This document shows, piece after piece, positions 1 through 35,481 of a DNA stretch of 35,481 nt; the stretch's first letter is position 1; each line of letters begins with the position of its first letter. The DNA lies in IMG/VR virus record IMGVR_UViG_3300034283_000161, positions 1-35,481 of that record; one strand, written 5' to 3'. The notes under the pieces are model-generated. The model did not search any database. It was not told the origin of the DNA and saw only the letters and a list, made by a program, of their open reading frames with translations. Origin of the DNA: a virus. The position numbers and the translations under genes were made by a program.

Positions 1-760
1 CTCCTGGAGTTGTATGATAAACCCATCCTTCATTTGTTCCAAATGTTATTGTTGCATTTGATCCAACGAATACATTGTTGTAAACAGTTCCACCCATTTG
101 CATTCCGAACGGAAGATTCATTTGAACCCCAGCATCATCTACTCCAGCCAAAACATTTGTGCTAGTTCCAATAGTGGCTTGTAAATTGTTGACTGCTGTT
201 TGGGCAGCATCAATAGCAAGGTTTGCTTGAGTTAATTCGGTTTGTGCAGTTGCTTGTGCTGTAGATGCGTCTGTTTTTGCTGCAACGGCTTCAGATATTG
301 CTGTCTGAGCCTCTGTTATTTGTGTTGTTATATTATTTATGGCGGTAGTTGCAACAGTTACTGTAGCCTTTGCATCTTGAACTACCTGAGAACTTTGATC
401 TATTGGGGTAACAGATAAATCAACATTATTAATAGTATTAATAGCGGTTTGAACATTATTTATTTCTGCATTAGCCAGAGATATTTTTGTGGCTACCTCT
501 GCTGTAATACCTTGGGCTTGGGAATATTCGGTTTGTGCTTGTGTTACCTCTACCAATGCCGTTTCAGTGGCTGTAATGGCTTGCTGAACCTCTGTAGTAG
601 CGGTTGCAAGTGCTGTATTAACTGCCTGTTGAGCAGGACTAACAACAACTTGCTCTTGATTTTCTGTGGCGCCAGCATGATCTGGTGCCATTATGCCAAA
701 GATTGTTACACATAAACCCACCCCAAAGGCTATTATTAGTTTACGTTTAAAACTTGTCAA
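1..760 (-). CDS. Exported coiled-coil protein, partial (C-terminus beyond window start)
   Basis: A minus-strand frame is open from a TTG at 760 to the first base of the window (253 codons, no stop). The TTG follows an in-frame TAA at 763-761 and has a GGAG 11 bases upstream, which fixes this start. Residues 1-31 form a signal peptide: basic start (TSFKRK), hydrophobic core, and an AGA cleavage site before TENQ. Residues of about 40-180 are rich in Ala, Thr and Gln with repeated AQTxxxxA patterns, likely a long helical or coiled-coil stalk. Residues of about 185-253 turn into a beta-rich, Gly/Asn-rich segment (GGTVYNNVFVGSNATITFG) that looks like the start of a globular or binding domain. The opening SFKR resembles that of the exported protein just upstream. 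Function unknown; a surface or adhesion role is inference. The plus-strand ORF at 449-715 is a shadow. Confidence 0.8.
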   Translation of the reverse strand, partial: MTSFKRKLIIAFGVGLCVTIFGIMAPDHAGATENQEQVVVSPAQQAVNTALATATTEVQQAITATETALVEVTQAQTEYSQAQGITAEVATKISLANAEINNVQTAINTINNVDLSVTPIDQSSQVVQDAKATVTVATTAINNITTQITEAQTAISEAVAAKTDASTAQATAQTELTQANLAIDAAQTAVNNLQATIGTSTNVLAGVDDAGVQMNLPFGMQMGGTVYNNVFVGSNATITFGTNEGWVYHTTPG

Positions 761-795
761 TTAGGGGCTAACTCCAATGTGTAATTGTACGTCTA

Positions 796-804
796 ATTAT
801 ATCA
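796..804 (-). promoter_or_regulatory. Extended -10 promoter for the left-end exported gene
   Basis: Read on the minus strand the bases are TGA-TATAAT, a perfect -10 with an extended TGN. No good -35 is seen at 17-18 bases. Transcription would begin near 789, giving a leader of about 29 bases before the TTG at 760. It lies just behind the terminator hairpin at 835-866, so it would restart transcription for the last gene. Confidence 0.5.
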
Positions 805-834
805 TTTATTATTTAATTAAACATAAAAATACAA

Positions 835-866
835 TAAAAAAAAGGGTAGAAATTAATCTACCCTTT
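835..866 (-). terminator. Rho-independent terminator after the exported surface protein
   Basis: A perfect 10-base-pair stem (841-850 paired with 857-866, loop AATTAA) is followed on the minus strand by a run of T (plus-strand A run ending at 840). It lies 17 bases past the stop of the 883-2571 gene, the right place and orientation to end its transcript. Confidence 0.85.
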
Positions 867-882
867 AATTTAAAGAAATTAA

Positions 883-2571
883 TTACCTCTTTTTAAAACC
901 AGTTGGACACTTTGGGCTTACCGCTGTGACTTTTTTGGTTGATTTACCTTTGACACATGTAATTGTAGTCTTAGGAGCAATCATTAATTGAAGTTGTTCA
1001 ATTTGCTTTGTAATAGATGCAATAAGTGCTACAATTCCATTAAGGACATCAGCATTGCTAGTTGCGCCATCGGCAATCTTGTAAGATACAGTTTTTGCTG
1101 CATCAGTTGCTACATAGGCTGGAAGATCTACGATCATATTGTATGCACCGTTGACATTGCCAACAGTAAATCTATATGTCTTAACACCCTGAGCAAATGT
1201 ATCTGCTGAAGTAGGAGCAGCAATTGCTGTCAATCCACCACCAGAAATGGCAACGCCACTTCCAACTGTAGATGAATCTGCAACTTTTGCACCATTAACA
1301 TCTGTAGCAGAGATTGTCAATGTAGCAATTTCTCCTGGAACATAAGAGTTCTTGTCAAGAGATGCTGTGTACTTATTGACACCAAGACCACAAGCAGCAA
1401 TAAACTCGTTTGAGTAAATTTCAGATAGATCTGATAGTACATGCTTGATTCTTACAATAGAAGAACCAGATGTAGCAGCGCATGTCCAACCACCAGTTTG
1501 TACTGCTGTAGCAGATGATGCTCCACCTACTGAAACTGCAGTAATTTGAGAAGTATATTTTGTGGTATCAGCGGTTGGAGTAATTCCAGCCAATTGATTA
1601 CCAGCAGCATCTCTAACTACAAAGTCATAAGTTCCTGTACGTGCTCCATTAGATAATGCAATATCCACTCCTGTTACGGAAATTGATGCTGCACGACCTG
1701 AAAATGCAATACTTTTAGTTGCAAGAGTTGTACCATTAAAAGTAATTGTAATTGTTGTATTTACTGGTTTGTTTTCATTTGCAGTTCCTTGAACTACATA
1801 TAAAACTCCAGAAGTACCTGTTTTTGCTGCTGTACTAACCTGTGTGCTTGGAGCAGCATCCCATGCTACTACCGCACCATTAGTTGCAGTTGCTTGAATT
1901 ACACCGTTAGTTGATAGTTGTGCTGCATAAGCATCCATTGCACGAACGTTTACGTATCCAGTTCCTGCATTAGTAACAAGTGTTGCAGTTGCAATATCTG
2001 CGTTAGACGTTAATGTTCCTGCTGTTGCTGAATCTTGTACACGAACATAAGAATCTGCTACAGACAAAACGTTTGTTTTTACGGTTGTTCCAGCATAAAT
2101 AGTTTTAATATCAATAGTAGAAGTGGTTGATCCAACTTTCTTCTTTTGTGTTACCGTTACGGTACCTGCACCATTAATAGTCAACTTAACATTTGTTGGC
2201 AGTGTAACTGCTGTTGATGTTGTTGCTGTAAAAGTAAAAAGTTTACCTAAATTGGTAAGTGCTGCTCCAGTAGGGTTTGACCCTGCTGCAGTATAGTTTG
2301 TAAATGTTGCAGGACCTGATATTTCTAAAGATACGTTATCGTCTGCGGTTGATGCTAATGTGTCTGATGTTGTCAAAGCAACAACAGCATTAACGCCAGC
2401 CTCAGCCTTTGTTGTATCTGTAAGAACGGTCACTCCATAAGCACCGCTAGCCAGTGTGTCGGATAATACATATCCAGCACTTACTGCTGCCTGTGCTTGA
2501 GGAATTGCAACAAAAAATGTGCTTGTTAGGGCTGCAGCCATAACTAAAGCGACTCTTTTAAATGAATTCAT
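883..2571 (-). CDS. Exported Ig-like/S-layer-like surface protein with host-type C-terminal motif
   Basis: 562 residues from ATG 2571, with a strong AAGGAG seven bases ahead. Residues 1-28 are a clear signal peptide (MNSFKR, hydrophobic core, cleavage after AQA). The mature part is rich in Thr, Ala, Val, Ser and Gly with alternating beta-strand patterns, resembling bacterial Ig-like or S-layer proteins; Cys is rare. Near the C-terminus (about 505-530) is an amphipathic helix (IVALIASITKQIEQLQLMI), then a basic tail with two Cys (TITCVKGK ... SPKCPTGFKKR). I recall very similar tails on secreted proteins of freshwater actinobacteria, so it is probably a sorting or wall-binding signal borrowed from the host; this memory needs a search. 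The gene follows terL by 16 bases and ends at a strong terminator. Possible roles are remodelling the infected cell surface or blocking further infection; a virion role is less likely given the signal peptide. Confidence 0.8.
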   Translation of the reverse strand: MNSFKRVALVMAAALTSTFFVAIPQAQAAVSAGYVLSDTLASGAYGVTVLTDTTKAEAGVNAVVALTTSDTLASTADDNVSLEISGPATFTNYTAAGSNPTGAALTNLGKLFTFTATTSTAVTLPTNVKLTINGAGTVTVTQKKKVGSTTSTIDIKTIYAGTTVKTNVLSVADSYVRVQDSATAGTLTSNADIATATLVTNAGTGYVNVRAMDAYAAQLSTNGVIQATATNGAVVAWDAAPSTQVSTAAKTGTSGVLYVVQGTANENKPVNTTITITFNGTTLATKSIAFSGRAASISVTGVDIALSNGARTGTYDFVVRDAAGNQLAGITPTADTTKYTSQITAVSVGGASSATAVQTGGWTCAATSGSSIVRIKHVLSDLSEIYSNEFIAACGLGVNKYTASLDKNSYVPGEIATLTISATDVNGAKVADSSTVGSGVAISGGGLTAIAAPTSADTFAQGVKTYRFTVGNVNGAYNMIVDLPAYVATDAAKTVSYKIADGATSNADVLNGIVALIASITKQIEQLQLMIAPKTTITCVKGKSTKKVTAVSPKCPTGFKKR

Positions 2572-2587
2572 TTTTCTCCTTGTTTGT

Positions 2588-4372
2588 TTATATTAAGTTA
2601 AGTTTATCCAAGAAATCCTTGACATCGTCAGGTATTTCCCGATTATCCAATTCTACCACACGTTGTTGTTTTTCCGCAAGTCGAGTTGCAGAACTCCAAG
2701 TATGGACATCTATCTCTGTATTATTAGTCTTTGCTGTATGGGATATTGCTCCAAATACTGCCCCACAAACAGCATCGGCTAAATCTTTTGATTTTTTACG
2801 GGGGTGATCAACCCTATTACCTTTCATTATTTTTAATTCTGACATTTCTTCAAGTAAAATTGGAATCATTGGGATAGCAACACGTTCTTCATAAATCATC
2901 ATAGCCAAATCTTCATAGTGTTTTTTAGCAACTGATACAGTTTCTGTCCTAATTCCAACAGCCTGCAACTCATTTTGAATATCAAAAGACTGCCAACGGT
3001 CAAATGAAACCATGCCAATATTAAAACCTTCTCTGCGAAGATTTATGATCCATTGTTTTACTTCTGACAAATTAACTGGGCCTTCTGCTCTTGGTTCCCA
3101 CCAGGCAACGGCATCAACAATAACGATTGGGGCAACTTGCTCGTAATCTTTGATTACTTGAATGTTTACCCATTTATCTACGTGAGCAATTGCTACTGCA
3201 CACTTGTCATGTTTTTGTGCAAGGTCAGCATGAATGTAATAGACCTTGTCTGGATCTGGTTTAAAGGTTTCATCAAACCTTCTAAAAGCATCTAAAGGGT
3301 TTCTAGTATTCATGCATTTTTCTAATTTTTCTTTTTGTTTAAAAAATGCATCAGAAGCAAACGTTGGAACACAAGCAAAACGCATCATAGCATCGCCCAG
3401 GTCTGTATAAAAGGCTAGTTTAAAATCATCAATTTTTCTTGTTGGGTTTACTTCCCATGTTGGTCTTTTAAGTGCTAAGATTCTTGGAACTTTATAAGAA
3501 ACTATATGATCTTCTTCCCAAATAATTTCAAATTGATTGTTTGGATCATCATGTGGCAATTCTTCATTCATAATAAAAATATGTTTTTTTTCAATAGTTT
3601 CTTTTTCCATAATTACATCATCATATCTTTTAGAAATAAAATCTCCTTGATAACGAGGGAATGAAAGCAGCACAACCTTACCAAGATCTGGGAAACGAGA
3701 ATCTACAGAGCCACGAAAGGCTTTATAGATATTTTCTGCAGTCTTACCTTGTTCATTACCAGTGCCAACTTCACTAGCAAAACCAGAAATTTCATCAAGC
3801 ACAGCAAGCAACAAATTCAAACCTTCATGTGACTCTCTTTCTGAGTGACCAGAATAAACAGTAATTGATTTATCAAACTCAACGCTGTCAGCCTTTGCGT
3901 TATATTTTCCTGCGAACCATGGTGACTTTTCAATTTTAGTTTTAAAACCTTTAAAGAATACGTTCTTTGCTTGTTGTGCATTAATAGCAACGTTAATTAA
4001 ATCTATTGCGTCTCCTGATGGCTTACCAAAATATTTTGCTGGATCTTTAAGACATAGTAGTTTGTATACTATGTATGCACAGGCTACTGTAGATGTAAAG
4101 TCTTTACCGCTACCCTTGCCAAGTTGAAGAATAATTTCATTTTTAGTATATTTATCATAATACCTTGCTCCTTCTACAGAGCCATACAATTCTTGTAAAT
4201 CTTCTTTTTTATATATTTGACTCATTGCCTCTACAATGTCATACTGAATAGAAGACAATGGTGGTTGACCAAGATAATCAGAAGACTCAACAAATGTTTT
4301 AGCGTCTACTGGCTTTTCTTCAAATTGATTCTCTTTTAATACCTCTAGAAAATCATTGAACATCGTGGACAA
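2588..4372 (-). CDS. terL: Terminase large subunit (packaging ATPase and nuclease)
   Basis: Cuts concatemeric DNA and drives it into the prohead. 594 residues from TTG 4372; an ATG three codons later (4363) is the alternative. The ATPase half has Walker A GKGSGKD (residues 85-91) and Walker B LLLAVLDE (D193, E194). The C-terminal RNase H-like nuclease shows three acidic sites in the usual order: IHADLA (D383), SFDRW (D458) and KDLADA (D530/D533). Length is normal for the family. It overlaps the end of the small subunit gene by 20 bases, so the two are translationally coupled. Unusually, it lies downstream of the replication genes and is followed by exported proteins rather than by a portal gene. 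Confidence 0.95.
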   Translation of the reverse strand: MSTMFNDFLEVLKENQFEEKPVDAKTFVESSDYLGQPPLSSIQYDIVEAMSQIYKKEDLQELYGSVEGARYYDKYTKNEIILQLGKGSGKDFTSTVACAYIVYKLLCLKDPAKYFGKPSGDAIDLINVAINAQQAKNVFFKGFKTKIEKSPWFAGKYNAKADSVEFDKSITVYSGHSERESHEGLNLLLAVLDEISGFASEVGTGNEQGKTAENIYKAFRGSVDSRFPDLGKVVLLSFPRYQGDFISKRYDDVIMEKETIEKKHIFIMNEELPHDDPNNQFEIIWEEDHIVSYKVPRILALKRPTWEVNPTRKIDDFKLAFYTDLGDAMMRFACVPTFASDAFFKQKEKLEKCMNTRNPLDAFRRFDETFKPDPDKVYYIHADLAQKHDKCAVAIAHVDKWVNIQVIKDYEQVAPIVIVDAVAWWEPRAEGPVNLSEVKQWIINLRREGFNIGMVSFDRWQSFDIQNELQAVGIRTETVSVAKKHYEDLAMMIYEERVAIPMIPILLEEMSELKIMKGNRVDHPRKKSKDLADAVCGAVFGAISHTAKTNNTEIDVHTWSSATRLAEKQQRVVELDNREIPDDVKDFLDKLNLI

Positions 4373-4889
4373 TTGTAATCACTTCTCCTTCTTTGGCAAT
4401 CTGAGAAAGACGCTGCATAATTAAATCACGCACTTCTGGGTGGGTTGAAGCAATATCTCTTAGAATTGCAACAAGAACTTCTTGTCGCCTTTCGATTTCA
4501 ACCATTTCTTCTGCAAGTTCTTTGTTTTCTAAAAGACCTGCCTTCTGCAACATTTCAATTCTAGATTTTTCAATATCCATTACTAGTTTAATTGCCTGAG
4601 TTTTTGCACTAAGATTATTAGTCATGCTTGACTCATCAATAACTTCATAAGCCTTTGTAATAAGTTTACTATAGTGTGTGTCAGCACCTGCAAGGGCTTC
4701 TTTAGCACGAGCACGAATAGCATCATTGGCAGAAGCCATGACTTTCCATTCGTTAATTAGTGAAACTACACGAGTACGTGGCATGTCCAATTCTTTAGAA
4801 ATTTTTGTTGGATCTTGACCTTTAAGGTATTCTGTAACTACTTTATTAACTTCATCAAGATGTTGAATTAATTCTGCTTCAGTTGACAT
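4353..4889 (-). CDS. terS: Terminase small subunit (DNA-recognition)
   Basis: 178 residues from ATG 4889 behind an AAAGGA. Residues of about 22-50 (VTEYLKGQDPTKISKELDM followed by RTRVVSLINEW) form a helix-turn-helix suited to binding the packaging site. The rest is strongly helical, with a charged stretch at about 115-140 (ENKELAEEMVEIERR) suited to ring oligomerisation. Size, HTH and position directly before terL, which it overlaps, support the call; the sequence alone would only give 'HTH protein'. Confidence 0.8.
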   Translation of the reverse strand: MSTEAELIQHLDEVNKVVTEYLKGQDPTKISKELDMPRTRVVSLINEWKVMASANDAIRARAKEALAGADTHYSKLITKAYEVIDESSMTNNLSAKTQAIKLVMDIEKSRIEMLQKAGLLENKELAEEMVEIERRQEVLVAILRDIASTHPEVRDLIMQRLSQIAKEGEVITIVHDVQ

Positions 4890-5214
4890 TTTTTTCCTTT
4901 GCTATTTTTAGTAACACCAAATATCCTATTAAGTCATCAATGTCGTTATCCCCAGGATAGTCTGTGCCTTTCATAAGGCGACTTAACTTGTCATCAATTC
5001 TAACTTTAAGTTGTTCTGCTGGATCAGATTTACTAAAAATTCTTACAGGATCAAGTGCAGAGTCTCCGTATGCTATATTTTTTTCTATAAGCATTTGTGC
5101 TATAGCATGACAAGTTTTCCAAATTTGCCTACCAGATGGCGCACCCAATGAATGAATATATAAATCATCACACTTAAAGTCTTTAACATCTGCGTAAACT
5201 GGTTGTAATCTCAT
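4879..5214 (-). CDS. DUF1599/MazG-like protein, possible nucleotide metabolism role
   Basis: 111 residues from ATG 5214, which overlaps the stop of the 51-residue HTH gene in an ATGA. An AAGGA lies about ten bases upstream. The core, EKNIAYGDSALDPVRIF followed by VRIDDKLSRLMKG and DNDIDDLIGYLVLLKIA, matches the pattern I know from DUF1599 ('nucleotide modification associated') and MazG-like all-alpha proteins in phages: an invariant YG(D/N)S, then RIDDKLSR, then an acidic DDLIGYL helix that could bind metal. MazG-like enzymes hydrolyse nucleoside triphosphates. Catalysis here is inference. It lies between recombination and packaging genes and overlaps terS by 11 bases. Confidence 0.6.
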   Translation of the reverse strand: MRLQPVYADVKDFKCDDLYIHSLGAPSGRQIWKTCHAIAQMLIEKNIAYGDSALDPVRIFSKSDPAEQLKVRIDDKLSRLMKGTDYPGDNDIDDLIGYLVLLKIAKEKNVN

Positions 5215-5366
5215 CTTTTTGATTTCCTTAATCCAAATTTTGCAAGGTATACATAAATAGTTTCAACACTAGTTTTGCACTCCTTAGCAATTTCCTGTGG
5301 AGACTTTTTGTCCATAACAAACCTTTTACGGAGCCAAGCCTCGCTTGTATACAGTTTACCACTCAT
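5211..5366 (-). CDS. Small helix-turn-helix protein, 51 residues
   Basis: ATG 5366 to TGA at 5211-5213. The product starts MSGKLYTSEAWLRKRF and has an HTH-like core, SPQEIAKECKTSVETIYVYL, followed by a basic tail (GLRKSKR). Evidence that it is real: it exactly fills the gap between ruvC (stop at 5371) and the next gene, its TGA overlaps that gene's ATG, and the HTH pattern is coherent. The ribosome site is weak, so translation may depend on coupling from ruvC. HTH proteins of this size can be terminase accessory or regulatory proteins; the exact role is unknown. Confidence 0.6.
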   Translation of the reverse strand: MSGKLYTSEAWLRKRFVMDKKSPQEIAKECKTSVETIYVYLAKFGLRKSKR

Positions 5367-5370
5367 AGTA

Positions 5371-5961
5371 CTATTTGTCAAACCCTATTGCTTTATCCCA
5401 ATTATTAATAGCCCAATGACCTATACCACAGGCATCTGCAATATCATTATCTGCAATAATTTTATTATAGTTAATTTCAATTAATTTCATTGTTCTTTGT
5501 TTTCTGATTTCTCGTTCATACGTTTTATACCAAGAGTCTGATTTTCCAGGATTTTTAGATCTAACCTCTAACTGTTCTTCTTTTGTTAGTTTTTTGTTAC
5601 CTAAATAATTTTGCCAGGTAATTGGTGCTACCCTGCCAATTTGCTTAGTTCCAGCCAGCCCTGCTCCTCCTAATAGTGCTCCTTGCACAAGGGCCAGATC
5701 TGCAGCAGTCTTTGGGCTATTCATAAATACAGTATGCTCTATTACGATTGCTTCAAAACCACCATAATATTTAAAAAATGCTTTTGTTTTAGCGCAGGCA
5801 TCCATTACCTTTTCATAATTTGTATTACCTTCAAATTTTATTTTTCCAACAATGCCAAGTTTTTTATTATTAAATAAAGCAAATGCAAGACTGTTTGTAC
5901 TTGCATCAATAGCACAAATAGTTTTAGGTAATAACTCTATGCCCCATTTATTCTTGCTCAT
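5371..5961 (-). CDS. ruvC: RuvC-type Holliday junction resolvase
   Basis: An RNase H-fold endonuclease that resolves branched DNA, here probably replication and recombination intermediates before packaging. 196 residues from ATG 5961; a TTG at 5967 also has a usable AAGGGA. Catalytic residues are in the family order: D19 in ICAIDAST, E75 in AIVIEH, and the C-terminal cluster D171/D173/D176 in IIADNDIADACG. Residues 84-106 (KTAADLALVQGALLGG) match the RuvC helix that follows the second acidic residue. It overlaps the upstream zinc-finger gene and has a four-base gap to the HTH gene. Confidence 0.85.
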   Translation of the reverse strand: MSKNKWGIELLPKTICAIDASTNSLAFALFNNKKLGIVGKIKFEGNTNYEKVMDACAKTKAFFKYYGGFEAIVIEHTVFMNSPKTAADLALVQGALLGGAGLAGTKQIGRVAPITWQNYLGNKKLTKEEQLEVRSKNPGKSDSWYKTYEREIRKQRTMKLIEINYNKIIADNDIADACGIGHWAINNWDKAIGFDK

Positions 5962-6238
5962 AGTCAAAATATCCCTTGATTTCTTTTAACATTTTATCTA
6001 CAGCCTTTTTACTAACATTACAATTTGAACAAAATCCTGATTCATTATAAATAGAAAGATCAACACCACAGCCACCAAGACATTTCCTAACTTTGCCTTT
6101 TCTTTTTTGGCTACGAGTTATTCTATATCTTTCTGTTATTTTTTCTTTGGTGGCATCATCCCTACACTTTGTTCCGCAATAAATTTGATAACTTACTTTT
6201 GGAGAAAAGTTGGTGTTACACCTTTCACATAGTTTCAC
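5948..6238 (-). CDS. Double zinc-finger protein, unknown function
   Basis: 96 residues from GTG 6238, preceded by GAGGG at a five-base spacing and overlapping the end of the Cas4-like gene by 14 bases. Two metal-binding clusters are seen: C4-x2-C7-x13-C21-x3-C25, and C53-x3-C57-x12-C70-x2-C73. Between them is a very basic linker (about 37-52, RYRITRSQKRKGKVRK) that could touch nucleic acid. The first cluster looks like the short zinc fingers fused to HNH enzymes, but no HNH catalytic motif is present. An accessory role for its nuclease and resolvase neighbours is only a guess. Confidence 0.7.
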   Translation of the reverse strand: MKLCERCNTNFSPKVSYQIYCGTKCRDDATKEKITERYRITRSQKRKGKVRKCLGGCGVDLSIYNESGFCSNCNVSKKAVDKMLKEIKGYFDYEQE

Positions 6239-7070
6239 TTATTCCCTCAAGAGGTTTTATTTTTATAACCCCTGCTTCTGCCTCTGCACAGGCTTTTTGA
6301 ATAGGGCAAACTTTACAGATTTTTGAATTTGCTCTATATGTTTTTACTGGAAGATTTCTGTCTTCCCAAGCCTTACGAACTTCTCTCATCCAGTCAAAAG
6401 CATAGTTAGTCCAGTTACGGTAATTTTCATCAAGTTTTACTGGTAGTGTTAATAACTCATGATTATTTTTATTTTCATATATTAAAACACCTTTATCTTT
6501 TTTTAATATCTTCATATACATTAGCAACTGCATTAGGTGTCCACCCTTTGCTTTTCTACTTGCTTTTTTATATTCAAAACCATCATTTGGCATTGTCTTT
6601 ATTTCACCAAGGATAGACTCTCCTTTGTAATCAAGCATTACATCGCCATAACCAAAGATAGGAGGATCGTCTGCCTTAACTGTAAACTCTAACGCTGGAT
6701 GTTTTTGTTTTCCATATTTGCGTTCTGTTTCAAACTCCATAGTTTTATCTAAAATATCTGCTTTAATCATTGCATCTTGAATTCGATCATGACTTAAAGT
6801 ACCACTTGTTCGATTGGCAACTCCATATGGATCGGCATTATCATAAAATACTGCTCCGTCAAAAGCAAGATACCAAAACCTTGCACACTCTCCAGCACCA
6901 TATGTAATCCCAGATGGAGAAAAAGAATATTTTTTAGTAAATTTTGGTTTAATATCGGCAATATATCCTTGCTGAATAGCATCTACCAAACCTTCTGTAT
7001 ACTCAATGTCGTCATTATGTCTTGGCTCATCTACCTTAATCATAATTTGTTTTAATAAGTTTTTTGTCAT
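6225..7070 (-). CDS. Cas4-like PD-(D/E)XK exonuclease with iron-sulfur cysteines
   Basis: 281 residues from ATG 7070 with AAAGGA upstream. The RecB/Cas4 nuclease motifs are complete: H94 in LSHDRIQ, D143 in GYGDVML, E156 and K158 in GEIKT, and Q181 in MQLLMYM. Four cysteines in the Cas4/AddB arrangement (C62, then C252-x2-C255-x5-C261) should hold a 4Fe-4S cluster. Such enzymes resect DNA ends to give single strands for a recombinase, which fits the RecA-like gene 800 bases upstream. No Cas genes or repeats lie nearby, so it is a phage recombination nuclease and not part of a CRISPR system. An extended -10 promoter stands just ahead. Confidence 0.88.
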   Translation of the reverse strand: MTKNLLKQIMIKVDEPRHNDDIEYTEGLVDAIQQGYIADIKPKFTKKYSFSPSGITYGAGECARFWYLAFDGAVFYDNADPYGVANRTSGTLSHDRIQDAMIKADILDKTMEFETERKYGKQKHPALEFTVKADDPPIFGYGDVMLDYKGESILGEIKTMPNDGFEYKKASRKAKGGHLMQLLMYMKILKKDKGVLIYENKNNHELLTLPVKLDENYRNWTNYAFDWMREVRKAWEDRNLPVKTYRANSKICKVCPIQKACAEAEAGVIKIKPLEGISETM

Positions 7071-7093
7071 TTTTTTATCCTTTGTTTTATATA

Positions 7094-7102
7094 AGTATAC
7101 CA
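7094..7102 (-). promoter_or_regulatory. Extended -10 promoter before the Cas4-like gene
   Basis: Minus-strand reading TGG-TATACT. It overlies the gap between the 7105-7422 gene and the Cas4-like gene. Start of transcription would be near 7087, a leader of about 17 bases. The -35 is poor. The CTGGTATA core recurs at 16722 and 34975. Confidence 0.5.
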
Positions 7103-7104
7103 GG

Positions 7105-7422
7105 TTAGCGCATTATGTACTTTAGTGCTGATACCAGGTTGTTGATTGATTCTGCTGCTGTGAAATATATGTTTTTCTTTGCCCTGTCACTTTTGTCTAC
7201 ATTGGCCATCCATGTAGCCCTAAATGACATTTTAGATGCAATAGCCTGTAATCTGACAATTTCTAAACTTGCTACTTGTACAGGGATATCTGGTTTAATA
7301 ATAAGTTTGGCAATCATTGTTAAAGCGGTAGTTAATTCTTCGTCTTGCATGTAATCAGCAATTTCAGTTAATCCATTAACCATATCCAGAGTTGTTCCTG
7401 TTATTTGTGTTGGTTCTGTCAT
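7105..7422 (-). CDS. Conserved-looking helical phage protein, function unknown
   Basis: 105 residues starting at ATG 7422, chosen over the ATG at 7434 because GGAG lies six bases before it and nothing convincing precedes the earlier one. The sequence is almost all helical (ITGTTLDMVNGLTEIADYM, then a Leu/Ile/Met-rich middle), ends with a basic segment (KSDRAKKNIY and ALKYIMR), and has no Cys, signal peptide or membrane segment. It lies one base past the small nuclease gene in the recombination cluster. I do not recognise the family. Confidence 0.7.
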   Translation of the reverse strand: MTEPTQITGTTLDMVNGLTEIADYMQDEELTTALTMIAKLIIKPDIPVQVASLEIVRLQAIASKMSFRATWMANVDKSDRAKKNIYFTAAESINNLVSALKYIMR

Positions 7423-7423
7423 T

Positions 7424-7714
7424 TTATTCTCCATCTGTTAATTGTTCTAGCATGTTCATTTCAATTATGGCAAGTCTTACTTTTGTGTTACCCTCTCCAA
7501 GAATTACAACAATGGCTGGAGACTTGTCCCTACCTGCTTGAATAGAATCAGTAACAGCCTTAGCCCATACATCTTTGTTTAATGTAAAAGATTTATTGGC
7601 TTCTTTAAAGTCAACAACAAATCCTCTCCAGGTAGCATCTCCCTTTTGGGTATTTCTGCCTGAATTTTTATGTTGTTTTGCACCAATTCTTTTAGATTCA
7701 CTTCTTTCACTCAT
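7424..7714 (-). CDS. Small PD-(D/E)XK-type nuclease, possible Holliday junction resolvase
   Basis: 96 residues from ATG 7714 (an in-frame TTG one codon earlier is possible; AAGGAT serves both). The N-terminal half reads HKNSGRNTQKGDATWRGF then VVDFKEANKSF. That gives a GD (D26), a D-x-K pair (D35, K37) and basic residues, like small archaeal and phage PD-(D/E)XK resolvases. Its second half has beta-strand patterns (SPAIVVILGEGNTKVRLAII) that would close the fold. It overlaps the zinc-ribbon gene upstream. The fold is inferred from spacing and motif only, and another DNA-binding role is possible. Confidence 0.55.
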   Translation of the reverse strand: MSERSESKRIGAKQHKNSGRNTQKGDATWRGFVVDFKEANKSFTLNKDVWAKAVTDSIQAGRDKSPAIVVILGEGNTKVRLAIIEMNMLEQLTDGE

Positions 7715-7889
7715 CAATAAAATCCTTTTTCTTTCTTTTAGGTGGTATTAATCCAACTTTTGATATATGTTTTTTAGAACACATCCAAGTTGCATCTCCA
7801 GTTTCTCTCCAATATCTTAAAGACAAGACTTCTTCTTGACAAGTTTTGCATGGAAATTTTCCTGGATATACTGTAAATTCTTTAGACAT
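7707..7889 (-). CDS. Small zinc-ribbon protein
   Basis: 60 residues from ATG 7889, overlapping the recA-like stop by eight bases. Ligands C14-x2-C17 and C37-x3-H41 suggest one zinc site, and a basic run (PPKRKKKDF) closes the chain. No enzyme motif is seen. Its place between the recombinase and the small nuclease suggests a DNA-bound adaptor, which is inference. Confidence 0.7.
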   Translation of the reverse strand: MSKEFTVYPGKFPCKTCQEEVLSLRYWRETGDATWMCSKKHISKVGLIPPKRKKKDFIDE

Positions 7890-8895
7890 TACTCAACTTA
7901 TCTTTTAACTGTTTTTGTAAGTCTAAATCTTCTTTAATCCTATTAACAATTCCATCTCTTCCTTGTACTTTTGTGCCATCATCTAATTGATACCATGCAC
8001 CAGTTCTATTTAATAAACCAACAGACTCTGCAGTATCAACTAAGTCTCCTATTGCATCAATACCAATATCGTTTCCACGGAAATAAAAATCATATTCCCC
8101 TGATTGAAAACCTGGAGATGTTTTAGAAAATTGAAGTTCCCAACGAATTTTTCTTCCTATTTTTTCTTCAATTAATTTATCACCAATTTTTATTTTACCC
8201 TTAATTGCTTGATTATCTGACTCTGATGAAAATAATTTAATAATACAAGATGAATAAAATTTAGTAGCCTGTCCCCCAGATGGTTGTTGGCTAGTGTACA
8301 TTGCGCTAATATTATTTCTTGATTGTGAAATAAGAACAAGTAGAGTAGGTTTTACTTTATTGTTGGCATAATTAAGCATTTTCCAAGCATTGCTAAAGTC
8401 TCTAGATTCTGCACCTATTTGTTTTGTGTTTTCAAGTGCTTTCATTTCGTCCGTATCTTTTTCAAAATATATGGCAGGAAGCATTGAAGTAATTGAGTCA
8501 ACAACAATAAGATCAACTCCAGCATTCATTAAACCAACGCCAACATCTACCATATCACTAATAGTTCTTGCTTGTGAATAAATTAACTTAGTCGGATCTA
8601 CTCCTAACTGCCGTGCCCAATCTTCAGAATAAGACATTTCAGAATCAATCCATGCACAAACCTTACCTTCTGCTTGCGCTAAGGCAATCATTTGTAAACA
8701 CATAGATGACTTTGCTGATGATTTGCTACCCCAAATAAGAACTTGTCTTCCATATGGTAGTCCACCACCCAGAGCACGGTTTAAACCAAAACTTGGGGTC
8801 GGTTGATACTCAAAAGTAACGCCCTCTCCTGTGCCAAGACGCTTTCTAATTCTTGGGTCTAACTGTGATAATACATCTTCTACACTAACTGACAT
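7882..8895 (-). CDS. recA: RecA-type recombinase with an altered Walker A
   Basis: Strand-exchange ATPase of 337 residues from ATG 8895, behind GGAGG. The RecA core is clear: Walker A at 56-63 (GSKSSAKS), the ATP-activating glutamate region AWIDSEMSYSEDWA (E86), Walker B DLIVVDSITS (D133), the ISQSRNNI switch, and a loop-2-like stretch (SGGQATKFYSS) for DNA binding. In Walker A the glycine before the lysine is Ala61; phage T4 UvsX also departs from the consensus there, so activity is plausible. At 337 residues it is about the length of cellular RecA. It overlaps the polymerase gene by 11 bases and leads the recombination cluster. Confidence 0.93.
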   Translation of the reverse strand: MSVSVEDVLSQLDPRIRKRLGTGEGVTFEYQPTPSFGLNRALGGGLPYGRQVLIWGSKSSAKSSMCLQMIALAQAEGKVCAWIDSEMSYSEDWARQLGVDPTKLIYSQARTISDMVDVGVGLMNAGVDLIVVDSITSMLPAIYFEKDTDEMKALENTKQIGAESRDFSNAWKMLNYANNKVKPTLLVLISQSRNNISAMYTSQQPSGGQATKFYSSCIIKLFSSESDNQAIKGKIKIGDKLIEEKIGRKIRWELQFSKTSPGFQSGEYDFYFRGNDIGIDAIGDLVDTAESVGLLNRTGAWYQLDDGTKVQGRDGIVNRIKEDLDLQKQLKDKLSNV

Positions 8896-11800
8896 TTACA
8901 TCCTCCATTATTACTGTTCCGTCTTTTGTTTTACCAAAACTAAATTTGTAAGACTTTCCCTCTTCAATATGCATATATGCTTTTGGAAATGCGGTAGGAA
9001 ATACTGTTACAGAGTGTAAATCTCTTGCAGTATCTGCTAAAGTTAACGAAGCCATTTTTTTTCCAGCCTTTGTCATTCTTGGTTTAAATGAAACAACAAA
9101 CATTTCATCTTCTGTATAAGGCAACTGCTTATAACTTAAAAATTTAACAAGTGCGCTTGAAGATCCTTTTATTTCATCAACAGGAATTGCAGAAACAATC
9201 CTATTGTCATTACAAAGAACCAAGTAAGTACGACCTGTCTCAATAGTCGTATTTTCATCATCGAATATACCGACACTCCCAGTTTTATCCAGAATTTCAA
9301 CTCTTGACCATCCTTTCCCTCGTTTAATTGCTTTAACCATACCCAAAAGAATAAAAGAACCCTTTTCTTCAAATGAATCTATATCTTGAATAAATGCATA
9401 ATAGTGAGAAGGAATCGTAATATTAAATTCTGGAAGGTTTAAATATTCATAAATGTTTTCTTTAATTTCAGCATCATTTCTTGGATTATCTGGAAATGTC
9501 GCTGCACCAATAACCCTAAGAGCATTAAGCGCTCTACTGTTTACTCCATTACCTTTTGTAAAGGTAAACTCTTCAAGTTCTTTGTATGACTTAAATGGAC
9601 GAGCAGCAATATATTTAGCAGCAATGTTATTAGAAATAAATTTAATTCCAGTTAGTCCAAACCTTATACCCTTACCCTCAATTTTAAAATCAAAATCAGA
9701 GTCATTAATGTGTGGAAGTTTAACAGATATACCCATACGTTTTGCCTCAATAAGATATTCTGTACGACCATCTTTGTCTTTTTCATTTTTAAGAAGAGCA
9801 AACATAAATTCAAGAGGATAGTAGTACTTTAACCACGCCGTCCAGTACGAGAGAGTAGAGTAAGCAACTGCGTGGCTCTTGTTAAACGAGTACCCCGCAT
9901 GTGCCTCGAAATCATGCCATAAATCACGAGCCTGATTAGGAGCAATATAGGCAGAAGCACCACTAACAAAACGCTCTTTATAAGTATCGAACTCTTTCGC
10001 ATCTTTCTTCTTTCCAATAATTTTACGAACTTTGTCGGCATCAGACATTGACATACCACCTAAGTGAACGCAAGCCTGCATAACTTGTTCTTGGTATAGG
10101 ATACACCCATATGTATCATCAGTAAATTCTTTCATAATTTGATGAATATATGACACATTTTGCTTACCATGCTTACGAGCAATATAGTCTTTACCAATAG
10201 TATTCATGGCTCCTGGACGTACTAATGCGTTAGAGGCTGCTAATTCGTTAAAATTCTTTACCCCCATTTTTACTAGAAGGTTTGTATATGGTGTTGCTTC
10301 ACACTGAAATACACCTTTTGTATATCCATCTGAAAGCATTTCATATACCTTTGGATCTGCCATATCAAGAGATAATAAGTCAATATCTTTATAATGATTT
10401 TCTTTAATCATATTTATGCAATCTTTTACTACACTTAAAGTTTTAAGACCTAATGCATCAATTTTAATAAGACCAATTTTTTCAGCCTCTTCCATATCAA
10501 TACCAACGACTGGAATTCTATCGTCAGATCCAGGAGAAGAACGAGTTTCCAACGGCGCATATCTAAAGATTGGATCTTTGCTAGTAACAACTCCTGCAGC
10601 GTGAATACCAGTACCCCTAATACGACCACGTAATTGCTCTCCATAAATTTCCACCTCTGGGTATTTTTCTCTAAACCATTCTGTAGTTTTAGATGTACAG
10701 TATTCATCCCAAGTATCAACAAGTTTTAAAACCTTGTTAACATCTGTAAGTGGAATATCTAAAACTCTTGCAACGTCTCGTACAACACCTTTATCTTTAA
10801 ATTCAAGGAATGTTGCAATAGATGCTACATGTCTATATTGTCTAACTAAATAATCTTTTACTTCATCACGGCGAGTATCTTGAATGTCTGTATCAATATC
10901 GGGAAAGTCATTACGTTCTGGATTAATAAAACGAAAGAATAGCAATCCATGCTCTAATGGATCTATGTCTGTAATGCCAAGAAGGTAACAAACCAAAGAG
11001 CCAGCGGAAGATCCACGACCTGGACCAACCAAGATTCCTTCTTTTTTTGCCCAAGAAATCATATTTTGTACTACAAGAAAGTATGGTGCAAATTTTTTAT
11101 CTTTAATAACAGACAATTCTTCATCAAGTCTTTGCTCATAAGAATCATTACCTAACCAGTTAGAGTTTAACCTTTTTTCTTCTAAAGCGCTAAGTGCTAA
11201 ATTTGCTAATTCTTGGTCTGGATTTTTATACTGAACAGGAAGTAAGTTAAGATTATCCTTAATATCATAATCTTCTACTGTGTCTGCTAGCAATACTGTA
11301 TTTGAGTATATGTCTTCTCTATTAATACCCTGCTTTTCCATTGCTGCTTTAATTTCTTCATAAGAAAGAAGATGAATGTCAAACTTGTTAAATGTTATAT
11401 CACGATCATGACCATACAAATAATCAAGTCTTTCCATCATATCTGTTTTCTTTTTAGACTTTTCATATGTTGCTTCTTTATTAACTTTACCATGTGTATT
11501 TAAAATTAACTTAAATTCTTGAACTTCTTTTTGTGATTCGTCTGAATGATGACAATCTGGAGTAACAACAACCTTAATGTCAAATTCATCTGCAAGTTCA
11601 ATGAGATATTTATTTATTTCTGGTGTGTTATGTGGCATAACTTCAATATAGTAATCACTAGAAAATGTATCTTTAAACCATTTAATATGCTTTTTAGCAA
11701 GTGCAAACTCTTGTTCTTCTAGTGCCTTAACAATAACACTACTAGGACATGCAGATGTTACAATAATGCCTTCTTTATATTTTTTAAGAATTTCAAAATC

Positions 11801-12172
11801 AAACCTTGGCTTCTTAAAAAATCCATCTGTCCATGCTATTTCACTGATCTTGTTAAGATTTTCTAAACCTTTTTGGTTCTTGGCTAGAAGAATAATGTGA
11901 TTGTAAACAAGGTCTTGCTGACCTTCTCTTTCAGACTTATCTCTTTTATCTGATATGTCTGCACACATATATCCTTCTAGACCAAGGATTGGCTTAAGAC
12001 CCTTTTCTTTTGCAGCACGATACAACTCTCTGTGACCAGAAAGTGTACCGTGATCTGTAATTGCAAGAGCGCTCATACCCAACTTGCTAGCACGGTCTAC
12101 ATACTCTTGTGGAGTTGCTATGCCGTCAAATAGGGAGTAGTGAGTATGAATATGTAAGCCTACATAGTTCAT
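8885..12172 (-). CDS. dnaE: DNA polymerase III alpha subunit (DnaE type) with PHP domain
   Basis: Replicative polymerase of 1095 residues. The PHP domain (about 1-240) keeps its metal ligands: H7 and H9 in LHIHTHYS, D40-H41 in ITDHGT, E66, a later NHIILLA, a CPSS, and DCHHSD. It is therefore probably an active 3'-5' proofreading nuclease, as in actinobacterial DnaE1. The polymerase palm has GRGSSAGSLVCYLLG, D425/D427/D429 in PDIDTDIQD, and D572 in IKIDALGL. An OB-like segment follows at about 930-990. ATG 12172 is three bases past the SSB stop with a weak ribosome site, suggesting coupled translation. I saw no clear clamp-binding peptide. Confidence 0.96.
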   Translation of the reverse strand: MNYVGLHIHTHYSLFDGIATPQEYVDRASKLGMSALAITDHGTLSGHRELYRAAKEKGLKPILGLEGYMCADISDKRDKSEREGQQDLVYNHIILLAKNQKGLENLNKISEIAWTDGFFKKPRFDFEILKKYKEGIIVTSACPSSVIVKALEEQEFALAKKHIKWFKDTFSSDYYIEVMPHNTPEINKYLIELADEFDIKVVVTPDCHHSDESQKEVQEFKLILNTHGKVNKEATYEKSKKKTDMMERLDYLYGHDRDITFNKFDIHLLSYEEIKAAMEKQGINREDIYSNTVLLADTVEDYDIKDNLNLLPVQYKNPDQELANLALSALEEKRLNSNWLGNDSYEQRLDEELSVIKDKKFAPYFLVVQNMISWAKKEGILVGPGRGSSAGSLVCYLLGITDIDPLEHGLLFFRFINPERNDFPDIDTDIQDTRRDEVKDYLVRQYRHVASIATFLEFKDKGVVRDVARVLDIPLTDVNKVLKLVDTWDEYCTSKTTEWFREKYPEVEIYGEQLRGRIRGTGIHAAGVVTSKDPIFRYAPLETRSSPGSDDRIPVVGIDMEEAEKIGLIKIDALGLKTLSVVKDCINMIKENHYKDIDLLSLDMADPKVYEMLSDGYTKGVFQCEATPYTNLLVKMGVKNFNELAASNALVRPGAMNTIGKDYIARKHGKQNVSYIHQIMKEFTDDTYGCILYQEQVMQACVHLGGMSMSDADKVRKIIGKKKDAKEFDTYKERFVSGASAYIAPNQARDLWHDFEAHAGYSFNKSHAVAYSTLSYWTAWLKYYYPLEFMFALLKNEKDKDGRTEYLIEAKRMGISVKLPHINDSDFDFKIEGKGIRFGLTGIKFISNNIAAKYIAARPFKSYKELEEFTFTKGNGVNSRALNALRVIGAATFPDNPRNDAEIKENIYEYLNLPEFNITIPSHYYAFIQDIDSFEEKGSFILLGMVKAIKRGKGWSRVEILDKTGSVGIFDDENTTIETGRTYLVLCNDNRIVSAIPVDEIKGSSSALVKFLSYKQLPYTEDEMFVVSFKPRMTKAGKKMASLTLADTARDLHSVTVFPTAFPKAYMHIEEGKSYKFSFGKTKDGTVIMEDVNVS

Positions 12173-12175
12173 CTA

Positions 12176-12832
12176 TTACCAGTCTACGTTGGTAGCAGAA
12201 GAAGTTGATGGACTGTCAAAGCCTAAATAAAATGCTTCTTGTTCAGCATAAGGAATTTTCTTTAATGCTAATTCAAGAGCATATGGCTTAATTGCTGACC
12301 AGTCAAATGGTTCTTTATCTGGTGCTGATGGAATTAATGTATAACTGGTTTCAGTACCCTGACCATTACGCTTTAATTTCCAAGTTAGATTTGATATGCT
12401 ACCTGTCTCAAGTGCATATTCACGAATAGTATTAAATGCGGATTGTTTGCTAACACCCATTGACCAAATAGCCACATAAGGTGCTTCAATTCCATCATCT
12501 ACAAGTACGTTGCAATAAAAACGTAGACGGGCACGCCAACCAGCCTTTGGATCTTTGCGGTGCATTTCTTCCGCCCAGTCACGACCTTCTGACTCCATTG
12601 TGTCTACAGCCTTGCGCTTATAGTCTTTTGGATTTGTATGTTCTTTAACAACTAGAGCAAGACCACGTTCTGCATTATAACTTGCAGAGTCTTCATCTAG
12701 TTCTTCAATGAAACGAATTTTTACTGCTTGTCCATCGGCAATTTTTAACCATCTTACCTTTGGAGAGTTTTCATCATATTTTGGCTTGTCGAGCAGGGCA
12801 TTTATATTTTTGAGTCCCTTTACTACGCTCAT
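12176..12832 (-). CDS. Single-stranded DNA-binding protein, phage type
   Basis: 218 residues from ATG 12832, behind a very good AAAGGAG. It starts with a helix (GLKNINALLDKPKY), followed by mixed beta and basic segments (VRWLKIADGQAVKIRFIEEL, then RARLRFYCNVLVDDG). The layout resembles phage gp32-like binding proteins, and it lies between primase and polymerase, the expected place. The C-terminus is short and only mildly acidic (SATNVDW), without the long acidic tail usual for bacterial SSB. The family call depends partly on context. Confidence 0.7.
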   Translation of the reverse strand: MSVVKGLKNINALLDKPKYDENSPKVRWLKIADGQAVKIRFIEELDEDSASYNAERGLALVVKEHTNPKDYKRKAVDTMESEGRDWAEEMHRKDPKAGWRARLRFYCNVLVDDGIEAPYVAIWSMGVSKQSAFNTIREYALETGSISNLTWKLKRNGQGTETSYTLIPSAPDKEPFDWSAIKPYALELALKKIPYAEQEAFYLGFDSPSTSSATNVDW

Positions 12833-12855
12833 GTTTTCTCCTTTGTTTGTTATAT

Positions 12856-13776
12856 TTAGTTTAGCATAGTAGATATAGAATTGTCAAACTGAAACTCGAG
12901 TTTTCTTATTGACTCATCATCCATATCTCCTATATCTTTATATTGTTTTTCTAAGTTAACAACAGTTACTAATGACCCAAGTTTTTCAATTAACTTTTCT
13001 GTCATAATAACTCCTGCTTCATCATTATCTGCTATTAGTACAACGTTGTTGAAGTACTTCTCTAATAGTCTGATTTGTGATACAGACACATTAGCACCCA
13101 GAGTTGCAACTGCTGGGAATCCTACTTGGTCTAGTCTAATTGCATCAAAAGATGATTCTACAACATAGACTGTGCTTGATGTTTTTATTCTGTTTAAATT
13201 AAAAAGAATCTTGCTCTTAGGTAGCCCTGGAGTATTTTTAAAATCTTTTCCTTCAATAGTTCTAGCAACAAATCCTAAACACATACCTTCGTGATTATGC
13301 ATAGGCACCGTTACGGAATCTTGTTTTTCAGAATATCCAAGAGCAAACTTTGCCATAGAATCTTTTGTAATTTTCCTACCTTCAAAATATCTTATCGCTC
13401 TTGGGGATTCCATTGCTTGATTGTTTAATCTTTTAATAAGCAACTCATCAAACTGAACAAAATCTGGTGGACTATATAGCGTTTTATTAATAACACTTGT
13501 TAAATCTGTTTCTTGATCCTTGGCTCTAATATATCTAACCGACTCAAAGTATGTCCTTCCAGAAACAGTCATTACAAATTCTTCTAAACTTTTTGTAATT
13601 TGACAACTAAAACAAAAAAATCTACCAGATTCTTTTGATATTTCGCCTGCAGGAGTTCTTGTGTTATTGTGATATGGGCAAAAAACTATTAATTCATTTC
13701 CAAATTCTGCCTCAACGTCAGTGCCTATTCCATTTAAAACTCTTTTAATTTGTTCTTGTGTATATATATCTGTCAT
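12856..13776 (-). CDS. DNA primase with CHC2 zinc finger and TOPRIM domain
   Basis: Makes RNA primers for the helicase-led fork. The start is placed at ATG 13776 (MTDIYTQEQ), one base past the helicase stop; the frame is open upstream to 13824 with another ATG at 13788. 306 residues: a CHC2-type zinc finger with C33, H36, C55, C58 (FCPYH ... FCFSCQ), a linker, then a TOPRIM domain with the conserved Glu in VYVVESSFDAI and the D-x-D of VLIADNDEAG. It is shorter than bacterial DnaG and lacks a helicase-binding C-terminal domain, as in many phage primases. A promoter for the next operon overlaps its 3' end. Confidence 0.93.
   Translation of the reverse strand: MTDIYTQEQIKRVLNGIGTDVEAEFGNELIVFCPYHNNTRTPAGEISKESGRFFCFSCQITKSLEEFVMTVSGRTYFESVRYIRAKDQETDLTSVINKTLYSPPDFVQFDELLIKRLNNQAMESPRAIRYFEGRKITKDSMAKFALGYSEKQDSVTVPMHNHEGMCLGFVARTIEGKDFKNTPGLPKSKILFNLNRIKTSSTVYVVESSFDAIRLDQVGFPAVATLGANVSVSQIRLLEKYFNNVVLIADNDEAGVIMTEKLIEKLGSLVTVVNLEKQYKDIGDMDDESIRKLEFQFDNSISTMLN
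12858..12887 (-). promoter_or_regulatory. Sigma70-type promoter for the SSB-polymerase-RecA genes
   Basis: On the minus strand: TTGACA at 12887-12882, an 18-base spacer ending in TGC, then TAAACT at 12863-12858. That is a perfect -35, an extended TGN and four of six -10 bases. It lies inside the last codons of the primase gene, 26 bases before the SSB ATG, and would let the polymerase genes be expressed separately from the helicase and primase. Confidence 0.6.
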
Positions 13777-13777
13777 T

Positions 13778-15001
13778 CTATTTTCCATCTTCATAATCTT
13801 TATATCTGTAATAACCTTTATCAAAATCTACTTGTACTAAAAAATCCCCCATAAAACCATTTCTATTTTTTCTAAATACGCATTCAATAATATCACTATT
13901 TGTAGCACGACCTAAAGCCATTACCCAGTCAGCATCATAAGCGATTTGTCTAGACCATGCAGTTTGACCAAGTGTTGGAGCACTACTTAAATCTTTTACA
14001 TCATCTGGTGTAGCAGAAGAAATAGCAATAATTGGAACTTCTTCTGATATGGCCATAAGTTTAAGTTCACGAGAAAGGTTTTTCATACGTACAGTTTCAT
14101 TATCAGATTTTTGGTTTGGAGACATAAGTTGTAAGTAATCTACAATAACAAAGTCTGGCTTATATTGATCAATCTTTCCACGAATAATAGATGGATTTAA
14201 CTCTCCACCATTGTCGTTAGATATAATATGAAATTCTGGTTTACCCGCTATTTTATTTGCATGCCAGTTTTTAAGCATATCAAGTTCTACTTCGCCATTA
14301 CTTAGTTTACGATGAGACCAAACGCCTTCACCCATAATTGCAAATACACGGTTACGAACTTCTGTTTCAGACATTTCTAATGAAATAATTAATGGAGACT
14401 TACCCTGTTTCCATGCTTGCACTGCAAAGTAAAGAGCCATCCAAGACTTACCAATTCCAGGATACGCAAGAAATACTCCAAGTTGACCTGGCATAATTCC
14501 AGACGGAAGATAGTTATCAAACCCTGGAAGGTTGGTCTTAATTCCAATTTGACCAGTCTCTTTTTGTTCTTGAATTTTTTCATAGTATGCAAGGGCAGAT
14601 TCAAGATCTGTAGCATCAATATCACGTATGGCAGATGTGTTTTTCTTTAATTCAGAAGTTTTTGTAATAAGGCCATTAAGGGCTTCTGATCCATTGCCTC
14701 CCTGAACCTCTCCTGCTGCCGTCCTTAAAATGTCCTTTAGGCTATCGTTTAAATATTCAGTTTGTAACTCTTCAAGGTGATGCTTGGTGGCACCTACGCC
14801 CTCAACTGGCTGAAAATCTCTAAACTTTTCAACAACTAAAGATACTGGCGGAACGGAACTATTATTGTCAAAATATAAACGAATAAAATTCCAAATATCA
14901 TTATGAGTTCTAAGAAGGTTTTCAACATTTGCCTGTAACAAAACATGCATTTGTTTATCTTGTAGTACTGCCGAAATAACTCTTGCCTCTGTATTATTCA
15001 C
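13778..15001 (-). CDS. dnaB: DnaB-type replicative helicase
   Basis: 407 residues from GTG 15001, with AAGGTGG upstream and an overlap with the previous gene. N-terminal residues 1-120 are helical, as in DnaB. The RecA-like motor has Walker A LAYPGIGKS (178-186), the ISLEMSE segment, Walker B FVIVDYLQLM (D288), and a C-terminal RNRNGFMGDF element matching the DnaB arginine-rich region (usually RNGPTG). The first glycine of the classical P-loop is replaced, a change common in phage helicases. It is encoded immediately before the primase, so the two form a fork module. Confidence 0.93.
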   Translation of the reverse strand: MNNTEARVISAVLQDKQMHVLLQANVENLLRTHNDIWNFIRLYFDNNSSVPPVSLVVEKFRDFQPVEGVGATKHHLEELQTEYLNDSLKDILRTAAGEVQGGNGSEALNGLITKTSELKKNTSAIRDIDATDLESALAYYEKIQEQKETGQIGIKTNLPGFDNYLPSGIMPGQLGVFLAYPGIGKSWMALYFAVQAWKQGKSPLIISLEMSETEVRNRVFAIMGEGVWSHRKLSNGEVELDMLKNWHANKIAGKPEFHIISNDNGGELNPSIIRGKIDQYKPDFVIVDYLQLMSPNQKSDNETVRMKNLSRELKLMAISEEVPIIAISSATPDDVKDLSSAPTLGQTAWSRQIAYDADWVMALGRATNSDIIECVFRKNRNGFMGDFLVQVDFDKGYYRYKDYEDGK

Positions 15002-15302
15002 TAAGCCACCTTCTTGCTAATTTTCGTCTTTCTATTCTTTCTAAGTTGTCCTGTTCAAAATCTTTTTTACCACTAATAATTTTTTCTGCATTGTAAGCAA
15101 AATAATTCCAGTTTGGCTCCTGAGCAATGCTAAAATAATATTCAAGTAAGTCGTAGCAACCAGATACGCCATAAGACTCTATAAGAGCATCTGAAGCCCA
15201 TTGCTCTACGTTTAAATTTAAAGATGGCTTTTGCTGATACTTTGCTGTATGTAATTTACTATATCTGCTAAGCAAAGCCATACGGTCTTTGCGTTCAGCC
15301 AT
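14994..15302 (-). CDS. Small helical protein before the helicase, unknown; possible helicase partner
   Basis: 102 residues from ATG 15302, in a TAATG overlap with the gene before. The chain is helical, rich in Tyr, Trp, Leu, with basic ends (MAERKDRMALLSRYSKLH and RIERRKLARRWLSE). No motif is recognisable. Phage genes directly ahead of a DnaB helicase are sometimes loaders, but this lacks an ATPase fold, so such a role would rest on position only. Confidence 0.7.
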   Translation of the reverse strand: MAERKDRMALLSRYSKLHTAKYQQKPSLNLNVEQWASDALIESYGVSGCYDLLEYYFSIAQEPNWNYFAYNAEKIISGKKDFEQDNLERIERRKLARRWLSE

Positions 15303-15514
15303 TACTCTAGTTCAGCAGCCTCTGCTTGAGCCTCTTTAATTTTTTCTGTTAGTTTATCTTCAACAAATTTATATACACGCTCAAATGCTTGATCTGTATT
15401 TTCACTATCACGCTTAGAATCAACAACACCAAGGTCAAGCCTTAATGACTGAAAATTACCAAGATTAAGTGTATATCCTAATGTTACTGATACTTTTGTA
15501 TTATCGTTTTCCAT
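15302..15514 (-). CDS. Small conserved-looking phage protein, unknown function
   Basis: 70 residues from ATG 15514 behind AAGGTGGG. A beta-rich first half (VSVTLGYTLNLGNFQSLRLD) is followed by a charged helix (FERVYKFVEDKLTEKIKEA). I have the impression of having seen similar short proteins in other phages, without a known function. It opens the helicase-primase gene set and has its own promoter-like element. Confidence 0.7.
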   Translation of the reverse strand: MENDNTKVSVTLGYTLNLGNFQSLRLDLGVVDSKRDSENTDQAFERVYKFVEDKLTEKIKEAQAEAAELE

Positions 15515-15543
15515 TTACCCACCTTATTTTGTTTGTTTCTATA

Positions 15544-15561
15544 ATTGTAGCACACTCTGTG
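15544..15561 (-). promoter_or_regulatory. Extended -10 element with an overlapping small dyad
   Basis: The minus strand reads TGC-TACAAT at 15552-15544. Just upstream is an inverted repeat, CACA-CTC-TGTG (15551-15561), that could be an operator. No good -35 is seen. It lies in the 51-base gap before the 70-residue gene and may control the helicase-primase genes. Confidence 0.35.
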
Positions 15562-15565
15562 TTGA

Positions 15566-16108
15566 TTAGATATTCTCTGACCAAACTGGAATATACCTTC
15601 CATCTTCTGTTCTTGTATATGTAAGTATACCCTCTCCCATTCGTCTTGTCAATTCTTGGCTTGTTGGTGTACTATTATTTGTTATTAATCCATCTTTTCT
15701 AGGTTGCCCTATGTGTATTGATCCTAAGATAGATCTAATTTCTTTAACATGGTCCTCCGAATAATAAGATCTAATTTGCCATCCACGTTGTCCATTTGGC
15801 CTTGCTCCAACTGGTAATGGAATAATACCTTTTTTCATTAACTTTGGCATATATTTTCTGTGACGATTAATTAATTTAGCAGTCTCAGCAACGGTATATG
15901 CCTTTTGTCTATTGCGTCTAAAATCTGTTCGTAAACAAGTTTCAAGCCTATCTTTAGTAATATTATAAACAGTAACCATACCAGTAGAACGAGAACTATG
16001 GTAAAGCCTTACGAGGTCTCCATTAAGAAACCATATTTTTTTATTCCCTTTTACTACAGGTTCGTTATTGTACTGTTGGCTCTGGATTTTTCCTTTTGCA
16101 GTAACCAT
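15566..16108 (-). CDS. MerR/excisionase-like DNA-binding protein
   Basis: 180 residues from ATG 16108 with AGAGGGG close upstream. The middle (about 90-140) reads KAYTVAETAKLINRHRKYM followed by an LMKKGIIPLP and a GWQIRSYYSEDHVKEI segment. This is the pattern of a MerR-type winged helix: an HTH, a wing turn, and a Tyr/Ser-Glu-Asp helix. The N-terminal 80 residues are mixed and basic, unlike standard MerR. No effector domain is seen. It may regulate the replication genes that follow; the dyad at 15551-15561 is a candidate site. It overlaps the zinc-ribbon gene by 55 bases, the longest overlap here. Confidence 0.7.
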   Translation of the reverse strand: MVTAKGKIQSQQYNNEPVVKGNKKIWFLNGDLVRLYHSSRSTGMVTVYNITKDRLETCLRTDFRRNRQKAYTVAETAKLINRHRKYMPKLMKKGIIPLPVGARPNGQRGWQIRSYYSEDHVKEIRSILGSIHIGQPRKDGLITNNSTPTSQELTRRMGEGILTYTRTEDGRYIPVWSENI

Positions 16109-16245
16109 CTGCCCCTCTCACTTCCTGACGGAGGATGAAAAAAATCACGAGAACCACATGAAAGACAAAATGTCTCTAGGTGGTCTATATTGCTGTATTG
16201 CCTATCTATAAACATACGACCATTACATTTTTTACAAAAAATCAT
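16054..16245 (-). CDS. Small zinc-ribbon protein
   Basis: 63 residues from ATG 16245, with AAAGGT upstream. Ligands C4-x2-C7 and C27-x2-C30 (KCNGRMF ... FCLSCGSRDF) make a typical zinc ribbon; the tail is basic. It is the first gene after the tail block and runs 55 bases into the MerR-like gene, so the two are probably made together. A transcription-related role would fit the fold but is not shown. Confidence 0.65.
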   Translation of the reverse strand: MIFCKKCNGRMFIDRQYSNIDHLETFCLSCGSRDFFHPPSGSERGRWLLQKEKSRANSTITNL

Positions 16246-16260
16246 ATTTTACCTTTAAGT

Positions 16261-16704
16261 TTAATTTGGTATGCCAAGAATAATTAAATTAACCGCCAAA
16301 GACAAATCTCCAGAAGAATTAAATCTTACAATACCCTCAACTCTTGATGTTGTTATTGTTTTTAAAATAACGCTTGCATTTTGTCCCGCAGGAGTATTAC
16401 CGATATTTTCTAGTGTTGCTGTTACAATTGGTTTAAATTTAAAATCACTTGGAAAATCATAAGCAAATGTTTTTTCATTTCCTGCGCTTACTGTTGAGTT
16501 ATTAGCAACTTCTAAATAACCACCAATAAATCTAGCCTCTGAGGTTTTTATATTTTGTTTTCCAGAACTAACTGTATCAACAGTCGTGTAATTAAAGGTT
16601 GCTGAAGAAACTTCTGTAGATAATTTGTTTACTGTTTCAACTAATTTATAAATGTAGGGCACATCTAAAGGTTGCCCTCGTTCTGGTAGTGGTATTCTTG
16701 CCAT
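16261..16704 (-). CDS. Tail-tip or fibre-like protein
   Basis: 147 residues from ATG 16704, with a perfect AGGAGG. It starts MARIPLPERGQPLDVPYIYKL with a helix that may attach it to the tail, then a beta-rich part with Asn/Thr/Ser (NNSTVSAGNEKTFAYDFP), ending ILGIPN. Short phage fibre proteins often have this plan: a short anchor, a beta domain and a hydrophobic VNLI-type last strand. It is the last gene of the tail block and has its own promoter. Receptor binding is possible but not shown. Confidence 0.6.
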   Translation of the reverse strand: MARIPLPERGQPLDVPYIYKLVETVNKLSTEVSSATFNYTTVDTVSSGKQNIKTSEARFIGGYLEVANNSTVSAGNEKTFAYDFPSDFKFKPIVTATLENIGNTPAGQNASVILKTITTSRVEGIVRFNSSGDLSLAVNLIILGIPN

Positions 16705-16721
16705 TTTATGCCTCCTATTTA

Positions 16722-16751
16722 ATTATACCAGAGACAATATGCCAGAATCAA
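16722..16751 (-). promoter_or_regulatory. Promoter with TTGATT and extended TGG-TATAAT
   Basis: Minus-strand -35 TTGATT (16751-16746), an 18-base spacer ending TGG, and -10 TATAAT (16727-16722), overlapping the end of the preceding gene. The predicted start near 16715 leaves an 11-base leader that still holds AGGAGG. It serves the last fibre-like gene and perhaps the zinc-ribbon and MerR-like genes. Confidence 0.6.
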
Positions 16752-17139
16752 AAATAACTAACCCTGACTTTATTTCTTTTATTGATGAAGAAATTTGCAC
16801 TTTAACGTGAACAGATGTAGTCCCTGTGTTTAAAAATTGATAACTGTGGGTTGGCGATGTGCCGTGATAAGAAAAAACTCCAGAATCAAATTTAACAAAA
16901 ACATCATATGATGGCCTGTTTAGTTCGTCACCCCAAACCGCTGTAATGATTGTTGCAGTAATTGACAGTGCTCCGCTAACTGTTTCAACTGGAGTAGAGT
17001 TTGTAATAAAAGTTGGAGACCAATGAGATACCCTGTTTTTATCTTCTGATATAAACCTATATCTAACAATATAAGAACCTGTGTCTGAATCTACTGGGGG
17101 CAAAGAAGATTTTGGAACTACTATTTTTTTTGTAGCCAC
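16723..17139 (-). CDS. Small tail protein with a fibronectin III-like fold
   Basis: 138 residues from GTG 17139, in a TAGTG overlap, with GGAG seven bases ahead. After a basic start (MATKKIVVPKS) comes a single beta-sandwich pattern: YIVRYRFISEDKNRVSHWSP, then YDVFVKFD, then SYQFLNTGTTSVHVKVQI. Spacing and the conserved aromatic positions resemble Fn3 domains, which occur on many phage tails and bind weakly to cell surfaces. It sits among other tail-tip genes. Confidence 0.6.
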   Translation of the reverse strand: MATKKIVVPKSSLPPVDSDTGSYIVRYRFISEDKNRVSHWSPTFITNSTPVETVSGALSITATIITAVWGDELNRPSYDVFVKFDSGVFSYHGTSPTHSYQFLNTGTTSVHVKVQISSSIKEIKSGLVIFDSGILSLV

Positions 17140-18305
17140 TAGGTTACTCCAACAGAAAATCTAAATTCTATATAATTTTGAGTATTAGGAGATTTAATAA
17201 TAGTTTCAGCATTATCATTTTTAATAATTGTATAACCTGTTAATCCATAAAGTGGATTTAATGTAGAAATATTTTCTAATCTTAAAGCATCTAAAGCAAT
17301 ATAATAATTTTCAGATGGAACTAAACTTGGACCACTTTCTTCAACAAGAACACAGACATAAATTTTTACCGTTGTAACAATATCCCATGTAAAATTAGCA
17401 CTTGTGTATAGTTCGTTTATCTTTTTTGAAACAACAAAGTATCTGTTGGTTTCAAAATCTGCAATTGAATTTTCTAAATTTCCAGAACTTCCTTGATTAA
17501 TTTCTGATTCAAACCTAGCAAACTCTGAACCATCAGTTGATGAAAAATCAATTAAAATTCTAATTGTATCTGGAATGGATAAAGAGGCTCCGTCTTTATT
17601 TATTAAAGAAAATCCTAATCTTAATTCATCATTTAATGAGTTTTTTGTAAAATCAACATTTGCACCTGTTAACTTAATATAATTAGAACCTCCTTCAACA
17701 ACAAAATGATCAAGGGATGGGCCACTATCTTCACTAATAGTAATGTTTGCCTCATCACCCTGAATTAAAATAGTATTATTTAAAAACCTACATCTTTCGT
17801 ATCGTGATGCACGAGATGTTTTATAAAAGATAGGATTGTCTGCATTTGTTTGAAAAACTGGACTTACGACAGAAATAATATTATTATCTGCTGGACTATC
17901 AAGGGACTCTGTTTGTATTGGAATTAATGATGATGAAGAAATTGTTTGATATTGCCATGGCTCTCCAGTTGTAAATGAAAAAACTGTTTTGCTATCATAT
18001 GATCCAGCAGATGGATTTGATCCAGCAGAATACAGCCCAATTTCAGATATTTCATATCTTTCTTCTGTCGGTAGTTCTGCAGTTAAAACAATTTTGTTAT
18101 TACCATTTTCATTAATAAACCCTCTTGAAGAAATTGGAACACGGAACATCTCAAAATCTAGGTTTTCTTTTGTAGCAAAATCGTTTGATACATCTCCAGT
18201 TTGTAGTGGTGTAGGACCACAGCCAACTGCAATAAATGATGCATAGGCTGGTGCTTGTCCAAGCATATACTTGCCTATAATCGACTTACCAGTATTAGTT
18301 ATCAA
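17139..18305 (-). CDS. Minor tail protein, tail-fibre-like N-terminus
   Basis: 388 residues from TTG 18305, overlapping the previous stop as TTGA, with GGAG ten bases ahead. The first 130 residues (TNTGKSIIGKYMLGQAPAYA, then FIAVGCGP and a YEISEIGLYS segment) resemble the N-terminal attachment domain of phage tail-collar or baseplate fibre proteins. The remainder is beta-rich and ends in a strand NYIEFRFSVGV, possibly a jelly-roll binding domain. Specific receptor function cannot be read from the sequence. Confidence 0.65.
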   Translation of the reverse strand: MITNTGKSIIGKYMLGQAPAYASFIAVGCGPTPLQTGDVSNDFATKENLDFEMFRVPISSRGFINENGNNKIVLTAELPTEERYEISEIGLYSAGSNPSAGSYDSKTVFSFTTGEPWQYQTISSSSLIPIQTESLDSPADNNIISVVSPVFQTNADNPIFYKTSRASRYERCRFLNNTILIQGDEANITISEDSGPSLDHFVVEGGSNYIKLTGANVDFTKNSLNDELRLGFSLINKDGASLSIPDTIRILIDFSSTDGSEFARFESEINQGSSGNLENSIADFETNRYFVVSKKINELYTSANFTWDIVTTVKIYVCVLVEESGPSLVPSENYYIALDALRLENISTLNPLYGLTGYTIIKNDNAETIIKSPNTQNYIEFRFSVGVT

Positions 18306-19069
18306 GAGCCTGATTCTCCAAATTCCGCTTCATATATTGTACCACCTGAAGTAATTTGTACTTCAACTTCCTCACCTATTTCAATATTTTCAGCCTCTAT
18401 TATAAGATTTCCAGTATTTTCATCTAAATACACATAAGACCCACTTGGACCGCTTCCTATTGGGGGTATTTTATTTTCAAACTTTATTGGAAAGTTAGCA
18501 AAATATTTATTTGATGTAGATTGAAGACTTAAAATATTATTTGGATTATATTGTTGTTGTATTGATGATAGATTTTTAATTAAATTATAAGAAACAGTTT
18601 GTCCATTAACAATGTCATTTCTTGAAATGTTAATTAGTTCGTGTGCCCCAATATCTTCAAATAAAAGATCTGCTATTATTTCAACAGGAACTGATTCATC
18701 ATCAAATAATACGGTATCTATTGGCGCAGTTTTAACTGATACGGTTGATACTGGTGTTAAGGTAGATCCTGGAGTTGATGGTGTTGGATAAATAATTGGT
18801 GTATCGTCAAAAGAAGTGCCTTCGTTACCATCTTTTTTTTCTATTGGAGCACGAAATATATTTCCACTTTCACGTCTTCTTTCTCTTTCAATTTGGCCAG
18901 TCGTCATGCCTTCATAGCCTGGTGTGCCAACTAAAGTTTTTGCTAGTTCTGTATAATAATCAGAGTATGAACTTCCAGAATTTGATTGTGAAACATTTAC
19001 TTTAGGGCTTTCGTTGTATGGAACTGTTGGATTATTCCTTGCCCAATTCATTGCATCTGCGTAACCCAT
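18302..19069 (-). CDS. Minor tail protein, unknown function
   Basis: 255 residues. The start is set at ATG 19069 (MGYADAMNW) because GAGGT lies six bases ahead; the frame is open from a GTG at 19081. The N-terminal half is low in structure and rich in Ser, Pro, Thr (a linker at about 95-120, TPIIYPTPSTPGSTLTPV). The second half has helices then beta strands (NLIIEAENIEIGEEVEVQI). The gene is tightly coupled to the hub gene upstream and the fibre gene downstream, which is the basis for the tail assignment. Confidence 0.55.
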   Translation of the reverse strand: MGYADAMNWARNNPTVPYNESPKVNVSQSNSGSSYSDYYTELAKTLVGTPGYEGMTTGQIERERRRESGNIFRAPIEKKDGNEGTSFDDTPIIYPTPSTPGSTLTPVSTVSVKTAPIDTVLFDDESVPVEIIADLLFEDIGAHELINISRNDIVNGQTVSYNLIKNLSSIQQQYNPNNILSLQSTSNKYFANFPIKFENKIPPIGSGPSGSYVYLDENTGNLIIEAENIEIGEEVEVQITSGGTIYEAEFGESGS

Positions 19070-19070
19070 T

Positions 19071-22000
19071 TTATACCTCACTTAAATATATAGTCATATT
19101 TGGTCCATTATTGTTTCTAGAATACTCAATATTATATACTACAAAACGAGATAAATCTGAAGCAACCAAATCCAGACCAGAAAAATCTTTATAATTTATT
19201 GTAACAATGTCGCCCAATTGTAAGGTTGGGATTGCAAATATATTTATCCCAATTGATTTTTTAGGCCTCATAGTTTTATTTATAATCCAACCCATTAATT
19301 TTTCAGCATCGTCATCTGTCTGTATATATATGCTATCAATAGAAAATTCATTTTTACCATAAATCATTCTACTTTGCTTAATCTCATCATATTTTGCTTT
19401 TTCTATAACTGGAGAAATAATTAAGGTGTCACCTTTTAATTCTGGATCAGAAAAATTTCCACGTTTTTTAAAGTATTCATCTACAGTTAATTGTCTTGTT
19501 GTATCCTGAGTAAATGTTACACCTTGAATTCTTAAATAATTACCACTAGTTTCATCTAAATTTAATGCGGAATCTGTAGAGTTAAATATTAAAAATTCAG
19601 CACCATAAGAATCTGCTAAAAATCCAGAAGTTACATATCCCTTTGTTCTATTAAATGTTGGAGATAGTTGTGCATATAAGGCTGGATAAGCACGATCATA
19701 CTTGATATCAAAATAAGCACATTCACGCATAATAGACCCAAACTCTTCAAAATACATATTATATTTTGGTGGTTCCTGTGCGCTAATTCCAGACAAATAT
19801 GTTGACTGTACCACTCCACTCATAGCATATTTTCTAAATGATTCATTAAGATTTATTTCGTTTTCTCCAAATAATCCAGTTTCTTTATTAAAAGTATTTA
19901 AATTTTGAGTTTGTCCAAAAACATTATTTATTTCTGGAGACGTTATTGCAACTGTATTTTGTGAATAATTTTTTGATAGCGCATAAATATTTTCAAACAT
20001 ACATTTAGAAGATCCTCTAGTAAATAAAGCCATATTGTTATAAATTGGAAGTGGATCAGAATCGTCAACAACTTGAATTAATTTATTATTAATATATAAA
20101 TAAAACCTTCTTGTTTTTCCAATATCCTGATATTCTACTGATAAGTCATACACTGTTGAAGTTTCTTCTGACGCTAGCCTTTTTTGTCCAACAAAGTTTC
20201 CATCGTCTACGGTAATTTTTGCAAGACCACCCCAAAGTTTAATAGGAATAGCATTATTATTTGCTGCGTCTTTTTTAATTTTATAAAAAACTACATTATT
20301 AATAGATTTTTCAGCATTTCCCTTTTCATCAATCTTTAAATAAGAATTAACATTTTCTTCTGTTAATGCAATTATTTCAAAATAATATCCGTTGTTAGTT
20401 TCTGGATTAACTAGCAATCCTAATCCTCCAGATCCTCCTCCGATAGTTACGTTTTGATCTGGCTGTACTCCAGATATTTGATAGTATGGCACGCTGCCTA
20501 CTGGAGTTTGTGATTTATTTACATTATTTTCTATTTTGCCAATAATACGTACTCTAGTTCCAAAATGCTTATAAGCATTATCTAAATTTTTATAAATATA
20601 TGAAACAAAATTTAATGGAGTTTCTGTAGTTTTAAAAGTTGGACCAGTCATTACTAAGGCTGATGACTGAATTGTTCCAGGCTTTGTAGAACCCAGATTG
20701 TTAACTTCTGTTTCTGTTAAAAAATTAGTTGACATAAAATTTTTTATAATACCATTGCGTGTAGTCTGTCTTGCTAAAACATTGTTAACTCCAGCGGCTC
20801 CTAAAATAGTTTCTGGATATGATATGTCTGAGTCTAAATTTGTAGTAAATAAAAATTCAGATTTCATATCAATTCCACGAATATTTTCATTATTAAGCCA
20901 GTATTGCTGTAACCCTGCTTGATGAGATGTGATCGGAGTTCCAAATTGTCCACGTCCATGCTCTGCTACTGATCCATTTTGCAATCTAGAAATATTTCCA
21001 ACAGTTTGATAATATGGTGTTGCATATATGCGAACCAAGCCAGTAGGATATATTTTTCCATTAAATGGTAAAGAAGAAAAATACTTTTGGTATTCTTGAT
21101 TATTGCTAATAAAAACATTTCCAATGCCAGTTATATTAAACTCTACTGCATCATATTTTATTATTTCTCCATTAGAGTAAAAATATCCCTGAAATCTACT
21201 AAGCCAATAAATATTTTCTCCAAAATCCATTATGTTATTTATAATTTTATTATTTTCTACTGTTGGAGCAGACTCAGAAAGATTAGAATTTAATGGCATA
21301 GCGCTTAAAATATAATTACTTTGATTTGAAGGAATTTCGTTTATAGTTTTTGTAGTTTCTGTACCAGAAACCTCCCACAATAGTGATGGCTTATATATCC
21401 AAGTTTTATCTCTATCGATCATGCTTGATTGTTTAATCGAGCCATACGATCTCTGAATGTATCTAGTAGTATAATTAATTTTTCCATCGTTATATATTTT
21501 TTTATCTTCTGATGCTATAGATATAATATTAGGCAATGGGGTAGATGACAAATTTTTAAATATTCCAGTTTCTGTTTGAGAATTAGAGCCAGATAGAACA
21601 AAATCTGTACTTCTTTCTTCTGTTGTTTCTGGCATAAGATAGTCTTTACTCATAACAACAAGATTATTGTATTCATCAAAAAACATTGCTGTTTGTGTGG
21701 CAATTGCCAATTGATTTAAAACCTCTGCAACATTTTGGTCTGGCCCAACAAAGAAAAAAGGAATAACCATTTCTGATTTTTCATCAATTCTTTTAAAAAT
21801 ATAATTACTGAATCCAATATAATCTAAAAGTGTTGCTATTGCATAACTTAGTGATGCCTCTGTTGTAAGTAATCTTGGTGCTGGCATTGATTCTAAAAAG
21901 AAAAATAAATCCCTTAATCTAAGAGAAAGAGTTCCTGCAGTAATATTTGCTTGTGGAAAACCCTCAGAGTACAATGTTTTAATTGGAACATAGTAGTCTT

Positions 22001-23432
22001 GACCAAAAACATCAAGTATTGTTTCGTAAAATATAAACTTAATATTTTTTCTAATATATTTTGAAACAATACTATTTTCATTTTGATCATTAAACGCTTG
22101 GTCATTATCAAATAATGATAGTTCTCCATTAGATGCTAAAAGTTGACCTACTGGCAACGATGTGGTTCCAATGTCAGAAAGAGTTTTAGTAATTTTAAAA
22201 TCAATTACTTTATCAGAAATATCAACGACTAATCTTGGAGACATTTCAATTAAATCAAATGTAGACTCATACTTGTTCATTGTATCTACAACAATTCTTA
22301 TACCCCGTATATAAACAAAATTACGAAATGTATTTTGACCCTGAATATTATCTACAAAAAATTCTGGAGATGTTAGGTCGCTGATAAAATTACTGTTTGC
22401 ATTTATTGTTTCAGATCCTAATTGCCATCCATATTGTGGTAAAAAAGTTGAATAACTCCCATTGGTCCAAATATAAAATGTTCCTCTATCTGAATTATTT
22501 TCTACAACTAAGTAAGCATACCCCTCTAAACTTAAATCTGGCAAAAGAACAGTTGAAGAAATAGTATCTACAAAAACAAAAGATGATTGATATTGTTCTG
22601 GTATTTTTAATCCATATTCTAACTCGACATAGCCATCTGAATTAATAATAGGATCACCAGATTCACGCAAGTCGCTTTGTTTAAAAGAATATGCATCTAC
22701 CCATTGATTGCCTCTAAGGTATTGAACTTTCCAGTCAGATGGAGTTGTCTTATTTAAATTTCCATAAAACGGATCGGATATTGTCCCAGTTTTCGTATTA
22801 AAAACTCCTAAATCTATATCTCCAACATTTGTTTGCATTTTAATTACAATCTTATTTGTTGGGATGTCTTCTTTATAAACCACAAATGGTGCTGCATCAT
22901 TTATAAAATATCTTCCATTAGAATTAATGTTGGCAATTCCATACTCAGTATTATTTTCTGTTCTATAAGATGTCCAATATTTAAACTGATCATATCTAGA
23001 GGGCATATAATATCTAGGTCTTTGCCCCATAAATTCACCAGAGTTAGATAAAAATTTATTATTAAAATATGAAGCCTTATTAATACCAGATCTTGGTCTA
23101 AAAGGATTTAAACAATCTTCTAAGGAATAGATTAACTTTAACTTTTCTTTTTTTGATATAAACTGTTGAGGAGTATTATCATCTTTAAATCCACCATCAA
23201 TGACTACATCTGCATCTGTTGCTCCTGTATAAAAATTGCCTGTATCTAGACTGTCAAAATTATTTGGTACATTAAAATATACAGAAGAATTATCTGTTGG
23301 TCTATATCTGTAATTTCCTAATTTAAAAATATTATCTGGCATATTCATATTCCACTCAGCCAAAACTAATGATTTAAGTTTAACGGTTGCTGATTCTTCT
23401 AAATGTGCCTTTAAATCTTGACTAACAAACAC
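19071..23432 (-). CDS. Large tail-tip hub protein with an inserted laminin-G-like domain
   Basis: 1453 residues from GTG 23432, with AGAAG six bases upstream. It follows the distal-tail gene, the standard position of the siphovirus tail-associated hub. The N-terminus (ESATVKLKSLVLAEWN) and the stretch at about 480-560 (LRLRDLFFFLESMPAPR, then a YAIATLLDYIG helix) resemble hub domains that ring the tail tube. Residues of about 1005-1150 read YYFEIIALT ... YDLSVEYQDIG ... FYLYINNKLIQVV ... MALFTRGSSKCMFEN, the order of strands of a laminin-G/concanavalin fold that binds sugars. The C-terminal 60 residues (LQLGDIVTINYKD, YNIEYSRNNNG) match hub ends seen in gp27-like proteins. No lytic domain was found. 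Confidence 0.75.
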   Translation of the reverse strand: MFVSQDLKAHLEESATVKLKSLVLAEWNMNMPDNIFKLGNYRYRPTDNSSVYFNVPNNFDSLDTGNFYTGATDADVVIDGGFKDDNTPQQFISKKEKLKLIYSLEDCLNPFRPRSGINKASYFNNKFLSNSGEFMGQRPRYYMPSRYDQFKYWTSYRTENNTEYGIANINSNGRYFINDAAPFVVYKEDIPTNKIVIKMQTNVGDIDLGVFNTKTGTISDPFYGNLNKTTPSDWKVQYLRGNQWVDAYSFKQSDLRESGDPIINSDGYVELEYGLKIPEQYQSSFVFVDTISSTVLLPDLSLEGYAYLVVENNSDRGTFYIWTNGSYSTFLPQYGWQLGSETINANSNFISDLTSPEFFVDNIQGQNTFRNFVYIRGIRIVVDTMNKYESTFDLIEMSPRLVVDISDKVIDFKITKTLSDIGTTSLPVGQLLASNGELSLFDNDQAFNDQNENSIVSKYIRKNIKFIFYETILDVFGQDYYVPIKTLYSEGFPQANITAGTLSLRLRDLFFFLESMPAPRLLTTEASLSYAIATLLDYIGFSNYIFKRIDEKSEMVIPFFFVGPDQNVAEVLNQLAIATQTAMFFDEYNNLVVMSKDYLMPETTEERSTDFVLSGSNSQTETGIFKNLSSTPLPNIISIASEDKKIYNDGKINYTTRYIQRSYGSIKQSSMIDRDKTWIYKPSLLWEVSGTETTKTINEIPSNQSNYILSAMPLNSNLSESAPTVENNKIINNIMDFGENIYWLSRFQGYFYSNGEIIKYDAVEFNITGIGNVFISNNQEYQKYFSSLPFNGKIYPTGLVRIYATPYYQTVGNISRLQNGSVAEHGRGQFGTPITSHQAGLQQYWLNNENIRGIDMKSEFLFTTNLDSDISYPETILGAAGVNNVLARQTTRNGIIKNFMSTNFLTETEVNNLGSTKPGTIQSSALVMTGPTFKTTETPLNFVSYIYKNLDNAYKHFGTRVRIIGKIENNVNKSQTPVGSVPYYQISGVQPDQNVTIGGGSGGLGLLVNPETNNGYYFEIIALTEENVNSYLKIDEKGNAEKSINNVVFYKIKKDAANNNAIPIKLWGGLAKITVDDGNFVGQKRLASEETSTVYDLSVEYQDIGKTRRFYLYINNKLIQVVDDSDPLPIYNNMALFTRGSSKCMFENIYALSKNYSQNTVAITSPEINNVFGQTQNLNTFNKETGLFGENEINLNESFRKYAMSGVVQSTYLSGISAQEPPKYNMYFEEFGSIMRECAYFDIKYDRAYPALYAQLSPTFNRTKGYVTSGFLADSYGAEFLIFNSTDSALNLDETSGNYLRIQGVTFTQDTTRQLTVDEYFKKRGNFSDPELKGDTLIISPVIEKAKYDEIKQSRMIYGKNEFSIDSIYIQTDDDAEKLMGWIINKTMRPKKSIGINIFAIPTLQLGDIVTINYKDFSGLDLVASDLSRFVVYNIEYSRNNNGPNMTIYLSEV

Positions 23433-23433
23433 T

Positions 23434-24081
23434 TTATACTTCTTCCATTGTTACGGATACGTTCCAAAGATCGTGATTGCTTCCTCCACGTTTTACTACT
23501 GAATAACTAAAGTCTGAAATAAAAACTTGAATAACTTGATTATATTCTGCAAGGTGAGTATATGAAGCACCTGTTATTGATCCATCAACTGGGAAATTAC
23601 TATATTTATCATATGCTAAAAACATATAAAATGGACCTTTATGATTATCGTACCAGTCAAGCAATTCAGATCCTCCAGCACCACCATCAGATGTGAATTC
23701 TTCAGAGGGTCCTGTTAAGTTTGTTATACCTGATGAATTAAAACTAGGGTCTGTTGAGTATGATCTTGATGGCAAATTATTCCATGAAACAGACATAGCA
23801 AGTTTATCTGCAATATGATAAGATCTCATTCTTCCATTAATGGTTCTTTGACGTTGCTCTATTCTTGTTGGGTTAAATTGCATTTCTCCTCTGTTGTGAT
23901 CAGAGAGTATTAAAAATTGATCAACTTCTAGTTCAGGAATTTCTCCAACTAACTCTGCTCCAACCTCAAATCCAGTTGGGACATAAAGACCATTTTGAAG
24001 TGTTCCAGGATTTTCTGACCATAGTATTCCTTGTGGTCTTTGATATCTTTTTCGTCCAGTTAAATATGCTGCTGTGGCCAC
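23434..24081 (-). CDS. Distal tail-like minor tail protein
   Basis: 215 residues from GTG 24081, overlapping the tape measure stop by one base (TAGTG) with GAGGAC upstream. The protein opens MATAAYLTGRKRYQRPQG, is mostly beta, and contains a Gly/Ser loop (SDGGAGGSELLDWYDNH). The C-terminal end, VFISDFSYSVVKRGGSN then LWNVSVTMEEV, matches the pattern of Dit-type proteins, where a last strand closes a hexameric ring under the tail tube. Assignment relies on position between tape measure and hub plus this end. Confidence 0.65.
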   Translation of the reverse strand: MATAAYLTGRKRYQRPQGILWSENPGTLQNGLYVPTGFEVGAELVGEIPELEVDQFLILSDHNRGEMQFNPTRIEQRQRTINGRMRSYHIADKLAMSVSWNNLPSRSYSTDPSFNSSGITNLTGPSEEFTSDGGAGGSELLDWYDNHKGPFYMFLAYDKYSNFPVDGSITGASYTHLAEYNQVIQVFISDFSYSVVKRGGSNHDLWNVSVTMEEV

Positions 24082-27000
24082 TACTTTTGTCCTCTAATTC
24101 TTTGAGAATCTATATATTTAATTTGATTCATTACCGCTCTAGCAATACCGTCTGGATTTGCATTTGAGCCTGAAACATTAATTCCTACATTATAATTATA
24201 CACTGCATTCGAATTATCGCTTACAGATACACTATTAGATGATGGTTGTTGTCCAGAATATGAAGACCCTATCATTGATGGATATTTTGATTCATTTAAC
24301 ATTGAAAGCATTGGGCCAAACTGTTGAGTTGCTCTTTTATTTATAACAAACTCACCAGGAGTTAACATTGCTGGAACGGTATCAGAACCAATCTTTCCAC
24401 CAACAGCCATATATTTAGGAACTATGCCACCCAATGCTCTTTTAATTGTTCTAGATGGAGGAGGCACCATTGTTTTAGATGTAGGTATTCCGCTGTAGCC
24501 ACCTGAACTTGCTGTCCTAGATGGAGGAATAGATACCCCTGTCTTTCCAGCGGCAGGGGCTGTAGTCTTTGTTGTTTTTGTTGATGTTTTTGATTTTGTT
24601 GTCTTAGGCTTGCCTTCTACTATAGACTCAATGTTTTGTGCTACTCCGCCAGCAAATGCGCCTGCTGATGCTCTAGCAACAGCCTTTAGTGCTGCTTCTA
24701 GTCTAGTTGCATCCCCCATTGCTAGTTGTAAAGCATTTCTTAAGAATGAATCTTTCTTTATATCGATATTTGCATTTTGAGCAAGATCTAATGCCTTAAC
24801 TGATTCATCAATCTTATCTTTGGTTAATCCTAAATAAGTAATGTCTGATTTACGTTTTTCAATTGTTTCTTCTAATTTAGTTTTTAGGTCATTCTGTGAT
24901 TTAACAATTCTATCAACAGCCAATTTTTGATTATTTAAAGGCTCTATCTGCTGCATTTGTATCTTAGTAATATCAAGTTGTAGTTGTTTATTTTCTTTTT
25001 CAAGTTTATTACGACCAAGGGCTGCAATTTGAGCATCCCTAGAGCCTGTCAAAGATGCCTCTACTCTTCCAAAAGCAAAAGATGCTGATCTTTCTCTTGA
25101 CTCTTGGGCAATAGATGCAGCAGCAGAAATATCTCCACGAGTCAAAGCATCGGCAAGGCTTAGCCTGCTTTTTTCTGCATTTGCGATTTCTTCATTAATT
25201 GTCTTTATTTTTGTTAATGCATTAATTTGTAAATCATAATTTTTGTTAATATCTTCTTCTTTTAATGCAATTTGATCAATTAAATAACTGTTGGCTTTTA
25301 TTCTAGCCTCAAGTGGGTTTATGCTATCTTGAGTAATTTGATCAATTTTATCATTAATACCTTTTAATATTTTTTCTTGTTTTTTTAATTCATCGTTATA
25401 TGCTTTAAGTGCAGGAGCATTAGCCATATCAATTAACTGCTCCTGAAGGGCAATATAATCTTGTGCTTGTTTTAATACATCAAGTTCTGTTTTTGCTTTT
25501 TTCTTTGTTTCATTATTTATATTTTTATAAGACTCAAGTAATTTTTTATTTGCAGCCTCTTGCTCTTTTGTTATATCTAAATTAGCCTTTATAATTTTTT
25601 GTCTAATTTTTTCAGCAGCAATTTGAATATCAAGATCATTAGGGTTTGCCATTGCTCTTTGCAAAGTGTTTATTTCAGCAAGACTAACTCCAACGCCTAA
25701 TGCTGCTGCTTGTACTATTAACATCTTATCTTTAACATTAGTAAGACCTATAGCAGATTTAGCAAGTTCTGAATCCATTTGGCTTAATGCAGCATTTAAA
25801 AATAAAATCTGATCCTTTCCTTGTGGAATTGTACGAATTGTTGTTTGCAATGCTTTACCAAAAAGGTCATTAAATTTTTTACCTGAAATTTGTCCACTCT
25901 TAAACATTCCAGTAATTCCATTTAGATACGAAGTAAACATTGTTCCTGAATTTTTTAATTCTGCCTTTGCTTCTTTATTAGGAAGCAATTGTCTAATCGG
26001 ACTACGACCTTTTCTAAAAGTTATTTTTTCTTCAAGATTATCGTTAATAATTTTAGGAAGTTTAGAAAGTTCTGCACCTATATCAGTCAATACAGACTCA
26101 TTTAATAAGTCAACATCAACTGATGCAAAATTAATCTTTAACTTTGTTTTGCCTGCTTCTTCTTGAATTGCTTTAAGAATTAAAGAAATTTGTTCTTTAC
26201 TAAATCCTTTTCCAAGCAACTCTTGACCTTTTGCTTGTAATGCAGCCGTAGCATCTTTATCTGATAACTTGGAAACTGCATTAATAGTAGATGCAAATTC
26301 TTTAAATGTGTCTGATGATTTAAATTTATCTAACTCTGTTCTTGTATCTTTGTCAACAACTAGTTGTAATTTTGTTGATTCTAAGCCAGTCTTGGTTGGA
26401 GTAACGCCAAAATAATCTCCTAGAGATTCAAGTTGACTTGTTGTATTTCTTATTGCATCGCCAAAGGCCTCTAGTCTTTGTCTTTCTTTTTCTCTTGTTT
26501 TATTAAGCAATATAATAATTCCAGTTGTTACGCCGATGGCAACTCCTAGTGGACCAAACTTTATTAAATTTGCAATGGTTAACAATTTTTTAGGCAATAA
26601 TTGTAAAACTGTAGAAATACCAAACATGATGCTGCTAAATTGGAAAATAATTCCTGATAACTTTCCTAAACTACCTCCAGCCATAGATGCCATACCAGCC
26701 AAAGAGGTTAGGGCAAATGTTCCACCCATTATCTTACTATTAAGATTTGAAAATTTTCTATTATTTTCTTCTATAATATTGGTTTGTTTTGCTTGTTGAA
26801 GCAATAAAAGTTTTTCTCTATTTATTCTTGCATTTGCTGTTACATCTGATAGGTTTAATGCTGGTGTTTTAGGTACATTCGCTGCTACCGCTCCAGAAAA
26901 TGGAATTTTTGTAACTCCGCCCCTAGTACCACCAACCGCAGCAGTGGCCAGATTTGCTCCTGCCCTTGCCACATCATCTTGTCTGTCAGCCATTCCAACT

Positions 27001-30000
27001 TCAAGACCACGAGCAATGTCTTGACCTATTGGAATTGCTTTTTTAGAAGGAGATGCTGATCCTGCACCTTCTTTTGCACCTTGAATAGCAGCATTTGCAA
27101 CGACCTGTCCTTCTTTAAATGAAGCACCCTTTTTAAGTTCTGCTAAAACCTTTTGTTCTGCAGCAGATCCAGCACCTGCTTTTTTTCTTAAAAAAGGTTC
27201 AACATATACTGACTCTTCAGTTCCCTGTGGAATATGAGCAAAACTAAAATCTTCCATACTTGATGGAATTGGTAAACCTCTTTGCGAAAGTTCTCTTGGA
27301 AAATTTCTAACAGTTTGTTCTTTAAGACTTCCACCAAATCTTTCTGTGGATGCTCTTTTAACAATTGTTTGTCCTGCTTCATTGAGTGCTAATTCAATTC
27401 TCTTTATATCTGTTTGGGTTCTATCGCTTGATAATGGAGCAACAAGTTTTCTTAACGATACAGATAATTGTTCTGCTTGTTCTGCGCTAATCTGTGAACT
27501 TTGTGTTAAATCTTGAACATGTTGTACCATTAGAGGATATTGTTTTTCACCAAGTTGTGCTACTGTAGTTATTTCATCACTAATGCCACTCTTAAAAATA
27601 TCAAATATTCCATCTAATACTGGATTTAGTCCTTGCCAAAAATTATTATAATTATTTGCTGTTTGTGTTATTCCAGCCTCTGCCATTCCTGCAGTTTTTA
27701 ATGCAGATGCAAAGGATGCTTTAGCCTGTTCGTTAAGTTTTAGCCATTCTGGATCCATTCCAAAACCGCTAGAAGTATTTCCTGGAGCCATCATTGCAGC
27801 GGAAGAAAATTGTCTTTGCGTAAATGCTCCACCAAGAACTGTTCCTATTGTTCCTCCAACAATTCCAGTCTTTTTAAATCCAGGTATATTTCCAGAAATA
27901 AGTCCTTCAATTATTCCAGGATACTTTTTAACTGTTTTGGCAGAAATAATTGCTTCTCCATTAGAAGCCATAACTGGAACTGAGTCAGATGTTGGTCCTC
28001 CAGGACCTGAAATTATTCCTCCTTGTGCTAATTTTTTAACCGCTCCTCTTGGTGGCATCATCATGCCAGGATTATTGAGCATAAATGCGTTGCCTGCTCT
28101 AGTACCGCTCTGGTAAGCAGCAATTAATTTTTGAAGTGCTGCCGTTTCAGCAGTAAATTGTTGTGTTAATTTTGCATGTGACTGATCTAATGAGTGTGCT
28201 GCTGCTGCTGCTTCAAGTTGTTCGGTATTTAAATATTGTGTTTGTTCTCCAAGTATTTGCGATTGGCCAGTTAATCTTAAATAGCCTTGACGCAAAATCA
28301 TTGCGCCCTTCATTGCATTTGCAAGTGCGTTTGCAAGCAAACCAAATGTCATTAAAAATATTGGTCCGATTGCACCTACCGCAACAGTTAATACTGTTAT
28401 TAGTCTTTTTGTTCCTGATGAAAGATTTCCAAATTTTTCTAACACTCCACCGACAAACTCAACAATTGGTGTTGCTGCTTCTAAAAATGCTTTTCCAACT
28501 GGCACAAGCGCTAATTTAAGATCTTCAACACTCTTTTTAAATTTATTCATTGCAGAATCTGCAGTCATTCCTAGTTCTTGTTCAGACAAAGCAGACAGTT
28601 CTTCTACTGATGAATTGGCTAAACTAAGAACTCGTGATGCCTGATTTCCTTCTTTTGTAACATTTGCAAAAAGCGCTGAAAGACGAGCAAACTGGAATTT
28701 TCCAAACATTTGCTCAATTGCCTGTGCTCTATTTAATGGATCTAATGAATTAAGCGCTTCAGCAAATTCTATTACGGTTGCTTTAAGATCGCCCTTATTC
28801 TTTGTTACAATTTCTCTAGCATTAATTCCAAAAGCCGCAAGCATCTCAGATGCTCTGCCTGTTGGGTTAATCAATGATGCAAGACCAGATTTAAGTGCGT
28901 TAGCGCCCTCTGATGCATTAATTCCACCTTCTTTCATAGCAGCCATGAAGAATGTTAGATCTTTTACATCTCCACCAAGTTGCTGAATAACTGGAGCAAC
29001 TTTTGGAATTGCAGTAGTAATGTCGTCAAGAGATACTACAGTTTGGTTTTCTACTGCGTTAAGGAAGTTAATAGAATCTGCAAGTTTGTCTGAAGACATT
29101 CCAAAAGCATTTTGTAAAGAAATCGTTGTCTCAAGAGCCTTTTGTGTATCTATTTGGCCAAGAATTGAAAGGCGAGTTGCTTCTGTTGTTTGACGCTGTA
29201 GGTCTAGTCCTTGAAAACCTGCTGCTGCAGCATCTGCTGCCAAACCAACAGTAGTAGAAACTGCAACGCCATACTTTGTAAACTGTCTGCCTAGTTCTGT
29301 TATATCATCTAGTGCCTGCTGTGTTTCAGCCTTTGGTGTAAATAAATCTCCGTATACTTTTTTAAATTTAATAGCCTGGGCTTCCATATCCATAAATGTT
29401 TTTGTAGCAGTGCTACCCACAATGGAAAGTGGTATTGTGAAACCAACCATTAACTGACGACCAGCCCATTGAGTATTTTTACCAAAATTCAATAGGTTAG
29501 TAGTACCTTGTTTCATTAACTGATTAAATAATGCCTGTTTTTGTGCTGCAATGGCTGTCTTTGTGCCAAGATCTTGCATATTAAGCGAGGTAGGTCTAAT
29601 AGCGATTGCTTCCATTGCTCCGCTAGCATTACGACCCATTTTAATATATTGGGTTTGTAATGTTTTTACACGTTCTTCGGCTACCTTGCCAATTGTGTCA
29701 AACTCTGATTTAAATAATCTACCAAAAGTTTTTGTAGATGCACCAGCATAGCGGAAGTATTCCCGCATTGAAAATTTATTTTTTTCTAAAGAATTAGTAA
29801 AAGATTCTGCACTTGTTTTTACAGTCCTAAGTTCTGCAGAAAAAGCGCCAATTGAATTGATGCTACCAAGTAAATTTTTCTGCAGAGACTTTTGGGCAAT
29901 TGCTGCTGATTCGCTAGATTTAGCGATAGAAGTGTGAAACTGAGATATCTGTCTTTGTAAAGCCTTTAGTTGTGCTAATGCTTCAGACGTATCTATATTG

Positions 30001-30029
30001 ACGCCAATATTAGCATTAACATCAGCCAT
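24081..30029 (-). CDS. Tape measure protein
   Basis: 1982 residues from ATG 30029, GAAGGTG six bases ahead. It sets tail length and lies inside the tube until DNA ejection. A TP901/PhageMin_Tail-type core is seen at about 190-440 (WAGRQLMVGFTIPLSIVG ... QTVVSLDDITTAIPKVAP ... MKEGGINASEGANALKSGL). Hydrophobic segments at about 543-575 and 1103-1180 may form the membrane channel. Helical, Lys/Glu/Gln-rich stretches fill about 1350-1700. A Gly-rich motif of the form GG-I-SG-x-TSDSVP-MxxxGEAII occurs twice, at about 670-700 and 1870-1895. At the usual 1.5 angstroms per residue the tail would be near 300 nm. No peptidase or transglycosylase motif was noticed. Confidence 0.93.
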   Translation of the reverse strand: MADVNANIGVNIDTSEALAQLKALQRQISQFHTSIAKSSESAAIAQKSLQKNLLGSINSIGAFSAELRTVKTSAESFTNSLEKNKFSMREYFRYAGASTKTFGRLFKSEFDTIGKVAEERVKTLQTQYIKMGRNASGAMEAIAIRPTSLNMQDLGTKTAIAAQKQALFNQLMKQGTTNLLNFGKNTQWAGRQLMVGFTIPLSIVGSTATKTFMDMEAQAIKFKKVYGDLFTPKAETQQALDDITELGRQFTKYGVAVSTTVGLAADAAAAGFQGLDLQRQTTEATRLSILGQIDTQKALETTISLQNAFGMSSDKLADSINFLNAVENQTVVSLDDITTAIPKVAPVIQQLGGDVKDLTFFMAAMKEGGINASEGANALKSGLASLINPTGRASEMLAAFGINAREIVTKNKGDLKATVIEFAEALNSLDPLNRAQAIEQMFGKFQFARLSALFANVTKEGNQASRVLSLANSSVEELSALSEQELGMTADSAMNKFKKSVEDLKLALVPVGKAFLEAATPIVEFVGGVLEKFGNLSSGTKRLITVLTVAVGAIGPIFLMTFGLLANALANAMKGAMILRQGYLRLTGQSQILGEQTQYLNTEQLEAAAAAHSLDQSHAKLTQQFTAETAALQKLIAAYQSGTRAGNAFMLNNPGMMMPPRGAVKKLAQGGIISGPGGPTSDSVPVMASNGEAIISAKTVKKYPGIIEGLISGNIPGFKKTGIVGGTIGTVLGGAFTQRQFSSAAMMAPGNTSSGFGMDPEWLKLNEQAKASFASALKTAGMAEAGITQTANNYNNFWQGLNPVLDGIFDIFKSGISDEITTVAQLGEKQYPLMVQHVQDLTQSSQISAEQAEQLSVSLRKLVAPLSSDRTQTDIKRIELALNEAGQTIVKRASTERFGGSLKEQTVRNFPRELSQRGLPIPSSMEDFSFAHIPQGTEESVYVEPFLRKKAGAGSAAEQKVLAELKKGASFKEGQVVANAAIQGAKEGAGSASPSKKAIPIGQDIARGLEVGMADRQDDVARAGANLATAAVGGTRGGVTKIPFSGAVAANVPKTPALNLSDVTANARINREKLLLLQQAKQTNIIEENNRKFSNLNSKIMGGTFALTSLAGMASMAGGSLGKLSGIIFQFSSIMFGISTVLQLLPKKLLTIANLIKFGPLGVAIGVTTGIIILLNKTREKERQRLEAFGDAIRNTTSQLESLGDYFGVTPTKTGLESTKLQLVVDKDTRTELDKFKSSDTFKEFASTINAVSKLSDKDATAALQAKGQELLGKGFSKEQISLILKAIQEEAGKTKLKINFASVDVDLLNESVLTDIGAELSKLPKIINDNLEEKITFRKGRSPIRQLLPNKEAKAELKNSGTMFTSYLNGITGMFKSGQISGKKFNDLFGKALQTTIRTIPQGKDQILFLNAALSQMDSELAKSAIGLTNVKDKMLIVQAAALGVGVSLAEINTLQRAMANPNDLDIQIAAEKIRQKIIKANLDITKEQEAANKKLLESYKNINNETKKKAKTELDVLKQAQDYIALQEQLIDMANAPALKAYNDELKKQEKILKGINDKIDQITQDSINPLEARIKANSYLIDQIALKEEDINKNYDLQINALTKIKTINEEIANAEKSRLSLADALTRGDISAAASIAQESRERSASFAFGRVEASLTGSRDAQIAALGRNKLEKENKQLQLDITKIQMQQIEPLNNQKLAVDRIVKSQNDLKTKLEETIEKRKSDITYLGLTKDKIDESVKALDLAQNANIDIKKDSFLRNALQLAMGDATRLEAALKAVARASAGAFAGGVAQNIESIVEGKPKTTKSKTSTKTTKTTAPAAGKTGVSIPPSRTASSGGYSGIPTSKTMVPPPSRTIKRALGGIVPKYMAVGGKIGSDTVPAMLTPGEFVINKRATQQFGPMLSMLNESKYPSMIGSSYSGQQPSSNSVSVSDNSNAVYNYNVGINVSGSNANPDGIARAVMNQIKYIDSQRIRGQK

Positions 30030-30054
30030 CGATTACACCTTCTCTAATATATAG

Positions 30055-30378
30055 TTATTCCTGTGAATTAAGAATGTCTGTAACAGATGACAGATTAATG
30101 CCAGATGCTGCTTCAACAATTTTATACACAGTTGGAAGATCAAGTAGATCTTCTAATTTTTGAATGTCTCCAGCCAATTCTGGCTTGTATTGCTCCATAG
30201 CAATTTGTACACACTCAACAAGCAGAGTCATTGATTTCTCATTATCTTCTGCAACCTTAGCCACCCCTTCAAACTTCTTCATAAACGGACGAAGAAGAGA
30301 GATTTTTAGCGGTCGAACTGTTATCTTTGTTCCATCAATGAGAGTGACTTGTTCAGCCTCATACGTGGTTGTCGCCAT
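30055..30378 (-). CDS. Short tail assembly chaperone (G type)
   Basis: 107 residues from ATG 30378 behind a strong AGGAGG. It aligns along its whole length with the first 100 residues of the next gene upstream (shared MATT, TLIDGT/IHLFDGT, PLKI, LVECV, YP or YKP, LPTVYKI/MPTIYKI, SGI). Such proteins coat the tape measure during tail assembly. It ends ILNSQE and stops; there is no T-like extension in another frame in the 25 bases before the tape measure gene. It therefore acts as the short partner, apparently by gene duplication. A promoter stands before it. Confidence 0.8.
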   Translation of the reverse strand: MATTTYEAEQVTLIDGTKITVRPLKISLLRPFMKKFEGVAKVAEDNEKSMTLLVECVQIAMEQYKPELAGDIQKLEDLLDLPTVYKIVEAASGINLSSVTDILNSQE

Positions 30379-30402
30379 TATTTCCTCCTATAGGTTATGT
30401 CA

Positions 30403-30431
30403 ATTATAGCACAAAACGCTTATTTTGTTAG
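30403..30431 (-). promoter_or_regulatory. Promoter before the short tail chaperone
   Basis: Minus-strand -35 CTAACA (four of six, 30431-30426), a 17-base spacer ending TGC, and -10 TATAAT (30408-30403). Transcription would start near 30396, an 18-base leader with AGGAGG. Between the boxes is an inverted repeat, ACAAAA-N6-TTTTGT (30411-30428), possibly an operator. It would supply extra short chaperone and tape measure. Confidence 0.6.
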
Positions 30432-31115
30432 GTCTTCATAATCAAGACCCATGCCTATGCCAAACCCTGCTTTCTGTGCAGTTGGACCTTGTAAAGATAA
30501 AATATCATTGCTGTCAGAAGTCTGCCCCTTACTAAACACTCTAGCCTTCATGTCTTCCCATTCTTTTTGTCCCCTGCCAGATTCTGAGTTTTTATCTAAG
30601 TCTACGCCTTGAATTGCAGCCAAAAACTTTTTCTCAGTATAGTCTAACTCTCTACTTACTTCTAAGGTTGCCATTAATTCTGGCATAGATAGAGATATTT
30701 CCAGTTCTTGATAGTCTTTCCATATACCCAGCAAAAAAACCTCAGATTCTAATTTTGCAAGATCTAAATCTTTCCAGGTTTGGCCACTGTCGATTGCCTG
30801 ATCTTTTACTGGTGTCTCAGATTTTTTATTAATTCTGATGCCAGCAGATGTATCTAAAATCTTATATATTGTTGGCATATCTATGTTATCTTCTATTTGG
30901 CTAACTGTATTAGATATTGCTGGATAGTATTGCTTCATACAAATTCTTACACATTCAACTAATACACCCATGGCTTCATCGTCACCTTTTGCATCTTTAA
31001 TATTTTCAAATATTTCCATAAATTCACGAAGATATTTAATTTTTAATGGTATTATTTCTAATTCTGTTCCATCAAATAAATGTATAGTTTGAGTATTATA
31101 TATAGTAGTAGCCAT
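30420..31115 (-). CDS. Long tail assembly chaperone (G+T type in one frame)
   Basis: 231 residues from ATG 31115, with GGAAG close upstream. Residues 1-97 are the G-type domain, paralogous to the short chaperone. Residues of about 115-231 are a T-type extension: an acidic-to-basic helical part (WKDLDLAKLESEVFLLGIW, LMATLEVSRELDYTEKKFL) and an end of the type GFGIGMGLDYEDL that I know from T domains. In most siphophages the T domain is reached by a programmed frameshift; here it is read without one. A run of six A lies at the junction of the two domains (see findings). Confidence 0.78.
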   Translation of the reverse strand: MATTIYNTQTIHLFDGTELEIIPLKIKYLREFMEIFENIKDAKGDDEAMGVLVECVRICMKQYYPAISNTVSQIEDNIDMPTIYKILDTSAGIRINKKSETPVKDQAIDSGQTWKDLDLAKLESEVFLLGIWKDYQELEISLSMPELMATLEVSRELDYTEKKFLAAIQGVDLDKNSESGRGQKEWEDMKARVFSKGQTSDSNDILSLQGPTAQKAGFGIGMGLDYEDLTK

Positions 31116-31124
31116 AGAACTTCC

Positions 31125-31153
31125 ATTTTACCATAAACTACCTTGAGAAACAA
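31125..31153 (-). promoter_or_regulatory. Extended -10 promoter before the long chaperone
   Basis: Minus-strand -35 TTGTTT (three of six, 31153-31148), a 17-base spacer ending TGG, and -10 TAAAAT (31130-31125). The start would fall near 31118, only a few bases before ATG 31115, so the message would be nearly leaderless. It overlaps the T tract of the terminator just upstream. Confidence 0.45.
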
Positions 31154-31177
31154 AAAACCCACCTAGTTAAAGGTGGG
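31152..31177 (-). terminator. Rho-independent terminator after the major tail protein
   Basis: A seven-base-pair GC-rich stem (31171-31177 with 31158-31164, six-base loop) is followed on the minus strand by six T (31157-31152). It lies 23 bases past the major tail protein stop. It probably lets only part of the transcription pass into the chaperone and tape measure genes, which are needed in smaller amounts. Confidence 0.8.
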
Positions 31178-31200
31178 CTTTAGGTTAATCTAAATTTAGA

Positions 31201-31833
31201 TTATGATTGTCCAAATGTACGATCTACGATCTTACCATAGGATCCTGATGTGTCTTCAGGTAGAAGACGGAATGAAACTTCAAACATAGATGGCTCATCA
31301 CGCTTTGCGGATACGGTTACGTTCTCAATTGATAGAGCACGGTATGCTGTATAAACACGTTCAACGGAATCAGAAACATCGCAGTCACCAGTTCCTGCAC
31401 CAACAGCAACGATTCCTCGTTCTACTGGGCATTCTCCAAGTTCACCTGCTGATAGATCTAATGTTCTACCTGTAGATGCTGACTTATTACCTGTAAGTTT
31501 TGAATCAGGGAATGCTAATGCATAAAGCAAGTTTTCTAAAGTTGCTTCAGCAAAAGCGGTAGCAAGATTAACTTGCATACCTTGCTTATATAGTTTTGCA
31601 ACGTCTAAAATTTGGTCTACCTGGACTTCACCGAAGTCTGGTTGGAACTGCAACTCTAAACCGTTCATGGTATAACCTACGTTAGTATAATCTAAATCAT
31701 CTGATAGTGTATCTTTAAAAGATTCGCTAGCATCAAATGACTCCAGTGTTCCTGGAGTTAAAGTTGTATCAGCAATAAAAAGCGCTGCTGCGCCAACGAT
31801 AATATTATTCGACGTACCACGGCTATATGGCAT
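31201..31833 (-). CDS. Major tail protein (tail tube)
   Basis: 210 residues. The start is ATG 31833 (MPYSRGTSNN), since GAGGTG lies six bases ahead; a GTG at 31842 is part of that ribosome site. The chain is acidic and beta-rich with a conserved-looking ring surface: IVGAAALFIADTTL, then LEFQPD-like segment ELQFQPDFGEVQVDQILDV, a loop with two Cys, and an end VSFRLLP. Size, position between the tail terminator and the chaperones, and the strong terminator following it all fit the tube protein, the most abundant tail component. Confidence 0.8.
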   Translation of the reverse strand: MPYSRGTSNNIIVGAAALFIADTTLTPGTLESFDASESFKDTLSDDLDYTNVGYTMNGLELQFQPDFGEVQVDQILDVAKLYKQGMQVNLATAFAEATLENLLYALAFPDSKLTGNKSASTGRTLDLSAGELGECPVERGIVAVGAGTGDCDVSDSVERVYTAYRALSIENVTVSAKRDEPSMFEVSFRLLPEDTSGSYGKIVDRTFGQS

Positions 31834-31892
31834 ATTGTTCACCTCTTTCTTAGTATTATTAAGTTGTTCGGCGTTTGTGTTTCCTCAACTCA

Positions 31893-31898
31893 ATTATA
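31893..31898 (-). promoter_or_regulatory. Possible -10 element for the major tail protein
   Basis: A perfect TATAAT is read on the minus strand in the gap before the major tail protein, but without TGN and without a credible -35. If used, it would give a leader of about 50 bases. AT-rich sequence makes chance likely. Confidence 0.3.
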
Positions 31899-31906
31899 AG
31901 GCCTTT

Positions 31907-32479
31907 TTATGAATACCTTCTTGAGACTGAGTCTGAGGTATGGTAGTCATATTCAATAACTAGTTTATTTAAAAATAGTGTTCTTGCTGAGGCCAACTCT
32001 GCAATATCCCTTGCTTCATCTGCTTGATATACCTTAATATTATGGAAATATACGTTAGGTGTTATGACTTGATCATTTTCACCAATTATAGGATTTGCGA
32101 CTATCCAGGTATTTAAATCTTGGGCTGCAGCATCTTCTCTATCTAGGCATTCAATAATAACCCTTGTGGTATCAAATAGTTTAGAAAGGTTTGGTCCATA
32201 AATAAAATAAACTAGTTGTTCTCTTTTGTGCCTATAGAATGGACTAGGTCTAAATCTAATAAGCCTATCAAACATTATAACTACCCCATCAGGATTATTT
32301 CTAATGTACAAACTATCGTTATACACATCTTCTATATTCATTGGACTTTGAGCAGGGAAAAATGGTTGAAATGGGTTGGGTCCTGTTGGCATTAACCCAA
32401 ACTGCTGAAGTTCGCTATTTACGAAAGCATTAAGAAAGGTTGGTGGAAATCCAGTCTGAGTAGATATATCAAGAGTCAT
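31907..32479 (-). CDS. Tail terminator-like protein
   Basis: 190 residues from ATG 32479, four bases past the previous stop. It is mixed alpha/beta: FPPTFLNAFVNSELQQFG, a SLYIRNNPDGVVIMFDRLIRF strand pair, REQLVYFIYG, then a helix (TTRVIIECLDREDAAA) and final strands. This resembles proteins that cap the tail tube and join it to the neck. The place just upstream of the major tail protein supports it; the sequence identity itself is not diagnostic. Confidence 0.6.
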   Translation of the reverse strand: MTLDISTQTGFPPTFLNAFVNSELQQFGLMPTGPNPFQPFFPAQSPMNIEDVYNDSLYIRNNPDGVVIMFDRLIRFRPSPFYRHKREQLVYFIYGPNLSKLFDTTRVIIECLDREDAAAQDLNTWIVANPIIGENDQVITPNVYFHNIKVYQADEARDIAELASARTLFLNKLVIEYDYHTSDSVSRRYS

Positions 32480-32483
32480 AGTT

Positions 32484-33161
32484 CTATTCTACACCAATCT
32501 TTGCATTAGCAATCCATTTAAATCCAACGTCTATACCTTTTGACTTACCCAGTTTAGCCCCTGATTTAATATTTTTCTTGAACACAGTTGGTTTTTTAAT
32601 ATAATCATATATACCACTAGCCCTTAAAAATGATTGTTTAAAGTATCTTAACATAAACTCATCCATAACTTTTTCAAAAGAACCTTGAACGTTATTGCCT
32701 CCAGGATTTCTAATTGTTATTGATTTTTTAGTAAATATAGTTTCTCCACCTTCACTAAAAGCAAGTACGGATGATCTTTTTGGACTAATTGTTACTGGAG
32801 TTCCTTCTTCCATAATTTTTGCTTTATTATAAAAAGGAACATTTGAATCTTCTTTAATAGTTCTAGATTGTTTAAATTTTGAATTAATACTTAAACCTAA
32901 ATTACTAACCGTATAACTTATATCAAAAAGTCTTGCACTTGGACTTCCAGTTTGATACCATTCATATACGTGATGAAGTGCTGATGGATTGCCTCTTGCA
33001 GAAACATCAACATAAGCAGCCATAGCCTGGATTGTACCTTCTCCAAGATTGTTTAAAAATATTTTTTTACCCTTGTTAACACCATCTAAAAATCCAAAAG
33101 CGTATTGAACAATATTATTCATTTCTTTGTTAAACTTTTGAGTATTGGTTCTTACAATCAT
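32484..33161 (-). CDS. Neck or tail-completion protein (HK97 gp10-like position)
   Basis: 225 residues from ATG 33161 in a TAATG overlap. The chain is basic and helical at the start (TQKFNKEMNNIVQYAFGFLD, with KGKKIFLNN), then beta, and ends in a Lys-rich segment (KKNIKSGAKLGKSKG). HK97 gp10-type proteins that complete the tail are often like this: a long first helix and a basic C-terminus. The call rests largely on gene order between head closure and tail terminator. Confidence 0.55.
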   Translation of the reverse strand: MIVRTNTQKFNKEMNNIVQYAFGFLDGVNKGKKIFLNNLGEGTIQAMAAYVDVSARGNPSALHHVYEWYQTGSPSARLFDISYTVSNLGLSINSKFKQSRTIKEDSNVPFYNKAKIMEEGTPVTISPKRSSVLAFSEGGETIFTKKSITIRNPGGNNVQGSFEKVMDEFMLRYFKQSFLRASGIYDYIKKPTVFKKNIKSGAKLGKSKGIDVGFKWIANAKIGVE

Positions 33162-33610
33162 TAGTCACCCACTGTTTGATTCTCTGTTCTACGCCAGAGC
33201 ATTTTATAATATTCTGTGCTATTAAAAGGTCCTGTAAATGGCTCTACTGTTGCCACTTCGTATATGGTTCCTCTTCCAGCCCTTGGTCCAGCAGTTTCTC
33301 TATAAATTAATTTATCTTCACTATCTCTTATGTTTGTTATTAATATGTTTGTTACAGCATTATCAGAACCTGTTGATGCTGTTCTTGGATCTTGTTTTGT
33401 TCTAGCAATAAGTTTATTTTCATATTGTAAAAATGTCTCTGGTTTAATATCTTCTGTACCTGCTCCACCAACTGGCGTAGCATTACAAGTAATAGTTCTA
33501 TCATAAACCCAGTCTTTTGTGGCTTGGCCATATTGGGTTTGTTTAATAATAGGGTGATATACATCAGCCTTCATGGGATAAAGGAAGTCTGTTTCTGGAC
33601 AGCATTCCAT
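33161..33610 (-). CDS. Head closure (stopper) protein
   Basis: 149 residues from ATG 33610 in a TAATG overlap with GGAG upstream. It is mostly beta: MKADVYHPIIKQTQYGQATK, VYDRTITCNATPVG, a long Lys/Thr/Asn loop, then IYEVATVEPF. The YHPxxxQxxYGxxxxxW-like opening is typical of the small beta-barrel stoppers (SPP1 gp16 type) that close the portal after packaging. Two Cys near the start (MECCPETD) are unusual for this family and may be incidental. Confidence 0.65.
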   Translation of the reverse strand: MECCPETDFLYPMKADVYHPIIKQTQYGQATKDWVYDRTITCNATPVGGAGTEDIKPETFLQYENKLIARTKQDPRTASTGSDNAVTNILITNIRDSEDKLIYRETAGPRAGRGTIYEVATVEPFTGPFNSTEYYKMLWRRTENQTVGD

Positions 33611-34596
33611 TATAATACTCCTGGGCGGATAATCGTTTCTTTGTATTTATCTAGTATTTTATCTACTAATATATTTCCAGTACCGTCAATTAAACGCTTA
33701 TCGTATTCAATTTTAAATTGATCAGTGCTGTAATTTTTAACGTATCTCTTATAATAATCTAATCTTCCACATTTAATATCATCTATCAACATTAGCGTTG
33801 CATCTTGAATATCATAAGGAACAACTCTGTATCCTGTTTCTGCTAAGATAATATAGTCTGCGCCTTCTGAAAATGCAACACCTGGAACAACTGTTTGAGT
33901 GTTTCCGCTATCCTCTGTATCAAACAAACTCATAGAATCGGATATACCTAGAGGTATACGAGAGTATCTTCTTTCTGCACGATTTATAGAGTCAACGTTT
34001 TCAAGTGGATCCTTAGTAATTGCTGTTTTATCTTTAGTTATAAAAAAGGTATAATCTGTTAAGGCTGGGCCTTCTGCATTTTCTATGTCGTATACAAGTT
34101 CTGCATTTTCATATATTTTTAAAAGTTTATGTGTTTTTTTCCAAAGCGGTAAATAATCATTTCCTTGACCAACAACCTCTAAGTAAGTTCTATCATAGTA
34201 AAAACCACCAACAATACTATCAATTATTGATCTTGCTAAATTTTCATATCCTGTATATAGGGCTATATCTGTTGCTGTACCAGATGTAGCAAGTGATGCA
34301 GGGTCTACATAAGGTCTCATAACTTCTAGGTTATCTTCTACAACAATATCACCACGAACAAGTGTTTCTCCAGAAGATCCGCCGTCTTCGTAAATTGTTA
34401 GCGCATATGATTTATCATATCTAACAAAGTCTCCACCTAAAGAATAGGTTATTTTATTATTAGCATTAGATGTAATGGACTCTTCAATTTCTGTTAATTC
34501 TGCAACGTTTTCAATAACAATTATATAGTCAGCGTTAGCATCTGGAACTGTGTAGGTTACAGAAAGCGGATATGGTGGAAGACGTAATATTTGCAT
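33610..34596 (-). CDS. Head-tail adaptor/connector protein
   Basis: 328 residues from ATG 34596. The first 110 residues are beta-rich (VTYTVPDANADYIIVIENV, YALTIYEDG). A helical segment (MRPYVDPASLA, then YENLARSIIDSIVGGFYY) is the pattern of the adaptor ring that binds under the portal. Further beta and helix segments follow (LPLWKKTHKLLKIYENAEL). At 328 residues it is longer than HK97 gp6-type adaptors, so the N-terminal beta domain is probably an addition. The position two genes downstream of the capsid gene fits. Confidence 0.65.
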   Translation of the reverse strand: MQILRLPPYPLSVTYTVPDANADYIIVIENVAELTEIEESITSNANNKITYSLGGDFVRYDKSYALTIYEDGGSSGETLVRGDIVVEDNLEVMRPYVDPASLATSGTATDIALYTGYENLARSIIDSIVGGFYYDRTYLEVVGQGNDYLPLWKKTHKLLKIYENAELVYDIENAEGPALTDYTFFITKDKTAITKDPLENVDSINRAERRYSRIPLGISDSMSLFDTEDSGNTQTVVPGVAFSEGADYIILAETGYRVVPYDIQDATLMLIDDIKCGRLDYYKRYVKNYSTDQFKIEYDKRLIDGTGNILVDKILDKYKETIIRPGVL

Positions 34597-34598
34597 TT

Positions 34599-34952
34599 TT
34601 ATTTACCGTAATATGAGGCTACCTCTTCAGGTGGTGCAAGACGTACCAACCTGTGCGTTAACCACTTTTCCGATGCCTCCTTTGAGACTATGTTGTATCC
34701 TACTTTTAAAGCACCTAGGTTATCCATGTGCAAATTTCTTTCTGAATATAATGCTACTTTATTGTCCATGCTTTTAGCCTTGCTTGCTTCTTCTACTCGT
34801 TCTTCTTTATTTTTTGGTGGAATCCAACTAGCCAAAATTTCTAAAATCTCTAGTTTAGTGCTTGCTTCAAATAACTCTATACTATTTTTCTTTGCATATG
34901 CCTTTAATGCTAGTACGGTTTTAGTTGATAGTTCTTCTATTGTTAGATTCAT
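34599..34952 (-). CDS. Small protein with Rho-N/SAP-like start, between capsid and adaptor
   Basis: 117 residues from ATG 34952 behind AGGAG. Residues 1-45 (LSTKTVLALKAYAKKNSIE, then STKLEILEILASW) match the Rho N-terminal/SAP-like helix-loop-helix, which binds nucleic acid or proteins. A Glu/Lys hinge follows, then a compact end with VALYSERNLHMDNLG, a GYNIVSKEASEKWLTH helix and a PPEEVASYYG tail. I recall the second half from proteins near actinophage capsid genes. Function unknown; it may bind the capsid or DNA. Confidence 0.65.
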   Translation of the reverse strand: MNLTIEELSTKTVLALKAYAKKNSIELFEASTKLEILEILASWIPPKNKEERVEEASKAKSMDNKVALYSERNLHMDNLGALKVGYNIVSKEASEKWLTHRLVRLAPPEEVASYYGK

Positions 34953-34974
34953 AATTCTCCTGTGTTCATTTGTA

Positions 34975-34983
34975 ATTATACCA
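34975..34983 (-). promoter_or_regulatory. Extended -10 promoter after the capsid terminator
   Basis: Minus-strand TGG-TATAAT, identical in its CTGGTATAATTA context to the element at 16722. No -35 is evident. Its start near 34968 gives a 16-base leader containing AGGAG before ATG 34952. It would restart transcription for the neck genes behind the capsid hairpin. Confidence 0.55.
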
Positions 34984-34995
34984 GAATAACAATAA

Positions 34996-35021
34996 GGAGG
35001 GTAGTTTTTACGCTACCCTCC
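34996..35021 (-). terminator. Hairpin terminator after the major capsid protein
   Basis: A perfect nine-base-pair GC-rich stem (34996-35004 with 35013-35021, eight-base loop) lies 22 bases past the capsid gene stop. The following minus-strand bases are only moderately T-rich, so termination may be partial. It would separate heavy capsid transcription from the neck genes. Confidence 0.65.
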
Positions 35022-35043
35022 CTAATATAAGATTTTTTAGATC

Positions 35044-35481
35044 TTAGGAATCAGCGCTATCTGAGTCAACATAAGCGACTGCATCTAGTTCTTCCCATTG
35101 GATACCAAATCGTACAAATACTGTGTACTCAATAGTATCTTTCTTTGGCTTGTATTCACGGTTTACAGTGATGTCTCTCTGGAAACCCCATACACGGTTC
35201 TGAGGGAATGTCAAATCGACATAACCTGCAGGGTAGTAAGGAACTTCTAGAACATCTACACCAAGTACACGAGTTGTACGTGAGTTGCCAGTTGTCTGTG
35301 CACCACCATCAAGGAATGCTTGACGATTTGCTTCAGTGCTTCCTGGACGGTTAGCAAATGCTTCTGCAACTGCATCAGCAAGTGTACCGTTGTTACGAAC
35401 AATACCAGCAAAAGCATCAGTACCTGCGTAGAACTTAAGGTTTGACTTAAGTGCACGATACTTGCGAGGCATTGCTAATAG
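35044..35481 (-). CDS. Major capsid protein, C-terminal part (gene continues past window end)
   Basis: 145 residues plus stop are visible; the frame stays open through 35481, so the internal ATG at 35472 is not the start. The visible part is the end of an HK97-fold capsid protein: RKYRALKSNLKFYAGTDAF, a variable loop (GSTEANRQAFLDGG), then VLGVDVLEVPYYPAGYVDLT and WGFQRDITVNREYKPKKD followed by VFVRFGIQWEELDAVAYV. The order 'KYR-LK-L-FY', 'G-V--VPY-P', 'G--RDI---RE', 'DAV' is the usual one for these proteins in actinophages. It is followed by a terminator hairpin. Confidence 0.88.
   Translation of the reverse strand, partial: LLAMPRKYRALKSNLKFYAGTDAFAGIVRNNGTLADAVAEAFANRPGSTEANRQAFLDGGAQTTGNSRTTRVLGVDVLEVPYYPAGYVDLTFPQNRVWGFQRDITVNREYKPKKDTIEYTVFVRFGIQWEELDAVAYVDSDSADS

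Follow-up and report, generated by a model that had tools for sequence, protein, structure and literature searches.

Gene organisation at the locus

The window, i.e. the whole stretch of viral DNA that was analysed (35,481 nucleotides), carries on its minus strand a gene for a protein of 562 amino acids (P0001), the ORF of which follows the stop codon of the terminase large subunit gene (terL) after a gap of 16 nt. The features of this locus are the following:

2588-4372, minus strand: terminase large subunit (terL; PHROG terminase large subunit), directly upstream of the 883-2571 ORF
2576-2581, minus strand: Shine-Dalgarno-like motif AAGGAG, seen in the sequence
883-2571, minus strand: P0001, phage homologue of a probable host exported surface protein, 562 amino acids, ATG start, coordinates including the stop codon
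2488-2571, minus strand: predicted Sec-type signal peptide, residues 1-28, cleavage between AQA and A (rule-based check; aligns with the host signal peptide)
1063-2073, minus strand: predicted tandem Ig-like domains, at about residues 167-291, 293-396 and 396-503 (AlphaFold2 and VIA-align)
979-1056, minus strand: C-terminal helix, residues 506-531, common to host proteins (alignment and AlphaFold2)
886-966, minus strand: two-cysteine tail TITCVKGKSTKKVTAVSPKCPTGFKKR, residues 536-562, with Cys 539 and Cys 555, a predicted beta-hairpin mini-domain
841-866, minus strand: intrinsic terminator directly 3' of the gene, a 10-bp stem followed by a T-run
2-760, minus strand: second predicted exported protein (signal-peptide rule), cut by the window end, 677-869 amino acids long in relatives

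A profile scan identified 152 IMG/VR stretches encoding relatives of P0001, i.e. about 150 phage relatives. Among relatives, (i) the position right after terL is kept in 44 of the 47 relative loci in which it could be tested, (ii) a Shine-Dalgarno-like motif is present in 61 of 65 relatives, and (iii) a terminator-like hairpin follows the gene in 61 of 65 relatives, the one of the window having a minimum free energy of -17.2 kcal/mol (z -5.4). The gene is under purifying selection, with dN/dS values of 0.12-0.20 against close relatives. An artefactual ORF was considered and is ruled out by the number of relatives and by this selection. P0001 has no significant family match in Pfam, PHROGs or NCBIfam.

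In most relatives, a second exported protein is encoded after the P0001 homologue. In one of them (L016, 7795-10311), this protein ends in NIGADMSPQERQDAKEVLVAAVLVGQ, and its NIGADMSP segment matches the very C-terminal ends of exported host proteins, a weak match found in several host genomes (E 1e-5 to 2e-4). A weak match to the second exported protein was also observed in a host genome, within an open frame of 16,932 amino acids (G018:C57:106955-107155).

Domain architecture of P0001

The N-terminus of P0001 (MNSFKRVALVMAAALTSTFFVAIPQAQA, followed after the cleavage site by AV) satisfies a simple signal-peptide rule, which was applied in place of a trained predictor and asks for a basic n-region, an uncharged hydrophobic stretch and small residues at the site. 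Among the 33 ORFs of the window plus the truncated neighbour, this rule is passed by P0001, by the neighbour (2-760) and by the ORF at 31201-31842, a tail-module protein that is probably a false positive. The cleavage site, PQA[QS]A[AS] or a one-letter variant of it, was found in all 67 distinct full-length relatives. A model of P0001 calculated by AlphaFold2 with 29 homologues (mean pLDDT 69, the first 75 residues being poorly modelled) consists of strands, the helix at residues 506-531 and a C-terminal hairpin. An initial annotation, made from the letters alone, had described an exported-type ORF adjoining terL, with an AQA signal peptide, a beta-rich body, an amphipathic helix and a basic two-cysteine tail; this description is borne out by the sequence, the signal-peptide rule and the model.

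Within the Ig-like region, a pair of cysteines (Cys364/Cys394) is invariant in the phage family and is also present in a host protein (L278). The fold matches of the whole protein are generic Ig matches, the best PDB match being an adhesin and S-layer proteins scoring lower, and a PDB sequence search with the phage family gave no match. Pfam and NCBIfam detected no S-layer anchoring domain such as SLH in P0001. As no known anchoring domain is present, P0001 is not filed here as a known S-layer family, and its anchoring would need to be of another type.

Homology with host exported proteins

P0001 shares 33% identity with a Nanopelagicales protein over 583 columns, from the signal peptide to the helix (BLASTP, E 6e-45). 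Four strong homologues (G020, G181, G140 and G048; E 6.5e-28 to 1.5e-41) were retrieved from 296 Nanopelagicales genomes with the phage profile; two further matches were weak. Furthermore, a wider host family, present in 105 of the 296 genomes and mostly with one match each, is related to the phage family in a profile-profile comparison (hhalign, probability 99.5%, E 1.9e-22, 260 columns). This host family, with the N-terminal signature MSTKTxxKRxALVAVAALGxG, shares with P0001 the signal peptide, the Ig-like body, a DKxSYxPGE motif and the C-terminal helix, whereas the phage copies form a clade of their own and are sited after terL. Roughly one third of the phage copies terminate in a two-cysteine tail, which none of the inspected host family members has. 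In the tree, all phage proteins fall into a single clade (SH-aLRT 100) next to the four close host proteins, the finer placement being unsure on account of long branches. On the basis of these sequence comparisons, P0001 is probably an exported protein homologous to a host surface protein. The infected host probably belongs to Nanopelagicales-type actinobacteria; the identification of the actual host is only tentative, since close homologues occur in only 4 of the 296 genomes.

The genomic context of the host gene is recurrent. In brief, a sigma factor gene, the host gene, an O-antigen-ligase-like gene and then a UDP-sugar dehydrogenase gene were found in G013, G015, G181 and G020; Pfam supports all three neighbours (sigma factor, Wzy_C and dehydrogenase) in G181, the sigma factor and Wzy_C in G013, and Wzy_C alone in G020, the remaining identities being based on sequence likeness and position. 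In G048, the host gene adjoins a sigma factor gene within a sugar-biosynthesis cluster. Such a placement is expected for a glycosylated surface protein, and the host family may form an S-layer. The phage gene sits after terL and not at a sigma factor, O-antigen ligase and UDP-sugar dehydrogenase locus; it is a homologue of the host gene, not its orthologue by position. A prophage origin of the host copies was considered and rejected, the copies of G048, G181 and G013 being located among sugar-biosynthesis and housekeeping genes.

The recurrent locus (L269 in G048, L322, L323, L324 and L325) represents a candidate glycosylated surface-layer locus of Nanopelagicales. In the open-licence literature searched, no paper was found that treats Nanopelagicales and S-layers together.

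The two-cysteine tail

P0001, which has a predicted signal peptide, ends in a tail of 27 residues, four of them after the CPxG motif; this tail conforms to the pattern TI[TS]CxKGK...V...CPxG[YF], seen at the extreme C-terminus of exported-type proteins. A scan of genome contigs with helix patterns gave no matches; a scan with the tail only did. With a 28-position tail profile, the tail was found in 199 of 291 Nanopelagicales genomes, with up to 23 copies per genome (23 in Planktophila lacus). Among 296 Actinomycetota genomes drawn evenly, the sole match was P. lacus itself (none in the other 295), and some lake MAGs titled Acidimicrobiia or Microbacteriaceae also have the tail. Of the bacterial tail ORFs that the fetched loci contain completely, 76 of 77 have the tail at most 8 residues from the C-terminus, and a signal-peptide-like start is seen in 57 of the 77, compared with 111 of the 262 remaining ORFs, these counts being approximate because ORF starts were taken mechanically. 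Tails of the phage family reach matches of up to 96% with bacterial tails (query tail from L014). The initial annotation had described such tails as widespread on secreted proteins of freshwater actinobacteria (Nanopelagicales and relatives) and had suggested searching for them; the search agrees with this for Nanopelagicales, the tail being rare or absent in other Actinomycetota. Modelled alone with 33 tails, the tail reaches a pLDDT of 91; it had no PDB fold match (best E 1.6) and no family model in Pfam or NCBIfam.

Within the phage family, the tail is carried by 21 of 67 distinct full-length members, and the family tree requires at least three gains or losses of it. In the other 46 members, the helix forms the C-terminus, as is the case for the host homologues, and the tail is therefore to be regarded as a swappable add-on and not as the basis of the system. 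The proposal that the phage uses a host targeting tag is thus retained in part: the tail is of host type, but so is the whole protein, and most of the family does without the tail.

Four phage contigs outside the family also have the two-cysteine tail, on other proteins (L195, 4059-5084; L196, 3855-5087; L197, about 3014-4252; L200, 3924-5090); the tail-bearing protein of L196 has a Trypsin match in Pfam.

The phage lineage

P0001 and its relatives are encoded by large freshwater phages of one family. Stanwilliamsviridae (Streptomyces phage Yaboi and relatives) have a terL about 54% identical and share the replication gene order, but lack a homologue of the 883-2571 gene after terL (Yaboi); no homologue of this gene was found among 50,697 records of isolated phages. 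In a 111-kb relative (G001), a replication block stands between the gene and the structural module. WhiB-like transcription factors, which have been put forward as a key marker of actinophages (PMC10202952), are encoded in two relatives (L272, 2708-2992, minus strand; L061, 10691-11017). Downstream in relatives, a CHAP endolysin, a holin-like membrane protein and an S8-like protease are encoded. The S8-like protease genes were observed 3' of the lysis genes in L016 (12446-13300) and L024 (11035-11955).

Possible function of P0001

Taken as a whole, the data are best explained, with a likelihood slightly above even, by a host-type coat protein placed on the infected cell and most likely altering or masking receptors there. 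The phage gene would be related to a Nanopelagicales surface-coat (S-layer-like) protein, and P0001 would be exported through the host Sec pathway, would show its tandem Ig-like domains outside the cell and would be retained at the surface by the C-terminal helix, with the two-cysteine mini-domain added in this sub-lineage. The variant subunit would most likely hide or replace the receptor surface of the infected cell, with less superinfection and fewer progeny lost to infected cells or debris as a consequence. Export, surface location and an anchoring role of helix and tail are what we infer from the sequences, display of P0001 on the infected cell being likely. A role in superinfection or at the receptor is put forward more tentatively, at somewhat less than even chance, and receptor masking itself is conjectured. 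S-layer proteins serve as receptors for phages elsewhere among bacteria (PMC10100898), which makes masking or replacement the likeliest use. Against such a role, the neighbouring lysis genes allow late expression of P0001, and a coat made late in infection would be of little help against superinfection.

The main alternative is a coat variant that shields the infected cell against grazing by protists, or preserves its integrity, up to lysis. According to PMC7669872, which cites Tarao 2009, planktonic actinobacteria possess an S-layer that raises their resistance to grazing, and the same role has been proposed for phage S-PM2 (PMC2984593). The present evidence fits receptor masking equally, however, and the host presumably already has a coat of its own, so that grazing protection is considered unlikely, if the best placed of the alternatives. 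P0001 might instead be set free when the cell lyses, acting as a soluble decoy or as a wall factor of the lysis phase. This would suit the endolysin, holin-like and protease genes downstream in relatives, and also the fact that other phages carry this tail on exported proteins, trypsin-like ones among them; but a helix common to host homologues fits retention better, and the gene has its own terminator and stands apart from the lysis genes, which makes this reading a little less probable still.

Phage structural proteins often contain Ig-like domains, many BFVD matches of P0001 are phage Ig or tail proteins, and the gene adjoins terL, all of which would be in line with a virion part (head decoration or fibre) whose N-terminus merely resembles a signal peptide. 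On the other hand, the n-region, the hydrophobic stretch and the small-residue site are kept in 67 of 67 relatives, the homology with exported host proteins extends along the full length, the replication block of G001 separates the gene from the structural module, and the gene is absent from isolated phages related by terL; a virion role thus appears improbable, about as much as release at lysis or slightly more so. Finally, capture of a host gene that lacks any selected function in the phage, as the clear host homology might suggest, is very hard to reconcile with a single, well-supported clade of about 150 known relatives, the low dN/dS, the conserved position after terL and the frames intact across the family.

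Beyond the favoured reading of a host-type coat protein, it could be envisaged, as a rather unlikely extension, that these phages build a substitute coat from a variant of the host surface-layer protein, choosing among host C-terminal retention signals, which would be the helix, the two-cysteine tail and the NIGxDMSP-type ending of the neighbouring protein. If so, these phages would use host surface sorting as a set of exchangeable parts against rival phages or grazers.

Comparison with known systems

Nanopelagicales rank with the most abundant bacteria of freshwater. The analysis points to a widespread host surface protein with a glycan-gene neighbourhood and to a short C-terminal tag, without a family model, carried by up to 23 proteins per genome; versions of both are found in one phage lineage, so that the handling of the host surface by Nanopelagicales phages can now be addressed on named genes.

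Tandem Ig-like domains like those predicted in P0001 occur in the S-layer proteins SbsB, SbsC and Sap and in FdeC/invasin adhesins, but these have no PDB sequence match to the phage family and the likeness is one of generic fold. Among phages, a phage-encoded S-layer-type protein of S-PM2 was proposed to protect against infection or grazing (PMC2984593); it is related via an S-layer homology domain, whereas P0001 has full-length homology with host proteins and no such domain according to Pfam. Similarly, gene_23 of methylophage Melnitz encodes a putative S-layer-type protein (PMC9004378), proposed to alter host receptors against superinfection and comparable to P0001 by annotation only. The idea of phage S-layer-type proteins is therefore already known from S-PM2 and Melnitz, which qualifies the initial statement that no phage system built on this tag had been described: the tag is absent from both proposals, but S-layer-type phage proteins had been proposed before. 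In summary, within the open-licence literature searched, what appears to be new here is the full-length homology of a phage protein with a host surface protein that has a traceable locus, together with the interchangeable C-terminal signatures of host type.
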